A stretch of 64,000 nt of DNA, taken from NCBI RefSeq assembly GCF_014696615.1, contig NZ_JACJQJ010000025.1, positions 1 to 64,000 of the forward strand, written 5' to 3'. The DNA comes from Nostoc linckia FACHB-104. Its GTDB lineage: Bacteria > Cyanobacteriota > Cyanobacteriia > Cyanobacteriales > Nostocaceae. The position numbers and the translations under genes are program-made. Shown here piece after piece: positions 1 through 64,000 of the stretch; within the stretch, counting starts at the first letter, position 1, and each line of letters starts with the position of its first letter. Below the pieces are notes generated by a model. The model was not told the DNA's origin, did not search any database, and was given only the letters and a program-made list of their open reading frames with translations.

Positions 1-248
1 TTCTCCCCCAAACCCCCGATTGGGTGACGGTTGCGTCCCCCAAACCCCCTCCAAAATTATTGTTCTGTTTTTTTGTTGAGTAACTGGTTTTTTGGTTTTG
101 TGCTCAATTAATTTTCGTAACTGAACTGTATTTGGTTATCACTCTTGTATTAGGGAAATCCCAAAAATCAATCATGCAAATTTCTGCAAATTTCTAGATA
201 TAACACTAATCTTAGTTTCCTCTGCCCCCTGCTCCCTGCCCTGATTCC

Positions 249-650
249 TTACTGCGATCGCAATTCTTTGCTACGGCTTTGCTGGCGTAGTTGTTGTGCT
301 AGCTGTTGTGCATCTTTTTCGGCTTGAAATAAATCAACACTGCGGTTTGTGAGAATAAATGACTCATCTGGCTGTTTTCTCACCCAGGGGATAGTTACTG
401 CTAAATACTCACAAGTGCTGTTATGCGGCTTACCTTTCTCTTGCAGCTTGCTAGCGATCGCCTTAAATTCTAAAATCATTTCTTCTAGCTGTGCAGCCAT
501 TTGATTGATGCATTGCACTTGCGATAACAAACGCTCCCATTCATCACTAATATTGTCTTTTGGGAATTGCAATGGTGCGATCGCAGTCGTTGCCGATTTT
601 GTGGGAAATGGCACAATTGCCAGATTAGGTGTTTTTTTGTATTCTTTCAT
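249..650 (-). CDS. Hypothetical protein, 133 aa
   Basis: I do not recognise this family. The protein is mostly hydrophilic, with no signal peptide or membrane segment. The middle (about residues 35-70) is rich in Glu, Gln and Leu and could form a helix or short coiled coil. The C-terminal 30 residues are Gln/Arg-rich and also look helical. I placed the start at the ATG at 650; a TTG four codons upstream (662) is in frame, but neither has a clear ribosome binding site. HIP1 sites inside the gene match the host genome, so there is no sign of recent transfer. No neighbour suggests a function. Confidence is moderate that it is real and low for any role. Confidence 0.55.
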   Translation of the reverse strand: MKEYKKTPNLAIVPFPTKSATTAIAPLQFPKDNISDEWERLLSQVQCINQMAAQLEEMILEFKAIASKLQEKGKPHNSTCEYLAVTIPWVRKQPDESFILTNRSVDLFQAEKDAQQLAQQLRQQSRSKELRSQ

Positions 651-662
651 ACTTTTTAACAA

Positions 663-975
663 GGCTAACTAGCTGTTAAAGCATTTTAACAGGTTGCTAG
701 TACGTATATACTACTTTATGGTTGGTGAAGTTGTGAATAAAAGTTACTGTCTGGAGCTACCCAGATGGGAAAATGTAGTTGCAATACTACAAGGGTGAGA
801 ATTTGGAAATCAAAATTTGCTTTAGGGAACAAATTAAGGGATCAGGTTTAAAGACTTGCTTCTTAAATGACAAATATTAAATATGCTGCTGTATTGTATA
901 GCTGTATGCGGAATTAATAGGAGCAATAGAAAATTTTTAAATAAATGAAATTTCTAACATCCACAGGAAGATAAA
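663..975. other. Intergenic stretch, no gene seen
   Basis: This AT-rich spacer separates two minus-strand genes. I see no open frame of note, no strong hairpin and no repeat in it. The promoter of the gene ending at 249 should lie here. Confidence 0.5.
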
Positions 976-1530
976 TTAATATTTGTCAACAGATTCAAAT
1001 TTCCTATAATTTACTCGCCATTCTTCTAGATTGTCTATAGTGATAGACTTAGTTATTACATTAACATCGTTACCACGCCAGTCTATTTCTGGGTCGGTTG
1101 TAAAAACGCCACATTCTAATTGGTCGTTTCTAATATTCCAGTATTCGCTAAATCGGCTTTTTAAGGTAATAACTTGGTCAAAAACCTTGTTCCTGTGTTT
1201 ATTCCTTCTTTTTCTTTCGGTTGCGCCTGTGGCTTCTGTATCAATAAACTTAGTTTCAATTAAAAATAGATTGCCGCGATTTGTTAGGTAGACAAAATCA
1301 CACTTACCCAAATCAGTATAATCTGCAATTGGCGACTTTTCAAATAATAATAATTCCGAACATGAAGGAAATAATTTATTCAGGTTAAGGAATAAATAAG
1401 CTTGTAATAGCAATTCTTTATCATAAGGAAAAAAAAGCACACCCTCAAAAAATTTTTTGATGTCTTCTTGAGTTTGAGGTTGTATTTTTCTACAATATGA
1501 TACAAATTTATGTAGCTCAGTTACCATCAT
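976..1530 (-). CDS. PD-(D/E)XK nuclease-like protein
   Basis: A protein of about 184 aa whose middle carries the spaced pattern D79 ... E93-T-K95 (numbered from a TTG one codon before the chosen start). An Asp at the end of one strand and an E-x-K on the next, in a hydrophobic context (LFLIETKF), is the hallmark of the PD-(D/E)XK nuclease fold, so a small endonuclease or a degenerate relative is likely. It is followed by a basic stretch (ERKRRNKHRNK). The start is the ATG at 1530, with a GGAG-like site upstream in the mRNA; TTG at 1533 is possible. No partner methyltransferase or antitoxin lies beside it, so a classical restriction system is not supported. The assignment rests on the motif alone. 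Confidence 0.5.
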   Translation of the reverse strand: MMVTELHKFVSYCRKIQPQTQEDIKKFFEGVLFFPYDKELLLQAYLFLNLNKLFPSCSELLLFEKSPIADYTDLGKCDFVYLTNRGNLFLIETKFIDTEATGATERKRRNKHRNKVFDQVITLKSRFSEYWNIRNDQLECGVFTTDPEIDWRGNDVNVITKSITIDNLEEWRVNYRKFESVDKY

Positions 1531-1779
1531 CAAGTCTTATCTCCTTCCCCTGATTATTGCCTATATGGCATGGCATCAAAAGATACCATGCAAAAGAGGA
1601 AGAGAACATCCGCATAAGTAACCAAAAAACAAAATCAATTGCCGTTTGTCTAAGGCTATCTACTGTTGACGCTGTAGTAAATCTTATGTCAAGCTAGTCC
1701 AGCAATTATCAGTAGAATAACTAGAAGTATATTATAAATCAGGCTTGATGAACTTGTAACATTGTAACTTTAACTACCA

Positions 1780-3129
1780 TTAACTACCAGTTAATGGTTT
1801 GATGTGAGCTGGGAATCTGGCATTTTCTAGAGCAATCAAAGCACTGAGAGAATCTTGTACCCAAAATTGCCTACCAAAGCGGACAAGTTGACGAGAACTT
1901 CCCGACTGTATAACTCCAATTACAGGTATTTTCGCTTTCTCTTTTTCCCCAGCTTGTTCTTTCAAAACATTTCGTAAGCGATCGCGTTCTTCAATGTTGA
2001 CTGCTTGTAGGGGAGTGAGTTCGACCATAATCAGTTTTACTGTTTCCACTTGTTCTGCATCTTCAACAATTAATTGAGTTTGGTCGTCTCTGCGGTCTAC
2101 TTTACCCCAAATAATCAACCTCGCATCTACTTCAAGTAACGAACTAATACGTTCATAATTTTTAGGAAAGACGACGGCTTCTGACTGTGAAGTTAAATCT
2201 TCAATTTGCAAAATTGCCATTGGATCGCCTTTTTTGGTGATGACTTTTTTCACCCCATTCAGCATGACAACGGCACAAATCATCATGTCTTCTCTTTGTT
2301 CGCCAAGTTGGGAAAGATTAATTGGCGCTAGTACTAAAGATGATTGCTTAATAGATTTGAGGGGATGATCTGATACATAAAAACCTAAGAGTTCTTTTTC
2401 CATCCGTAATTTTTCTTGAGGAGGAAAATCAGAAACAGGTTGAGATTTGGGGGCAATTTCAAAAGCATTATTGCCGTTTTTATTATTTGGAGACGAAAAG
2501 CCGCCTAATAAATCAAAAATACTGCCCTGACCACTAGCACGGTCTTTAGCACGTGATTGTGCCCAATCATACACTAGTGGCAGGTCTTGCATGAGCTGGT
2601 GACGATTGGGTTGAATTTTGTCAAAAGCACCACAAGAGATCAGCGACTCCATAGTTCGGCGGTTCACAGCACGCAAATCTATGCGATCGCAAAAATCCCC
2701 CAGGGATTTAAACTCGCCGCTTTCTTCCCTAGCTTCCAGAATACAGGCGATCGCATTCTGTCCTACATTTCGCACTGCTGAAAAACCAAATAAAATCTTG
2801 TCTGCTGCTGGCGTAAAATCTACCCCAGAACGATTAATATCTGGCGGTTCAATTTGAATACCCATACTCATACAAGTGGCAATATATTTTTGCACCTTGT
2901 CAGTGTCACCACTGTTAGCTGTTAACAGTGCAGCCATATATTCCAAAGGATAATTAGCTTTTAAATATGCCGTTTGATAAGTTACATATCCATAAGCTGT
3001 AGAGTGAGATTTATTAAAACAATTGGAAGCGATTAAACCATTTTTAATCGCAAAATTATGGTCTTGTTCCACCCCAATGTCATAGACATTTTCTGCGCCT
3101 ATAGCTCTGCGTGTAACTATTTTGACCAT
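1780..3129 (-). CDS. dnaE: DNA polymerase III alpha C-terminal half with split-intein C-fragment
   Basis: This 449-aa gene product is the C-terminal half of the replicative DNA polymerase alpha subunit, made as a separate polypeptide. Residues 1-36 match the C-fragment of the cyanobacterial split DnaE intein: they contain NVYDIGVEQDHNF with its conserved Asp-His and end in ASN, followed directly by the C-extein Cys-Phe-Asn (C37). In this family the two halves associate and trans-splice, joining the DnaE N-half to this C-extein. The extein (residues 37-449) begins CFNKSHSTAYGYV, typical of the alpha subunit, and continues through helix-hairpin-helix-like and OB-fold regions. The start is the ATG at 3129, giving the 36-residue fragment known from other cyanobacteria. 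The N-half gene is not in this window. Confidence 0.97.
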   Translation of the reverse strand: MVKIVTRRAIGAENVYDIGVEQDHNFAIKNGLIASNCFNKSHSTAYGYVTYQTAYLKANYPLEYMAALLTANSGDTDKVQKYIATCMSMGIQIEPPDINRSGVDFTPAADKILFGFSAVRNVGQNAIACILEAREESGEFKSLGDFCDRIDLRAVNRRTMESLISCGAFDKIQPNRHQLMQDLPLVYDWAQSRAKDRASGQGSIFDLLGGFSSPNNKNGNNAFEIAPKSQPVSDFPPQEKLRMEKELLGFYVSDHPLKSIKQSSLVLAPINLSQLGEQREDMMICAVVMLNGVKKVITKKGDPMAILQIEDLTSQSEAVVFPKNYERISSLLEVDARLIIWGKVDRRDDQTQLIVEDAEQVETVKLIMVELTPLQAVNIEERDRLRNVLKEQAGEKEKAKIPVIGVIQSGSSRQLVRFGRQFWVQDSLSALIALENARFPAHIKPLTGS

Positions 3130-3392
3130 TTACCCCTACTCCCGTTAACAATCTATATAAATGCTTTAATTTATCAATTAATCTGGATTGTAAACTAAGC
3201 GATACCCATACTACACAATCCATTCCACTGCTAACACTGCTATACTTTTACACGAAAATGAGGATTGGGGACTGGGAGGACAAGGGAAGGGGGAAAGAAG
3301 CAAATATTCCATTACTCAATGCCCAATGCCCAATGCCCAATCCCCCAAATATGTACTAAAATCAAGGACTTGAGTCACTTAAGGAAGCAATC
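3130..3392. other. Divergent promoter region of dnaE-C and gatA
   Basis: This 263-bp spacer between divergent dnaE-C and gatA must carry both promoters. It contains a run of the heptamer CCCAATG (three to four units, about 3315-3342) and a G-rich stretch (about 3262-3297), typical of cyanobacterial short tandem repeats. I cannot place the promoters with confidence. Confidence 0.5.
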
Positions 3393-4859
3393 ATGGCATC
3401 CATCCGGGAGTTGCACGAACAACTAATTAAAAAAGAACGTTCTGCTGTCGAAATTACCCAAGAAGCTTTAGACCGCATTCAAGCTTTAGAGCCGAAATTG
3501 CACAGTTTCTTGTGTGTCACGGCGCAACAGGCGTTAGAGCAGGCTCGTGCTGTGGATGCTAAAATCGCTGCTGGTGAAGAAATTGGGCTATTGGCTGGGA
3601 TTCCTATTGGCATCAAAGACAATATGTGTACCAAAGGTATTACCACCACTTGCGCCTCTAAAATTTTAGAAAATTTTGTGCCGCCTTATGAATCAACGGT
3701 AACGCAAAAACTGGCAGATGCTGGGGCGGTGATGGTAGGTAAAACGAACTTAGATGAGTTCGCTATGGGTAGTTCCACAGAAAACTCTGCTTACCAAGTC
3801 ACGGCTAATCCTTGGGATTTATCGCGGATTCCCGGTGGTTCTTCTGGAGGTTCAGCAGCAGCAGTGGCTGCGGAAGAATGTGTTGTGTCTCTCGGTTCTG
3901 ATACCGGTGGCTCAATTCGCCAACCTGCATCTTTCTGTGGTGTAGTAGGTTTGAAACCTACTTATGGGCTGGTTTCTCGTTATGGTTTGGTGGCTTACGC
4001 TTCATCTTTGGATCAAATCGGGCCATTTGGACGCACAGTAGAAGATGCCGCAATATTATTGAGTGCGATCGCGGGTTACGATCCTAAAGACTCTACTTCC
4101 TTAAAAGTAGAAATCCCTGATTACGCTGCTACTTTAAGACCAGACCTGAAAGCTAGAAAGAAAATTAGAATCGGTGTCATCAAAGAAACTTTTGGTCAAG
4201 GGTTAGACTCCGTTGTTGAAAAAGCAGTTACCAAAGCGATTGAACAACTGCAACATTTAGGCGCAGAAATTCATGTAGTTTCCTGTCCTAACTTCCGCTA
4301 CGGTTTACCCAGCTACTACATCATCGCCCCCTCCGAAGCATCAGCTAATCTAGCTCGTTATGATGGCGTGAAGTATGGCTTACGGGTTCCTGATGCAGAT
4401 AATCTGCTGTCGATGTACACTCGTACCCGCGCTAGTGGCTTTGGTACAGAAGTAAAACGGCGGATTATGATTGGCACTTACGCCCTTTCAGCTGGTTATT
4501 ATGATGCCTATTATTTGAAAGCGCAAAAAGTCCGCACTCTGATTAAGCAAGACTTTGAAAAAGCTTTTGAACAAGTTGATGTGTTAGTTTCTCCGACTGC
4601 ACCAACTACAGCATTCAAGGCGGGAGAAAAAACCACCGATCCCTTGAGTATGTATTTAACTGACTTGATGACTATTCCTGTGAATCTTGCTGGTTTACCA
4701 GGTTTAAGTGTTCCCTGTGGATTTGATGAAAATGGACTACCCATTGGATTGCAGCTAATTGGCAAAGTCCTACGAGAAGATCAACTATTTCAGATAGCTT
4801 ACGCCTATGAGCAAGCTACTAATTGGCATTTACGCCAACCAGAATTAGCTGGAAGTTAG
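3393..4859 (+). CDS. gatA: Asp-tRNA(Asn)/Glu-tRNA(Gln) amidotransferase subunit A
   Basis: GatA is the amidase subunit of GatCAB. It releases ammonia from glutamine to convert Glu-tRNA(Gln), and in many bacteria Asp-tRNA(Asn), to the amidated form. The 488-aa protein has the full amidase signature: K75 in GIKDN, S150 in [11 protein letters not shown] and S174 in [11 protein letters not shown], with the same spacing as the known Lys-Ser-Ser triad. Full length and no defects. An AAGGA ribosome site lies just before the ATG at 3393. gatB and gatC are not adjacent; scattered gat genes are usual in cyanobacteria. The stop codon runs straight into a G-rich heptad repeat (4859-4882). Confidence 0.97.
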
Positions 4860-4882
4860 GGACTGGGGACTGGGGATTAGGG
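4859..4882 (+). repeat. G-rich heptad repeat at the gatA stop (possible G-quadruplex)
   Basis: Four G-runs of 3-4 with three- or four-base linkers (GGGACTGGGGACTGGGG then ATTAGGG) begin at the last base of the gatA stop codon. The pattern meets the usual G-quadruplex consensus on the coding strand. Similar repeats follow the stop codons of other plus-strand genes in the window. Confidence 0.6.
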
Positions 4883-4971
4883 AATGCTGCAAAATGAATC
4901 ATGGCATTTATCCATTGGTGTCGGGAAAACCCATTCCTTCTAAGGATTAGGATAAAAGACACCCCGACACC

Positions 4972-5009
4972 GTCAACAGTCAACAGTCAACCGTCAACCG
5001 TCAACCGTC
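4972..5009. repeat. Tandem heptanucleotide repeat GTCAAC(A/C)
   Basis: Five consecutive 7-bp units, GTCAACA twice then GTCAACC three times, followed by a partial unit. They sit after a 9-bp inverted repeat (GGTGTCGGG at 4917-4925, CCCGACACC at 4963-4971). Short tandemly repeated heptamers are a known feature of heterocystous cyanobacteria. Confidence 0.8.
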
Positions 5010-5211
5010 TACGTAAAATCTTTTAGGGGTGGGATGAGCTTAACAGGCTAATCCCTAATATTTTTAGTGTTTAGCTTACTTCTAGCTACAAAGATTAAAA
5101 TATTAATAGAATAGTAAACTTATATGAATTTAATGTATATAATATCACTGAGTAATTCAAACTCATTAAAATAATTCGGAATTAAATTAAGTATAAATAC
5201 TTAAAAAGCAT

Positions 5212-5240
5212 CACCAATCCCAGGATTTGGTGAATTTTTT
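5212..5240 (+). terminator. Terminator-like hairpin followed by T-run
   Basis: CACCAATCC and GGATTTGGTG form a stem with one bulge and a two-base loop, followed by AATTTTTT. On the plus strand this resembles an intrinsic terminator. It lies 350 bases after gatA and 65 before the hydrolase gene, so it could end gatA transcripts or act in the hydrolase leader. Confidence 0.4.
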
Positions 5241-5304
5241 CACGCTGTCTTAATTACGAATTACGAATTATTTAAGATACTGGGAAACTAAAAAATCAGG
5301 GTAA

Positions 5305-6207
5305 ATGAGTATAAACAGGTTGAATCTGCCATTAAATTTGTTGTTCAAGCTGGTAATTTGGTTCGCTATTATTGGTGCGATCGCCTATTTTTGTGTATGT
5401 ATATTTCTGTTTATTCAGCAACCCCGGCTGATATTTTTTCCTTCTACTACCATTGAAAAGACACCAGAGTTATTTAACCTCCCTTATGAAGAAGTTTGGT
5501 TACCAGTGCTAGGGGGAAATGCTAAAGGCGAACGCATTCATGGCTGGTGGCTCAAAGCTAAACAAGGCGATAAAAAATCTAATAGCAAAGTTTTGTTGTT
5601 TCTCCACGGTAACGGTATCAATATTGGTGCAAACATTGCCCATGCCCATCGATTTTATCAACTAGGGTTTTCCGTATTGCTAATTGATTATCGGGGTTAT
5701 GGCCGCAGTGAAGGGGCCTTTCCGAACGAAAGCAGAGTGTATCAAGATGCAGCCACAGCGTGGAATCATTTAGTACAGCAACGGCAAATTCCACCCAGCC
5801 ATATTTTTATCTATGGCCATTCTTTGGGGGGTGCAATAGCCATTGATTTAGCTCTCAAACACCCAGAAGCTGCTGGACTAATTGTAGAGAGTTCTTTTAC
5901 CTCCATTCGAGATGTGGTAGCTTACAGGAACTTGTTTCGCATCTTCCCCGTCAATTTAATCCTGACACAACGGTTTGAATCGATAAAAAAAATACCAAAG
6001 TTAAAAGTACCAGTATTATTCATTCATGGCATTGAAGATTCAAGTGTGCCGTTTTTTATGAGTAAAGAACTGTATGCTATTGCTCCCGAACCAAAACAGC
6101 TGATTTTAGTTCCCAATGCTGAACATAACAATGTAGCAGATTTAGCCGGTGTGCAATATCTGCAATGGGTAGATGATTTTGTGCAACAAGTTTATATTCG
6201 CAGGTAA
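5305..6207 (+). CDS. Membrane-anchored alpha/beta hydrolase
   Basis: A 300-aa serine hydrolase. Residues 15-38 form one membrane segment, so the catalytic domain is probably anchored at a membrane face. The fold markers are in order: the oxyanion-region HGNG (101-104), the strand and turn LLIDYRGYGRSEG (125-137), the nucleophile elbow GHSLGG with S173, D245 in HGIEDSSVPF, and H274 in NAEHNN. This layout matches the YqkD/BEM46-like hydrolases. The substrate cannot be told from the sequence. The ATG at 5305 has a weak AGGGT site upstream. The gene seems monocistronic; a hairpin lies at 6372-6404 downstream. Confidence 0.85.
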   Translation: MSINRLNLPLNLLFKLVIWFAIIGAIAYFCVCIFLFIQQPRLIFFPSTTIEKTPELFNLPYEEVWLPVLGGNAKGERIHGWWLKAKQGDKKSNSKVLLFLHGNGINIGANIAHAHRFYQLGFSVLLIDYRGYGRSEGAFPNESRVYQDAATAWNHLVQQRQIPPSHIFIYGHSLGGAIAIDLALKHPEAAGLIVESSFTSIRDVVAYRNLFRIFPVNLILTQRFESIKKIPKLKVPVLFIHGIEDSSVPFFMSKELYAIAPEPKQLILVPNAEHNNVADLAGVQYLQWVDDFVQQVYIRR

Positions 6208-6371
6208 ATTCATCAGGTCAAATACATCTAAGAGGATGTTTGATTCTGGGCTAGTGAAGTATTCTCTGCCAGCGAATTGATTTTGGTGGCAATATCACGA
6301 TTTTTACTGCATAAAAACGCAGGTTTTTATTCATCTAACAACTGCATATTACATTTATCGAGGCATAGCAG

Positions 6372-6404
6372 CTAACCGCAGTTTATAGTAAAAACTACGG
6401 TTAG
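6372..6404. other. Hairpin downstream of hydrolase
   Basis: CTAACCG pairs with CGGTTAG, and after one mismatch AGTTT pairs with AAACT around a short A/T loop. No T-run follows directly. It could be a weak terminator or a leader structure for the next gene. The rest of the 309-bp spacer (6208-6516) shows nothing clear. Confidence 0.4.
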
Positions 6405-6558
6405 ATTTAATGCTAAGTAAAAAAGTATCTTTGTCTATAAAAATACCTTTTCAGGGGGAGAAAATTCCCAGATAAAAATCCGGATCAGTCACCAAACAGG
6501 AGAAGCAATTATACAGGTGGAACTACTCTTGCCTCCAGTATTGGAAGAGACTTTAACT

Positions 6559-7647
6559 ATGACTACGACATCTGTATATTTGCTAACAATTCCCGGAAAT
6601 CCTCCTATTGAAATTCCTCGTGAGCAATTGCGATCGCTGCTTGCTGATATTGAAGCTGAATTACACCGTAGTAAGGTTTATCGAAATGCTTTAGGTACTT
6701 TACAAGACTTACTAGGGACTTCAGCGGAACAAGCCAAGGTTTTGTTTAAAGCAGTCAGTAGAGAGGCAATTGCTTTAGCATTTCAGCAATTTGCGACACA
6801 TCATCAACAAGTTACAAATATCAGTCCTGAGACAGATGTTCCTAGTATTTCTTCCCATCTGGAGCTAGAAGACACTAGTAATTTATCACAGTCATTAACA
6901 AGTATTACATCGCACACTCAAGAACCAGTAGCAAATACCAGTGTGGATAATGTGCCATCACAGGTAACAACAACAGCAGATGTAGCAAGAAAACCCGAAT
7001 CTAAATTTACAAAAACTGCATGGAAGAAGTGGCTGAATTATAATCAAAAACCATCTAGTACCCAACAACCACAGCAGACTGTAATTGACGAATATGCAAT
7101 CACGTTGCGTCAAATAGGCCAAAAATTTCAGGAAGCACGAGAATCTCAAGGATGGTCTTTAATCCAACTTAAAGAACACACTCATATCCCCCTTCATCAT
7201 ATGGATGCCTTAGAAAAAGGCAACATAGATTTATTACCAGAAGATGTGTTTGTCCGTGGCTTTATTCGGGTTATCGGAAATACTTTAGGGCTAAATGGTA
7301 CAGCCTTAGCAGCTTCCTTACCTAAACATGAGACAGCTAAGTCACAAGCCGCTTTACCTGCTTGGTGTCAGGCGCAAAAGGCTACTGGTGGATTAGCGCT
7401 GGAACTTCGCCCGATGCATTTATATGTAGGGTATACAGCCCTTGTTGCTGGTGCGGTAGGCGGATTATCCTTTGTATCTCCACAAGCAAACTCTGAAAAA
7501 ACCCTTCGTGTTGATGTTGACTCTCAACCAGCTTCATCCTTACCCAAGTCAACTCAGAAGCAGGAAGCTAATGCTAAACCAGGACTCAAGTCTGGTAGTA
7601 CCCGTGTGATGGTTGGGCCTGATATTTCCCCACCAGAGGCTCTGTAG
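6559..7647 (+). CDS. RodZ-like helix-turn-helix membrane protein
   Basis: About 362 aa. The central part (roughly residues 175-250) matches the RodZ-type HTH_25 domain: LRQIGQKFQEARESQGWSL, then LKEHTHIPLHHMDALEKG and LPEDVFVRGFIRVIG. One hydrophobic segment near residues 285-305 (YVGYTALVAGAVGGLSFV) is followed by a short Ser/Lys/Pro-rich tail. RodZ proteins link the MreB cytoskeleton to the envelope, but this one has a long unrelated N-terminal region (about 1-100, helical) and lacks a sizeable periplasmic beta domain, so it is RodZ-like rather than a certain RodZ. I chose the ATG at 6559 with GGAAGAG nine bases upstream; a GTG at 6517 would add 14 residues. Confidence 0.75.
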   Translation: MTTTSVYLLTIPGNPPIEIPREQLRSLLADIEAELHRSKVYRNALGTLQDLLGTSAEQAKVLFKAVSREAIALAFQQFATHHQQVTNISPETDVPSISSHLELEDTSNLSQSLTSITSHTQEPVANTSVDNVPSQVTTTADVARKPESKFTKTAWKKWLNYNQKPSSTQQPQQTVIDEYAITLRQIGQKFQEARESQGWSLIQLKEHTHIPLHHMDALEKGNIDLLPEDVFVRGFIRVIGNTLGLNGTALAASLPKHETAKSQAALPAWCQAQKATGGLALELRPMHLYVGYTALVAGAVGGLSFVSPQANSEKTLRVDVDSQPASSLPKSTQKQEANAKPGLKSGSTRVMVGPDISPPEAL

Positions 7648-8200
7648 CGCTAATATAAGCGATCGCAGTTTTGTACTTGTTAAAGAATGCGATCGCGCTT
7701 TATATTATCTCCGTTAAATTATCATCCCTAGCTCATTGCATCTTTCCACTCGCAATGACTGTTATTGTATGGGGAATGAGATTAATTACTGATTTAATTT
7801 TTAATTTAATTAAAACTGAGAAGTTTTATCTGCCATACATTAGTAAAAACACTTAAATTATAGTCAATTATTTAGCCCTCTAAGAGTATATATGATTACC
7901 ATTTTCTAAAATGGTGATTTTTATTTTCATAGTAGCTTTATCTTCTATCAGCCATTAATCTAGAATTTTAACTATAGGTTTCTCAATCAAAAAGCTATTG
8001 CTCTCTAGCATTAAATCTGGGAAATACTTGCAGTATAAGGAATATAAGATATTACTTATCCTAAGTTTTAGGATAGCAAATACAAATATATCTAGTCTGC
8101 CAACTTAAACTTTCGATAAAATCAACCTGTATAAGATGTTTTTTTTTAAACATTAAATTATATTGTGAATAAAGCTATGCACTTAGAAATTTAGACACAT
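7648..8200. other. Intergenic region before PEP-CTERM gene
   Basis: This AT-rich 553-bp spacer contains the terminator at 7895-7927. A 61-codon open frame (7671-7856) looks accidental: it has no ribosome site and its composition is unlike its neighbours. The promoter of the PEP-CTERM gene should lie in 7930-8190. Confidence 0.5.
7895..7927 (+). terminator. Intrinsic terminator
   Basis: ATTACCATTTT (7895-7905) pairs with AAAATGGTGAT (7908-7918) and is followed by TTTTTATTTT. This is a convincing intrinsic terminator on the plus strand, probably for the RodZ-like gene about 250 bases upstream. Confidence 0.65.
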
Positions 8201-8941
8201 ATGAATAAGCACACTGCGTTTATTTCAGCGCTTGTAGTAACAACAGGTGTTGCTTTAGCAGCGACTGCGATGCCAGCTTCTGCCGTAACCTTTGGTTTCA
8301 ACAACATTACTAATGGCGATACTGTTGGTGATGCTTATAATACCAAGTTTTCCTTTGATGTTATCGACCAAGGAAATAATAATGTGCTATTCAAATTTGC
8401 CAACAAGAGTATATCTGTACTAAATGAAGATCCTACTATTAAACAAATTGCTTTCAGTGTAGACAGTAGTGAGAATAACCTCCTGTCTGGTATGACATTC
8501 AACTCCTCGTTTAATACCTCTATTAACGGAGTCAACTTTGTAAGTGACACTAGTAATTTATCGCAAAGCAATAACATCGTAGGATGGAATAAAAATACAA
8601 ACCTTGGTGCTGGACTTGTAACAGGACAGGGTGGAGGCAATCAAAATGGCGTGCAAAAAGGTGAGGTTTTAGGAATTCAGTTTACTGGGAACTACAACAA
8701 TATTCTTACTGCTATTGCTAACGGTAAATTGAAAGTAGGTATTCATGCTGGCAGCCTTGCAAATGGTGCTAGTGATACTTATGTAAACACTACCTCTTAT
8801 GTAAGCAGTGCCCCTCTACAAGCCGTGCCTGAACCAGCTACAATCTTTGGGCTGATGGCTTTTGGTATGGGTGGATTGTTGACAGGCAAAAATGGTAAAA
8901 ATGCTAAAAAAGAAGCCCTAACAATAAAGGTAACAGCTTAA
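8201..8941 (+). CDS. PEP-CTERM sorted extracellular protein
   Basis: A 246-aa secreted protein. Residues 1-28 form a Sec signal peptide (basic MNKH, a hydrophobic core, then MPASA). Near the end is the PEP-CTERM sorting signal: VPEPATIFGL, a short hydrophobic stretch, GGLLTG and a Lys-rich tail. In this family an exosortase removes the C-terminal segment and delivers the protein to the surface or matrix. The middle is Asn/Ser/Thr/Gly-rich and beta-like, with no enzyme motif, fitting a structural or exopolysaccharide-linked protein. It may be a substrate of the exosortase encoded at 39888-40751. The gene stands alone and a strong hairpin lies 140 bases downstream. Confidence 0.88.
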   Translation: MNKHTAFISALVVTTGVALAATAMPASAVTFGFNNITNGDTVGDAYNTKFSFDVIDQGNNNVLFKFANKSISVLNEDPTIKQIAFSVDSSENNLLSGMTFNSSFNTSINGVNFVSDTSNLSQSNNIVGWNKNTNLGAGLVTGQGGGNQNGVQKGEVLGIQFTGNYNNILTAIANGKLKVGIHAGSLANGASDTYVNTTSYVSSAPLQAVPEPATIFGLMAFGMGGLLTGKNGKNAKKEALTIKVTA

Positions 8942-9080
8942 TTTTGGGAAAGTGACATTCACTGGTTATGTGAGTTGCTAACTGTTTTATTACATCCATA
9001 TATAGGTTGAAGATGATAATAAAAAAGTTCAACTTTGAGAAACTCAAAATTTAGCCAAAGGCTATATTGCAACACAACTA

Positions 9081-9107
9081 TTCCCGACTTCTTGAAGAAG
9101 CCGGGAA
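9081..9107 (+). terminator. Strong hairpin with T-rich tail
   Basis: A near-perfect stem (TTCCCGACTTCTT paired with AAGAAGCCGGGAA, one mismatch, very short loop) is followed by TTTTATTATT. It lies downstream of the PEP-CTERM gene and could terminate it. A related hairpin with ACCCGACTTTTTGAAAAACTCGGGT occurs at 29671-29701, so it may also belong to a repeat family. Confidence 0.55.
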
Positions 9108-9173
9108 TTTTATTATTCACAAATGTCTTATACCAAATTAAATTATGTTTGCGACACATCAATATATTCTAGA

Positions 9174-9194
9174 GGGCATGGCACTGCCATGCCC
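9174..9194. repeat. Palindromic repeat GGGCATGGCA-C-TGCCATGCCC
   Basis: Ten-base perfect inverted arms around a single central C. A second hairpin (TAGGGGC...GCCCCTA, about 9245-9265) and TTACGAA repeats (about 9325-9347) fill the rest of the 413-bp spacer 8942-9354. These look like interspersed repeats; no gene is apparent. Confidence 0.6.
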
Positions 9195-9354
9195 ATACCA
9201 TCTGTGGCATTCTTTTTTCAAATTGGTATTAGATAAATTCTTTGTAGGGGCAAGGCCGCCCCTACGAAAAAACTTGTATTGCTTGGTTAATTTATCTTTT
9301 GGTATTTCTACATTAATTGCTAACTACGAATTACGAATTACGAATTAGTAATTA

Positions 9355-10539
9355 TTATTCGTAGTGGATACCAGCTTGTTTAAATCTGTGCAGAACTTCA
9401 CCCAAGCGATCGCAATCTGCAATTAAACTGATCCTGACATATCCTTCGCCGGCAACACCAAAGGCATTACCAGGAGTGACGACAACGCCGGTTTGTTGCA
9501 GGACATCTAGAGCGAAATCTGTAGAACCAACGCCTACAGGACATTTCACCCAGAGATACATTGTGGCTTTGGTTTTAGGAATATCCCAACCCAGTTTGCC
9601 TAACCCTTCAATCAGGAAATCGCGGCGAGTGCGATAGCGTTGTTGGACTTCATGCAAATAGACATCTGGCAATTGCAAGGCAGTTTCTGCGGCTGTTTGT
9701 AAGGCAGCAAAAATGCCATAGTCTAAGTTGGTTTTTAAAGTCCGCAAACCTTGGATCACATGACGATTCCCCACCACAAAGCCAACGCGCCAACCTGCCA
9801 TATTGTAGGTTTTGGATAAGGTGTGAAACTCTACACCAATCTCCTTGGCACCGGGAATTTCTAATAAACTAGTGGGTTGATAACCATCAAAGGCTAACTC
9901 GGCATAACACAAGTCATGTACTAAGAGAATTTCGTGTTTCCTAGCAAAAGCAACGATTTCTTCAAAAAATTCCCGAGGTGCGGTAGCTGCTGTGGGATTG
10001 CTGGGATAGTTGAAATAGAGGATTTTGGCTTTTTGCGCCACTTCATCAGGAATCGCCCCTAAATCAATTAGCCAGTCGTTCTCTGGCTTGAGAATCAAGC
10101 TGTAAACTTGCCCACCAGCGATTACCGGGCCGCGAAAATGGGCGGGGTAAGCAGGAGATGGTACTAGAACGATATCACCAGGATTGATATAGGCGATCGC
10201 TAAATGAGTTAATCCTTCTTTGGAACCCAGTAGGGGCAAAGCTTCACTATCGGGATCGAGAGAGACACCATAACGGCGATCGTACCAATTGGTAATGGCA
10301 CGACGGAAACTTGCAGTCCCTTCAAACGGTGGATAGCCATGATTGGCAGGATTTTGCAAAGCTGCCATTGCTGCTTCTACCACCGGTTGCGGTGTCGGCC
10401 CATCCGGGTTTCCCATCCCCAAATCAATCAAATCTAACCCTTGCTCCCTCGCCTTTGCCTTTAGCTCATCTAAACGAGCAAATACATAAGGTGGTAGCTT
10501 CTGTATGCGATCTGCTGGGACAATCCAATCGAAACTCAT
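9355..10539 (-). CDS. PLP aminotransferase, AlaC/aspartate-aminotransferase family
   Basis: A 394-aa class I/II aminotransferase. It has the N-terminal block LPPYVF, GMGNPDGPTP and HGYPPFEG, the cofactor Asp and Tyr (D209, Y212 in VHDLCYAE), and the Schiff-base lysine K243 in SKTYNMAGWR. The order and wording of these blocks recall E. coli AlaC (YfdZ), a glutamate-pyruvate aminotransferase, and the related LL-diaminopimelate aminotransferases. Annotations of such cyanobacterial proteins as aspartate aminotransferase are common, so the substrate is uncertain. The start overlaps the stop of the upstream dehydrogenase by four bases (ATGA), which implies translational coupling and a shared pathway. 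Confidence 0.9.
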   Translation of the reverse strand: MSFDWIVPADRIQKLPPYVFARLDELKAKAREQGLDLIDLGMGNPDGPTPQPVVEAAMAALQNPANHGYPPFEGTASFRRAITNWYDRRYGVSLDPDSEALPLLGSKEGLTHLAIAYINPGDIVLVPSPAYPAHFRGPVIAGGQVYSLILKPENDWLIDLGAIPDEVAQKAKILYFNYPSNPTAATAPREFFEEIVAFARKHEILLVHDLCYAELAFDGYQPTSLLEIPGAKEIGVEFHTLSKTYNMAGWRVGFVVGNRHVIQGLRTLKTNLDYGIFAALQTAAETALQLPDVYLHEVQQRYRTRRDFLIEGLGKLGWDIPKTKATMYLWVKCPVGVGSTDFALDVLQQTGVVVTPGNAFGVAGEGYVRISLIADCDRLGEVLHRFKQAGIHYE

Positions 10540-11726
10540 TGCTCAACCTCGTCACTGATACCCCTGACTGAGACGCGATTTGTCGTGTCTCGACTATCTA
10601 CTGGTGCAGTGGTAGAAACCATCGCTGCCATTAACTGTTCCAGCGCTACTTTAAAAGGTAGTCGATGGATATCGGAATTCGGATTGAGGGCGATTTCCGC
10701 AGCAGTTTGCAGTTCAGCTAGGGTAATATTGCCCAATCCCAAATCACTCAATTTTTGTGGCAATCCAATCTCTGCATAGAATTTCACTAGCTGTTGTCTG
10801 GATGTGGCTGCTAGTTGATTGCCTTGTACCATTTCTTCTAAACGCAGTTGCACTAAGATGCCATAGGCAACTTTTTCACCGTGAATACTGCTATGTCCCG
10901 CAATGTGAGTTAAACCATTATGCACTGCATGGGCAGCAACGGTACGGCACTGTGCGCCTCCTAGTCCCCCAACTACCCCAGCCATCAACACTGAAGCATC
11001 TACGACTGCTTGCCAATCTTCACTACCTGGCGCTTGCAAGGCGGTGACTGACTTTTGTAATAAAATATCACGCAAAACCCGTGCTTGTTGCACAGCACCA
11101 ATGATCAAAGTTTGTTGGGAATGTCCACTACTGACTGAAGCTTCGTACCACTTGGCGATCGCATCTCCAATTCCCGCTACTAAGGTATGCTGTGGTGCGG
11201 TTTGAATCAAGTCGTAATCCAGGATAAGCAAATCGGGACAGCGAGATAGCGCCACGTCATAAAGAAACGCCCCATCCTCAGAATACACATTCGAGAGGGC
11301 AGACCAAGCCGCACAGGTCGCCGCTGAGGTGGGAATTGTCACCACTGGTAATTGCAACTGATGGGCTACTAACTTTGCTGTATCCAGTGCTTTACCACCA
11401 CCAACACCGATAATCAAATCAGCTTTATGTGCTTTTGCTGCTTTTTGCAAAGATTGCAAGCTAGCTTCACAGCAATCTGCACCATAGTCAGCTGCGGCGA
11501 TATCTAGATGTTCTTGTTCTAAAATTGGCTGCAAACTTTCTTTGGTAATCGCCAGAGTTTGCTTTCCCGCCACAATTAAGGGACGATTCCCTAAACGCGC
11601 AATCTCTGTTGATGCCGTCTGCAATATACTGGAACCACGAATTACTTTTGCTGGCGCGATCGCCAACGTCAATAATGAACTAGGTGTTTGAGTAGACAAG
11701 GTTTGAGTAGAAATTTGATTGGGCAT
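10536..11726 (-). CDS. Iron-containing alcohol/glycerol dehydrogenase family protein
   Basis: A 396-aa protein of the metal-dependent alcohol dehydrogenase / glycerol dehydrogenase superfamily. The Rossmann part has GVGGGKALDTAK (NAD(P) pyrophosphate loop, about residues 112-123) and IPTSAATCAAWS. The metal site is suggested by Asp in GIGDAIAKWYE and by His residues in AAHAVHNGL and HSSIHGEKVAYG. This is the glycerol-dehydrogenase-like layout; the true substrate is unknown. It is the first gene of a two-gene unit on the minus strand and overlaps the aminotransferase by four bases. A dehydrogenase feeding a keto acid or aldehyde to an aminotransferase is a reasonable inference but not proven. 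Confidence 0.85.
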   Translation of the reverse strand: MPNQISTQTLSTQTPSSLLTLAIAPAKVIRGSSILQTASTEIARLGNRPLIVAGKQTLAITKESLQPILEQEHLDIAAADYGADCCEASLQSLQKAAKAHKADLIIGVGGGKALDTAKLVAHQLQLPVVTIPTSAATCAAWSALSNVYSEDGAFLYDVALSRCPDLLILDYDLIQTAPQHTLVAGIGDAIAKWYEASVSSGHSQQTLIIGAVQQARVLRDILLQKSVTALQAPGSEDWQAVVDASVLMAGVVGGLGGAQCRTVAAHAVHNGLTHIAGHSSIHGEKVAYGILVQLRLEEMVQGNQLAATSRQQLVKFYAEIGLPQKLSDLGLGNITLAELQTAAEIALNPNSDIHRLPFKVALEQLMAAMVSTTAPVDSRDTTNRVSVRGISDEVEQ

Positions 11727-12138
11727 ATAACTAGTTTGCCAAAACCTTGATATTTCTTAACAAATTAAAAGCACAAATAGGTAATGATGCCGGATAGTTA
11801 TAAGTTAAGCTGTTTGCCACTATCAGCAATTCTGATGACTCAACTAATAAAATTGGGGAATGACATCGACTAAGCCCGTTGCCAACTGGTTGAGCAGTTT
11901 GACAGTATGGCTTAATTCTATATTGCCCATTATCCTAAAATTCCGAACTACCAAAGTTTTGAACAACCGTATAGTTAATTAACAATACCACTCCCAGATA
12001 CTGAGGAAAAGTCTTGGGGCATTCGGTTTTGGGTATGAGGAACAGCCAAGAATTTTTCCTACTACCATGACCGATTACCGACAAGTTGATTAAACTAATA
12101 CGTGTCTAAATTGCATAACTACTAATCAGGGCTGTTAA

Positions 12139-12169
12139 CTGTTGACGGTTGACTTTCAACCGTCAACAG
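12139..12169. repeat. Perfect hairpin built of TGTTGAC/GTCAACA heptamers
   Basis: CTGTTGACGGTTGA and its exact reverse complement are separated by CTT. The arms are made of the same heptamer seen in the tandem array at 4972-5009, here facing each other. It may be a folded form of the heptamer repeat family. Confidence 0.7.
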
Positions 12170-12352
12170 CACTCACGATGGATTGTGCAACTTAAAAGCA
12201 GAATAGCTTAACTTTTTCTTATCACTGGAATTGCTAAGTTAATATCTTAAACTAAAAAAAATCATTATTGTATACTGAAATACAAAAAAAACTATGTTTT
12301 CCTGATAACAGGAAGAGTTGATTTTATTTGCTCAAATATACTTACTACATCA

Positions 12353-12366
12353 AGAACTATAGTTCT
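12353..12366. promoter_or_regulatory. 14-bp perfect palindrome AGAACTATAGTTCT
   Basis: A perfect palindrome in the long spacer, the size of a dimeric regulator's operator. No flanking gene start is close (the nearest is the kinase at 13142), so a regulatory role is only a possibility. Confidence 0.3.
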
Positions 12367-12650
12367 GCAAAATCCTTACCCTACAACAAAAATATCAGTC
12401 TTAGGGTAGAGAAATTTATGCTGGATGATTGATGCAAACAACACAATCTCAGAAAATCCCAAAAAAAGAGAATAGCTCAACAGGGAAGAAAAACCTTGAA
12501 GGTCAAAAGCACAGGAGAACGTAGAAGGCATGAAAATCTCTCCTTTTGGAATAAAAGGTGTTTTTAATTCACATTAGGCGTAATTTATAAAACGTCAAAG
12601 CCAGAGAACAAAATACTTTTGACTTCCGCCTTACAGTACTAGTCCTCTCC

Positions 12651-12776
12651 CAATACTTGTCGGTTAAGGGCAAAAGGGGAAGGGGTAAAGGGGCAAGAAA
12701 AAACCTTTAACCCTTACCCTTTCACCTTTTCTCCAAACCAAATTAAGAGTTGAAAATCCTTAACCAAGCAGTATTG
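12651..12776. mobile_element. Miniature transposable element, copy 1 (126 bp)
   Basis: The element starts CAATACTTGTCGGTTAAGG and ends with the imperfect inverted copy CCTTAACCAAGCAGTATTG, giving terminal inverted repeats of about 19 bp. The inside is an imperfect hairpin of G/A-rich and C/T-rich arms with no coding capacity. It is flanked by exact 10-bp direct repeats AGTCCTCTCC (12641-12650 and 12777-12786), a target-site duplication. The ends resemble those I recall for IS4, whose family makes duplications of this size, so an IS4-type transposase probably moved it. Other copies are at 12798-12908 and 41621-41746. Confidence 0.88.
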
Positions 12777-12797
12777 AGTCCTCTCCAGGGTAGGGGT

Positions 12798-12908
12798 CAA
12801 TACTTGTCGGTTAAGTGCAAAAGGGCAAGACAAAACCTTTAACCCTTCCCCTTTCACCTTTTCCCCAAACCAAATTAAGAGTTGAAAATCCTTAACCGAG
12901 CAGTATTG
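12798..12908. mobile_element. Miniature transposable element, copy 2 (111 bp)
   Basis: Same ends and orientation as the copy at 12651-12776, with a shorter first inner arm. It is flanked by its own exact 10-bp direct repeat GGGTAGGGGT (12788-12797 and 12909-12918). Because both duplications differ, the two copies are independent insertions 21 bp apart, not a tandem duplication. Confidence 0.88.
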
Positions 12909-13141
12909 GGGTAGGGGTTGTTTTCAACCTGGCTAATGGCGGTGGTTTTTGTCGTAAATATGCGTTTTTTTGCTGAAAAGGGGAAAACTAATACTGAAGT
13001 CAGATACCTTTATGGATTGCAACACTTCTTGATGGCAAGCGATATGCTGCTAGCGATCGCCTTTGCTATTGCAGTCGAATTTTAGCCATTACATCTCAAA
13101 CCAAGTTTGATTAGCAATCTATCTGTTTACTCTATTCTAAT

Positions 13142-14791
13142 ATGTTCAACCAATCCAAAATTTCCTTAAAACCTCAGTTGCCTCAGATTGCAGTCAAACT
13201 GAAGCCCAAGCTATCAACATGGTCTATATTAATTGCTGCAATTACGGTGGCGATCGCTAGTTCTACTGCTATTTATCAACTCCATCAAATAGCAGAAGAT
13301 AGCAATCAAAGCAGATTACTCTTAACTAGAGTAAAAGAGCAAGTAAGCAGACTCAATGCTTTAGAATGGGAAGGAATTTCTAAAGGAAAAATTGATGATG
13401 ACTTAACTGATGAACTGGCTGAAAATAAACAAAGTAGCGCTACAATCTTGCGAGAGCTAAAGGAACTTGATAAACGCGATAATCTAAAAAATTTGCAAAG
13501 GGTTTTTGCTCTCTATAGTCGCTATCAAACTGAAATTAACAAGGCTCTAGAGTTAGTTTCCCAAAGTAAAATCAAAGAAGCACTAGCTATTGATGCAGAT
13601 GGTATTGATGAAATCTATGATGATTTATATGCTGAGGTAACAACCCTAGAGGCAGCTTATGTAAAGCAGAAACAACACACCAGAAATCTAGCAGATATAG
13701 GCACAAGTTTTGCTTTAATTTTATCAGCTACTATCATTGGCGTTTTATCTCATAAATTTACCCGAAATTTGTGGCATAAAAATCAAGAGTTAGAAAACGC
13801 CTTTAAAGAACTTCAGCAAACCCAGAATCAATTAATTCAACAAGAAAAAATGGCAGCCTTGGGGCAACTAATTGCTGGGGTTGCTCATGAAATCAATAAC
13901 CCTCTAGGCATTATCAAAGCATCAGCAAGCAACACCAATCAGGCATTACAAGAAGCCTTAGCTAATCTTCCTTCCTTAAATCAGCGTCTGCATTCTGAGG
14001 AACAAGAAAGCTTGTTTGCGCTGATCGCTCAGGCGCTGAAAAATCAAGGTGCAGTTACCTCTAAAGAAAGCCGCGCTCTAAAACGCAAAATTGCTACTTA
14101 TCTTCAAGAGTATGACATTCAAGATGCTAGATATACTGCTGATCTCTTGCTCGACATGGGTATTGGTGAAGATCTGGAATTTTTGTTGCCTGTCTTACAA
14201 GGAAATAATACTGAATGGGTTGTGCAGTTTGCATACAACCTAACTTCCTGCTTTAGCAGTAATCAGATGATTCTGAATGCTGTCGATCGCTCCGCCAAAA
14301 TTGTTTTTGCCCTGAAAAGCTATTCTCATTTCGATCACAGTGGTCAAAAGCAGTTAATGCAAGTGACTGAAGGGCTAGAAACCACGCTGGCAATATATCA
14401 AAATCAACTCAAACGCAATATTAATCTAATTCGGGATTATCAAGATATTCCCGATATTTGGGTATATTCTGACGAACTCATTCAAGTTTGGACAAACCTG
14501 ATTTTTAACGCAATTCAAGCGATGGAATCAGGGGGGACGTTAACCATTACCACTCATCAGCAAGAAAATGGTGTTGAAGTGAATATTATAGATACGGGAT
14601 CTGGGATTCCAGAAACAGTCAGGCAAAAAATCTTCGATGCCTTCTTTACTACCAAAGCTGCTGGTGAAGGTAGTGGTTTAGGGCTACATATTTGTAAGAA
14701 GATTATTGATAAACACCAAGGACGTATAAAAGTAGAGAGTCAACCAGGACAGACTGAATTCAGTGTTTGGTTACCATTAGAGTCTGTTTAG
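13142..14791 (+). CDS. Membrane-bound sensor histidine kinase with extended DHp domain
   Basis: A 549-aa sensor kinase. Two membrane segments (about 27-46 and 183-204) bracket a helical sensor region of about 135 residues with no recognisable ligand motif. A coiled linker (210-236) leads to the H-box GQLIAGVAHEINNPLG with H249 as phosphoacceptor. About 115 residues of extra helical sequence then separate this helix from the second dimerisation helix (VDRSAKIVFALKSYSHFD, about 382-399), where most kinases have a short turn. The ATPase domain has the N-box WTNLIFNAIQAM, DTGSGIP and GSGLGLHI. The next gene, 21 bases downstream, encodes a receiver protein, its likely partner. The input signal is unknown. 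Confidence 0.92.
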   Translation: MFNQSKISLKPQLPQIAVKLKPKLSTWSILIAAITVAIASSTAIYQLHQIAEDSNQSRLLLTRVKEQVSRLNALEWEGISKGKIDDDLTDELAENKQSSATILRELKELDKRDNLKNLQRVFALYSRYQTEINKALELVSQSKIKEALAIDADGIDEIYDDLYAEVTTLEAAYVKQKQHTRNLADIGTSFALILSATIIGVLSHKFTRNLWHKNQELENAFKELQQTQNQLIQQEKMAALGQLIAGVAHEINNPLGIIKASASNTNQALQEALANLPSLNQRLHSEEQESLFALIAQALKNQGAVTSKESRALKRKIATYLQEYDIQDARYTADLLLDMGIGEDLEFLLPVLQGNNTEWVVQFAYNLTSCFSSNQMILNAVDRSAKIVFALKSYSHFDHSGQKQLMQVTEGLETTLAIYQNQLKRNINLIRDYQDIPDIWVYSDELIQVWTNLIFNAIQAMESGGTLTITTHQQENGVEVNIIDTGSGIPETVRQKIFDAFFTTKAAGEGSGLGLHICKKIIDKHQGRIKVESQPGQTEFSVWLPLESV

Positions 14792-14812
14792 AGATATCGA
14801 GGAAATTTAACT

Positions 14813-15205
14813 ATGTCTGATGCTGCTATTATTTGTGTAGATGATGAAGCTTCAATTTTAAAAGTTCTCAAGGAACAACTAAAAAGATGCTTCGGCAATC
14901 AGTATGTCTATGAAGTTGCCGAAAGTGTAGAGGAAGCCTGGATAGTAATTGATGAATTAGAAGAGGATAAAATCAAAATTCTCATCATTGTCTCTGATTG
15001 GCTCATGCCAAATATTAGAGGCGATGAGTTTTTGGCTGAAGTCCATCAACGCTTCCCGGAGATTGTCACAGTCATGCTAACCGGACAAGCAGACGAAGCT
15101 GCTATTGAACGTGCTAGACAACAAGCAAATCTTTATGCTTGCATCCGCAAACCCTGGAATGAACAAGATTTGCAGCAAGTTATTACTACGGCTTTGAATT
15201 CATAG
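14813..15205 (+). CDS. Single-domain response regulator
   Basis: A 130-aa stand-alone receiver domain with the acidic pair D10-D11 (VDDEAS), the phosphoacceptor D62 in VSDWLMPNIRG, the Thr in MLTGQA and the Lys in IRKPW. It has no output domain, so it acts through protein contacts or as a phosphate carrier. It lies 21 bases after the histidine kinase and has GAGGAAATT before the ATG, so the two are almost certainly co-transcribed and form a pair. The IRKPW ending is common in receivers of the RpfG-like/hybrid type. Confidence 0.93.
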   Translation: MSDAAIICVDDEASILKVLKEQLKRCFGNQYVYEVAESVEEAWIVIDELEEDKIKILIIVSDWLMPNIRGDEFLAEVHQRFPEIVTVMLTGQADEAAIERARQQANLYACIRKPWNEQDLQQVITTALNS

Positions 15206-15214
15206 ATACGCATT

Positions 15215-15275
15215 AGGGACTTCCAAATAAAAAAACATCCCACAAAAATGGAGAATTTATTTCTTGGAAGTCCCT
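15215..15275. mobile_element. Small inverted-repeat element, MITE-like
   Basis: Perfect 12-bp inverted ends AGGGACTTCCAA and TTGGAAGTCCCT enclose 37 bp of A/T-rich sequence. It starts 10 bases after the response-regulator stop. It may be a miniature element or a terminator for the kinase-regulator pair; I see no clear target duplication. Confidence 0.5.
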
Positions 15276-15399
15276 TAGTTTAGTAGGGGCAGAAAGTTTT
15301 GTGCCTCTAAATCATGATTGATGTATTGCAAAGATTGAATTTGAACGTGAAGTCTGACAAATTATTTTCGTTAGACTTCAAGTCGTTTTGCCAACATTT

Positions 15400-15921
15400 C
15401 TAAGCTGTAGGCTTTGGCAACTGAGCAAATTTTTCTGGGTAAAGTTCCACATTTATATTAGAGTCTTCACGACTAACTAGCGATCGCTTAACCTGCCCCA
15501 AGTATAAAGGTACAGTCACACCTGGTTCTGGGTGAATTAAAGTCCGGGCACGAATTGTTAGTTGGTTTTCAGTCTTAGAACCTAAGCGGCCAAAAGAATA
15601 GAGATTACTAGCGGCTTGTCGTAAAGTTGCGTCTAATGCTGAAGTGGTAATTTGGGGTGTGGTGGAAATTACGGCTTGTGTAGAACCATTGTCATAAACC
15701 AGAGTGTAGCGGACTGCGCCAGGAATCACAGTCCGGCTCAAGGGTACTAATGAGAGTGCAAATAAACCAGCTGTGACCACCAGCATAAAGCCAGTTGTAC
15801 CCACCAGCCGAAAGCGGATGCCCCATTTAAAAATTAAACCCAGGACTGCTAAGGCGGCAAACACCAACGTTGCAATACCTGACCATTGGGTGTATTGAAG
15901 AAAATCAGCTGTTGTGAGCAT
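15400..15921 (-). CDS. ycf51: Ycf51 family protein (DUF2518)
   Basis: A 173-aa protein matching the Ycf51 family, found in cyanobacteria and some algal plastids. It opens with the family's N-terminus (TTADFLQYTQWSGI) and has two membrane segments (about 12-32 and 38-60) separated by KWGIRFRLVG. The rest is a soluble domain of beta-strand character ending in a Pro-rich tail. No enzyme motif is visible and the family's function is not established. It is convergent with the response-regulator gene. The ATG at 15921 gives the usual family length. Confidence 0.88.
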   Translation of the reverse strand: MLTTADFLQYTQWSGIATLVFAALAVLGLIFKWGIRFRLVGTTGFMLVVTAGLFALSLVPLSRTVIPGAVRYTLVYDNGSTQAVISTTPQITTSALDATLRQAASNLYSFGRLGSKTENQLTIRARTLIHPEPGVTVPLYLGQVKRSLVSREDSNINVELYPEKFAQLPKPTA

Positions 15922-16246
15922 AAGCTTGGCTACTGAGGCATGAATTTTTGATTACAGACAAAACCATTCTACCGAGTGCCTACACCCTAGCAGGCTGTTT
16001 TCCTACCTTATACCAAGTTGTCATTAGCCTTATTGTGAAATTAAGGCCCCTACTAGATGCACAACTGGGAATTACTTCTAGAGTCTGATTCCACTTCAGC
16101 TTCTTAATCTTCAATAGTAAAATTGCTGATGTAGCCGCGCACAATGCACTCAAAAAATAAGGCAGCAGGTAAGCTTATCCAATCGCTGTAGTGAACTCAA
16201 CAAGGGCTGCTAAGTCATCAGGGTTATTTATGCAGTTCAACTGTTC
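15922..16246. other. Intergenic stretch, no gene seen
   Basis: This 325-bp spacer is free of long frames, with a short imperfect repeat near 16010-16060. The promoter of ycf51 should be at its left side. Confidence 0.45.
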
Positions 16247-16576
16247 TCAGACTTCAAACTTCAGCCTTTTCACCCAACGTCTTTGCCAAAGAATGGTGGC
16301 TAGGTTAACGAATAAACAAGTCATCGCCAAGCAGAGCAAGATATAAGTCGGTAGCATCACTACACCAACTTCAAACCAAGTATATACGTGCCATGTCATG
16401 ATTAATGCAAAAATACTGGCAATTCCCGCCGATTGCCATACCTGATGTGATGGGCGATGAATTACCGTCAAGATAATTGTCGATAGTGTAGCTAATAGGT
16501 TTGCAGGAACAAGAAACGCACAGATACTAATGCAGTTGGTGCGAGAGAACTCAGCTAAGGTGTGGAAATCGAGCAT
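16247..16576 (-). CDS. Small integral membrane protein, unknown
   Basis: I do not recognise this protein. From the ATG at 16576 it is 109 aa with about three membrane helices (ICAFLVPANLLATLSTIILTV, then AGIASIFALIMTW and VVMLPTYILLCLAMTCLFVNLATIL) and a basic C-terminus (QRRWVKRLKF), which by the positive-inside rule should be cytoplasmic. A TTG at 16672 would add 32 AT-rich codons and looks less likely. No motif or neighbour gives a function. Confidence 0.5.
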   Translation of the reverse strand: MLDFHTLAEFSRTNCISICAFLVPANLLATLSTIILTVIHRPSHQVWQSAGIASIFALIMTWHVYTWFEVGVVMLPTYILLCLAMTCLFVNLATILWQRRWVKRLKFEV

Positions 16577-16736
16577 CAAGTTGTTGGGATAATGTTCGCT
16601 TATACTAACAAATTTAATATATTTCAAAATAATTGAACTAACCTTAGCATAAGATAAGAGTGAAGCAATCAATTGTGTAACATAATTTAAATTAATTACA
16701 GGCTTTAAAAATGTTAATCATATCGTTAATAACATT

Positions 16737-16759
16737 GATGGTGGGTAATCCCCACCATC
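16737..16759 (-). terminator. Hairpin just after the fasciclin gene
   Basis: GATGGTGGG and CCCACCATC form a perfect 9-bp stem with a 5-base loop, 7 bases beyond the fasciclin stop codon on the minus strand. No T-run follows, so it may act as an RNA 3'-end stabiliser rather than a classical terminator. Confidence 0.5.
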
Positions 16760-16765
16760 ACCAAA

Positions 16766-17167
16766 TCATCCCATCAAAATCACCGTATCAATGACGTGAA
16801 TTACACCATTATCCGCTTCAATATCTGCTGCTAAAACTGTGGCATTTTTCACTTCAAATCCATCAGAACAATCAATTTTAATTGGTGAACCTTCTACAGA
16901 AGTAACTGTTCCAAGTTTGGCTAAGTCAGCCTGCATCAGCTTTCCAGGCACAACATGATATTTTAAAATCCGCGTTAACTGGGGAATATTTTGCACCAAA
17001 GTTTGAATAGTTCCTGCTGGTAACTTAGCAAAAGCATCATCATTAGGAGCAAATACAGTAAACGGCCCAGGACTTTTTAATGTTTCTACTAAACCAGCAG
17101 CTTGTACAGCTGTTACTAAGGTTTTAAACGCGTCATTACTGACGGCAATATCAACAATATCAGCCAT
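16766..17167 (-). CDS. Fasciclin (FAS1) domain protein
   Basis: A single FAS1 domain of 133 aa, with both family boxes: [21 protein letters not shown] near the N-terminus (H1) and the H2-like end [12 protein letters not shown], plus the central [13 protein letters not shown]1 domains mediate adhesion or protein contacts. Unlike many bacterial relatives this one lacks a signal peptide, so it is probably cytoplasmic, as in several cyanobacterial forms. The ATG at 17167 has an AGGTGA site about six bases upstream; an in-frame GTG at 17176 overlaps that site and is unlikely to be used. Monocistronic, with a hairpin after the stop. Confidence 0.92.
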
Positions 17168-17339
17168 TGATTTCACCTAATATTTGTGTATGTCATCATA
17201 AAGGATAGTAAACCATTTTTAAGTTTTATTACACAACTTGAGTAAAAAATTAGGTGCAATTATATAACACTGACACGCAAGTGTATTCTTGTTAGATATC
17301 TCTTTATGATCAGCATAGAAAAATATCATTGTAGGTAAA

Positions 17340-18296
17340 ATGTCTGAGCGTAGTTACGCCATTTTAGGTACTGGTGCATTAGGTGGTTTTTATGGTGCCA
17401 AGCTGCAAAAAGCTGGTTTAGATGTCCACTTTTTGCTGAGAAGTGATTATGAATATGTCAAAAAATCGGGTTTGGTGGTGGAGTCAATTGATGGTGATTT
17501 CACGCTGACTCAAGTCAACGCCTACGATGATGTCGCCAAAATGCCACAATGCGATGTGGTGGTTGTGTCGCTGAAAACTACACAAAACCATTTACTACCG
17601 CAGATGTTACCGCCCGTGGTTAAGGATAATGGGGTGGTGTTGGTGCTGCAAAATGGACTGGCGGTAGAAGAGGAAGTTGCCAAGATAGTTGACAATGTGA
17701 CTATTATTGGCGGGTTGTGTTTTCTCTGTTCCAACAAAGTAGCAGATGGACATATTCGTCATCTGGACTATGGACAAATTACTTTGGGAGAATATGCTGC
17801 TAACTACGATCCGATGGGGATGACACCCAAAATGCAGCAAATAGCTGATGACTTTACCAATGCAGGTATCGCTATCGAGTTAACTGAAGATTTGTTACTC
17901 GGGCGATGGAAAAAGCTGGTGTGGAATATTCCCTATAATGGGCTGTCTGTGATTCTTAACGCTAGAACTGATGAGTTAATGGCGAATATGCACACCCGTG
18001 AGTTAGTTGAACAGGTGATGTATGAAGTTAGCGCTGGGGCGAAGACGGCGGGGAGGGTGATTACTGAAAGTTTTATTCAAACTATGTTGGAGTACACGGT
18101 GAAGATGAAGCCTTACCGTACTAGCATGAAGATTGATTATGACGAACGCCGTCCTTTAGAAGTGGAAGCGATTTTTGGGAATCCGTTACGGAAAGCGCAA
18201 GCCGCAGGGGTTGATTTACCGTTGATTCGGTGTTTGTATCAGCAGTTGAAGTTTTTGGATATGGGGAAGGGGGAATGGGGAAGGGGGAAGGGGTAA
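17340..18296 (+). CDS. Ketopantoate reductase family oxidoreductase (ApbA/PanE-like)
   Basis: A 318-aa NAD(P)-dependent reductase. The N-terminus has the Rossmann loop ILGTGALGGFYG (about 8-19); the linker has QNGLAVEEEV; the C-terminal helical domain has the Lys/Asn block RWKKLVWNIPYNGLSV and MKIDYDERRPLEVEAIFGNP, typical of the PanE family. PanE reduces ketopantoate in pantothenate synthesis, but many paralogues act on other 2-oxo acids, so the substrate is unproven. The last 11 residues (MGKGEWGRGKG) are encoded by a G-rich repeat reaching the stop codon, so the native C-terminus seems replaced or extended by repeat DNA. Confidence 0.88.
   Translation: MSERSYAILGTGALGGFYGAKLQKAGLDVHFLLRSDYEYVKKSGLVVESIDGDFTLTQVNAYDDVAKMPQCDVVVVSLKTTQNHLLPQMLPPVVKDNGVVLVLQNGLAVEEEVAKIVDNVTIIGGLCFLCSNKVADGHIRHLDYGQITLGEYAANYDPMGMTPKMQQIADDFTNAGIAIELTEDLLLGRWKKLVWNIPYNGLSVILNARTDELMANMHTRELVEQVMYEVSAGAKTAGRVITESFIQTMLEYTVKMKPYRTSMKIDYDERRPLEVEAIFGNPLRKAQAAGVDLPLIRCLYQQLKFLDMGKGEWGRGKG
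18263..18293 (+). repeat. G-rich repeat inside the 3' end of the reductase gene
   Basis: Five runs of 4-5 G separated by AA or AAT, translated as the Gly/Lys-rich C-terminus of the upstream protein and ending at its stop codon. It fits a G-quadruplex pattern on the coding strand. Confidence 0.7.
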
Positions 18297-18369
18297 TGGA
18301 AAGGAGGGAAACGCACCTGGAATTATCTGCGGTGCGTTGTGCTTGGACTTTTGACTCTTGACTCTTGAC

Positions 18370-19890
18370 TCACCTCAAAGTGGCGAGGAGTTCTAGTACT
18401 ACACCATTTGTCCAGCCGAAGCCGACTTCGTTGGAACTGTAGCCAAAGCAAATTTCGTCGGAAACGTTGGCGGAACAGCGTTCTACGTCGTATTTTTCGA
18501 CTAGGCTACCGCGACGCTCAAATTCTTTAATTACCATAGCTAAGAATTTGCGGGCAATCCGATCGCCTTCTTGATGATAGCCGTAACGGTGCAATCCTTG
18601 GACGGCGATTAATGTTAAGGGTGCCCAGCCAAAGGGTGCGTCCCATTGGTTACCTGTAACGCGGGTGCTGGTAAATAATCCCCCTGGGGCTTCAAATAAG
18701 GAGAGATTTTCAACGACGCGTTTGGCTTGTGCGTCGGAAGCGACTCCTACCCATAGGGGATAAAAGGTGGTAGCAAATTCGTATTTGCGGCGGTTTCCAC
18801 TTTGAAAGTGATAGTCGAGATAAAGTCCCTGTGCTTCATCCCAAAGACATTGATCGATGCGATCGCGTCTTACCTCTGCGCGATCGCGCCATTGTTGGGC
18901 TAGTTCTTTATTACCAAGAATATAGTTGATTTGCGCCAAGTCTTGTTCCATTTGGTAAAGCAAGCTGTTGAGACACACGGGCGCATAATGGATAATATCA
19001 ATACTAAAGGGGCCAAAGCGATTGCTGATATCAAAGCCAGATTCGCGCATGGTGCGATCGCCTTTGTAAAACAAGTTGCTTAATTCGTCTGTTTCTCGGT
19101 CATAGTAAAGGCTGACATCATAATCTTCTATCTCAAATCTTTGGTAGTATTCCTTAACTCGTTCGTAGTGACATTTCCCTTCCTCATCGCGTTCAGAGAA
19201 CAAAACTTCTGGTGCTGGGCCTTCGCCTAAAGCATAATATCTTGATAAACCTGTGGCGGGGTTGAGATGAGGTGGTACTACCCAGTAATAGTAAAATTGC
19301 TCTAACAGTGGTACTGTTGACCTCAGCCATTCTTCATCTTGGCTGTGCTGAAACATCGCCAAAACCATTAAGCTGAGGACGGGGGGTTGCGATCGCGACA
19401 GCATATAAGTACGGTTGGAATTAAGGATTGTGCCGTAATTCTGTACTTGGTAAAGTAGCTGATCGACTTGACTTTGGGCTAAATCCGATTCGCCATCACG
19501 TAATAAACCTAGCAAAATAAAATAGCTGTCCCAGCCGTACATTTCGTTAAAGCGTCCACCAGGAACAACGTAATCGCCTGGGAGATATAGCAATCCATGT
19601 TCTTTGATGGCTTCGGCTTCGGGGGGTAAGGTGCGAATTTCAATTTGGCGGACATGTTCTTTAGATAGCGATCGCTCTAAGACAGACTGAACATTGGGAC
19701 AATCTTCTCTAGGGGAAATATAGATAATCCAGGGGCTATTGGGTTTGTGTTCTAGTTTGGCATCTTTGATAGATTGCAGTAAATGTTCGTGCGATCGCGT
19801 TAAGGTTTTCCAGGTTTTTTTGATATATGTTCTGACAGCTTCAATTTGTGTGCTGGTAAATAGGGATTGGGTGGAAGTTTGAGGTGTCAT
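18370..19890 (-). CDS. treH: Trehalase (GH37)
   Basis: About 506 aa. It carries the GH37 trehalase signatures PGGRFNEMYGWDSYF and, near the end, NQWDAPFGWAP, plus QPPVLSLMVL and the C-terminal VEKYDVE and GFGWTNGV blocks. It hydrolyses trehalose to two glucose. I chose the ATG at 19890 (MTPQTSTQS). An upstream in-frame ATG (19968) would add 26 residues encoded by an interspersed repeat (QNLKSKIQN), so it is probably not used. No signal peptide, so the enzyme is cytoplasmic. It is the last gene of the treZ-treY-treH set; in Nostoc relatives this trio controls trehalose build-up during drying. Confidence 0.93.
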   Translation of the reverse strand: MTPQTSTQSLFTSTQIEAVRTYIKKTWKTLTRSHEHLLQSIKDAKLEHKPNSPWIIYISPREDCPNVQSVLERSLSKEHVRQIEIRTLPPEAEAIKEHGLLYLPGDYVVPGGRFNEMYGWDSYFILLGLLRDGESDLAQSQVDQLLYQVQNYGTILNSNRTYMLSRSQPPVLSLMVLAMFQHSQDEEWLRSTVPLLEQFYYYWVVPPHLNPATGLSRYYALGEGPAPEVLFSERDEEGKCHYERVKEYYQRFEIEDYDVSLYYDRETDELSNLFYKGDRTMRESGFDISNRFGPFSIDIIHYAPVCLNSLLYQMEQDLAQINYILGNKELAQQWRDRAEVRRDRIDQCLWDEAQGLYLDYHFQSGNRRKYEFATTFYPLWVGVASDAQAKRVVENLSLFEAPGGLFTSTRVTGNQWDAPFGWAPLTLIAVQGLHRYGYHQEGDRIARKFLAMVIKEFERRGSLVEKYDVERCSANVSDEICFGYSSNEVGFGWTNGVVLELLATLR

Positions 19891-19989
19891 ACCATTTTGG
19901 ATTTTAGATTTTAGATTTTGGATTGTGCATCTATGCTTGTGTAAATTCATGTCACAATCCTTGTTCAAATTTCTACCATTAGCAATTGA

Positions 19990-20106
19990 TGGGAAATTTT
20001 TCTCACGCAGAGGCGCGGAGGCGCAAAGAAGAATGAATTTGAACCGCAGATAAACGCGGATAAACGCAGATAAGAAAGATTTCTCTGTGTTCTCTGCGTC
20101 TCTGCA
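19990..20106. repeat. Interspersed repeat in treY-treH spacer
   Basis: The spacer is almost entirely made of phrases that recur in Nostocales intergenic DNA: CGCAGAGGCGCGGAGGCGCA, the repeated unit AACGC(A/G)GATA, and TCTCTGCGTCTCTGC. Related units occur at 23041-23110 and 27265-27312. Confidence 0.65.
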
Positions 20107-20111
20107 ACTAA

Positions 20112-22907
20112 TTACTCAGCACTCACTATTAAAGCTACGGGAAAATGCGCTAGTGCTGCGCCGATGGATAATGTTCCTGTCGCTTTTAGGGATTGCTGAG
20201 TTAGCAGGTTTTTCCAGGTAGCGGAGGTTCCTTTGGGTAATTGTAGGTGTGTATCTTGCCATACCGATTCGCCTAAGGGATATTCCCCAGGTTGAATGAG
20301 GCTGGTGAGAAAGCGTGGGGCGATCGCGATCGCTGTTTGATTTCCCTGCTGTCTGGCAAAGGCAATAATATGATTAGCGTGGGTTCCCTGAATTTCTAAG
20401 GGGAGATATTCACCGTCTTGGAATAATTGTAGGTAATCTATTCTGGCTTTTAGGGCTTGGACTGTTAAAAAGAGTTTGATTCTCCCATCGGTTTTGGCGG
20501 TGAGTAATTCCTGAATTAAGCCCAGAATGTCGGTTTTGATTTGCTGCTTGATGTCACTTAAATAACTCCGGCGTTGTTCAAAATCTACGGGGCGACGGTT
20601 ATCGGGATCGACTAAGCTGAGTTCCCAAAGTTCGGTTCCTTGGTAAAAGTCGGGTACGCCTGGGGCGGCGATTTTTAATAGAGTTTGAGAAAGGGAGTTG
20701 AAGATACCATAATTGGCGATTCGCTGTTGAAACTCGCGAAAATCTGTGAGGAAGTCTTGGGAGATTGATGGATCTAAGACTTTCTCCACAAAAGCTGTAC
20801 AAGCTTCTTCATATTCGCTATCGGGACGCAACCATGCTGTATGTACTTTCGCTTCCCGAATCGATTTAATGATGTATTCTTTCACCCTTTCCCCAAAGGA
20901 TGAATATTCATGTTCCGCGAAGGGAAAAGCGCCAACTAGTGTTTGATAAAGGAAGTATTCATCATTGCGATCGGGCATAGTTGCATTTTTGCGCTTGCTT
21001 TTGTGCCCTTGATTCATGCTACTCCACTTGTTGACTCGCTGTTCCCACTCATCGGGGATTTCTGATAGCACATTTAATCTGGCGCGCACATCTTCACCCC
21101 GCTTGGTGTCGTGGGTGGCGGTGGTGTTCATGGTATGGGGCCAAGTTTCTTGATGCTTGTGGTTAAAGCTATGAAATTCGCCCAGAGAAATACCAAAATG
21201 ACTGGGATTTCCGCCGACTTCATTGAGGGAGATAAAGCGATTGTAAGAATATAATGTGGTGTCTTCTACACCTTTCGCCATCAATGGCCCGGTGTATTGC
21301 TGCATCCGCATGACAAAATATAGCCATTGTTCCCGTTCTGTTTGAGTGAGGGAGTCATCAAACTCCAGTAGCATCAGCTTTTCAATGAAGTCCATCTCAT
21401 GCTGTAACAAAGGCGCTTGGACTTTGGCTTGGCGAATTACTTCCTCAATGTAGACGCGATCGCCTTCTTGGATGCCATTCGGTGTAATATAGGTGCGGTA
21501 AACAGGGAAGAGAGTGAGAATTTCTGCGATCGCTCTTTTTAGTCCATTAACTGTAAAATCATTGCCAAAGCGATATTTGCTGGAAATATTCTTTAACAAA
21601 ATTGCCAAATTATCAACGTCGCCTGCTAAATTCTTTTCTAGAATCAGGTGCTTATTCTTGTTGACAAGGGATGCATAATCTACTTGATTACCGATAAATT
21701 TTTGATAAATTTGCTCAAATTCTGACTCGTTGGCTGATTGACAAAATACGCCATTGACATAGTTTAAAAAGTCATATCCAGATGTACCTTCAATTCTCCA
21801 GTTTTCTGGTAAATCTTCGGTAAGTTCCAAGATTTTTTCAACAGTGATGTAGACATCACCCATCTTTTCTTGGAGTCTTTCTAAATATTGACTGGGGTTA
21901 TAAAGTCCATCGATATGGTCAATCCGTAACCCTGTAAATTTGCCTTCTTCTACTAACTTTTGAATTAAGCTATGGGTGTTATTAAAAACCCGCAGTTCTT
22001 CAACTTTTACCGAAATCAGTTCATTGACAGTAAAGAAGCGGCGATAGTTCATTTCTTCCGCACCAACTTTCCAAAAAGCGAGGCGATAAAATTGCTCTTT
22101 GAGGATATCATCGAGCAAATTAAAGCTTTCGGAATTACCTGGTTCGCCGTTGAATGTTTGCAGGTTTTCGTCAATGAACTCGCGGATATCATTATTGCTA
22201 GTATAAATTTCCCAAACTAAACCTTTAATAAAGGCAATTTGGTCTTGACGCTGTTTACCAGCCACCTCAGAAGGGACATTTTTCAGAATGTAGAGAATAC
22301 CCAACAATTTAATAAAATCAGGGTGATTGCGTCCTAAAGTCCGGGTAAGTCTGCCCAGATTATAAGTGAGGAATTTGGTGTAAGATTCTAACCGCAGGGG
22401 TAATTTTAAACTGTAATAATTAACGGTTAAGCCGTTTTGTTCATATTGCAATTGAATGTCTCCCTTTTCCAGGGAAACACCATAAAAGTCTCCCAGCAAA
22501 GGCGCGAGTATGCGCTGTTCGCGATCGCCAAAGGGAACATTCCAGCATAAATCGAAGTAGTCGGTATAGCTGGAATCTGGGCCATGTTCTAACACATCCA
22601 TTAAGTAGGCGTTTTCGCTACTGTAAGCCATGTGGTTAGGTACAATGTCTTGTAACCAGCCCATACCAAGGGATTGCAGTTCACTAACTAAGGCTTCAAA
22701 GGAATCGGTACTACCTAATTCAGGATTAAGTTGAGCAGCATCTACGACATCATAGCCATGTGTACTACCGGATCTAGCTTTGAAGATGGGGGAGGCGTAT
22801 AAATCAGAGATACCTAAATCAGCGAGGTAAGATGCGATCGCCTTTGCGTTGTCAAAGCCAAATTGTGATGTAAATTGAATTCGATAAGTAGCTTTAGGAA
22901 TTCGCAT
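20112..22907 (-). CDS. treY: Malto-oligosyltrehalose synthase
   Basis: About 931 aa, GH13. TreY turns the reducing-end alpha-1,4 bond of a glucan into an alpha,alpha-1,1 bond, giving maltooligosyl trehalose. Visible GH13 blocks: DIVPNHMAYS, the nucleophile region GLRIDHIDGLYNP and TATHDTKRGEDVRARL with its HD pair, and PGVPDFYQGTELWE near the C-terminus. The N-terminus PKATYRIQFTSQFGF is the family's usual beginning, so the start is the ATG at 22907. The open frame continues 71 codons upstream, but that stretch is interspersed-repeat DNA and not genuine protein. It works directly with TreZ, encoded 246 bases upstream. Confidence 0.95.
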   Translation of the reverse strand: MRIPKATYRIQFTSQFGFDNAKAIASYLADLGISDLYASPIFKARSGSTHGYDVVDAAQLNPELGSTDSFEALVSELQSLGMGWLQDIVPNHMAYSSENAYLMDVLEHGPDSSYTDYFDLCWNVPFGDREQRILAPLLGDFYGVSLEKGDIQLQYEQNGLTVNYYSLKLPLRLESYTKFLTYNLGRLTRTLGRNHPDFIKLLGILYILKNVPSEVAGKQRQDQIAFIKGLVWEIYTSNNDIREFIDENLQTFNGEPGNSESFNLLDDILKEQFYRLAFWKVGAEEMNYRRFFTVNELISVKVEELRVFNNTHSLIQKLVEEGKFTGLRIDHIDGLYNPSQYLERLQEKMGDVYITVEKILELTEDLPENWRIEGTSGYDFLNYVNGVFCQSANESEFEQIYQKFIGNQVDYASLVNKNKHLILEKNLAGDVDNLAILLKNISSKYRFGNDFTVNGLKRAIAEILTLFPVYRTYITPNGIQEGDRVYIEEVIRQAKVQAPLLQHEMDFIEKLMLLEFDDSLTQTEREQWLYFVMRMQQYTGPLMAKGVEDTTLYSYNRFISLNEVGGNPSHFGISLGEFHSFNHKHQETWPHTMNTTATHDTKRGEDVRARLNVLSEIPDEWEQRVNKWSSMNQGHKSKRKNATMPDRNDEYFLYQTLVGAFPFAEHEYSSFGERVKEYIIKSIREAKVHTAWLRPDSEYEEACTAFVEKVLDPSISQDFLTDFREFQQRIANYGIFNSLSQTLLKIAAPGVPDFYQGTELWELSLVDPDNRRPVDFEQRRSYLSDIKQQIKTDILGLIQELLTAKTDGRIKLFLTVQALKARIDYLQLFQDGEYLPLEIQGTHANHIIAFARQQGNQTAIAIAPRFLTSLIQPGEYPLGESVWQDTHLQLPKGTSATWKNLLTQQSLKATGTLSIGAALAHFPVALIVSAE

Positions 22908-23040
22908 AATATTGACTTGTAAATAGTGTTGACGGATGACTGTTGACTGTTGACTGGGAAGAGAGATTTTTATGAGTGCTGGTGTACGCAGTTCATGACG
23001 ATTGTTGTTTGAATTTATAAATTTGGATGCGATTATTTCT

Positions 23041-23110
23041 TTGCGTCTTTGCGTGAGATTTCTTTTCAACGAACCGCAAAGGCTCGTTGGCGTAGCCTCT
23101 CGCAGAGAAT
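23041..23110. repeat. Interspersed repeat in treZ-treY spacer
   Basis: Contains TTTGCGTCTTTGCGTGAG and the common Nostocales phrase GGCTCGTTGGCGTAGCCTCTC. It fills part of the 246-bp treZ-treY gap and creates a false N-terminal extension of treY. Heptamer repeats (TGTTGAC) lie next to it near 22928-22955. Confidence 0.65.
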
Positions 23111-23153
23111 AGAAGGACAAAAAGAGAAAGAAAATAAGAGAGAAGAAGAGGAA

Positions 23154-25004
23154 TTAAATCTCTAATTCATACAGCACTAAACTGTGAGGTTGCAGTTGCA
23201 ATTCTTGTCCTACAGATAAATTATTAGGTGCTGGTGAACCAGGGCCAGACCATACTGTATCGGCGGAGTCTAATTTTTTATGAGCAGTGCTTGCAATTGG
23301 TAAGGTTAATGTTATGGGAGATTGATGAAAATTCATGGCAAATATTACTTGATTAGCTTCACTCCAACGCCGCACTATGACTAATTGTTTTTCTTCATTG
23401 CTAGTCGCTTCGATGCAATTGCGGTCTTTTTTCAAAAGTGCGGGATGAGTTTTGCGCCAATTAATTAACTCCCGATGCCAATCTAATAAAACCTTGTGTT
23501 TACCTTCGTTGCGTAATTGCCAATTCATTTTACAACGCAAAAAAGTTTCTGCCGATTCTGGATCTGGTGGATCTTCATCATAGTGAAATGCTTCAAATTC
23601 TTGTTTACGTCCTGCCCTTACTGCTTGAATTAAATCAGGGTCGGAGTGACTTACAAAATACATGAAGGGTGCAGTTTCGCCATATTCTTCACCCATGAAT
23701 AATAAAGGTAAGTAAGGCGATAGCAACACAGCGCCAGCAGCTAATTTTAATCCTTCAAAAGAAATCCGACTCCAAAGGCGATCGCCTTTCATTTGATTGC
23801 CGATTTGGTCGTGATTTTGGATGCAAACGGAAAATTGGAATGGCGGGCGATCGCGGCAAGGGATACCATGAAATCGTTTGCGATGGGGGGCGTATAGCCA
23901 ATCGTAGATGAAGGTATCTTGGTAAGCTTTAGCTAGTTGGGCGCATTCGCCATAATCTTGATAATATCCTTGGCGATCGCCTGTTAACAGTGCGTGTAAT
24001 GCATGGTGAAAATCATCACTCCACTGTGCATCCAGTCCATAACCACCTAATTCTGGTGGGCGAATGATTTGGGGATTATTTAAGTCACTTTCGGCGATTA
24101 AATAGCGTTTGCAATTAGCATTCTGGCAAAAATGATGTACTGCTTCAGCTAATTCCCACAGAAAATGTTTTGCGCCTAAATCATAAATTGCCTGAATCGC
24201 ATCCAGCCGCAAAGCATCAATATGAAATTCTCCCAACCAATACAGCGCATTTTGGATGAAATAGTGACGCACACCTTGACTGTGGGCATCATCAAAATTC
24301 ATCGCATTGCCCCAAGGGGTTTTATAGGTTTTAGTAAAATAAGGCGCGAATTGACCCATATAGTTACCTTCTGGGCCAAAGTGGTTATAAACCACATCCA
24401 GCACTACAGCAATGCCATGTTGATGACAAGCATTCACCAGTTCCTTTAAATCTGCCGGCGTACCGTAGGAATTTTGCACAGCAAACGGGTAAACGCCATC
24501 ATAACCCCAGTTACGATATGCTAAATCCGGTTCAATATGAGTATCTCCGGGGAACTGGGCAATGGGCATAAGTTCAATAGCATTAATTCCCACTTCTCTA
24601 AGTTCTGCTAGGCGGGGAATGATCGCTTTAAAAGTGCCCTCGGGTGTAAATGTGCCTACGTGAAGTTCATAGAAAATCATCGCTTCCAAAGGCACACCAG
24701 TCCAGTTGTCATCTGTCCAATTGAACTGCGGATCGACAACCTGTGAGGGGCCATGAACTCCTTCGGGTTGATACTGGGATGCAGGATCGGCAAAAGCGTT
24801 TTCTCCATCCAAAACATAGCGATAAAGCGTATCTGGATAGACATCATTTACTTTCGTCTGCCAGTATCCCGCTTCTATGTGTGGTTTGAGCGGAATTATT
24901 TCTTCCTGCGGTTTCAAAATTTGTACCGCAACGCTATTTAGTGTAGGCGACCAAACTGTAAACTCGCACTCTCCGTTACCCAAGTAGTTAGCACCAGTCC
25001 TCAC
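23154..25004 (-). CDS. treZ: Malto-oligosyltrehalose trehalohydrolase
   Basis: A 616-aa GH13 enzyme that releases free trehalose from maltooligosyl trehalose made by TreY. Residues 1-90 are an N-terminal beta domain of the E-set type. The barrel has YELHVGTFTPEGTF, VVYNHFGPEGNY, the nucleophile D268 in DALRLDAI and the acid E305 in IAESDLN, then NHDQIGN. The start is a GTG at 25004 with a strong GGGAGGA site seven bases upstream. It is the first gene of the tre set. The glucan donor is probably glycogen, from which debranching would supply chains; no debranching enzyme is in the window. Confidence 0.96.
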   Translation of the reverse strand: MRTGANYLGNGECEFTVWSPTLNSVAVQILKPQEEIIPLKPHIEAGYWQTKVNDVYPDTLYRYVLDGENAFADPASQYQPEGVHGPSQVVDPQFNWTDDNWTGVPLEAMIFYELHVGTFTPEGTFKAIIPRLAELREVGINAIELMPIAQFPGDTHIEPDLAYRNWGYDGVYPFAVQNSYGTPADLKELVNACHQHGIAVVLDVVYNHFGPEGNYMGQFAPYFTKTYKTPWGNAMNFDDAHSQGVRHYFIQNALYWLGEFHIDALRLDAIQAIYDLGAKHFLWELAEAVHHFCQNANCKRYLIAESDLNNPQIIRPPELGGYGLDAQWSDDFHHALHALLTGDRQGYYQDYGECAQLAKAYQDTFIYDWLYAPHRKRFHGIPCRDRPPFQFSVCIQNHDQIGNQMKGDRLWSRISFEGLKLAAGAVLLSPYLPLLFMGEEYGETAPFMYFVSHSDPDLIQAVRAGRKQEFEAFHYDEDPPDPESAETFLRCKMNWQLRNEGKHKVLLDWHRELINWRKTHPALLKKDRNCIEATSNEEKQLVIVRRWSEANQVIFAMNFHQSPITLTLPIASTAHKKLDSADTVWSGPGSPAPNNLSVGQELQLQPHSLVLYELEI

Positions 25005-25390
25005 GCAGTATCCTCCCGTTAGATAATGTGTGCCGAATTGTGGCTTGACTTTTGGTTATCCCAATTCTGCAAAATCGAGCAACAAATTGAATGTTTAGAA
25101 AGTCAGATTTAATCTGATTTTCTCAATTACAAAATAGGAATTGGTTAGCAAAAAATCCTGCCAGATAGCATCATGGATTGTCTAGCAGAGAATTTACCAG
25201 CACCCACAGGCGGATTTTTTTAAGCTGAAAAGCTTGTCTATTCACCTAGATGAAGAAGATGCAGTGAAAAAACTCTATCGAATTGAGTAATTTGGTCAAA
25301 TTACTTGATGTCTTGGCAGGTAAATCAAGAATCATCACACATGAGAAAATGCAATTATGACAATCTCTTGATAAGCGTACAGATATTGAC
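25005..25390. other. Divergent promoter region treZ / Rpn-like gene
   Basis: This 386-bp AT-rich spacer between divergent genes must hold the tre promoter and the promoter of the gene at 25391. I see no convincing operator, strong hairpin or repeat. Confidence 0.45.
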
Positions 25391-26281
25391 ATGATTGACC
25401 ACGACCGTTTATTTAAAGAACTAATTTCTACATTTTTTTTGGAATTTTTAGAATTATTCTTTCCCCAGGTAGTGGCTTACCTAGAACCTGAATCATTGAA
25501 ATTTTTAGACAAAGAAGTATTTACCGATGTTACGGCTGGCGAACAATACGAAGCTGATTTAGTAGCACAAATAAGATTTCGAGAACAAGAGACTTTTTTT
25601 CTCGTTCATATCGAAAACCAGTCATACCCCCAAGCTGATTTTGGGCGGAGAATGTTTCGATATTTTGCGCGCTTATTTGAAAAGTACGCATTACCTGTAT
25701 ATCCCATAGTGATATTTTCTTACGACACCCCACGCACACCCCAAACGAACATTTACCGTGTCGAGTTTCCCGACAAAACCGTTTTAGAATTTAACTATGG
25801 GGTAGTTCAACTCAATCAATTAAACTGGCGTGACTTTTTACAGCAAGAAAACCCTGTAGCCAGCGCTCTAATGGCTAAAATGAATATAGCACCCTCAGAA
25901 CGTCCCAAAGTCAAGTCTGAATGCTTGCGTTTGTTAGCAACTTTACGACTTGATCCAGCCAGAATGAAAATGATTTCAGGCTTTGTTGACACCTATCTCA
26001 AGTTAAACGCAGCAGAAGAAAATATATTTCAAACTGAGATTGCTAAATTTGAACCAGCCAAACAAGAGGTAGTTATGGAAATTGTTACTAGTTGGGAATT
26101 AAAAGCAAAACAGGAACTAATTATACGCCAACTTAACCGAAAAGTGGGTGCGATCGCACCTGAATTGCAAGAACAAATTCTCCAATTACCTAATACCCAA
26201 TTAGAAGAGTTAGGTGAAGCTTTGTTAGATTTTACAAGTCAAGAGGATTTGATAGCTTGGTTGCATGGAGTGGAAGAGTAA
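25391..26281 (+). CDS. Rpn-like PD-(D/E)XK nuclease family protein with DUF4351
   Basis: A 296-aa protein of the transposase-derived Rpn/PD-(D/E)XK group that is widespread and multi-copy in cyanobacteria. The nuclease core has D56 in YEADLVAQI and E75-N-Q77 in VHIENQS, the group's variant of the E-x-K motif, followed by RMFRYFARLFEKY and PVYPIVIFSYD. The last 60 residues (NRKVGAIAPELQEQILQLP to LIAWLHG) match DUF4351. Rpn relatives in E. coli promote recombination-linked DNA cleavage, but whether this copy is active is unknown. The ATG is at 25391; no transposon ends are evident. Confidence 0.85.
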   Translation: MIDHDRLFKELISTFFLEFLELFFPQVVAYLEPESLKFLDKEVFTDVTAGEQYEADLVAQIRFREQETFFLVHIENQSYPQADFGRRMFRYFARLFEKYALPVYPIVIFSYDTPRTPQTNIYRVEFPDKTVLEFNYGVVQLNQLNWRDFLQQENPVASALMAKMNIAPSERPKVKSECLRLLATLRLDPARMKMISGFVDTYLKLNAAEENIFQTEIAKFEPAKQEVVMEIVTSWELKAKQELIIRQLNRKVGAIAPELQEQILQLPNTQLEELGEALLDFTSQEDLIAWLHGVEE

Positions 26282-26326
26282 AATAATTGGCGATCGCACT
26301 CCCTAAATCTTTCTTTCAAAAGAAAT

Positions 26327-27115
26327 TTATGTGGGGTTAATGCGCTTTGCTAGCCAATAAAATAATGATGGCAAGTATCTTTTAAAATACACCATCAAAA
26401 TATCCGCACCGCCAATATAAACTTCTCGTTGCTGGCGATAAATACTTTTGATGATTTTTTGAGCGCAAACCTCAGCCGTCATCCCTTTTGCTTGCCCTTC
26501 ATCCATTTGCTGATGTAAACTTCCATCAGCAGTTAAAGCATTAGCTGAAATATTAGTTTTAATTCGACCAGGACAAATAATAGTAATAGAAATCCTATTT
26601 TCTGGTTTTAACTCTATCTGTAATGTCTCAAACCATCCATGTAGCGCGTGTTTTGAAGCTGCATAGGCTGAACGTAGCGGAAAGCCAAATTTTCCTACAA
26701 GGCTGGAAATAACTGCAATTTGTCCGCCACATTGTTTAATCATATATGGCAGAAGTTTTTTAGTAATATTAATCGTGCCAAAATAGTTGACTTCCATAAT
26801 TTTTCTATCAACTATTTCTTGAGTATCAATTGCTAAAGAACGTTGGCTGATACCCGCATTATTTACTAATACATCTACTTTGCCGTAATAATTTATAGCT
26901 GTATTAACTGCATTCTCTACAGCTATAGCATCGGTAATATCAAGGGGAATAATTAAACATTCGCTCTTTATTTGCTGTTTAACTCTTTGCAATTCCGCTT
27001 CTTTTCGTGAGGAAATAATTAGCTTTGCACCTTGATTAGCAAATTGATAAGCTAATGCTTCACCAATACCAGAAGATGCCCCAGTAATCCAAACAACTTT
27101 ATCTAAAAAAAGCAT
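26327..27115 (-). CDS. Short-chain dehydrogenase/reductase
   Basis: A classical SDR of 262 aa. It has the cofactor loop TGASSGIGEA (11-20), D59 in IIPLDITD, NNAG (85-88), and the catalytic Ser at 137/138, Y151 and K155 in SAYAASKHALHG. The arginine at 37 after the second strand (SSRKEAE) suggests NADP preference. PGRIKTNIS follows the active site. The C-terminus is hydrophobic (LMVYFKRYLPSLFYWLAKRI), suggesting membrane association, as in DHRS7-like SDRs acting on lipids or steroid-like substrates. The substrate is unknown. It faces the upstream nuclease gene convergently. Confidence 0.92.
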   Translation of the reverse strand: MLFLDKVVWITGASSGIGEALAYQFANQGAKLIISSRKEAELQRVKQQIKSECLIIPLDITDAIAVENAVNTAINYYGKVDVLVNNAGISQRSLAIDTQEIVDRKIMEVNYFGTINITKKLLPYMIKQCGGQIAVISSLVGKFGFPLRSAYAASKHALHGWFETLQIELKPENRISITIICPGRIKTNISANALTADGSLHQQMDEGQAKGMTAEVCAQKIIKSIYRQQREVYIGGADILMVYFKRYLPSLFYWLAKRINPT

Positions 27116-27175
27116 TTTAAAAATTATAAACTATGAATTATATAGGCATCTGATTTGAGTTTTTTTAAAATCTCA

Positions 27176-27202
27176 GATGCGTTACGCTATCGCTAACGCA
27201 TC
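27176..27202. repeat. 27-bp palindromic repeat (GATGCGTTA...TAACGCATC)
   Basis: Arms GATGCGTTA and TAACGCATC surround a short CGCTATCGC centre, giving a strong hairpin. The same 27 bp occurs in the opposite orientation at 35750-35776. It is an interspersed palindromic repeat. Confidence 0.8.
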
Positions 27203-27264
27203 CTACGTGAATTGCAAAAATCAAATATGAGTCTTATATCGTTTCTTAATCTACCGAATTACAA

Positions 27265-27312
27265 ATAAATTTATCTGCGTCCATCTGCGTCCATCTTCTT
27301 CTATCTGCGGTT
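27265..27312. repeat. ATCTGCGTCC-type repeat abutting STAND gene stop
   Basis: Tandem ATCTGCGTCC units followed by CTATCTGCGGTTAG, a common Nostocales intergenic phrase, end 10 bases before the stop codon of the minus-strand NB-ARC gene. It may mark where the gene was truncated. Confidence 0.6.
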
Positions 27313-27321
27313 AGTATTTTG

Positions 27322-28809
27322 TCAACTTTTGAATAGCAATGCGGTGAGATTACAAGCAATGTAACCAATCGCCCAAGGAGATTTATCCTTCAACAGCAAT
27401 AGTACCTGATTTAGGGTTTCTGGTAGAGCCACACCATACAATCGCCAAAGATTTTCTCGCAGTTGATGCAAAATGCGATCGCCTACAATATCATCACTAC
27501 CAGGGCGCAGTAACCAATGGGTTCGCAAAAGCTGAAAATGATGAATCTCATGAGTCTGCGCTACTTGTTGAATCTCTTTTGCAGCCTGTTCTACCAATTC
27601 ATCGGTGACTATTTTCATCACTAAGGGTTGCAAGGTAAATGAGGCTTCACCCATACCCACCCATTTTTCTAAAAGCGATCGCCTTTCTAATGCCATAATT
27701 GCTTCTAACACCATCGCTGGATCGACGGATATCAGCAAATGAGTTTGCAATCGCGAGAATGATACAGGTTCTTGCCAAATGGCTAGCCAGTAGAGAATAT
27801 CCTGTTTTAATCCCGATAATTGCTGGAACTGCTGTTTCAAGATAAAACGTAAGCGATCGCCAATCACCAGGGTATTCTGACTCAAAAATGCTGTGATATT
27901 CCCCGCAAACACAGACTGAATTAATGGGGTGACAAGTTTCAGCGCTAGGGGATTACCGCGATAAAGTTGAATGAGAGCTGAGATTCCCAGTTGTTTAGAG
28001 GTAAAGCCTCTAGATTGCAATAGTTCTAAAGCATCGGCTTTTGGTAAACCCTTGAGGTTTACACAGCTAACTGTTTGATTGTTGATTTCAATCGCGCTTG
28101 GTTGTTCGCGACTGGTAATCAGAATGCAACTTTGATGGCGATCGCGGCTAATTTTTTGGATAAATTGAATATATTCAGGCTGCGACAAAACCCCATCTAA
28201 GCCATCGAGGATTAGCAGACAGCGACGTTTTTGCAAGTGGTTGAGAAGTTGCACTGTTCCTTGCTGGATATCATGAATCACAGTTTCCTCAAAGTTATGC
28301 ACCAGCGTATCTAGCAGCGATATCAGGGATGGTACAGCAGAAAGCGATCGCCAAATCAAACAATCGAATTTTGACTGCATCCGATCCGCTAAAGCCAGCG
28401 CTAAAGCAGTTTTCCCAATCCCCGCAATTCCAACAATAGTAACTACTTTACACCCACCTAAAATCCATTGCTCTAGCTGCTGCAACTCCTGATTGCGCCC
28501 ATAAAAGCTTTCTACATCAGGTGCATCATGCCAATCAATGTAGGGTTGAGAGAAGTCTGCAATAATTTCCGATTCTAGCCCAGAAGCATCTGCGATCGCA
28601 TTCCAATCGGTAATCCCAACAGCTTCACAAATAGCGATAAAAATTTCGCGTTGAATGCGATCGCCTTGCCAAAATCGACGTAAAGTAGCTCTAGAAGTAT
28701 GGGCATCTTGCCACCATCGCGCCGTACTGGTTTTCGTCCATCCTAGCCGTTGGCGCGCCTTGTCTACAATTATTAATCCTGCCGTCGATGCCCTCAACGA
28801 GTTTGACAT
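27322..28809 (-). CDS. NB-ARC STAND ATPase lacking a sensor domain
   Basis: A 495-aa STAND protein. Residues 1-85 are an N-terminal helical domain with a helix-turn-helix look (TSRATLRRFWQGDRI, FIAICEAVGI), common in cyanobacterial NB-ARC proteins. The ATPase has FYGRNQEL (102-109), the P-loop GIAGIGKT (127-134), Walker B LLILDGLDG and ITSRE, then GLPKADALELL and a winged-helix region. Such proteins normally continue into WD40, TPR or pentapeptide repeats that sense the trigger; this one stops at about the point (AIGYIACNLTALLF) where those repeats usually begin. Interspersed repeat DNA follows within 10 bases. It may be a truncated gene or depend on a separate sensor. Confidence 0.82.
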   Translation of the reverse strand: MSNSLRASTAGLIIVDKARQRLGWTKTSTARWWQDAHTSRATLRRFWQGDRIQREIFIAICEAVGITDWNAIADASGLESEIIADFSQPYIDWHDAPDVESFYGRNQELQQLEQWILGGCKVVTIVGIAGIGKTALALALADRMQSKFDCLIWRSLSAVPSLISLLDTLVHNFEETVIHDIQQGTVQLLNHLQKRRCLLILDGLDGVLSQPEYIQFIQKISRDRHQSCILITSREQPSAIEINNQTVSCVNLKGLPKADALELLQSRGFTSKQLGISALIQLYRGNPLALKLVTPLIQSVFAGNITAFLSQNTLVIGDRLRFILKQQFQQLSGLKQDILYWLAIWQEPVSFSRLQTHLLISVDPAMVLEAIMALERRSLLEKWVGMGEASFTLQPLVMKIVTDELVEQAAKEIQQVAQTHEIHHFQLLRTHWLLRPGSDDIVGDRILHQLRENLWRLYGVALPETLNQVLLLLKDKSPWAIGYIACNLTALLFKS

Positions 28810-29158
28810 ACAATTTTTATATAATGTCTGATAAATTACAGCTTTTTGTAAGTAAATAAAGTAAAAAGCTAGGGCAAAACAATATTTATGTCCCTACAAT
28901 CGACGATAATCTGTACTTTACTAAGTTGCAAACTGCTGTATAAATTTGTAGCGAAGACTTGAATTTTAAATATCCGGGCTAAACTCTTTACCAAGAGAAA
29001 TTAATTTTGTGATGATTTCCTCAATATTATGCTGTTGAATTCGTTAATTAATTAACCCATTAGCAGGAGGTCATCCACCAATAATAATTTTATTCTAATA
29101 ATAGTCAGACCAATACAACATGGCTTGAAGTAGCATTCATGGTAGAGAGGTATAAATC
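28810..29158. other. Divergent promoter region
   Basis: This 349-bp AT-rich spacer between the divergent STAND and small secreted-protein genes holds both promoters. It contains TTAATTAATTAA near 29045 but no clear operator. Confidence 0.4.
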
Positions 29159-29482
29159 ATGTTGAACCTGATATTTATCCGATTTTTGAAAGTAACAGCA
29201 TTGGGGTTTTCAACAGCATTTTTACTAGCTGGTCAAAATGCTGTTAATGCTCAACAAATTCCCAGTTTAACGCCACAACAAGCCCAACGTTTATCTCGTG
29301 ATTTAGTGCCATCTAGTTCTGAACAATTTTTTCGACAAGGACATTATTTGATGGAGAGAGAAATTCAAAATCTCAGGCTAAGGCAATTGGAACCAAGGGA
29401 ACCAGTACTCAAGATAAACTCGATACAACAGGTTAAGAAAGATAATCTACCCAGCAGAAATCCTAATACCCTACCCAATTGA
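29159..29482 (+). CDS. Small secreted protein, unknown
   Basis: A 107-aa protein I do not recognise. Residues 1-31 look like a Sec signal peptide (MLNLIFIRFLKV, a hydrophobic core, then AVNAQ). The mature part is Gln/Arg/Pro-rich, with LTPQQAQRLSRDLVPSSSEQFFRQG and RLRQLEPREPVL, and has no Cys. A strong GAGAGG ribosome site precedes the ATG by eight bases, which supports translation. It probably acts in the periplasm or outer layer. No neighbour indicates a function. Confidence 0.65.
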   Translation: MLNLIFIRFLKVTALGFSTAFLLAGQNAVNAQQIPSLTPQQAQRLSRDLVPSSSEQFFRQGHYLMEREIQNLRLRQLEPREPVLKINSIQQVKKDNLPSRNPNTLPN

Positions 29483-29601
29483 TAATTACAATTTTCAGGG
29501 CTGGATTGGGGATAATTATCAATACTAGGAATATTCCAGGAATTACGCAATTGGCACAAATATTTTCGGGGCGTGGTAGGACTAGCTTGAATGTCATTGG
29601 T

Positions 29602-29628
29602 GGTGCGTTACGGCACGCCTAACGCACC
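29602..29628. repeat. Palindromic repeat GGTGCGTTA...TAACGCACC type
   Basis: Arms GGTGCGTTACG and a matching CTAACGCACC form a hairpin, similar in plan to the 27-bp palindromes at 27176 and 35750 but with GGTGCG instead of GATGCG. It lies in the 307-bp spacer 29483-29789, which also holds the hairpin at 29671-29701 and otherwise nothing clear. Confidence 0.7.
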
Positions 29629-29670
29629 CTACAATTTATTGGCACTTACTAAAGCAAAATTTGCTGTCCA

Positions 29671-29701
29671 GATACCCGACTTTTTGAAAAACTCGGGTAT
29701 C
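29671..29701. terminator. Strong hairpin between convergent genes
   Basis: GATACCCGA and TCGGGTATC are perfect 9-bp arms, extended by TTTTT/AAAAA across a C-C mismatch. Set between the convergent small secreted protein and PIN genes, it may serve as a two-way terminator; its sequence relates to the hairpin at 9081-9107. Confidence 0.55.
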
Positions 29702-29789
29702 TAAATCTCGCTTAAGTCAGTGACATTCCACTATTTTTAATTGGAAGTAACCTAACAGTGCGGAAAATTTTGAATTTTTTGTAGCGGTA

Positions 29790-30242
29790 CTAAATTACTT
29801 TGCCAGCATACATATATTTCATCTCTAAATTTGCCCGTACCCATAAATCTGTCATTGACCAAATCACCACTTTATTTGGTGCGTCTGCAAAGTTATCTGG
29901 TTTGTGGGTAACAATTGCATGAAGAAGGCGATCGCTAACACAAACTAATTCCACAGCAGAGTCAAAGTCTTTCAGGGGTGAAACCCTGGCTTGTTGTAAG
30001 ATGCTATTGTCAACTGGGCAAATTTGGATTTTTTCTTGTAACCAATTAATTACTATCTCAGCAATCTGAGAATTTTGCAGGCGACTAATATAATTGGAAA
30101 TCCTTTGCCAACCGATATCAGTTATATATATTTGCACCAAAGGATGGGCTACATCTAAGAGATTGCTAACATCTTCTACGCAGTTGTAGCGATTCATTAA
30201 AGCTTCTAAGATTAAATCGGCATCAACTAAAATTCTTAGCAC
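29790..30242 (-). CDS. PIN domain protein (orphan)
   Basis: A 150-aa PIN-like nuclease. The N-terminus has the first acidic pair in ILVDADLILEAL (D7, D9), the middle has DFDSAVELVCVSD, and the C-terminal part has AIVTHKPDNFADA, matching the order of acidic residues in PIN domains. Most such proteins are toxins that cut RNA. The start is a GTG at 30242 with an AGGGG site five bases upstream. No antitoxin gene lies next to it on either side, so it may be a solitary or remnant toxin, or a housekeeping PIN protein. Confidence 0.78.
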   Translation of the reverse strand: MLRILVDADLILEALMNRYNCVEDVSNLLDVAHPLVQIYITDIGWQRISNYISRLQNSQIAEIVINWLQEKIQICPVDNSILQQARVSPLKDFDSAVELVCVSDRLLHAIVTHKPDNFADAPNKVVIWSMTDLWVRANLEMKYMYAGKVI

Positions 30243-30352
30243 GTTAACCCCTATTGTAAACTGATAAATTTATTGCCATTGCATGAAATTTGACCGTTGA
30301 ATAGATGCTAAAGGCAAGAACAAGCTGCAACAATCAAAACTTCCTCGTACAG

Positions 30353-30368
30353 GTTGATGTACATCAAC
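30353..30368. promoter_or_regulatory. 16-bp perfect palindrome GTTGATGTACATCAAC
   Basis: A perfect 16-bp palindrome, of operator size, in the spacer 30243-30623, about 110 bases upstream of the PIN start. It could bind a dimeric regulator of the PIN gene. The rest of this 381-bp spacer shows no gene. Confidence 0.4.
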
Positions 30369-30623
30369 AGACTGTTTCCAATGATCCAAAATCATGAAAT
30401 CAGAGCCTTAAGATTTTTGACTTTTGACTTTTAACTTTGGAATTTGTGTGGCGTTAATAGAACAATAGGTGTTATTACAAATAACATTTATGCTCATGAT
30501 GAAAGCAAGAGCAATTTTGTAATAATACCTAAATTGAATGACGAAGAATTCTTTTCAAAGTTCCTAAATAAAATTGCAAATTTAGCAACATTTAGCTGTT
30601 GAAAATTCACAAGAAATTTATTT

Positions 30624-31886
30624 TTAAGGCTTAAGTAATAGATAAAATAATTGTCCATTACTGACTGTCACACCAGCGCGATCGCCTGCTATTTTGCCAG
30701 TACCTAAAAAGTAGTCCACCCTGCCAGGGCCTTTAATTGCCCCACCTGTATCTTGATCTAGTACGTAACGGCTGACAATCCGATGCTCTAATTTACCAGT
30801 ATTATCGGCAAAGGGAAATGAAGCACGAATTAGTGATAAAGCACCAGGGGGCATAAGAGATTTATCTGTAGCAATTGAACGTTCGGCTGTAAGTGGTTGC
30901 CCAATGGAACCCTGTGCAGGTGCGCCTTTGGTTTCTTGAAAAAACACAAAGCTGGGATCGCGAGGAATATATACGTTCAATTCTTGGGGATACTTTTGGA
31001 AATAGTCGAGAATTATAGGCATGGTCATCCCTTGTAACGGTAATTTGCCATCGTTCGCCAATTCTCGCCCAATACTTTTGTAATTATACGCAATGTTGCC
31101 TGCATAACCAATACTTGTTTGAGTACCATCAGTTAGTTGCAATTTTGCAGAACCTTGAATTTGCACCATGTATGGTTCCAGGCGATCGCGAAACCAAAAT
31201 AACTCTAAGCCCCGTAATTTCCCCTTTGTACCTTGCAAACCATCAGCCCCTTCTAATTCCAGGCGTGTAGGATGCGGTAAGCTCCAGGAATCTAAATCGG
31301 GAGGTAACTTATAAACAGGATAGCGGTATTCTGCTGTCGGTAGACGACTAGCAGTATACAATGGCTCATAGTAGGCAGTAAACAAAACTGAACCTTTGCT
31401 ATCCTTACCAATTGACTGATAAAGTACAAACTCCTGAGCTATGGCTGTATGCAATGCAGCTGCGGAATTTGTCGTTAATAGCAGCTGACGGAATCGCATC
31501 AAACTTTTATAAACGCGATCGCGTGTAATTCCTGGTACCTGATAATTTTGATAAGCCGCTTCCGCCCTGGGTGTTTGTAAATAGCGCAGACTGCGATCTA
31601 TCGACTGTAACAGCGCTTTTTTGTGCGCTGGTTGTCCATGTTCAATTTGATAAATCGCCTGATCTATACAGGAAGTATCATCTTCACAGCAAGTAACTGG
31701 TACTCTGGGAATTAATACTGGTAATTTCTGCGGAGAATTGGCGGAAGATGATTCAGGAAGATACCACTTTTTCAGCTGACATTCTGCGGGACTGAGTTTT
31801 AATTGTCCTAAAGAAGCCATCCCCACTAGGAAGGTTAACAGAACAACAGGTAGGCTGAGAGATATAGTTGTAAGTTTATTTAGCAT
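30624..31886 (-). CDS. mltA: Murein transglycosylase A (MltA)
   Basis: A 420-aa lytic transglycosylase that cuts the glycan strand of peptidoglycan and forms a 1,6-anhydro-muramyl end. Residues 1-28 are a signal sequence or anchor (TISLSLPVVLLTFLVGMASL); there is no clear lipobox, unlike E. coli MltA. The MltA core has LFTAYYEPLYTASR, VQGSAKLQLTDG and IGYAGNIAYNYKSIGREL. The C-terminal 3D domain has QDTGGAIKGPGRVDYFLGTG and the catalytic-type Asp in IAGDRAG. Full length for the family. A hairpin of heptamer repeats lies in its upstream region. Confidence 0.94.
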   Translation of the reverse strand: MLNKLTTISLSLPVVLLTFLVGMASLGQLKLSPAECQLKKWYLPESSSANSPQKLPVLIPRVPVTCCEDDTSCIDQAIYQIEHGQPAHKKALLQSIDRSLRYLQTPRAEAAYQNYQVPGITRDRVYKSLMRFRQLLLTTNSAAALHTAIAQEFVLYQSIGKDSKGSVLFTAYYEPLYTASRLPTAEYRYPVYKLPPDLDSWSLPHPTRLELEGADGLQGTKGKLRGLELFWFRDRLEPYMVQIQGSAKLQLTDGTQTSIGYAGNIAYNYKSIGRELANDGKLPLQGMTMPIILDYFQKYPQELNVYIPRDPSFVFFQETKGAPAQGSIGQPLTAERSIATDKSLMPPGALSLIRASFPFADNTGKLEHRIVSRYVLDQDTGGAIKGPGRVDYFLGTGKIAGDRAGVTVSNGQLFYLLLKP

Positions 31887-31936
31887 TAAAAAATAAGAGG
31901 ACTTACGTTAAGTGTCATATTTTTCGCACAGTGGTT

Positions 31937-31992
31937 GTCCAGAGTCAAAAGTCAAAAGTCAAAAGTCCAATTTTTGACCCTTGACTCTGGAC
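31937..31992. repeat. Heptamer-repeat hairpin upstream of mltA
   Basis: GTCCAGAGTCAA and its exact complement TTGACTCTGGAC are 12-bp arms around AAAGTC-type heptamer repeats. It sits 50 bases upstream of mltA. It belongs to the short tandem repeat class also seen near 18345 and 30415. Confidence 0.65.
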
Positions 31993-32236
31993 TTTTGACT
32001 GCCACCGTAGAAAATATATGTGCCAGTTGCGTAATTCCTGAATAAGTTATTTGTCAAGAGTCAACAGCCCAGGCGTAGCCTGTCGTAGACATCGTAGTTC
32101 AATTTGTGGCGATCGCACTTTCTCAACAATAGACTTCTTGCACGAATACAAAACTTACCCTCATCCCCCAGCCTCTTCTCTCGAAATTCGGAGAACTACG
32201 GTGTACACACAAATGCTCTGGCTTCGTTGCCATCTC

Positions 32237-32350
32237 GCCTTGGAATGAATTCCAAGGCTAATAGCTCAAGTCTACTGAAGTAGACTAAGCAGTATATTTC
32301 AGTCCACTTGAGTTGACTTTGACTATTAGCCCGGAACTTCAGTTCTGGGC
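32237..32350. ncRNA. Structured element resembling a non-coding RNA or transposon end
   Basis: Four nested or serial foldbacks occur in 114 bp: GCCTTGGAAT-GA-ATTCCAAGGC (32237-32258), an enclosing stem GGCTAATAG (32256-32264) with CTATTAGCC (32323-32331), an inner hairpin AGTCTACT-GA-AGTAGACT (32269-32286), and a closing hairpin GCCCGGAACT-TC-AGTTCTGGGC (32329-32350). The layout recalls structured repeat elements of cyanobacteria, such as transposon-linked RNAs, but I cannot name a family. The type is a structural guess. It lies in the 669-bp spacer 31887-32555, which otherwise has only an unconvincing 65-codon frame. Confidence 0.45.
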
Positions 32351-32555
32351 GGGATGACGGTTAGGGCGATACTTTGAGTGTCACAAAATTTGAGTCCTTT
32401 AATGCATAGCTTAGGTATTTTTTCGACTTGTGAGCTTCTTTAATGAGTCTTGAATACTCGCTCATGAGTATTTAAATACTCACAATCAGGAATTAGGAAT
32501 TGCAAGGTTGATATTATACTCATAATCGGTGTAATCGGCTGCCTTTCCCCCAATT

Positions 32556-34847
32556 ATGCTCATCATTCCCCGTCACACTAACAAGCTTTCCTTTTTCTTC
32601 CTCTTCTCCTTTACCCTGCTGTTGACACTGCTGCTGTGTTTACCTTGGGTGAGTGCGAAAGAACAGCCGGAGCCAAAAGCATGGCAGATTAACGGCATAG
32701 TAGCTGCCCTTGATGATGGACATGACAAAATCAAGGGATATGCTTTCGATAAATTAGGTAAATATGATCTCAAGGATTTAAAATCTTTGGGGAAGAAACC
32801 AGAGGAAATTACACAGAAAGCTGCCAATATCCTCAAGGATGACAAGATTGACTCCTCTGTTCGTGGCACTGCGGCAGAGGCATTAGGCAACCTGGGGGAG
32901 GCGGCGGCAAAATATGTCCCTGACATCGCCAATATCCTCAAGGATGACAAGATTGACTCCTCTGTTCGTGGCACTGCGGCAGAGGCATTAGGGGAAATTA
33001 GACAACTGAATTTAGCAGAGGTTGTTATAGTTCTAAATTATGTCTACGAGCCAAATCAGGGAAACTTTGGAAGTGATAGAGATAATTTTGAATTTTGGCG
33101 ATTTTGGTCATATTTCCTGGGTGGCGGTACTGAGGAAGTAAAAACCTTACTCACATGGTTAGGTAGACCAAAAACCGTTCCTGATCAATTGACACACCCT
33201 GAAGGTGTGAAAACACTAAAAGTCTTTCGCCAAGCCTGGGAACCCAGTCAGGGGTTAGACGCACTCAGAAAAGATTTAGCACAACAAGTTTCGGAAGTCG
33301 CTGCTAACAAACATATTCCGTGGAAAGCCCAGGATATTAACTTACTGCAAACCCACTACAACAACCTCAAAAAAGTTAACTTTACTCAAGCTAATACTTT
33401 ACAGTCAGTAATCAATAATCTAGAGTTTTGGCAGTGGTTTTTTAAAGCCAGAAACACGATTGTAATTCACATTATCTTTTGGCTTGCCCTCATCTTCGCT
33501 TATCCCAAATTTCCCCAAGTTCAAGCCATCTTCTTCTGGAATCCTTGGGTAAGGCGCATTCTCGGTGTCGGCTATGTCGGCTTTCTCCTCACCTGGTTTC
33601 CTCCATTCCGCCGCAAGTTATTTGAACCTTTCCAGCCTTCCCTTCTCGCCGATGCTGGGTTAGATAATTTTAACCCCCAAGCTTACTTCCCCGACTCCCA
33701 AGTCAAACTTCCCCACACCGAGGAACCCGTAGCCATTACCCAAGTGCTACCCAATATCAAAGGGCAAATCGTCCTCGAAGGCGATTCCGGCTTGGGTAAA
33801 TCGATGTTTCTCCGCCATTTAGTAAAAACCTCACCGCGCCTGGTGGTTTATCTCCCCGCCCGCAAGTGTGACAACGGGGTAATTGAAGCCATTCAAGCCA
33901 AGCTGCACGGACAAGCACAAGATGCTGATTTTCTCAAGAATTTGATTTACAGTGGTGCTTTAGATATCTGCATCGACGGACTCAATGAAGTTACCGCCGA
34001 CACCAGGGCAAAAATTACTCAATTTGTCGAAAGCTACTTCCGGGGTAACATCATCATGACTACCCAGCCCCTAGAGTGGACACCACCCTCAACAGCCAAG
34101 ATATATAAATTACAACCTCTTGAGCAAGCGCAAATTCAGCAATTCTTAATTTCCCGTCAGCCCCGCCTGCCCAAAGATGCCAAAGTTAAAGGTAAGGATT
34201 ACGAGCAAGCCTGCGCTGATTATTTAACTCAAACTCTCAACAACCAGCCATCACCAGAAGAATTAGCCGCAGTTAAAAGGATTCTTTCTAACCCAATGGA
34301 TTTAACTGTTGTAGCGTTGATGCTAGCCCAAGGCGAATACCCAGATTTATTCCACCTGCAACAACAGCAATATAATTTGATAGCAACTGAATACCTGCAA
34401 GAGTGGAAACAGGAATTTCCCCTCAAAAAATTCTCCCAAGCTGTATATGATATGCGGCTGAACGATGAACAAGCCCTACCGGGAGATGAGTTTTACCAAG
34501 TTTTACAGTCTTTAGAAGACGAGAAATATAAAATGGTTGTTAGCCGTCAATGGCAAAACGAAGAAGGCGCAGCCAAGAAAGAATGGTATTTTCGCCACGA
34601 CAAAATCATGGAATTCTTTTTAGTGCAGAACTTTCTCGGTGAGAATGAAGAAGCGGAAAAACGTCTCATCGATCACATGGGCGACCCGCGCTTTCGCGGT
34701 GTATACTTTTTGCTGGCAACCCTACTCCCCTTAGATGCAGCCAAAGAACTGCGGGAGAAAATTATTCAATACGCCGCCGATACCAAAGACCATACAGTAA
34801 GTGATACCTTCGTGCAATTATTGCGCCCCCGTGCTTCCGTAAATTGA
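32556..34847 (+). CDS. HEAT-repeat and NACHT-type STAND membrane ATPase
   Basis: A 763-aa protein. It starts with a signal sequence or anchor (about 10-34), followed by HEAT-like repeats (about 65-150), of which two are identical over 22 residues. A helical region follows, then two membrane segments (about 298-318 and 336-353), and a NACHT-like ATPase with P-loop GDSGLGKS (about 408-415) and Walker B LDICIDGLNE (about 468-477). The C-terminal 200 residues are a helical NACHT-associated domain. STAND proteins act as switches; some NACHT proteins defend against phage, but no effector is visible here, so a role in defence is only possible. The HEAT repeats probably form the sensing or binding surface. 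Confidence 0.82.
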   Translation: MLIIPRHTNKLSFFFLFSFTLLLTLLLCLPWVSAKEQPEPKAWQINGIVAALDDGHDKIKGYAFDKLGKYDLKDLKSLGKKPEEITQKAANILKDDKIDSSVRGTAAEALGNLGEAAAKYVPDIANILKDDKIDSSVRGTAAEALGEIRQLNLAEVVIVLNYVYEPNQGNFGSDRDNFEFWRFWSYFLGGGTEEVKTLLTWLGRPKTVPDQLTHPEGVKTLKVFRQAWEPSQGLDALRKDLAQQVSEVAANKHIPWKAQDINLLQTHYNNLKKVNFTQANTLQSVINNLEFWQWFFKARNTIVIHIIFWLALIFAYPKFPQVQAIFFWNPWVRRILGVGYVGFLLTWFPPFRRKLFEPFQPSLLADAGLDNFNPQAYFPDSQVKLPHTEEPVAITQVLPNIKGQIVLEGDSGLGKSMFLRHLVKTSPRLVVYLPARKCDNGVIEAIQAKLHGQAQDADFLKNLIYSGALDICIDGLNEVTADTRAKITQFVESYFRGNIIMTTQPLEWTPPSTAKIYKLQPLEQAQIQQFLISRQPRLPKDAKVKGKDYEQACADYLTQTLNNQPSPEELAAVKRILSNPMDLTVVALMLAQGEYPDLFHLQQQQYNLIATEYLQEWKQEFPLKKFSQAVYDMRLNDEQALPGDEFYQVLQSLEDEKYKMVVSRQWQNEEGAAKKEWYFRHDKIMEFFLVQNFLGENEEAEKRLIDHMGDPRFRGVYFLLATLLPLDAAKELREKIIQYAADTKDHTVSDTFVQLLRPRASVN
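32823..32992 (+). repeat. Identical 65-bp direct repeats in HEAT coding region
   Basis: 65 bp at 32823-32887 recur without any change at 32928-32992, a period of 105 bp or exactly 35 codons. Perfect DNA identity, including third positions, implies a recent duplication or ongoing gene conversion of a HEAT unit. Confidence 0.95.
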
Positions 34848-35310
34848 TGAATTATTGGAGGTGTAGGTTGGGTTGAGGAACGAAACCCAACAAAGCGGTG
34901 AGAATGTTGGGTTTCGCTATCGCTCTACCCAACCTACAATTATCCTTTACCTCGCGCCCTCATCCCCTAACCCCTTCTCCCGCAGGAGAAGGGGAACTAA
35001 ATCTCTTGCTCCCCTCACCCTGTGGGAGAGGGGCTGGGGGTGAGGGCGAAACCTTGCAACCAAGCGGGTTTCAAGTGAAGTTGACACCACTGAGCCGTAC
35101 CACACTACAACTCATCTTCCCAATCCCAAGTCCCCAATCCCCAGTCCCCAGTCCCCAATCCCTAATCCCCAATCCCACTTTACAATTTCTCCATATTAGG
35201 TACTCATTTTTATATTTTGAGTAAACAAAAAGGCTTGTAACTTTCTCGTTTAGCTGTTTCAAGTAAGCAAAATGCCATTTCACCTACTTAAAAAGCCATT
35301 TCACCTACCC
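34848..35310. other. Repeat-rich intergenic region after STAND gene
   Basis: It contains an inverted pair AACCCAACAAAG / CTACCCAACC around 34868-34940, a CCCCTCACCC / GGGGTGAGGG foldback (about 34960-35045), and a C-rich heptad stretch CCCAGTCC/CCCAATC at 35125-35176. The 108- and 70-codon frames here are made of these repeats and are not genes. Confidence 0.5.
35125..35176 (-). repeat. G-rich heptads on the minus strand
   Basis: Eight or more runs of 3-4 C on the plus strand, spaced by three or four bases (AGT, AAT). They are the complement of the GGGGATT/GGGGACT heptads found after several plus-strand stop codons. Confidence 0.65.
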
Positions 35311-35498
35311 AAAAAGCCTTATTGCCTTCTCATTTTGGTGTTTTCCGCAAGCAAAAAGCCTTATCGCCTACTCAAAAAGCCTTAACGCTTACTCATTTTG
35401 GTAAATCACGCACTCATTTTGGTGTTTTCCGCAGGTAAAAAGCCTTAACGCCTACTCATTTCGGTAAATCGCGCACTCATTTTGGTGTTTTCCGCAAA
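35311..35498. repeat. Tandem array of about 63-bp composite units
   Basis: Units start with AAAAAGCCTTA, continue (A/T)CGCCTACTCATTTTGGT, and end GTGTTTTCCGCA. Two full units (about 35374-35436 and 35437-35498) differ at only a few bases; two shorter, partial units precede them, and degenerate pieces reach back to about 35270. No coding frame is preserved across the array. It lies between the convergent STAND and pxcA genes. Confidence 0.8.
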
Positions 35499-35661
35499 AA
35501 TTTAGGCTATTTACTTGCTAAAAATAGCCATTGCTTTCTCCTTTAAATAGATTCAGCCAGCGTTGTGGCTAATGGCTGACAAAAAAGTGCGATCGCAAAA
35601 ACGAAAATGCGATCGCACCCACTTGTTCTCAAATCAAATTGAATGGTTATCGGACTCATAT

Positions 35662-35747
35662 CAATATTTGTCGGTTCAAGGGAAAAAGGGAAAGAAACAA
35701 CCTTTCACCCTTCACCTTTAACCTTTTCCCCAAAACCAATTTTGAGT
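35662..35747. mobile_element. Truncated relic of the CAATACT miniature element
   Basis: It begins CAATATTTGTCGGTT and keeps the G/A-rich and C/T-rich inner arms and the CCAAAACCAATTTTGAGT block, but it lacks the right inverted repeat. It ends two bases before a 27-bp palindrome. Divergence and loss of one end mark it as older than the copies at 12.7 and 41.6 kb. Confidence 0.65.
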
Positions 35748-35749
35748 AG

Positions 35750-35776
35750 GATGCGTTAGCGATAGCGTAACGCATC
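35750..35776. repeat. 27-bp palindromic repeat, second copy
   Basis: Exact reverse complement of the sequence at 27176-27202 (GATGCGTTA arm first, then AGCGATAGCG, then TAACGCATC). It lies 19 bases past the pxcA stop and could help end its transcript. Confidence 0.8.
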
Positions 35777-35794
35777 TGTCAAAACGCTGTTCCC

Positions 35795-37108
35795 TTATTC
35801 ATTCATATTATGATAGGTCGCCACCGCAGAAGGCGATATCCGGTTTAAGTAACGGAAAATCCAATATTTAAAAATCGTATCTAAAATCACCGGGAAAGTA
35901 GCAATAAATAAGAAGATAAAATCTCTATTTGCTGGTAAACCCCAGTGGCGGGAAATCCCTTCTAAAATTACTTCCCAACCATGCGGAGAGTGAAACCCTA
36001 CAAATACATCAGTAAACAAAATGATAATAAATGCCTTAGCACTATCACTCAGACCATAGACAATGTTATCGAAAAATTCTTTGATAGTAGCGATAGAAGA
36101 TTTACTAATTAGTAAAAGCCAAACAAACGCCCCTACAGAAAACATATCTGCAAACACATTTTTAATGGCATTCGAGCTTTCTTCGCGAAATTCTTCGGCA
36201 ATCTCACCTGCCTTTTCCTTAAGATTAATTTCTAATTCCTCAACAGGTATTGGCGGAGCTTTTGTAATCAAATTTTCAAATTTTAGCCTTTCTTCATACC
36301 TTTCTAGCTCAGATAATGCTTCTTCTTCCATTTCCACATTCAGGAAAATTTGCATTGTTTCCGACCCTCGAAAATGTTCAATTAAAGGGCCAACTACCAA
36401 CGTTTTTGCTAACTGATGAGTGAGAAGTGGTACAATAATTAAGAGTAAAATAAATCTGATTGATATGATTGTTCTTCTTTGTGTTTGCCGGAAATTTTGA
36501 ACTACATCTTGTTCAGAATTAGGGTCTAACTCTACTTGTAGACGTGTAATCGTACTTAAAATTGACCTTGGTAATATTCCCGTTGTATTCGCCTTCCCTT
36601 GAGGCTTTTTATTTTCTGTAATCGGTACTTTTTGTTTAGGTATCGAAGTGGAATTTATAGATGTTCTAGTTTGGATCTGGGGTGGTTTATCTACTACAAC
36701 CAGAGCGCTAGCATCTTCTTCAAGGGTATATTTAGAAATAACTTGGTCAATAAACCTGAGCTTTTCTAAAATTACGTAAGGTTCAGGATATTCCACACCT
36801 GCTTTATTTGCAGCTTTTTGATTTCCTTCGTTTAAAAACCACCGACTACCTTTAAACTCTGTTAATCGCATCCGCGCAATTTTTAATTGCTTTCTCAAGT
36901 CTGCCTGAAAATAATCCATGACATTATTACTGTACATGGTTAATTCAGAGTCTATTTTATTACCATTAAAATGTTGATCTTCTAGTTCTTTAATTTTTAA
37001 TGCCGCGTTATAAGCCTCATCCAGAGAACGTTCTGGTGTGCGTAAATACCATCGGTAAAGACCCAGCAAGAAAGAGTAAATTTTTTCACTAAAAACAGAG
37101 TTCTTCAT
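35795..37108 (-). CDS. pxcA: Proton extrusion protein PxcA (CemA family)
   Basis: About 437 aa. The PxcA/CemA family is needed in cyanobacteria for light-induced proton release and indirectly for inorganic carbon uptake; CemA is its plastid relative. The N-terminal part is soluble and helical (RWYLRTPERSLDEAYNAALKIKELE is the family's usual opening). A membrane segment near 225-245 (SIRFILLLIIVPLLTHQLAK) precedes a long loop, and three more follow toward the C-terminus, including AFIIILFTDVFVGFHSPHGWE and FIFLFIATFPVILDTIFKYWIFRYLN, the signature region. I took the ATG at 37108; a TTG three codons earlier is less likely. Confidence 0.93.
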   Translation of the reverse strand: MKNSVFSEKIYSFLLGLYRWYLRTPERSLDEAYNAALKIKELEDQHFNGNKIDSELTMYSNNVMDYFQADLRKQLKIARMRLTEFKGSRWFLNEGNQKAANKAGVEYPEPYVILEKLRFIDQVISKYTLEEDASALVVVDKPPQIQTRTSINSTSIPKQKVPITENKKPQGKANTTGILPRSILSTITRLQVELDPNSEQDVVQNFRQTQRRTIISIRFILLLIIVPLLTHQLAKTLVVGPLIEHFRGSETMQIFLNVEMEEEALSELERYEERLKFENLITKAPPIPVEELEINLKEKAGEIAEEFREESSNAIKNVFADMFSVGAFVWLLLISKSSIATIKEFFDNIVYGLSDSAKAFIIILFTDVFVGFHSPHGWEVILEGISRHWGLPANRDFIFLFIATFPVILDTIFKYWIFRYLNRISPSAVATYHNMNE

Positions 37109-37195
37109 CGTCGGCAATCATCCAGCATGATTTGGTGATTCTTAACCTTAAATTAACGCACGAAATATACTAACAAATCTACAAAGAGAGGGCTT

Positions 37196-39364
37196 GTGGT
37201 TTTTCATTCTGTATGGATTGTTGGCGGTAGCCGCAGTGGCAAAACAACACGTTTAGTTAAACAGTTTTGTGATTGGGTACAAGGCGAAAACCAAGATAAC
37301 GGATCATTTTATACTAACCAAAAAAGACAAAAAAAAGCTAAACAACTATCCAAAGGTTTAGATTTACGACAAACAGAACCAGGCGTTTTGCTGTTAGCCG
37401 CCAATGATGATAATCGCAGAGAATTAGGAGATAGAATTGTTACTGCAACCCTGGGTAAATATCCAGTGAGAGCCAAAACACCTCTAGGCTTTTTTCAAGA
37501 TGAAGTAATTTTATTTTGGCCCTTGCTGATTCAATCATTGCAGCTAAAAGCACAATTCCCCGTGAGATTGCGCCCCGAAACAGAACAGGAATTAGCCACA
37601 AAACTTTGGCGATCGCATTTAGACGAAGAGACTTTGCGCCGTGCTGGGGTAAATGAGTATCGTTTAGTACGTCGCATCCTCGATTTACTACAACTAGCAG
37701 CATACAGTGGCAAACCCTGCGAAGAGATTTCCTCAATTTTAGCAAGCGGTTTCGCTGACAATCCCATCTATTTAGAACCAGAATTTCTCGCCTCTTTATT
37801 ATTAGAGTGGCGCGACTGGTGTTTAGACAAAGGATTACTGACTTACGGAATTATTACCGAACTCTACAACCAGCACTTATTACCCAATCCCCAATATCAA
37901 CAGCAACTCAGAAAGCGTTACCAAGCTGTACTCGCAGATGATGTTGATGATTATCCTGGTATAGCCCGTCATTTATTTGATTGTTTGTTAGATCAAGGCG
38001 CAATTGGGGCTTTTAGCTACAATCCAGAGGGCGCAGTGCGCTTAGGATTAGGCGCAGATCCCAACTATTTAGCAGCCTTAGCAGGGCGTTGTCATGTCGA
38101 AAACTTAGTAGGGCCTTCTCGTGAGTCTTTGGCAATTCAATTAGCTACCCAAATGATGGAATTAGCCACAGAACCAACGGTGATGTTGAGCTTACCAGAA
38201 ATAGTACAATCAATTCAAACTACCTCCCGCGCCCAACTCTTGCGACAAACAGCAGAAGTAATTGTAGATGCGATTAAGTCAAAAGAAGTAGAAGCCGAAG
38301 AAGTCGCAGTCATCGCCCCCGGTTTAGATGCGATCGCCCGTTATACCCTGATAGAAATCCTCAACAAGCAAAATATTCTGGTAGAACCGCTCAACGATCA
38401 ACGCCCCTTAATTAGTTCACCAGCAATTCGGGCATTGCTCACCATACTTGCCCTAGTTTATCCCGGCTTGGGTCGCTTAGTAGATAGAGATGCCGTAGCC
38501 GAAATGCTAGTGGTTTTGAGTCGTAGACAAAAAACCGCCGATAATGCTTCCGAAATCAGCAGCGACATCGACCCAGTACGCGCCGGGTTAATAGCAGATT
38601 ATTGCTTTGAACCCCACCCTGAACGCCCCAATCTGCTACCTGTCACAGCATTTGAGCGCTGGGATAGAATCGGCTATGCCGCCACCACAGCTTATAGTGA
38701 GATATTACAGTGGTTAGAAAAACAGCGATCGCAACAAGAACAGCGGTTAATTCCTAGCCCCATTTCCCTACTGTACCTAGCAGTCCAAGACTTCCTCTGT
38801 AAAGATAGCAATCCCCCCTACGATCAACTAGCAGCCTTAAGGGAATTGCTAGAAACCGCCCAACACTATTGGGAAATTAACACCAGATTGCAACAAAGTA
38901 ATTCACCTACACGCGCAGCTGCGGAAGCCACCATTAGCGAATTTATTCAACTGCTGCGACGTGGTACGATTACCGCCAACCCCTATCCTTTACGCCCTAT
39001 CGGCCCAGGAAAAAAAGCTGTTACCTTAGCAACTATCTTCCAATACCGTTCTAGTAGAAGATTTCACCGTTGGCATTTTTGGTTAGATGCTAGTTCACCC
39101 CTCTGGGCTAAAGGTGGCGCAGCTACATTATTTGGCGCACCTTTATTTTTGCAAGACAGGTTAGGCGTACCTTGGACAGCAGAAGATGAAAAAACAGCCG
39201 AAGACGAAAGATTACAAAGAATTTTGGCAGACTTACTTTCCCGCGTATCCGAGAAAGTTTACCTCTGTCATAGCGACTTAGCCGTCAATGGACAAGAACA
39301 AATAGGGCCGCTTTTACCCTTAGTTCATGCTTGCGTACCAGTTACATCTGAGGCTGCTGTGTAA
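37196..39364 (+). CDS. P-loop ATPase/helicase-like protein, AddB-like
   Basis: A 722-aa protein with a Walker A motif at the very start (WIVGGSRSGKTTRLV, about 8-22) and blocks that recall superfamily-1 helicases: AVLADDVDDYPG (Walker B-like), EEVAVIAPG, and an AddB-like central part. Cyanobacterial relatives are often labelled recombinase or UvrD-like protein. AddB-type proteins work with AddA in double-strand break repair, but no addA lies here and no iron-sulphur Cys cluster is visible, so the role is inferred from fold only. The start is a GTG at 37196 with GAGAGGG about five bases upstream. Divergent from pxcA with an 87-bp gap. Confidence 0.7.
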   Translation: MVFHSVWIVGGSRSGKTTRLVKQFCDWVQGENQDNGSFYTNQKRQKKAKQLSKGLDLRQTEPGVLLLAANDDNRRELGDRIVTATLGKYPVRAKTPLGFFQDEVILFWPLLIQSLQLKAQFPVRLRPETEQELATKLWRSHLDEETLRRAGVNEYRLVRRILDLLQLAAYSGKPCEEISSILASGFADNPIYLEPEFLASLLLEWRDWCLDKGLLTYGIITELYNQHLLPNPQYQQQLRKRYQAVLADDVDDYPGIARHLFDCLLDQGAIGAFSYNPEGAVRLGLGADPNYLAALAGRCHVENLVGPSRESLAIQLATQMMELATEPTVMLSLPEIVQSIQTTSRAQLLRQTAEVIVDAIKSKEVEAEEVAVIAPGLDAIARYTLIEILNKQNILVEPLNDQRPLISSPAIRALLTILALVYPGLGRLVDRDAVAEMLVVLSRRQKTADNASEISSDIDPVRAGLIADYCFEPHPERPNLLPVTAFERWDRIGYAATTAYSEILQWLEKQRSQQEQRLIPSPISLLYLAVQDFLCKDSNPPYDQLAALRELLETAQHYWEINTRLQQSNSPTRAAAEATISEFIQLLRRGTITANPYPLRPIGPGKKAVTLATIFQYRSSRRFHRWHFWLDASSPLWAKGGAATLFGAPLFLQDRLGVPWTAEDEKTAEDERLQRILADLLSRVSEKVYLCHSDLAVNGQEQIGPLLPLVHACVPVTSEAAV

Positions 39365-39400
39365 AAGATTGGGGATTGGGGGATGAGGAATCTCTTGTAC

Positions 39401-39420
39401 AGACGCGATTAATCGCGTCT
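39401..39420. repeat. 20-bp palindrome AGACGCGATTAATCGCGTCT
   Basis: A perfect palindrome preceded by CTTGTAC. An identical copy at 40801-40820 lies on the other side of the exosortase gene, both preceded by G-rich heptads. It is a known type of Nostocales interspersed palindrome. Confidence 0.8.
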
Positions 39421-39887
39421 CTGCAAGTATTGACTTTACAAAAAATTCATCTAGTTCTGCCAATTACTTTATAAATAATTTATTTAATTTCCGTTTATTA
39501 ACTTAAAGATTTATTACATTAGTCCTGGGGATAACACTTAGGTTAAGTAAAAACTTTATGGTGAGTGAGGTTTTACCTAAAAAATATTATGAAAAAGTAG
39601 AGCGATCGCAAATCTTGGCACATTATTAAGAGCAATATCAAATATTCAGCAATAAAATTACTTTTCACTAGCAATTTTCAATCTTCGTTAAATATCTGAT
39701 GGTTAGCTATTAGCTCTTGACATAAGGCAATTTATCTTTCAAAGTATCAAACTCATAGAAAATCATCTATTCACACAATAGGTTATTATTAAATATTACG
39801 GATGAAATTAATAACTGAATTATATTATTTTTAATAAATATATTATGTAAAAACTATGATTTTGACATTACCAAAACCAACTTTGCC
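39421..39887. other. Intergenic region upstream of exosortase
   Basis: This very AT-rich stretch of about 470 bp with several TTATTA runs holds the exosortase promoter. No open frame or clear operator is seen. Confidence 0.45.
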
Positions 39888-40751
39888 ATGAATTTAACTA
39901 ATATCATCTCACCCAAAGTTCTCAAACACGAACCATTTTGGCTTTTAAGTATTACAGCTGCGCTAGAGGCGATATGTCTCACCTTAGTCTGGAAAGCTGA
40001 TGACATGGGTCATTTAGGGATGAGTATTTTGTTTTTATTTGCCACAGGCTCTTTATTGTGGGATAAACGTCATACATTACGCTTTGAAAGTGATGTTTTT
40101 TCAACCATTGTAGGATTGCTATTAATTAGCTGGGTACTATGGCAAAGTGCTACACAAAATTTAGAACATACCTTACGGCTGTTATCATTTACTTCAGCTT
40201 TTGCCGTTAGCTTACTAGCCTCAGGTTTTAAGGGATTAAAACAATATTTTGAAGAACTAATTATTTTATTCTTCCTAGGAGTTCCGGCTGTAGTCTCCGA
40301 TTTATTATTTGATATTTCTCCTTTAAGTGCCAAATTTGCCAGCCTTCTTTTGTGGTATGCAGGCTTTGATGTCAGGATTAATGGAATTAATATCTATTTA
40401 CCAACTGGTAGCATCAAAGTAGTTCACAGTTGTTCCGGCATAGACACGATTAACTATATATTAGGAATATCCGTTATTGCGCTTGTCATGTTCCCAATCG
40501 CTAAAAAGAAGCGGTTTTTTATACCCATTTTTGCCATTCTTTTAGGATTTGTAATTAATGGAATCAGAATTGCCATGTTAGCTGTAATGCAAGGAACTAA
40601 CAAAGCTGCTTTTGATAGTTGGCATGGAGGACAAGCTTCCTATTCTTTTGGTGTATTAGGTATCGTGATTTTTGGTTTAGTCTATATGTTTTTGCTCAAG
40701 CAAGAAGAGCAACAAGCTGAGAATTTAGAGAAGTCTTTAAGTGGAGACTAG
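39888..40751 (+). CDS. Exosortase family transmembrane protease/transpeptidase
   Basis: A 287-aa polytopic membrane protein with about eight helices. It shows the exosortase catalytic trio: Cys in VVHSCSGIDTINY (about residue 183), Arg in FVINGIRIAML and His in DSWHGGQASYSFG. Exosortases recognise PEP-CTERM signals and cleave or transfer the protein at the membrane. The CSGID wording differs from the CSGLR of common exosortases, so it is probably one of the cyanobacterial subtypes; I cannot say which. The PEP-CTERM protein at 8201-8941 is a possible substrate. A secreted-protein gene follows 171 bp downstream. Palindromes flank the gene on both sides. Confidence 0.88.
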   Translation: MNLTNIISPKVLKHEPFWLLSITAALEAICLTLVWKADDMGHLGMSILFLFATGSLLWDKRHTLRFESDVFSTIVGLLLISWVLWQSATQNLEHTLRLLSFTSAFAVSLLASGFKGLKQYFEELIILFFLGVPAVVSDLLFDISPLSAKFASLLLWYAGFDVRINGINIYLPTGSIKVVHSCSGIDTINYILGISVIALVMFPIAKKKRFFIPIFAILLGFVINGIRIAMLAVMQGTNKAAFDSWHGGQASYSFGVLGIVIFGLVYMFLLKQEEQQAENLEKSLSGD

Positions 40752-40800
40752 GGGTAATGGGGATTGGGGAATGAAGCAGAAATAACTTTTGCTCTTGTAG

Positions 40801-40820
40801 AGACGCGATTAATCGCGTCT
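40801..40820. repeat. 20-bp palindrome, second copy
   Basis: Identical to 39401-40820's partner at 39401-39420, exactly 1400 bp away, preceded by CTTGTAG and followed by CTCTC. It lies between the exosortase and the secreted-protein gene and may split their transcription. Confidence 0.8.
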
Positions 40821-40922
40821 CTCTCACCCCAAGCCTCAGTAATTGTCCTCAAGCTGATTTTGCAAGCATATTATATACTCTTGTGCTTAGGTAATAACCC
40901 TGGGTAAAGAGGACAACAAAAT

Positions 40923-41477
40923 ATGGCTAGCAAACACTTCTCTGTCAGCAAAGTTGCATTATTTATTACCACTTTAATTAGCTTCAATTTTATTTCTGCC
41001 AAAGTACAGGCTGCTTGTCCTACTCTCCTATTAGATAGCGACTTTGAACAACAAGCTAGTCCAACAGTTAGCAGTCCTTGGTTAGGTGAAGGTCAAGTAG
41101 GCATTGATATAGAATTAGGTAATAGCAATTCTGGTAAAAATAACGTCTGGATGCGAAATTTTTCTGGCTGGAATGGTATCAGCCAAAAAGTTAAGCTTCA
41201 GCCTAATGCAGAGTATGAATTAAAAGCTTACGTGCGGACATCAGGTAATGTCACAGATGGGGTATTTGGGGTGCGAGATAGTAATAAAAATCCGCTTGTA
41301 GAACTCAAATTTGGCAGCTTACCTCAATACATCCCTTTAACACTAAAATTCGTCACAGGTAATGAATCTGAGTACAACATCTTTACCGGATTCTGGGCAA
41401 TTAGTCAGGATAGCTGGGTTCAGGTAGACAATTATAGTTTAACAGCCACTATGTGCAAGGATGAGGAAAATAATTAA
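40923..41477 (+). CDS. Secreted carbohydrate-binding-like protein
   Basis: A 184-aa protein with a signal peptide (residues 1-30, VALFITTLISFNFISAKVQA then AC). The mature domain resembles the CBM4/9-type beta-sandwich: LLLDSDFEQ at its start, WLGEGQVGIDIE, a central ISQKVKLQPNAEYELKAYVRTSG, and a closing VQVDNYSLTA. These folds bind sugars or serve as adhesive modules. It has no PEP-CTERM signal, so the neighbouring exosortase need not act on it. It has its own likely promoter after the 40801 palindrome. Cell-surface or matrix placement is the best inference; the ligand is unknown. Confidence 0.72.
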   Translation: MASKHFSVSKVALFITTLISFNFISAKVQAACPTLLLDSDFEQQASPTVSSPWLGEGQVGIDIELGNSNSGKNNVWMRNFSGWNGISQKVKLQPNAEYELKAYVRTSGNVTDGVFGVRDSNKNPLVELKFGSLPQYIPLTLKFVTGNESEYNIFTGFWAISQDSWVQVDNYSLTATMCKDEENN

Positions 41478-41620
41478 CGTTGCACAAACATGGGATGAAA
41501 TAATATTCACATAATGTTCGCGACAGATAAATTTTTGTAGGGGCACGGCACTAGTAGGATTATTTGATAACCTAAAAGATTGTGGTTGCCATCCCCCTAC
41601 TTATCTAACACCAAGCTACT

Positions 41621-41746
41621 CAATACTGCTCGGTTAAGGATTTTCAACTCTTAATTTGGTTTGGGTAAAAGGTGAAAGGGTAAGGGTTAAAGGTTTTTTC
41701 TTGCCCCTTTACCCCTTCCCCTTTTGCCCTTAACCGACAAGTATTG
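41621..41746. mobile_element. Miniature transposable element, copy 3 (126 bp)
   Basis: Same element as at 12651-12776 and the same length, in the opposite orientation (CAATACTGCTCGGTTAAGG first, ending CCGACAAGTATTG). Exact 10-bp direct repeats CCAAGCTACT flank it (41611-41620 and 41747-41756). The right repeat includes one base of the methyltransferase stop codon (41756-41758), so the element landed at the very 3' end of that gene and now forms its hairpin-rich 3' region. Confidence 0.9.
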
Positions 41747-41755
41747 CCAAGCTAC

Positions 41756-42604
41756 TTAGTTATTATTAGCAATTTGTTTTGGAATTATCATTGTTGCGGC
41801 ATCTGCAGGCACCAGTTTACGACCATTTTGTTCAGTTATATGAGATGCTAAAATCTGTAAAATTTCGTCCCGTTGATCCCTAGAAAGCAAACTGGAATCA
41901 GCTTGGCAGAAGAAATCTATTAATGCTTTCCCTTCCGCAGTATTCTCTTCAAAGCAAACCCTGACATCCATATATTCTGGATAATTTACTAATTCAGAGG
42001 ACAATCCCATTTCTGCAACGATTGTCTGTATTGTACTCATCCAAGGCATTTCTGTAATGCCCTGTCCTGTCAGTGCAGCATACCTGACGATAGTATCGTA
42101 GATGACTGCATCGGTGGTATCAAGAGTGATAATTACAAAGCCATCATCTTTAAGCATCCCCAACGTTTTCTGTATCAGATGCTTCTCTAAATTAGGCATA
42201 TGATACATTGAGTGGGTAAAGTGAATGATATCGAACTTTTCATCTAGCTGAAGTTCTTCGATTTTTTCTGAATAAACCTTTAACTCAACATCAGCAAACT
42301 CTGAGATGTTGATTCTTTGTTCGTAACGTTGCCGATGTAAAGGGTTAGGCTCAATAGCTATGTAACGCAGCGTGATTTCTCTTGGTAGCTGTTGCTTCAG
42401 ACTACGTATTACTTGTACATCAAAATCTCCCGGCCCTGCTCCCACACTTAACACTGATACTTGTGGAGGGTAGGGCTTAAGATATTTTTGCATCAAATCG
42501 AGCGCAATTTGACGATTTACCTGCCAGTTTGCAAGGAAAACTTGATAGCCTACATCATAGGCTTCATACAACTTCCCTAGTTCTAATTGAGTAGAGCCAG
42601 CCAT
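41756..42604 (-). CDS. SAM-dependent methyltransferase, histamine-N-methyltransferase-like
   Basis: About 282 aa, class I SAM-dependent methyltransferase. The SAM site is VLSVGAGPGDFDVQVI, the acidic partner is the Glu in YIAIEPNP, and post-motif blocks include FDIIHFTHSMYHMPNLEKHL and DDGFVIITLDTTD. Comparing from memory, the order LSxGxGxGxxDxQ, IHxxxxxYxxxx and a C-terminal block xxDFF/L resembles animal histamine N-methyltransferase, which would point to a small amine substrate, but this is inference. I chose the ATG at 42604 with GAGG ten bases upstream; a TTG at 42619 overlaps that site. The stop codon touches a miniature-element target duplication. Confidence 0.82.
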   Translation of the reverse strand: MAGSTQLELGKLYEAYDVGYQVFLANWQVNRQIALDLMQKYLKPYPPQVSVLSVGAGPGDFDVQVIRSLKQQLPREITLRYIAIEPNPLHRQRYEQRINISEFADVELKVYSEKIEELQLDEKFDIIHFTHSMYHMPNLEKHLIQKTLGMLKDDGFVIITLDTTDAVIYDTIVRYAALTGQGITEMPWMSTIQTIVAEMGLSSELVNYPEYMDVRVCFEENTAEGKALIDFFCQADSSLLSRDQRDEILQILASHITEQNGRKLVPADAATMIIPKQIANNN

Positions 42605-42818
42605 GCACGTTAACCTCAATATTCTGAACTTCTTTTCTCAAAATATCGAAAGTGTTCATGAATATTGCAACAATTCAACTTATCATCAGATGATTTATCA
42701 AAACATAACTTTAGGAAATATTTTTTATAACTATCTAGGTCAATAAATTTCTCTTGGTAAAAGAATAAATTTTCTTACCTCATATTAGCCTTCAAGGAAC
42801 CTGATATATAACGCTTGG

Positions 42819-43136
42819 CTAAGATTTAACTAGGCTTACACCAATAACTCCTACGAAAATTAAGCCCATAAACAAAACTTTAGCTGTACTAATGTTTTCT
42901 CTAAAGAGGATTGACCCCAATAATGATGTACCAATAATTCCTATCCCAGACCAGACAGCATATCCAATACTAACTTCTATCTGCTTTAGGGATAATCCAA
43001 AAAAGCTAAATGCTAAAGGGTAGCCAACTACTGCCCCTATTAGGTAAATTGGTTTTGCAAAGCCATCTGCCAACTTTAGAGAAGTTGTGCCAAAGATTTC
43101 ACAAGCAATTGCTAAAAATAGAAAAAGCCAAGCCAT
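42819..43136 (-). CDS. Small multidrug resistance (SMR) transporter
   Basis: A 105-aa four-helix transporter of the EmrE/SugE family. The essential membrane Glu is E13 in LAIACEIFGTTSLKLADGF. Helix 3 has the SIGYAVWSGIGIIGTSLLG block seen in SMR drug exporters, and the fourth helix is LFMGLIFVGVIGVSLVKS. SMR proteins work as dimers and exchange protons for cationic drugs or guanidinium. The motif fits the drug-export branch (YAVWSG) better than the guanidinium branch, though I cannot prove the substrate. Between tamB and the methyltransferase, all on the minus strand. Confidence 0.92.
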   Translation of the reverse strand: MAWLFLFLAIACEIFGTTSLKLADGFAKPIYLIGAVVGYPLAFSFFGLSLKQIEVSIGYAVWSGIGIIGTSLLGSILFRENISTAKVLFMGLIFVGVIGVSLVKS

Positions 43137-43223
43137 TCTTGTAATCGCTAGTTCATTATTGATAATTTACCGCAATTTACGACTTTTTCTGAAAGTAGTT
43201 AACGGCTTGGTAATTGACTCAGT

Positions 43224-46200
43224 TTAAAATCTGCGATCGTATTCAACTACTGCACGGCTATCATCAAATAAATTGGTGGAAGCACGCAGACGAATTTCAT
43301 CATTGATGCGGTAATTTATACCCCATTGCAGTGGGTCATTTGCTGTGAGTATTTTGATACTAGAAAGGGAAAACTTAGACGAAATATCCACACCAGCTTC
43401 TAGGGCTAATTCTAAAGTGGAATTGCTTCTACCAGCTTCAGGATTTTGAGAAAGAACAGTAGGAAATAGACGTAGTTCACTTAAGCCAAAAGCACTACCA
43501 ATTTGGTTAAATGCTCCTTGAAAGTTATTAAATACAGCAGAACCTGCAATATTAATTAAACCTAAAGTACTATCGCCACGTCCTTGAGTGTCAATAAATC
43601 CACCACCTAACAGCGCCACAAGTTCTGTTTCGCTGCGTGAAGGCGTGCTTCTGAGTTGGAGATTTTCGTTGATTTTGCTAGCAAGTCCTTTAATATTAGC
43701 TTCCACTCTGATAGTTTCTAAGGTTGATAATCCTCCGGTATTGAGTCTGCTAATATCAGTAGTTTGATTACCATCAAGAACTTTGGCAAAAAGGCGAATA
43801 TCTAAATTGGGATCGCGGGGTTGTTCCTTTTTAAATGTTGCAGTGTGTTCATAACCACGAGCTAAATTAAACTGAGTAGTAAATAAATTTACTCCTCCCC
43901 CTGTTAATTTAATAGTTCCATCTGGTACAGGCTGATTTAAGGAACCATTAACTGCCAGATTTCCTGTTGCTTGGAAGTTGATAATTGGGGGACGAGTAAT
44001 TAGAACATTTTTACCTAATACTAGTTCGAGATTATTTAACCTAGCTGTTGTATTTTTGGTATTATTCTGGTCTGCTTTGTCAGCTTTAACCAGTGTGAGT
44101 TCTTCATTTTTGGAGTTAGTAGTGTTGGTAGATTCTGCTAGCAATACTTGACCATCGGATAACTCTACTTTGCCGCCAATTTCGGGGTTAAGCACAGAAC
44201 CAGTAATTTGTAAATTCCCACTTGCACCGCCTTGGTACAATCCTTTCAATCTCAAAGTTAGTTGTTCCAAATTAACAGCAAGCGGAGTGGTAATCACTTG
44301 TTCTTGATTGTTAAATATGGGAATTTCTCCTGCCACATCTACCTTTCCTCTGCTGAATCTACCCTGCAGCCCTTCTACAATAATTCGGTCAAAATCAAAT
44401 GTAATTTTGCCTGTAACATCTCTCAGCTTTTCAGGTAAAGCTTGAGCAGAAAAAGTGGCATTATTCACGCTAGCAATACCAGTCATTTCTGGTTCTTGTC
44501 TAGTACCGCTAACTGTTAAATCTACCTCTCCTTCACCATTCTCAAATACAATCTGGTTATTTAATAGATTTAAGAGTGCAAGTCCCTCATTTTTGACTTT
44601 GACATCTAAGCTAATTTCATTGTTTTCAGGTTCTACAGAAGCAAAAGGCAATTTATAAGGTATATTACCGTTAATTTTTACAGGTTCTGACCCAGTAACT
44701 AGAATATTACTGCCAAAATTTAAGCGGCTATTGTCATAACTAAAACTAGCGATCGCAGATTCTACTTTTTTCTGGTTGATTGTACCATCCGTAATGGTAA
44801 TTTCTCCCCTAGCTTTGGGATTGCTAACGCTACCCGCTAAAGCTACGGAGGTGCTAAGATTACCGCCAACACCAACGGGTAACTTAACGAAATTACTGAG
44901 TACCTGGATAGGAAAGTTTCTAACCTGTAAATTCCCCGATTGATCGTTACCGCCAATATTACCGTTAAAGGAAATCAGTCTTTCATTAGAGGTGATGCGT
45001 AAAGGTAGCAGAGTCAGAACGCCATCGGTAAATCTACCATTCGCAATCACTTGTTCTGCCCGATAAAACCGTCCTACTTGGTTCTTTTCTTCTTCTTTAC
45101 CCCAAGTCCAATTTTGCCCATTTAAATTAAACTCCACTGCCAGGCCTTTTTCTGCGGCAGTATTCAGGGCAATTTCTCCGCCAAAAGTTCCCTGCAAGCT
45201 GGCTAAATCTGGGATGGGATTTGCCTCTAAGCGCTGTTGTTCTTGGGTTGCTAGTAGTGCTTCAACTTGGTAAAAACGCTCAATTTGGGTTGATAATGAC
45301 TGATTGGGTAATCCTTGGGGGACAGTAGCTAAATCCGCCGCTGTACCGTAGGCTGGTGGTGACATCCCACTGCGAATATCTTGGAGTTCAAATACCTGAA
45401 GCGCGGTGAGGACATCTTGGACATTTCCTTCGCTGACGTTGAGTTTTCCTTGAATTTGGGGAGTTTTGCCAGAATTACTCACATTACCTGTAAAAGCGTA
45501 GCGACTTTTACCCTTAACAAAAGCGCTATTTGTAATATTTGCGGTACCGTTTCCATAGCGGAATTGTGCCGTTAAACTTTCGCCCTTAATGCGTCCAACG
45601 GTTGGATTTGCGATCGCAATATTTCCTGCTGTGGCTAATGTTTGTTGATTAATCTGTAAATTTCCGGTTAATGCGCCAGCTAAGGGACTTTGACCTAGGC
45701 GGGTGTTTGCAGGTAAAGATAAATTTAATACCTGTAAAGGAAAGTTATTTAAGCTCATCGCCAAACTATCCCCTTGAACTTGACCGCTGGCTGATGCTTG
45801 CTGCCAATTAACTAGGAAGGATTGGGGGCGATTTTTAGCATCGAGGTTAACAGTAATGCGATCGCTCTGACCAGCTACGTCTAAACTAGTACCTTTACCT
45901 TGAACAGTCTGAATATTTCCACTGAGGACAGGCTCAAAGGCAAAGTTTTTCACTGCCAAATTCCGTAACCGCAATTGCCCTTGGAGGTTTGGTACAGGTA
46001 AGGTACCGCTTACTTGTCCGGCAAAATCGGCTTTTCCTACCAAATTAATGCCATTGGGTAGCTTAAAGGGCAACTGTTGCAAGCTGTAATCTAAAGCTTG
46101 GACATTGAGTTTTAAGTCCGTAATTTCCGGTACACCAGCACCTTGAGCATTGGCTAATATGTAACCGCTAGCATTGAGATTTGGCCCCGTAGCGCGTTCA

Positions 46201-48716
46201 ATATTTAACCTTTCACCATCCCAAGCGATCGCTGCGTTGATTGGTTGTTGAATCGCCGCCAGTCCTTGAGAAAATTGCACCTGACCAGCAGCGCGGACAT
46301 CAGCTAATTTTGGTGATTGTACTGTGCCGGATACTTGCAATTGACCGCCAAATTGACCGCGCAATTGCTGATTTAATTGCTTTAATTCCAACCCAGAAGC
46401 CGCTACCACAGCCTGATAGCGACCGTTATTGAGTTGGATATTTTTGGCGGTAACTGTGCCATCAGCTACCTTCACTTTTGCTTCACCAGTAGCTTGAATC
46501 GCTTCTGGTTTAAATGAATCAACCGTACCAGCAACTAGGAAATCTCCCATTAATCTCCCGCCAAATTGCTTAAATGTCGGTGCTAATTGGGGCACAGATA
46601 AATTACTTGCCCGGAGTTGCGCCTGATACACACCGTTATTAAGTTGGATATTTTTCGCTGTGACTCTACCATCAGCCACTAACAAATTACCTTCGCCAGT
46701 ACCGCGCAGAGTTTTAAGGCTGAAATTATCTCTGCTACCTGCAATTTGGAATGTACCAGCCAATGGCCCAGCTAAAGTAGGGTGAATATTTTTTAATACC
46801 CGTCCCAAGCGGACATTATTGGCGACTAATTCAGCTGCAAAGTTTTGGTCTTGCAGTTGCAGTTGAGAAATCCCTACGGTTCCCCCGCCAATTTGCACCC
46901 CTGCACCTTCAGGGCGGATGGTAGCAATTGTAAATGGTGCTGTTGTCCCAGACAGCCGCAGCCGACCGTTAAATTCTGCCCCTGTCAACAAGACATTTTG
47001 CAGTTTAGTTTTGTCTACAAAGGGTTCTAACTGCACACCGTTAGCATTAGCTACAGCTTGCCAACGTTGATTGGCATAAGTGCCAGACCCTAGTACCTTA
47101 CCACCAGCGACATTTAAAACCACATTGCTAAAAGCCACAGTCCTATCTGGCGCAACGGTGGCTGTACCAGTAGCTGGGTAAGTTGCCTGTGGCGCTTGCC
47201 ATTGCACTACAGTATTAATGTCACCAGGGATACCATAGAGCTTGCCTGTGCCAGAGACAGCGCCGATTTGAAAAGATGGGGTAGTGTTGTAAATTTGGGC
47301 GATCGCATTCCCGGGAACATTGTTAGCAGTAAAATCAAAATCCAGTTGCGGTGTTTTCCCCAGTTTGACTGTACCTCCACCCGTAACCTTACCGCCAACG
47401 GTGGCTGTACCTTGAATATCTCTAAAACTAATTAAGGAATTACTCGTAGAAAACTCAAATTTACTAGTAACATTTTTAAAATCTATTTTGTCAATTTGGG
47501 CAGGTTTAATTGTGGCAACTGTACCTGAGAGAATCGGTTTATTGATGGCTCCCCCAAGCTGTACATCTGCTTTCACCTCTCCGATTACTGGTATAGGCAG
47601 ATTTACCTTGAGAGTTTCTAAGGCATTATTTACATTTACCTGATTGACTTGCCCAACTACTTTATAGCCAGTTTCTCTATCAATGATTCCTGCAGCTACC
47701 AGGGGAATTTTGCCGTAATTAGTAGCTACCTTTTCTAATTTAATCCCTAACCCTTGGAAGCTGAGATTACCGTCGGTATTGTTGAGAAGTTGCGGTAAAC
47801 GGGGTATTTGAATCGCTACCCCTTGCAAAGCTGCACTACCATACAACAAAGTTTGCTGCTGCGGCTGCAGTTGAACTTGCAAATCCCCATTGACTTGTCC
47901 TGCTTGTAAAGTCAGTGGTAACTGGACAATCCTCGTAATATCCGCAGCTAATAAATCTTGTGCTCGTAGCTGTAAATTAGCGGCTTGTGTCTTCAGTCCT
48001 GTTTCACCCTGAATTGCAATCTTCCCACCACTATCTGCTTGCGCCGCAATATCAAAGCGTAATAACTGGTTTTCATTTAAAAGTTGACCAGTGCCATTCA
48101 CTTGGGAAAAAGACACAGGAACAGGGGCAGGTTGAGGATTCGCTGATAAGTTGGGAGATATATTGGCTGAAGCTTGTTTTTCGGGAATTTGGTGCAAGTT
48201 TACTAAAATTAGCTTGCCATTACGCAACCGAATCTTATCCAAATCGGTTTTAATTGGCCCGCCTTTAGGCCCCAAAGCAATGTTAGTAGTTAACCAGCGC
48301 CCTTGCTCATCTTTTTCTATGTAAACATCTGGGTTGACTAAGGTAACATCCAGTTTGAGGGTGCGGTTCACAATTAACTGCAATGGATCAAAACCCACTT
48401 CCACCGCATCAACTGTCACCTTATCTGGATCTGTGGCGGTGGCTGGAATTGCTGAAGCGCCAAACCGCACTCCCATTAAAGAAAAGTCTGTAACTTTGCC
48501 CAGTTCTACCGGACGGTTGAGTGTAGTAGTCAGATTTTTTTCGGCTAGCGGCGTTAACTCTTTTTGCACAAAATTCCATAATCGCCACATTCCGCCTAAA
48601 ACTGATACTAGTAACAGTCCCCCTAAAGCAATACCGCCGCGTGTCAAAACCAGCAACCAGAAACGCTTGCGATTTGGCGAAGGGGAGTGATTAACTTGAT
48701 TAGGAAGCTTAGTCAT
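43224..48716 (-). CDS. tamB: TamB-like translocation and assembly module protein
   Basis: A giant 1830-aa protein. Residues 20-45 form an N-terminal membrane anchor (LVLTRGGIALGGLLLVSVLGGMW). The rest consists of repeated beta-strand units with Gly/Asn/Gln-rich turns (GNLQVxGSVxxPxxxG and similar), the AsmA/TamB groove type, ending in the TamB domain (TPSRSETELVALLGGGFI and LRLFPTVLSQNPEAG to the final DDSRAVVEYDRRF). It spans the periplasm and probably moves lipids or helps insert outer-membrane proteins with Omp85 partners; its plastid relative is TIC236. Length and N-terminus are intact. The gene is flanked by a divergent 602-bp spacer. Confidence 0.95.
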   Translation of the reverse strand: MTKLPNQVNHSPSPNRKRFWLLVLTRGGIALGGLLLVSVLGGMWRLWNFVQKELTPLAEKNLTTTLNRPVELGKVTDFSLMGVRFGASAIPATATDPDKVTVDAVEVGFDPLQLIVNRTLKLDVTLVNPDVYIEKDEQGRWLTTNIALGPKGGPIKTDLDKIRLRNGKLILVNLHQIPEKQASANISPNLSANPQPAPVPVSFSQVNGTGQLLNENQLLRFDIAAQADSGGKIAIQGETGLKTQAANLQLRAQDLLAADITRIVQLPLTLQAGQVNGDLQVQLQPQQQTLLYGSAALQGVAIQIPRLPQLLNNTDGNLSFQGLGIKLEKVATNYGKIPLVAAGIIDRETGYKVVGQVNQVNVNNALETLKVNLPIPVIGEVKADVQLGGAINKPILSGTVATIKPAQIDKIDFKNVTSKFEFSTSNSLISFRDIQGTATVGGKVTGGGTVKLGKTPQLDFDFTANNVPGNAIAQIYNTTPSFQIGAVSGTGKLYGIPGDINTVVQWQAPQATYPATGTATVAPDRTVAFSNVVLNVAGGKVLGSGTYANQRWQAVANANGVQLEPFVDKTKLQNVLLTGAEFNGRLRLSGTTAPFTIATIRPEGAGVQIGGGTVGISQLQLQDQNFAAELVANNVRLGRVLKNIHPTLAGPLAGTFQIAGSRDNFSLKTLRGTGEGNLLVADGRVTAKNIQLNNGVYQAQLRASNLSVPQLAPTFKQFGGRLMGDFLVAGTVDSFKPEAIQATGEAKVKVADGTVTAKNIQLNNGRYQAVVAASGLELKQLNQQLRGQFGGQLQVSGTVQSPKLADVRAAGQVQFSQGLAAIQQPINAAIAWDGERLNIERATGPNLNASGYILANAQGAGVPEITDLKLNVQALDYSLQQLPFKLPNGINLVGKADFAGQVSGTLPVPNLQGQLRLRNLAVKNFAFEPVLSGNIQTVQGKGTSLDVAGQSDRITVNLDAKNRPQSFLVNWQQASASGQVQGDSLAMSLNNFPLQVLNLSLPANTRLGQSPLAGALTGNLQINQQTLATAGNIAIANPTVGRIKGESLTAQFRYGNGTANITNSAFVKGKSRYAFTGNVSNSGKTPQIQGKLNVSEGNVQDVLTALQVFELQDIRSGMSPPAYGTAADLATVPQGLPNQSLSTQIERFYQVEALLATQEQQRLEANPIPDLASLQGTFGGEIALNTAAEKGLAVEFNLNGQNWTWGKEEEKNQVGRFYRAEQVIANGRFTDGVLTLLPLRITSNERLISFNGNIGGNDQSGNLQVRNFPIQVLSNFVKLPVGVGGNLSTSVALAGSVSNPKARGEITITDGTINQKKVESAIASFSYDNSRLNFGSNILVTGSEPVKINGNIPYKLPFASVEPENNEISLDVKVKNEGLALLNLLNNQIVFENGEGEVDLTVSGTRQEPEMTGIASVNNATFSAQALPEKLRDVTGKITFDFDRIIVEGLQGRFSRGKVDVAGEIPIFNNQEQVITTPLAVNLEQLTLRLKGLYQGGASGNLQITGSVLNPEIGGKVELSDGQVLLAESTNTTNSKNEELTLVKADKADQNNTKNTTARLNNLELVLGKNVLITRPPIINFQATGNLAVNGSLNQPVPDGTIKLTGGGVNLFTTQFNLARGYEHTATFKKEQPRDPNLDIRLFAKVLDGNQTTDISRLNTGGLSTLETIRVEANIKGLASKINENLQLRSTPSRSETELVALLGGGFIDTQGRGDSTLGLINIAGSAVFNNFQGAFNQIGSAFGLSELRLFPTVLSQNPEAGRSNSTLELALEAGVDISSKFSLSSIKILTANDPLQWGINYRINDEIRLRASTNLFDDSRAVVEYDRRF

Positions 48717-49318
48717 TTGCTGTCACTCTTTTTAGGCGAATGTAGCTGTCTCACTACTGGCATTAACTAGTACTAGATTGCTCTGCCATTCTTAGAATAC
48801 GTCAACTCAACCTCAGGACTGATGCTGGAATTGAGGAAATCGTTCTATTCCATAATATTGGCATTGTCAGGAATACCGTAATCAAGTAAACTACGCAAAC
48901 TTTGCAGTCTAAGATTTCTATACTGGCAGTGTTTCTCAGAGCGTAGTTCAGTATGCAAACATCAATGGCAAGCTTGACTGGTTGAGATAGACAAAACAGC
49001 AACAACTTCTACCCCAGCTTGAATGCCATCTTACTTCAGTAAAGTTTGTAATCGATAAAAACACATAATTCATAGACGACAATACCCTAAAGGTGTTCCA
49101 TAAATATTCTCTATCTAAAGAAATACTTCTATTGATTTGTTATTGGTCATTTGTCATTGGTCATTTGTTCTTGTTTATTACTTCCCTATTTCCCCATTAC
49201 CCATTCCCCTTTCCCCTTTCCCCAATCCCCATCCCATGAAACTTCTGCCTCTCGACTTCCCCGAAGGCACAACCTAGAACTTTAATTAAGATATAGACGA
49301 GAAAACTATTAAAGATAG
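48717..49318. other. Divergent spacer tamB / DUF3110 gene
   Basis: It holds the tamB promoter and that of the DUF3110 gene. TTTGTCATTGGTCA heptamer repeats occur near 49142-49170 and C-rich heptads near 49185-49235. A 67-codon minus-strand frame (48802-49005) lacks a ribosome site and is probably accidental. Confidence 0.45.
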
Positions 49319-49741
49319 ATGATCACACCAATGCGCGTTTTTGTATTGATTTTCAATGCTGGAAAGGAAAACGAAGGAATCCATACAGTTAAGGTAGGCG
49401 ATCGCAATAAAATTCTGATGTTTGAGTCAGAAGATGATGCAACTCGCTTTGCTTTAATGCTAGAAGCTCAAGATTTCCCTACTCCTAGCGTAGAAACGAT
49501 TGATGCGGAAGAAATCAAGGAATTTTGTGAAAGCGCTGGTTACGATTGGGAACTTGTCCCGGAAAACAGTAATGCAGTTATAACTCCCCCAGAAATCAAT
49601 GTAGAAGAAACCGATTGGAAACCTGATGCTGATGATACTGATGAGCAAACCATCCGTTCTACCCAAACTGAGGAAGCAGCACCAGAAATACCTGATTCTG
49701 AACTAGACAGTATTCGTCGTAGACTTGAAGGTTTATTGTAA
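49319..49741 (+). CDS. DUF3110 domain protein
   Basis: A 140-aa cytoplasmic protein. Residues 5-85 match DUF3110, a family of cyanobacteria and plants: MRVFVLIFNAGKENEGIHTV, LMFESEDDATRFALMLEAQDF and the acidic FCESAGYDWELV. The last 50 residues are acidic and low-complexity. The family function is unknown. The start may be the ATG at 49319 or the one at 49331 that opens the conserved MRVFVLIF block; neither has a clear ribosome site. murQ follows on the same strand after 118 bp that begin with G-rich heptads. Confidence 0.88.
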   Translation: MITPMRVFVLIFNAGKENEGIHTVKVGDRNKILMFESEDDATRFALMLEAQDFPTPSVETIDAEEIKEFCESAGYDWELVPENSNAVITPPEINVEETDWKPDADDTDEQTIRSTQTEEAAPEIPDSELDSIRRRLEGLL

Positions 49742-49743
49742 TT

Positions 49744-49790
49744 GGGGATTGGGGGCAGGGGATTAGGGATTGGGGACTGGGGATTGGGGA
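49744..49790 (+). repeat. G-rich heptads directly after DUF3110 stop
   Basis: Seven runs of three to five G with three- or four-base spacers (ATT, ACT, CA) start two bases after the stop codon. It has ample capacity for a G-quadruplex in RNA. Same unit as at 4859, 39370 and 57597. Confidence 0.7.
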
Positions 49791-49859
49791 TAAGGAGACA
49801 AATTACCAATTACCAATTACCCAATGACAAATGACAAATGACAAAGGACAAATAAATAA

Positions 49860-50786
49860 ATGACAAATTTGCAAGAACGTGGCTATCTTTTGACCGAACA
49901 GGTAAATGCTAATAGTCTGAATTTAGACCAGATAAGTTCTCTAGAACTGGTGGAATTGTTTAATAGCGAAGACCAAAAGGCAGTTGCAGCAGTAGCTGCG
50001 GCTAAGGAGCAGTTAGCGCAGGCGATTGATTATACAGCCGAACGTCTGCGCCAGGGAGGACGCTTATTTTATATTGGTGCGGGGACAAGTGGAAGATTAG
50101 GGGTATTAGATGCGGCGGAATGTCCACCAACTTTTTGTACGCCCCCAGAACTGGTACAAGGGATTATTGCTGGTGGTGCTGGTGCATTGGTGCGTAGTTC
50201 TGAAGATTTAGAAGACAGGGCCGAGGATGGAGAAACTGCGATCGCTCAACGGCAAATTACGCAATTAGATGTGGTCGTAGGGATTACTGCTGGCGGAACA
50301 ACTCCTTACGTGCATGGGGCGCTGAATGCTGCGCGCCAAAGGGGTGCAATCACAATTTTTATGGCTTGCGTACCGACTGAACAAGTTAAATTTGATGCAG
50401 ATGTGGATATTCGCCTGTTAACTGGGCCAGAAGTACTGGCTGGTTCCACTCGCCTGAAAGCTGGTACAGCCACCAAGCTAGCTTTAAATATCCTTTCTAC
50501 TGGGGTGATGGTGAAGCTGGGTAAAGTTTACGGTAATCGCATGGTGGATGTGGCGGTTACTAATCAAAAATTACGCGATCGCGCTTTGCGGATTTTGCAA
50601 GACCTCACTGATTTAAGCCGAGAAGATGCAGGTGTATTGCTAGATCGTAGCGGCAATTGGGTGAAGCTGGCGCTATTGATGCACTGGACTGGTTTAGATA
50701 AACAAGAAGGCGATCGGCTGTTGGCAGAACATCAAGGTAATGTGAGGTTAGCTATTGCCAGTTACCACAATGTCAACAAAACCTGA
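49860..50786 (+). CDS. murQ: N-acetylmuramic acid 6-phosphate etherase
   Basis: A 308-aa SIS-domain enzyme that cleaves the D-lactyl ether of N-acetylmuramic acid 6-phosphate, yielding GlcNAc-6-phosphate in peptidoglycan recycling. The signature GAGTSGRLGVLDAAECPPTF includes the catalytic-type E87, and E118 in SSEDLEDRAEDG matches the second conserved acid by spacing. Further blocks are ITAGGTTPYVHGAL and LTGPEVLAGSTRLKAGTATKLALN. Full length. The usual companion kinase AnmK is not beside it. MltA, encoded at 30624-31886, produces the anhydro-muramyl products that feed this pathway, though the two genes are far apart. Confidence 0.96.
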   Translation: MTNLQERGYLLTEQVNANSLNLDQISSLELVELFNSEDQKAVAAVAAAKEQLAQAIDYTAERLRQGGRLFYIGAGTSGRLGVLDAAECPPTFCTPPELVQGIIAGGAGALVRSSEDLEDRAEDGETAIAQRQITQLDVVVGITAGGTTPYVHGALNAARQRGAITIFMACVPTEQVKFDADVDIRLLTGPEVLAGSTRLKAGTATKLALNILSTGVMVKLGKVYGNRMVDVAVTNQKLRDRALRILQDLTDLSREDAGVLLDRSGNWVKLALLMHWTGLDKQEGDRLLAEHQGNVRLAIASYHNVNKT

Positions 50787-51567
50787 TACTAATTGTTGAT
50801 CAAAATGCGCTTAATACAGCTTAACGAATCAACCTTTGTTTGTATAGCAACACTTTTCTAGTACAGCACGGCATCAATCAAGTCATGATGCTAAATCAGT
50901 CAAAAGTTCATAGGATCAGTTTTTTAACTTTTGAATTGATGGCAGTACTAGGGTATCGCATTAAGCGCAACTTTTTTGACGTTTAATAACTATAATTGGC
51001 GCTAATAAGCGCTTTTTAGCGTTTAATTATTGAGTTTTTATAGGGGTAGTATAATCTGAGTAAAACTACTTGTTTAATAAATTATATCAAGACTTATTAA
51101 GCTATTGTTTAGATGAATCTCAGCCAAAAAAATTCAATAATCAATCTAATTCACACAATTCAACCAAAACTTACAAATTTCATACAGAAAGCAACTGCTT
51201 CATAAATATAAATCAGTAGAAATCCTGATCGTTATTCAACTTCAAAAAGCATAGAATCATATTCTACACCTGCATATATCATAATTAATTAATTATGGTG
51301 AAAAATAGAGGCGCTAATCACGAGTTATTCCTTTGCAGATAACTCATCTATTAGCCCTATTTTTGCTATTCTTTGGGTTGATAATGCTTATTCTTGACTT
51401 TGTAGTTATATATTTAATCTCTACAGCATAAATAGCAAAGACCCGGAGATTTCTCCCAATATATTGGTATTTATTAAAGTGTGTTTATTTTGACTAATAT
51501 ATGGGTAATGTAGTTTTAGCAAGTGCTGATTTTTTAGTCAAATACCAAAATATATTTAGTCAAAAAA
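50787..51567. other. Long intergenic region upstream of pixG
   Basis: 781 bp, AT-rich. Contains GCGCTAATAAGCGC-type short inverted words near 50995-51020 and the hairpin at 51313-51355. It probably carries the promoter of the pix genes. No gene is seen. Confidence 0.45.
51313..51355 (+). terminator. Two-part hairpin upstream of pixG
   Basis: GCTAAT...ATTAGC encloses GAGTTAT/ATAACTC, and a CCTATTTTTGC stretch follows. It could be a terminator or attenuator 210 bases before the pixG start. Confidence 0.4.
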
Positions 51568-52752
51568 ATGGTTATATTAGGTAATGTGCTTAATGAATTT
51601 AAAAGTTGTACGCAATTACAGTACAACGGCAAGTTAAATCTTAAAAGCGCAAAAGATCATAAATGGTGCTTTTATTATCGTCTAGGGCGAATAGTTTGGG
51701 CATCAGGAGGGATTCATCCATTTCGCCGTTGGCGAAGACAAATGACCCAAAACTGCCCACAAATTGATGTAGATAAGATACGTTTAAGTTCTCAAGACGT
51801 AGAAATTGAATACTGGGATTATCGACTTTTAGAAATTTTATATAAAAAACAAAAAATTCAAAGAGAGCAATTTCATAATATTGTAGAACATACAATAGCA
51901 GAATTATTTTTTGATTTAGCTCAGGAGTCTGATTTTGCAGATGTAACTTGCAATCGTAGCCAAGAATTGATTGTAGAAATGCCCATGAGCTTTACCAGTG
52001 CAGATGTATCTTTAAAACAGATGCATGATTCATGGAAGATTTGGTCAGAAGCAGGTTTAGCAAATTTATATCCTGATTTAGCACCTATAATTCGTAAACC
52101 AGAACAACTCCAAAAATTAGTAAGTCCAGCTGTTTACAACAACTTTGTAAATTTGATCAATGGGAAATATACACTGCGAGATTTAGCGGTAAGAATGAAG
52201 CAGAATCCATTACCCGTTGCTCGCTCATTACTACCTTATATACTTAAAGGTATTATTGAACTTATAGAAGTACCGGACTTACCATTAACAGTTGTTGAGG
52301 TTCAGAATAATTCTACACCAGCAACGCCTCAAAAGCCCAATGCACCATTAGTAGCCTGTGTAGATGATAGTCCCCAAGTCGGGAAACTTTTAGAAGAAAT
52401 TATCACTGCTCATGGACTAAGATTTATCAAAATTCATGATGCTGTGCAGGCTTTACCAATTCTCATTCAGAATAAGCCAGATTTGATTTTTTTAGATTTA
52501 ATGATGCCTATTGCTAGTGGTTACGAAATCTGTACTCAGTTGCGGCGAATTTCTGCTTTTGCTCACACACCAATAATTATCCTCACAGGTAATGATGGTC
52601 TTTTAGATAGAGTTCGCGCCAAAGTGGTTGGCTCTACAGATTTTCTCACTAAACCTGTGGCCAGTGATAAGGTAATGAGTATTGTACGTAAGTATTTACC
52701 TATCCAAGCTTCCTCAAGCAAGAAAAACACCCCTCACGTTAATAGTATGTAA
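51568..52752 (+). CDS. pixG: PATAN-REC response regulator of phototaxis cluster
   Basis: A 394-aa protein with an N-terminal PATAN (PatA N-terminal, DUF4388-like) region (about 1-245; note LRDLAVRMKQNPLPVARSL) and a C-terminal receiver (about 265-385) with the acidic pair in CVDDSP, the phosphoacceptor D310 in IFLDLMMP, ILTGND and the Lys in FLTKPV. This is the architecture of PixG in Synechocystis and of PatA. Output regulators of this type are thought to control type IV pilus motors. It is the first gene of the pixG-H-I-J-L series on the plus strand, although 540 bp separate it from pixH. Confidence 0.9.
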   Translation: MVILGNVLNEFKSCTQLQYNGKLNLKSAKDHKWCFYYRLGRIVWASGGIHPFRRWRRQMTQNCPQIDVDKIRLSSQDVEIEYWDYRLLEILYKKQKIQREQFHNIVEHTIAELFFDLAQESDFADVTCNRSQELIVEMPMSFTSADVSLKQMHDSWKIWSEAGLANLYPDLAPIIRKPEQLQKLVSPAVYNNFVNLINGKYTLRDLAVRMKQNPLPVARSLLPYILKGIIELIEVPDLPLTVVEVQNNSTPATPQKPNAPLVACVDDSPQVGKLLEEIITAHGLRFIKIHDAVQALPILIQNKPDLIFLDLMMPIASGYEICTQLRRISAFAHTPIIILTGNDGLLDRVRAKVVGSTDFLTKPVASDKVMSIVRKYLPIQASSSKKNTPHVNSM

Positions 52753-53292
52753 TGCAAGTATTACTATTAAGTAATTACCTGTGTTTACTGGCTTATTAAA
52801 CTGCGTATAACCAAAAAATTATTAAATCCAAATTTTCCTCAAAAAATTAGCTAACTCTTTAACTGAGAGACTTTCAAGGTTTTTTCAACTTTGATAAAAC
52901 TCTGATAATTCTCCAAGTGGTTGATGTTTTCAGTAGTTGATGAACTTGATAGAGCAATTTACAGCTTATCCCAGTTGTACCAATATTTTCAGGGCTGACA
53001 CGGGTAAAATTTGATGTACCCCAAGACTTCGGTTACTTACCAAGTCAGAGTTTAAGTCCGACAGCCTGGAATATCATGTATAAATCGAATTCAAAATTAA
53101 CCTATCAATCTAACAACTTTTTCTTAAAAGCTAATTGAATATCACAATAAAATATACCTTCTTTATCAAAATTAACGCTTGATTTGGGTCTTTAAGTGCT
53201 TTTTCTGAGGCTAATGTATGGAAAATGCATTAGCTTGATAAAAGCCAAATTTTTTGTTGTAAATCACCGTAGAACTTTAATAGGAAATTAAT
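52753..53292. other. 540-bp gap between pixG and pixH
   Basis: AT-rich and free of frames or strong hairpins. Its length suggests that pixH could have its own promoter, perhaps in the last 150 bases. Confidence 0.45.
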
Positions 53293-53658
53293 ATGAATAC
53301 TGTTTTAGTTGTTGAAGATGGTTTGACTGATATGGAAATTATCAGTACTTACTTGCAACAGGCAGGATATTATGTAATTAGTGCTAAAACTAGTGAAGAA
53401 GCTCAATCCCAAATAGACAGAACAAAGCCTGATGTCATATTCCTCGATGTAATTTTGCCTGGTAAAAGTGGCTATGAAATTTGTCGAGAACTAAAAACTA
53501 ATCCTCAAACTAGTAACATACCCGTAGTTTTTTGTTCAACCAAAAATAATGATGTGGATAAAGTCTGGGGTAATATGCTCGGTGCCGAAGCTTATTTATC
53601 AAAACCTGTCGATCGCAAAGAGTTAGTAGAAACTTTACAGCGATTAATTAATCATTAG
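53293..53658 (+). CDS. pixH: CheY-like response regulator
   Basis: A 121-aa single receiver domain: acidic residues in VVEDGL, the phosphoacceptor D52 in IFLDVILPGKSG, Ser in VVFCSTKN and Lys in AYLSKPVD. Only one acidic residue pair (E-D) is at the start, as in many CheY forms. It corresponds by position and type to PixH, the CheY of the Synechocystis pix system, and would be phosphorylated by PixL. pixI follows after 62 bases. The AGGAAATTAAT site precedes the ATG. Confidence 0.92.
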   Translation: MNTVLVVEDGLTDMEIISTYLQQAGYYVISAKTSEEAQSQIDRTKPDVIFLDVILPGKSGYEICRELKTNPQTSNIPVVFCSTKNNDVDKVWGNMLGAEAYLSKPVDRKELVETLQRLINH

Positions 53659-53720
53659 GCTGAGGAATTGAGGAATAAGTAAACAGACAATAAATATCAC
53701 CTGACAAAGGAAAAATTATT

Positions 53721-54194
53721 TTGGAAACCAAACAAAAATTTTTAAGTTTTAATTTGGGAGCCAAGGATATAGGCGTAATTCAACTACAGCATATCACTGA
53801 AGTTTTACAAATATCATTGGCAGAAATCTGCGGTGTGCCTCAAATGCCTAATTGTGTCTTGGGGATTTACAACTGGCGTGGCGAAATGCTTTGGTTAGTT
53901 GATTTAGAGGAAATGCTAGGGTATTCTTCACTGTTACAAGGCTCCCATTTAGTTGCCAAAATGATGGCAATTGTCATAGAAAATGAGGGTAAATCTTTAG
54001 GTTTATTGGTACGTCAATTGACGGATATTGAGGGGCTAAATACTCAAGAAATGAAAACACACTCTGCTGAACTGTTTTCGCCAGCGATGTCACCATTTTT
54101 ACATGGCTACTTTATTAGCCCTAATGAAGAGATGATGTTTACCTTAGATGCTTTAGCAATTATCCAAGCTCCTATATGGGGTAATCATAATTAG
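53721..54194 (+). CDS. pixI: CheW-like coupling protein
   Basis: A 157-aa CheW domain linking receptor to kinase. It shows [23 protein letters not shown], the core [24 protein letters not shown] and [11 protein letters not shown]. The start appears to be a TTG at 53721 with AAAGGA about nine bases upstream; no ATG lies in a better position. It sits between pixH and pixJ and would bridge PixJ to PixL. Full length for CheW of this class. Confidence 0.92.
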
Positions 54195-54277
54195 AATTTG
54201 GTATTCGGTTACCAGATTTTTATTTTCAATTGAAATCTAGCAAATTATTACTAATTAAACTTAGTGAAGGGTGTAAA

Positions 54278-57200
54278 ATGAAATATTATGGCAGTGCCCA
54301 AACCAATAGTAATGCTGTTACTAAGAAAGAAGCGTTAGAAAATCAAAATGGTAGTCCAGAAATAGCCAGTATTGCTAGCGATGAATTGGATTTATTAAAT
54401 GCAGTATCACAGGAATTTAAGAGTTGGCGACAGCAACTACAAAGTATCTCTAGCCAATTACGTCAAGCGCCAGATTTGGATACCCTACTAAAAGTTACTG
54501 TTACACAAGTTAGGGAAAGAATTGTTAGCGATCGCGCCTTGATTTATCAGTTTACTACCTCTGAGACTGGTACTGTCTTAGAAGAATCGATCAACAGAGG
54601 TTGGACACCAACTCTAGGGGAAAATTTGCCAGGTATCACCTTTGGTTTATATGAGAGCCAAGAGTATTTAGAACCTGTAGTTATTAATGATATTACACAG
54701 ATTCAAGTTACACCCTATCAACAACAACTTTTAGAAAAATTTCAAATTCAAGCTTGTTTAAGCTTACCAATTATAGTTAACGATCGCGTGTGGGGTTTGC
54801 TAGTAGTCAATCATTGTGCTGCTGCTAGACAATGGCAAGAAGTAGAAATTACCTTACTATCTCAAGTTACTACAGAAATTGCCTACAGAATCCAAAGCTT
54901 TACATCCGAAAAACAAACCCAGCAGGAAATTTTAGCACAGAAATCTATCGTTAAAGTTATTGATAGAATTCTCAATTTATCATCTATAGATAAAATATTT
55001 CAGACAACTACTCACGAAATCCGGCAATTCCTCCGCTGCGATCGCGTTGCTGTATATCGCTTTCGTCCCGACTGGAGTGGTGAATTTGTATCTGAATCTG
55101 TAGGGAATGCTTGGGTAAAACTAGTATCTCCAAATATGAACACAATTTGGGAAGATACTTACTTACAAGAAACCCAAGGTGGACGTTATGCCAAAGGCGA
55201 AAGTTTAGCTGTTAGTGATATTTATCAAGCCGATCACTCTCAATGTCATGTTGAGATTTTAGAACAGTTTGAAATGAAAGCCTATATCATAGTTCCAGTT
55301 TTATCGGGACAGAAATTATGGGGTTTATTAGCAGCTTATCAAAATTCTGGGCCGCGTAATTGGCAACCTTGGGAAGTTAATTTTCTCACAGAAATGGGCT
55401 TACAATTTGGTGTGGCGATTTCCCAAGCCGAATATCTCGAACAAGTGCAAGCTAAAAATGAGCAACTGACACAAATAGTTGAACAAGAAAAAACCTTAAC
55501 TAAAATTGCCAACCGCATTCGCCAAACATTTGATACAGAAAGTATCTTTAAAATTACTACTCAAGAAGTTCGCCAATCTCTGCGATGCGATCGCGTTGCG
55601 GTTTATCGCTTCAATGCTAACTGGGGTGGCGAGTTTATTGCAGAATCAGTAGGTCATGGTTGGGTAAAGCTGGTAGGGCCGGATCTAAATACTGTCTGGG
55701 AAGATACCTACTTACAAGAAACTCAAGGTGGTAGATATGCTAAAGGCGAAAATTTGGTAGTCAAGGACATTCGGCAATCGGGATTTTCTGCTTGTCATTT
55801 GGAAATTTTAGAGCAGTTTGAAGTTAAATCCTGCATGATAGTTCCTATTTTCTTAGGAGAAAAATTATGGGGATTATTAGGAGCTTATCAAAACTTAGAA
55901 ACTCGTGATTGGAAAAACTGGGAGGTTAACTTTTTAGCGCAAATTGGGTTGCAATTTAGTTTAGCTAAATCACAAATTGAATATTTCGATCAAGTACGAA
56001 TTAAATCTGAAAAATTAGCTCAGATCGCTGAACAAGAAAAAGCCTTAACAAAACTAGTGGATCGGATTCGCCAATCTTTAGATGTGGAAGAAATCTTCAA
56101 AACATCTACACAAGATATCCGACAATTACTCAAATGCGATCGCGCCTGTATCTATCGGTTTAACCCCGACTGGAGTGGCGAATTTGTTGCTGAGTCAGTC
56201 AGTCATGGTTGGGTAAAATTGGTAGGCCCGGAGAAAAGAACCGTCTGGAAAGATACCCAAGTACAAGAGTGCGCCCAAATTGGTAAATATCAAAAAGGTG
56301 ACTGTTTTGCTACAAATGATATCTACAATGCTGGACATTCTGTTTGCCATATTGAAGCATTAGAGAAATTTGAAGTCAGAGCTTATGTAACTGTACCAAT
56401 ATTCTTTGGCGAAAAACTGTGGGGATTACTAGCAGTTTATCAAAACACTGGGCCTCGTGACTGGGAAGAATCGGAAATGAACTTGCTATCAAGGACTTCC
56501 GATCAGTTAGGCTTAGCATTACAACAAACTGAGTATTTGCAACAAGTACAAGCACAGTCGGCACAATTAGCCGAAGCAGCAGCCAGAGAAAAAGCCGCTA
56601 AAGAGTTATTACAACAGCGTTCTATTCAACTTCTGACAGCACTCAGGCCAGCCCTCAATGGTAACTTAACGGTACGCGCACCTATTACAGAAGATGAGCT
56701 AGGTACAATTGCTGATGCTTACAATAATACCCTGCAAGCACTCCGGCAGATTGTTATTCAGGTACAAGCAGCAGCTCAACAAGTTTCCCAAACTTCCGAT
56801 ACTAGCGAAGCATCATTAGTTGGACTTACGCAATTAGCCAACCAACAATCCCAAGAAATGGCCGCAGCCTTGAATGATATTCAACAAATGGTTGACTCAA
56901 CAAAAGCTGTGGTATCAAATGCTGAATTGGTACAAGTTGCAGTTAAACAAGCTAATCAAACTGTCGAGTCTGGTGATGCGGCGATGAACTTGACTGTACA
57001 AGCTATCCAAGGGATTCGTGAAACTGTTGCCCAAACTAGTAAAAAGATTAAACGCCTCAGCGAATCTTCGCAAAAAATCTCGAAAGTGGTGAACTTAATT
57101 AGTAATTTTGCTACCCAGACAAACGTTCTAGCTTTGAACGCCGCCATTGAAGCCACCCGTGCAGGTGAATATGGCAAAGGTTTTGCAGTGGTAGCTGATG

Positions 57201-57595
57201 AAGTCCGTTCTTTATCTCGCCAGTCAGCCGCAGCCACTATCGAAATTGAAAAGCTAGTGCAAGAAATTCAAGCAGAAACTGGGGAAGTAGCAGTGGCGAT
57301 GGAAACAGGTATTCAACAAGTTGTAGAGGGTACAAATCTTGTCAATGATGCCCGACATAATTTGAACGCTATTGTGAGTGCAACGGCTGAAATTAGCCAA
57401 TTACTCCAACGAATTACCGAAGCCACTCAAAACCAAATGTCTCAATCTGTGACAGTAACTTCAAGTATGAAAGATGTCGCAGAAATTTCCCACAAAACTG
57501 TTGCAGAATCTCATGAGATTGCAGCTGTTTTCCAACAATTATCGGGAATGGCAAAAGAGCTATTAGCAACTGCCAGTAAGTTTAAGGTTAATTAA
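54278..57595 (+). CDS. pixJ: Cyanobacteriochrome chemoreceptor PixJ with four GAF domains
   Basis: About 1105 aa. It has GAF1 (about 55-215), GAF2-GAF4 (about 240-395, 420-580, 605-765), a HAMP-like linker (about 785-830) and an MCP signalling domain with the tip [16 protein letters not shown] (about 945). GAF2, GAF3 and GAF4 each carry the bilin-binding Cys-His (C323, C506, C690) in the HxxCHxEILEQFE context of red/green cyanobacteriochromes; GAF1 lacks it. No DXCF Cys is present. This matches PixJ of Anabaena, a light receptor for phototaxis. I see no membrane helix, so it is probably cytoplasmic. The ATG at 54278 with GAAGG upstream is preferred over a TTG at 54230. Confidence 0.95.
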
Positions 57596-57596
57596 T

Positions 57597-57634
57597 GGGG
57601 ATTGGGGACTAAGGATTGGGGACTAGGGATTGGG
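57597..57634 (+). repeat. G-rich heptads directly after pixJ stop
   Basis: Five runs of 3-4 G with ATT and ACT(A) spacers start two bases after the stop codon, followed by C-rich words in 57650-57680 that could pair with them. Same class as 4859-4882 and 49744-49790. Confidence 0.7.
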
Positions 57635-57700
57635 TAATGGATACAAATACCAAACCCCATTCCCAAACCCCAAACACCAAATAGTAAATAATTTAAATAT

Positions 57701-60700
57701 ATGACTATAGATAATGATATTCGCGAACAAGGATACATCTATTTTTTGGCTGAAGCTCCTGAATTATTACAAATTATCGAACAAGAAATATATACATTAG
57801 CGGAAGATTTTAGTATAGCTAAAGTCCATGAATTAATGCGGGCAACTCATACAATTAAAGGGGGAGCCGCGAATGTGGGTTTAGAGGGTATTCAAACTAT
57901 CGCCCACTCTTTAGAAGATGTATTTAATGCTTTATATAATCCCAATGTTGTCATTGATTCACAATTACAAACACTAATATTACAAGCTTATGAATGCTTA
58001 AGTTTAGCGCTCACAGCAGAACTGACAGGTTGTGATATCAATAGTGAAGAACTGCTGCAGCGAGCTGCTTCTGTATTTGTACATCTACAAGAAAAACTAG
58101 GTGATGCTTTTGGTGCTGAGGCGCATATTCCTACTTCTGAAGAATTAGGATTTGATATTGTTCAGTCTATCTTTGAGGTGGGAGTAAAACAACGCATAGA
58201 AAGTATTACGGAAGCTTTAAATAGTAATATTGATAGTGCAGAATTTACGAATTTGCTGCGGGAGCAAGCGGAGATATTTATTGGTTTAGCAGAATCTTTA
58301 AATCTACCTGGTTTTGGCGCGATCGCCCAAACAATTCTGGCAGCGCTGACAGCTAATCCCCATCAAGTATATCAAATTGGTGAAGCTGCTCTCGCTAATT
58401 TACAGCAGGCACAAGCAGCAGTATTAGCTGGCGATCGCACTTCTGGCGGAGAACCTAGTTTAGCTTTGCAAAGCTTAGCTAAAGTAGTTACAGATGAGTT
58501 AAATACAATTACAAATATATCTATTCCACACAACGATTTACAAAATCAAATTAAGCAATTATATAAATTTTTAATTATATCTGGTAATCTCAAAAAACAG
58601 CCTCTCACCCCAGCCCAAGCTAAGTTTTATATTCAAGTTGTTCGCTATATTTTTGGCTGGTTTAATCACTATCGAGAAATTCCTCAAGAAGACTTGAGTT
58701 TGTCTTTATTAGTAGGATCTGAAGATGAAGACTTACTTACTTATATTGAACATTGGTTAAGTCAATTTTTAGATTTTATCCAAGAGGCAGAAGATAGCCA
58801 GAGCCTTCGCCTTTATCGCCAAGGAGTAATATTATCTATTATTCTCGCTGTCTTGAGATTTTACTACTCGGAACAATCACTGAATGGTGATAGTTCTATC
58901 ATCCCAACATTACAACAGCAAATTGGTAAATTAGCTCAAGCATATAAAAAATATCCTCCTGTCACAGCCCAAGAAAAAAATTGGATTGATAATCCTAAGC
59001 TACAACAACTATTAGTATTTAAAGAAATATCTTTGCAGCCAGCTATCACAGAAGCTGATAACTTACTAGAAAAAATTTGGGGAGGAGAAGTTAATTTAAA
59101 TTCAACCTATGAAATTGTCGAGACTACAGAAAATCTAGAAACGCCGAAAATTTCGCAAACTCCCCCGGAACAGGTAACAGTTACTTCTATAGCTGTGCAG
59201 GAACCAGCAGTTACAGATATTTCTAGTTCTGCTATTGATATTCATCAAGAAATAGAAGAGAAAATTTCCCATTCTTCTCAGAAGAATTTGCGGCATCATG
59301 CTTTTGTGCGAGTTAATACAGAAGGATTACAACGCCTCAATTACTTGGCTGGAGAATTATTAATTAAGCAAAAACAGCGGATATTACAAGACGAACAAGT
59401 TAAAGAAATTATTGAGCAATTAGTACAGCGGCTTAACAGACAACAAAGTATTTTAAGCCAACTGGGTGATTTACCTTTACAGATGCAGAGTGCTGCCTTA
59501 CAGCATAAAGAAAACTTTACACCTGTAAAATTTGATGCTTTAGAAATGGATGTATATACAGAATTTCAGATGACGTTGCATGAGGCTATAGAAGAAACCT
59601 TGCAACTACAAGAAATTACTGAATCTTTAGATTTATTACTAACGCAAGCTAATCAACTGAGTGAGAAAAAGCAAAGATTAACGCTGAATATTATAGATAA
59701 CTTAGTGGAAGCCAGGATGTCGCCGCTAGGCAATATCATGAATCGATTCCCCCAAATGGTGAAAAAAATGGGGAATGTTTATGCCAAGCTAGTAGATTTT
59801 AAAGTCAGTGGGACTGATGTACTAGTAGATAAAGCGATCGCGGAAAAACTCTACGATCCACTATTACATTTGGTACGTAATGCCTTCGATCACGGTATTG
59901 AAACAACACAAGTTCGCCAATCTCTGGGTAAACCAGAACAAGCTGTAATCGAAATTTCTGCCTATCATCAAGGTAGCCAAACTGTGATTGAAGTTAGGGA
60001 TGATGGTCAAGGTATAAATTTAGAGAGAATTCGCCAAAAAGCTGTTGAACAAAATCTGTTAGCTGATGTTTATAACCCAACTGAATCAGAAATTCTCGAT
60101 TTGATGTTTTCACCTGGATTTTCTACGGCTGAACAGGTGAGTGAAATTTCTGGACGTGGTATGGGTTTAGATATTGTACGTTCACAATTACATGCGCTCA
60201 ATGGCTCAATCTCGGTTAAATCATTTCCTAACCAAGGCACAAAATTTATACTTAAAGTTCCTTTTTCTATGACTACAGATAAATTAATGCTGGTGCAAGC
60301 AGATGGTGTTTTTTACGCCTTGCTGTTAGATAACCTGGAAAAAATCATAATTCCTTCAGAGCAGCAAATCAAAGAATTTGATGACAAAAAAGTACTGTAC
60401 TACAATACAGAGCAAGAGCAGCGCATGGTAAGCCTCAGCCGAATTTCTGATCTCATGTATTATCATGGCGCGCTACTCAATAATGTTAATCTTAACAATA
60501 CCCAAACTCCTTATGACACAGGAATTACCCAGCAACCTGTGTTATTGCTGCGGCGAAATCAAGAAATGTTTGGCTTAGAAGTTGACCAAATTATTGGTGA
60601 ACAAGAGTTAGTAATTAGACCTTTAGGAAATGCGATCGCTCCACCAAAATATATTTATGGTTGTAGTAGTTTAGCTAACGGCACTCTCATCTTAGTAATC

Positions 60701-61306
60701 GATCCCACACTGTTGCTTGAGTCTTATGAAATGCAAGCTACCCTAGAGAGTAGCATCCCATCAACCGCTTATTTAGCAAATAAAGCAGCTTTAAGCTTAT
60801 CAAGTGTAAATTCTAACTCTACACCCCTATTAGCTGCTTCTCCTGTTAGCAACATAACACCAACCCAGGTTAGCCAGGCCACATTAGCTACTCCCAAGTC
60901 ATCGGCTGTGCTTTTAGTGGTAGATGATGCTATTAGCCTCCGGCAAACTATTTCTTTAACATTGCAAAAATCTGGCTATCAAGTATTACAGGCACAAAAT
61001 GGTGTGGAAGCTTTAGAACAATTACAAAGACATCCAGAAATTAAAGTGGTAATTTCTGACTTAGAAATGCCACGTATGAATGGGTTTGAGCTTTTATCTA
61101 ATGTCCGCCAAAGCCCAAATTTAGCAGATTTGCCAATAGTAATTCTGACTTCACGCAGTGCGGAAAAACATCGCCAGCTGGCTCAGGCTTTAGGCGCGAC
61201 AGCTTACTTAACTAAACCCTATTTGGAAGAAAGTCTAATTTCTTTGGTTGAAGATTTAAGTAGCAAAACGCAGGATCAGTCTAATAATTTAATCATGAGT
61301 AAGTAA
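57701..61306 (+). CDS. pixL: CheA-type hybrid histidine kinase
   Basis: A 1201-aa kinase. An HPt domain (about 1-110) has H50 in MRATHTIKGGAANVG as the phosphoacceptor. A long helical region of about 420 residues follows, then the dimerisation and ATPase domains (about 530-850) with HLVRNAFDHGIE, VRDDGQGI and SGRGMGLDIV. A CheW-like domain follows (about 855-1015), and a C-terminal receiver (about 1067-1190) with D1120 in VISDLEMPRMNG and Lys in AYLTKPY. This is the PixL/PilL-like plan with an extra REC. It should take signals from PixJ through PixI and phosphorylate PixG and PixH. The ATG is at 57701. Confidence 0.94.
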   Translation: MTIDNDIREQGYIYFLAEAPELLQIIEQEIYTLAEDFSIAKVHELMRATHTIKGGAANVGLEGIQTIAHSLEDVFNALYNPNVVIDSQLQTLILQAYECLSLALTAELTGCDINSEELLQRAASVFVHLQEKLGDAFGAEAHIPTSEELGFDIVQSIFEVGVKQRIESITEALNSNIDSAEFTNLLREQAEIFIGLAESLNLPGFGAIAQTILAALTANPHQVYQIGEAALANLQQAQAAVLAGDRTSGGEPSLALQSLAKVVTDELNTITNISIPHNDLQNQIKQLYKFLIISGNLKKQPLTPAQAKFYIQVVRYIFGWFNHYREIPQEDLSLSLLVGSEDEDLLTYIEHWLSQFLDFIQEAEDSQSLRLYRQGVILSIILAVLRFYYSEQSLNGDSSIIPTLQQQIGKLAQAYKKYPPVTAQEKNWIDNPKLQQLLVFKEISLQPAITEADNLLEKIWGGEVNLNSTYEIVETTENLETPKISQTPPEQVTVTSIAVQEPAVTDISSSAIDIHQEIEEKISHSSQKNLRHHAFVRVNTEGLQRLNYLAGELLIKQKQRILQDEQVKEIIEQLVQRLNRQQSILSQLGDLPLQMQSAALQHKENFTPVKFDALEMDVYTEFQMTLHEAIEETLQLQEITESLDLLLTQANQLSEKKQRLTLNIIDNLVEARMSPLGNIMNRFPQMVKKMGNVYAKLVDFKVSGTDVLVDKAIAEKLYDPLLHLVRNAFDHGIETTQVRQSLGKPEQAVIEISAYHQGSQTVIEVRDDGQGINLERIRQKAVEQNLLADVYNPTESEILDLMFSPGFSTAEQVSEISGRGMGLDIVRSQLHALNGSISVKSFPNQGTKFILKVPFSMTTDKLMLVQADGVFYALLLDNLEKIIIPSEQQIKEFDDKKVLYYNTEQEQRMVSLSRISDLMYYHGALLNNVNLNNTQTPYDTGITQQPVLLLRRNQEMFGLEVDQIIGEQELVIRPLGNAIAPPKYIYGCSSLANGTLILVIDPTLLLESYEMQATLESSIPSTAYLANKAALSLSSVNSNSTPLLAASPVSNITPTQVSQATLATPKSSAVLLVVDDAISLRQTISLTLQKSGYQVLQAQNGVEALEQLQRHPEIKVVISDLEMPRMNGFELLSNVRQSPNLADLPIVILTSRSAEKHRQLAQALGATAYLTKPYLEESLISLVEDLSSKTQDQSNNLIMSK

Positions 61307-61383
61307 TGGGTAATATGTAGTTCTAATTTGGAACTTAAATTCTTAATTGTACAGTTATAAGCAATACCTGTAGTATATTGATT

Positions 61384-61419
61384 ATGAGTAGGGACGTGCT
61401 GGTGTGCGTCCCTACTCAT
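61384..61419 (+). terminator. Strong intrinsic terminator after pixL
   Basis: Perfect 13-bp arms ATGAGTAGGGACG and CGTCCCTACTCAT around a 10-base loop, followed by GTATTTTTCG. It lies 77 bases past the pixL stop, so it probably ends the pix transcript. A 74-codon frame across this region is not supported. The rest of the spacer 61307-61771 is AT-rich and carries the next promoter. Confidence 0.7.
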
Positions 61420-61771
61420 GTATTTTTCGCCTTATCTTTTCAAGCTAGTATAAATACTAGGAGCGTGAAATCATTTGTGGAAAACAAAGTACATTTTGCC
61501 TGTCCTAGTTCTCTCCCTAATCGAGTAATTTTACAAGTACTCAACCGAAGGCTAGATGGTAATTTGAGTTTTCACAGAGCTATTGTAGTGAGAAGTCAAT
61601 AACTGTGAAGTAACAAAACCTATGGAGCTTTTTGATAGATGATTAATCATATAACTCATTAGTTTCTCTGTGAGGATGGTATTGATTGATGAGAGCAACC
61701 GTGGGTATGTCAGGAACATCTGGTTAGTTATTGACGCTGCGCTGTACTAGTATTTTTCAGGAGGAAGACAA

Positions 61772-64000
61772 GTGGTGTCCCAGGTGCCAGAGAGAGTTAA
61801 TGGAGATTTTCCACAGCAACCTGTAATTTATGCCAGTTCAGAAGCAGGAATGGTCTGTCAACTGGCTGATGGTACGATTCAAGCTTGTAATGCTGCTGCT
61901 GAAAAAATTTTAGGATTTACTTTACAGCAGATACAAGGTTGCACCTCTTTTGATCGCCTCTGGCAAACTATTCACGAAGATGGATCGCCATTTGACGGCG
62001 AAACTCATCCAGCAAAAGTGGCATTGCAAACGGCTCAACCAGTTTTTGGCGTTGTGATGGGTATTTATCACCCCAGCGGTGAGCTAATTTGGATTAGAAT
62101 TGATGCCCAGCCTTTGTTTCAGGTAAATAATCCCCATCCTTGGGCTGTAGTCACTACCTTTTATAACATTACCTCTGGGAAGCGATCGCAAAATCAACCA
62201 GCTGCTGTATTAGCAATACCAGCACAACAGACGCAACATACTATTTTGATCGTGGAAGATTGCGCGGAAGATAGAGTAATTTATCAGCGTTATCTTCAGC
62301 GAGACTCAAAGCAAAATTACAGAATTTTAGAAGCAGAAACTGGAGAAGAAGCTTTAGAAGTTTGTCAACGTTACCAGCCTGATGTGGTGTTGTTGGACTA
62401 CCGACTACCAGATTTTGAAGGCGTGGAATTTTTAGAAACGCTGAAAAATCAAAGCAATGGCAACTCACCACCAGTAATTGTGGTGACTGGACAAGGTAAC
62501 GAAGCGATCGCCGTGCAAATTCTCAAAGCTGGGGCTGAAGATTATCTGATTAAAGGTCGCATCACAGCAGATGATTTACAATTTACCGTAGGCTGCGCCA
62601 TTAATAAAGCTCAGTTACGCATCAGACTACAACAAAGTGAAGTCAGACTGCATTTAGCTTTAGAAGCATCTCGTCAGGGGATTTGGGAATGGAATATTCA
62701 GACTGGTAAAGTTTTCTGGTCTGAGCATTTAGAGCGTTTATATGGTTTAGCTCCTGGAAGTTTTGAGGGAACATATAATGCTTGGGAAAGCCGCATCCAT
62801 CCCGACGATCACACAGCAGTAGTTCAAATTCTCAACAGTTCATTGGCAACAGGTAACGACTACCAAGTAGAATACCGCATCCTACTTCCCGATGGGGGTG
62901 TGCGTTGGTTAGGTTGTTGGGGTCGAGTCTTTTATCAAGAAGCTGGTCAACCCGTACAGATAGCGGGAACGGCACAAGATATTAGCGATCGCAAACAGGT
63001 AGAGACGGAACGTCAGCAGCAATTTGAGCGAGAACGCTTAGTTGCCCAAATTACTCAGCAAATTCATCAATCCCTGAATTTGAATGATATTCTGCACACC
63101 ACAGCGCATCTTGCCAGGCAAGTACTAGACTGCGATCGCGTGCTGATTTTTCGCATGAATGCAAATTCATCAGGAACCGTGGTCTCAGAATCAGTTGCAT
63201 CTGGGTGGACAGCAATTTTAGCATCAACTATTACCGATCCCTGCTTTGGTCGCAGCTATATTCATCTATACCAGCAAGGGCGAGTGCTGGCGATCGCAGA
63301 TATTTACACCGCTGGTTTTAATGAGTGCCATATTAAGCTACTGGGTCATTTTCAAGTCCGAGCAAATTTGGTGGTGCCGATTTTGCAAGGTGAGCATTTA
63401 TGGGGATTGTTAATTGCTCATCACTGTGCTGCACCTCGCTCTTGGCAAGCATCCGAGATAGAATTACTTCAGCAATTAGCTAGGCAAGTGGCGATCGCTA
63501 TTCAGCAAGCTGTGTTGTATCAACAAGCACAGACAGAACTCACTGACCGCAGACGGGCAGAATTGGCGTTGCGGCAAAGCGAAGAACGCTATCGGTATTT
63601 GGCAGAATTAATCCCGCAATTGGTGTGGACAGCCAACTCCGAGGGAGCCCTACTCGATGTTAATCAACGCTGGTCAGATTTTACAGGTTTCACACTGGCA
63701 CAAGCAAAAATTCACGGCTGGCCAGGCATTGCCCATCCTGACGATGTCCCGATGATGAGTGAGCAATGGGCATTGGCGCAACAAGATGGTAGTCGTTATC
63801 AAGCCGAAGGTAGGATTCGCCGGGCCGATGGCGTATATCGCTGGCATTTACATCAAGCTGTACCCTTAAAAAATGAACGGGGTCAAGTGATTAAATGGTT
63901 TGGAACGGCGACGGATATTGACGATCAAAAACAACTGGAACAAGAACGCGCCAAAGCACTGGCCCATGAAAAATTAGCCAGGGAAGAAGCCGAACGCGCC
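61772..64000 (+). CDS. PAS-REC-PAS-GAF(DXCF cyanobacteriochrome)-PAS sensor, incomplete at window end
   Basis: An open frame of 743 codons that is still open at the window edge. The start is a GTG at 61772 with AGGAGG about eight bases upstream. Domains: PAS (about 20-130); receiver (about 155-275) with D209 in VLLDYRLP; PAS with PAC (about 290-410); GAF (about 425-585); PAS (about 605-720) and a coiled linker. The GAF is a cyanobacteriochrome of DXCF type: DPCF with C491, and the bilin-binding C519-H520 in NECHIKLLGHFQ. Such domains usually sense blue/green or teal light. The missing C-terminus probably holds a kinase or cyclase. Because the stop lies outside the window, it is easily missed. 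Confidence 0.9.
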   Translation, partial: MVSQVPERVNGDFPQQPVIYASSEAGMVCQLADGTIQACNAAAEKILGFTLQQIQGCTSFDRLWQTIHEDGSPFDGETHPAKVALQTAQPVFGVVMGIYHPSGELIWIRIDAQPLFQVNNPHPWAVVTTFYNITSGKRSQNQPAAVLAIPAQQTQHTILIVEDCAEDRVIYQRYLQRDSKQNYRILEAETGEEALEVCQRYQPDVVLLDYRLPDFEGVEFLETLKNQSNGNSPPVIVVTGQGNEAIAVQILKAGAEDYLIKGRITADDLQFTVGCAINKAQLRIRLQQSEVRLHLALEASRQGIWEWNIQTGKVFWSEHLERLYGLAPGSFEGTYNAWESRIHPDDHTAVVQILNSSLATGNDYQVEYRILLPDGGVRWLGCWGRVFYQEAGQPVQIAGTAQDISDRKQVETERQQQFERERLVAQITQQIHQSLNLNDILHTTAHLARQVLDCDRVLIFRMNANSSGTVVSESVASGWTAILASTITDPCFGRSYIHLYQQGRVLAIADIYTAGFNECHIKLLGHFQVRANLVVPILQGEHLWGLLIAHHCAAPRSWQASEIELLQQLARQVAIAIQQAVLYQQAQTELTDRRRAELALRQSEERYRYLAELIPQLVWTANSEGALLDVNQRWSDFTGFTLAQAKIHGWPGIAHPDDVPMMSEQWALAQQDGSRYQAEGRIRRADGVYRWHLHQAVPLKNERGQVIKWFGTATDIDDQKQLEQERAKALAHEKLAREEAERA

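Follow-up and report, generated by a model that had tools for sequence, protein, structure and literature searches.

A high-copy miniature transposon family of Nostoc linckia with ends matching IS4-family elements of related cyanobacteria

Two short repeats standing almost end to end in Nostoc linckia FACHB-104 raise the questions of what they are, whether each arrived on its own, and what moved them there. They lie in the window, by which is meant the whole 64,000-nucleotide stretch analyzed here (contig NZ_JACJQJ010000025.1, positions 1 to 64,000), in a 1.4-kb gap between the divergent ORFs 10536-11726 (- strand) and 13142-14791 (+ strand). An earlier note on this DNA had read them as two adjoining miniature transposons (MITEs) of 126 and 111 bp, each with an exact 10-bp target duplication, and direct reading and a repeat search both confirm this (Table 1). 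The window also holds a third copy, absent from that account and 98% identical to copy 1, whose right duplication abuts the stop-codon end of ORF 41756-42619 (- strand).

Table 1. Positions of the three MITE copies and their target duplications in the window.
Feature	Positions	Strand	Sequence or structure	Basis
MITE copy 1	12651-12776	+	126 bp; inverted ends 12651-12669 and 12758-12776	
Left 10-bp target duplication, copy 1	12641-12650		AGTCCTCTCC	direct reading and repeat search
Right 10-bp target duplication, copy 1	12777-12786		AGTCCTCTCC	direct reading and repeat search
MITE copy 2	12798-12908	+	111 bp; inverted ends 12798-12815 and 12891-12908	
Left 10-bp target duplication, copy 2	12788-12797		GGGTAGGGGT	direct reading and repeat search
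Right 10-bp target duplication, copy 2	12909-12918		GGGTAGGGGT	direct reading and repeat search
MITE copy 3	41621-41746	-	126 bp; 98% identity to copy 1	
Left 10-bp target duplication, copy 3	41611-41620		CCAAGCTACT	
Right 10-bp target duplication, copy 3	41747-41756		CCAAGCTACT	

With no ORF of 100 aa or more within the pair, these are short, non-coding units with terminal inverted repeats (84% complementary over 19 bases in copy 1, 89% over 18 bases in copy 2), and the proposal of a non-autonomous element is supported. The right end is CAATACTGCTCGGTTAAGG in copies 2 and 3 and differs by one base in copy 1. Within the left arm of the first copy, at positions 12668-12693, four closely spaced runs of 3-4 G may form a G-quadruplex. 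Since copies 1 and 2 are adjacent, point in the same direction and are 94% alike over 90 nt (repeat search), copy 2 might be thought to have arisen by tandem duplication of copy 1, and in contig C90 of the related genome G004 a MITE fragment does lie within a 147-bp tandem duplication; for the window pair, however, such an origin is ruled out for practical purposes by the two different exact 10-bp duplications, and copy 2 also differs in length. Separate insertions, as the earlier note had it, are supported by these same duplications. No relative was found in which one copy is present alone and the target of its neighbor is undisturbed; G004 has both.

A single base, 12787, separates the two targets, so that both insertions do fall in the same 21-bp area, as the earlier note had claimed, although this is not in itself remarkable. 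If 150 copies were placed uniformly, about 0.05 pairs within 21 bp would be expected per genome, rising to about 0.2 were insertion confined to a quarter of the genome (copy number and target fraction are both assumptions of the estimate). Because 0.05-0.2 pairs per genome are expected, no hotspot is claimed. A second true side-by-side pair, with its own two duplications, occurs in genome G003 (L183 / L261 416-684), where the 10-bp targets have 3 bases in common. The 147-bp spacing in G004 C90 (L245, 53900-55200) was excluded as a pair, being instead the tandem duplication mentioned above.

How large is the family to which these copies belong? A DNA search found at least 41 matching places in the FACHB-104 genome, a lower bound, since 40 of 271 candidates were scored. 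The 18-base end, with up to three mismatches, occurs 307 times in the genome (10 for a reversed control) and seven times in the window (0.05 expected from shuffles). As the 307 matches take in both ends of most copies, the genome probably holds about 150 copies. Two loci, L048 (1501-1722) and L037, appear by eye to be MITE copies broken up by other repeat-like sequence.

Target duplications were scored in 82 independent insertions, which are the 89 unique ones less three of 200 bp or more and four merged for near-identical flanks. The 10-bp duplication is exact in 58, has one mismatch in 15 and two or more in nine, so that 73 of the 82 fall within one mismatch; exact duplications of 6-9 or 11-13 bp were found in none of them, and shuffled pairings of flanks gave 0 duplications. 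Copies with 10-bp duplications, which the earlier note had suggested seeking across this genome and its relatives, are thus plentiful, and chance repeats are ruled out by these duplications together with the end counts against shuffles and the reversed control. The 73 copies show a weak, roughly symmetric target preference. Of the 67 copies flanked on either side by 600 bp or more and with no more than one mismatch, four interrupt an ORF of at least 100 aa, whereas 65% of random positions drawn from these loci fall within such an ORF.

Comparison with sister strains adds empty sites. G004, whose sequence is mostly 91-97% identical to the FACHB-104 contig in long pieces, lacks copy 3: the right flank there follows a single CCAAGCTACT (87% over 162 bases). 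L180 has the empty site of another FACHB-104 copy, L013 (99%, 200 bp), while a Nostoc carneum copy (L148) has its empty counterpart in FACHB-104 (L053; 95.5%, 200 bp), and a partial empty match to the FACHB-104 copy L009 was found in L141 (90% over 159). In these four comparisons occupied and empty sites differ in both directions, which allows insertions to be dated, as the earlier note had hoped that empty sites would. They also bear on the idea that the repeats are not mobile at all, being hairpin units kept by the host for a structural or regulatory role. Both strands of copies 1 and 2 do fold far better than shuffles (z -4.0 to -5.1), and nearly all insertions are intergenic; inverted ends, however, fold by construction, an intergenic bias is explained by selection against gene hits, and the 10-bp duplications and the empty sites in both directions show insertion. 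This reading is very improbable.

The family extends well beyond one strain. In a search of eight genomes of the genus, the MITE was present in seven, with at least 41 matches in G002 (4 contigs), and no match was found in G001. The last of these holds another MITE family, 137-232 bp long, whose ends are CAATACTGCTCGGTTAAG; of six places fetched, L246, L248, L249 and L250 have 10-bp duplications (one exact, three with one mismatch) and L247 and L251 have one end only. Across the family Nostocaceae, 82 of 145 genomes match the MITE at E <= 1e-3, many weakly or partially, and in 22 the best match reaches E <= 1e-20. An exact 41-base pattern with three free positions retrieved 43 stretches in named genomes, mostly Nostoc carneum NIES-2107 and Calothrix membranacea FACHB-236, with others in Amazonocrinis nigriterrae and further Nostoc and Calothrix, and 11 plasmid records of Nostoc, Tolypothrix, Microchaete and Aulosira also contain a match.

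Which transposase could move such an element? The earlier note had named an IS4-type enzyme, recalling that IS4-family duplications are about 10 bp long, which fits the 10-13 bp published for the IS4 subgroup (De Palmenaer et al., 2008, PMC2266710). By eye, the MITE ends CAATACTTGTCGGTTAAGG also fit the subgroup signature given in Table 1 of that paper, -AATR--------WTW----. A search for the IS4 N-terminal domain across the eight genomes of the genus led to a 1474-bp element in G001 (L094) with ends CAATACTTTTCGGTTAAG, the duplication GGAATCGACC and one long ORF encoding a 408-aa transposase, and to three copies of a larger IS4 element in G003, all on one contig. Relatives on a plasmid of Tolypothrix sp. 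PCC 7712 have their genes annotated as IS4 family transposase and hypothetical protein, and transposases of this type have a match in 72 of the 145 family genomes. Also found, in G006, was a 417-bp internally deleted IS4 derivative (L096 1395-1811) that retains the two ends and part of the transposase N-terminus and has no 10-bp duplication.

In all, 26 IS entries were compared, being 36 with the 10 that lack an end pair removed; relatives below 40% identity and L065/L099 were excluded, L094 and L108 are the same place, and one sequence is represented twice, as L095 and L100. Nterm_IS4 and DDE_Tnp_1 score over the cut-off in L094, L095 and L122, as does the NCBIfam IS4 equivalog NF033592, and the YREK motif, Y(2)R(3)E(6)K, is present in 22 of the 26, the DDE class being taken from the profile matches. 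A 10-bp duplication is exact in 14 entries, with one mismatch in one and two in another; the remaining 10, both G003 entries included, show four or more mismatches and hence no 10-bp duplication. By length and end the elements fall into type A (1473-1501 bp, TTTTCGG, with GGTTCGG also in that length class), type B (1485-1568 bp, GGTTCAG) and type C (2150-2210 bp, TGCTCGG or TGTTCGG).

Type-C ends (L122, L125, L127, L129) are CAATACTGCTCGGTTAAGG at both ends, 19 of 19 bases, and thus the sequence that forms the right end of MITE copies 2 and 3. The MITE left end is 2 of 19 bases off types A and C, and some FACHB-104 copies have the type-A form TTTTCGG. Past the terminal 18-25 bases no similarity was found between the MITE and the 26 compared elements, and because it stops there the MITE did not arise from any of these by recent internal deletion. 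Such a transposase occurs in 17 of the 22 genomes with a strong MITE match and in 55 of the 123 others (one-sided p 0.004, kinship ignored). Elements of the IS4 family with these ends, for which the earlier note had proposed a search of related genomes, are therefore present in congeners and in the wider family, and its claim of an IS4-type mover is well supported as to kind, by the matching ends in relatives and the 14 of 26 exact 10-bp duplications.

The companion claim, that this mover resides in the FACHB-104 genome itself, is not supported: no IS4 element with these ends was found among its 181 draft contigs. Its 25 DDE_Tnp_1 loci have no such ends at up to four mismatches and were rejected as movers. 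The only Nterm_IS4 hit, L099 (the same as L065), has 26% identity, and no such ends were found there within five mismatches. Nine type-C-like end matches do occur, but as they fall on nine different contigs they form no end pair. Twelve orphan or contig-end loci, viewed by eye over 260 bases each, contained no recognizable IS interior and look like truncated, interrupted or altered MITE copies. An unassembled copy of the mover may be present in the 181-contig draft. Among the seven MITE-carrying genomes of the genus, only G003 has an uninterrupted full-length close relative among the entries listed; the best entries of G004, G006 and G007 are fragments, G002 (4 contigs) and G005 gave no transposase match at E <= 1e-10, and G001 has the transposase and lacks the window's MITE. 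That the MITE abounds where its mover is missing raises the question of who moves it, and when the mover was lost.

One answer could be a transposase of another family that shares the same ends by coincidence. FACHB-104, G002 and G005 do carry the MITE with no close IS4-subgroup relative, and the exact left end CAATACTTGTC stands at no IS tip among the 26 entries. Against this, ends, duplication length and host range all coincide with those of IS4-family elements, and at the FACHB-104 loci inspected, 12 of them by eye, no end pair frames another transposase gene; this explanation is unlikely. The reading preferred here, with a probability of roughly 0.85 on sequence evidence, is that the pair belong to a single MITE family that an IS4-family transposase, subgroup IS4, mobilizes in trans, because of the 10-bp duplications, the high copy number, the empty sites, and the IS4 elements with matching ends in the same family, MITE-carrying G003 included. 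The transposase would bind the shared terminal repeats, excise the MITE and insert it at a target whose strands are cut 10 bases apart, and repair would then leave the 10-bp duplication. Copies 1 and 2 would be two independent events, both common to G004. The mover itself may have been lost, may be on an unassembled or lost replicon, or may have acted from a plasmid, as could its relatives on that of Tolypothrix sp. PCC 7712. In this way a defined transposase type is linked to a high-copy miniature family of filamentous cyanobacteria.

Beside the original question, the surprise of the analysis is an accessory module in the type-C elements. All seven type-C entries (six distinct sequences: L122 924-3073, L125, L126, L127, L129 and the two copies L095/L100) carry a second gene of about 126 aa, directed away from the transposase gene, and each has exactly three copies of the 23-bp palindrome GTTCKCG-N9-CGMGAAC, one 49-50 bp from one end, one 50-51 bp from the other and the third between both genes. 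The palindrome was found in none of the 19 other IS entries and nowhere in the 64-kb window, and the MITE is without it. For the accessory protein, a fold of one helix, three strands and a long helix is predicted (mean pLDDT 89.9); PDB-sequence and Foldseek searches gave no PDB match at E <= 0.001, and three sequences tested against Pfam and NCBIfam gave none at 0.01 (at 10, E 0.059 or worse).

Relatives of the module occur in other IS types, with arms that vary by element. In FACHB-104, the IS50/Tn5-type IS4 elements L079 and L081 have a homologous gene (45-46% identity) and the same three-site layout, the gene of L079 containing a stop, and a distant homologue (40%) lies beside an ISKra4-family transposase at L240, with three sites and GTTAGCG arms. 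A search of 292 genomes of the phylum detected the gene in 15. Among the 30 loci fetched from that search, L226, L228, L229 and L244 have no site within two mismatches and some others have one site only, the background being 2 in 120 kb. Ten further plasmid loci were chosen for divergence from 40 records; in eight, identical-arm palindromes flank the gene (GTTCGCG, ATTCGCG, GTTCTCT or GTTAGCG), and L266 and L275 fail this test. Arms within one mismatch occur in one of 414 random spans. Left out of the accessory-module sequences were L133 (stops within the range used) and L135 and L079 (in-frame stop).

A tentative model, to which we give not quite even odds, is that the candidate movers are two-component systems in which the ~126-aa protein binds the palindromes, coupling transposon control to the ends, and that the MITE, having kept the transposase ends and lost the palindromes, would escape such control, which would partly account for its spread. 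Both the binding and a role in transposition are inferred. If functional, accessory gene and palindromes would make up a transposition-control module passed between unrelated transposase types.

Among the literature matches listed, in a scope outside which most subscription papers fall, no description of the window MITE or of the accessory module was recognized. The MITE family is of an ordinary and well-shown kind, an IS4 type with its mover missing. It resembles the IS4 subgroup in ends that fit the published signature, in 10-bp duplications within the published range, and in IS elements with matching ends that have Nterm_IS4, DDE and YREK; it differs in that the window copies have no transposase or coding capacity. 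The type-C elements in turn depart from the single-orf transposases that PMC2266710 gives as a hallmark, since they add a second gene. Another short MITE of filamentous cyanobacteria is Nezha, for which mobilization by ISNpu3-like elements has been proposed (PMC3049150); the comparison is by description alone, not by sequence or ends. Similar, also by description, are the short, high-copy, mostly intergenic MITEs of another nostocalean genome, Anabaena sp. 90, where 132 of 147 are intergenic and where the authors, according to PMC3542288, saw no similarity to IS ends in that genome and assigned them to type II. The window MITE differs from these in having an IS family with matching ends, though in its relatives.
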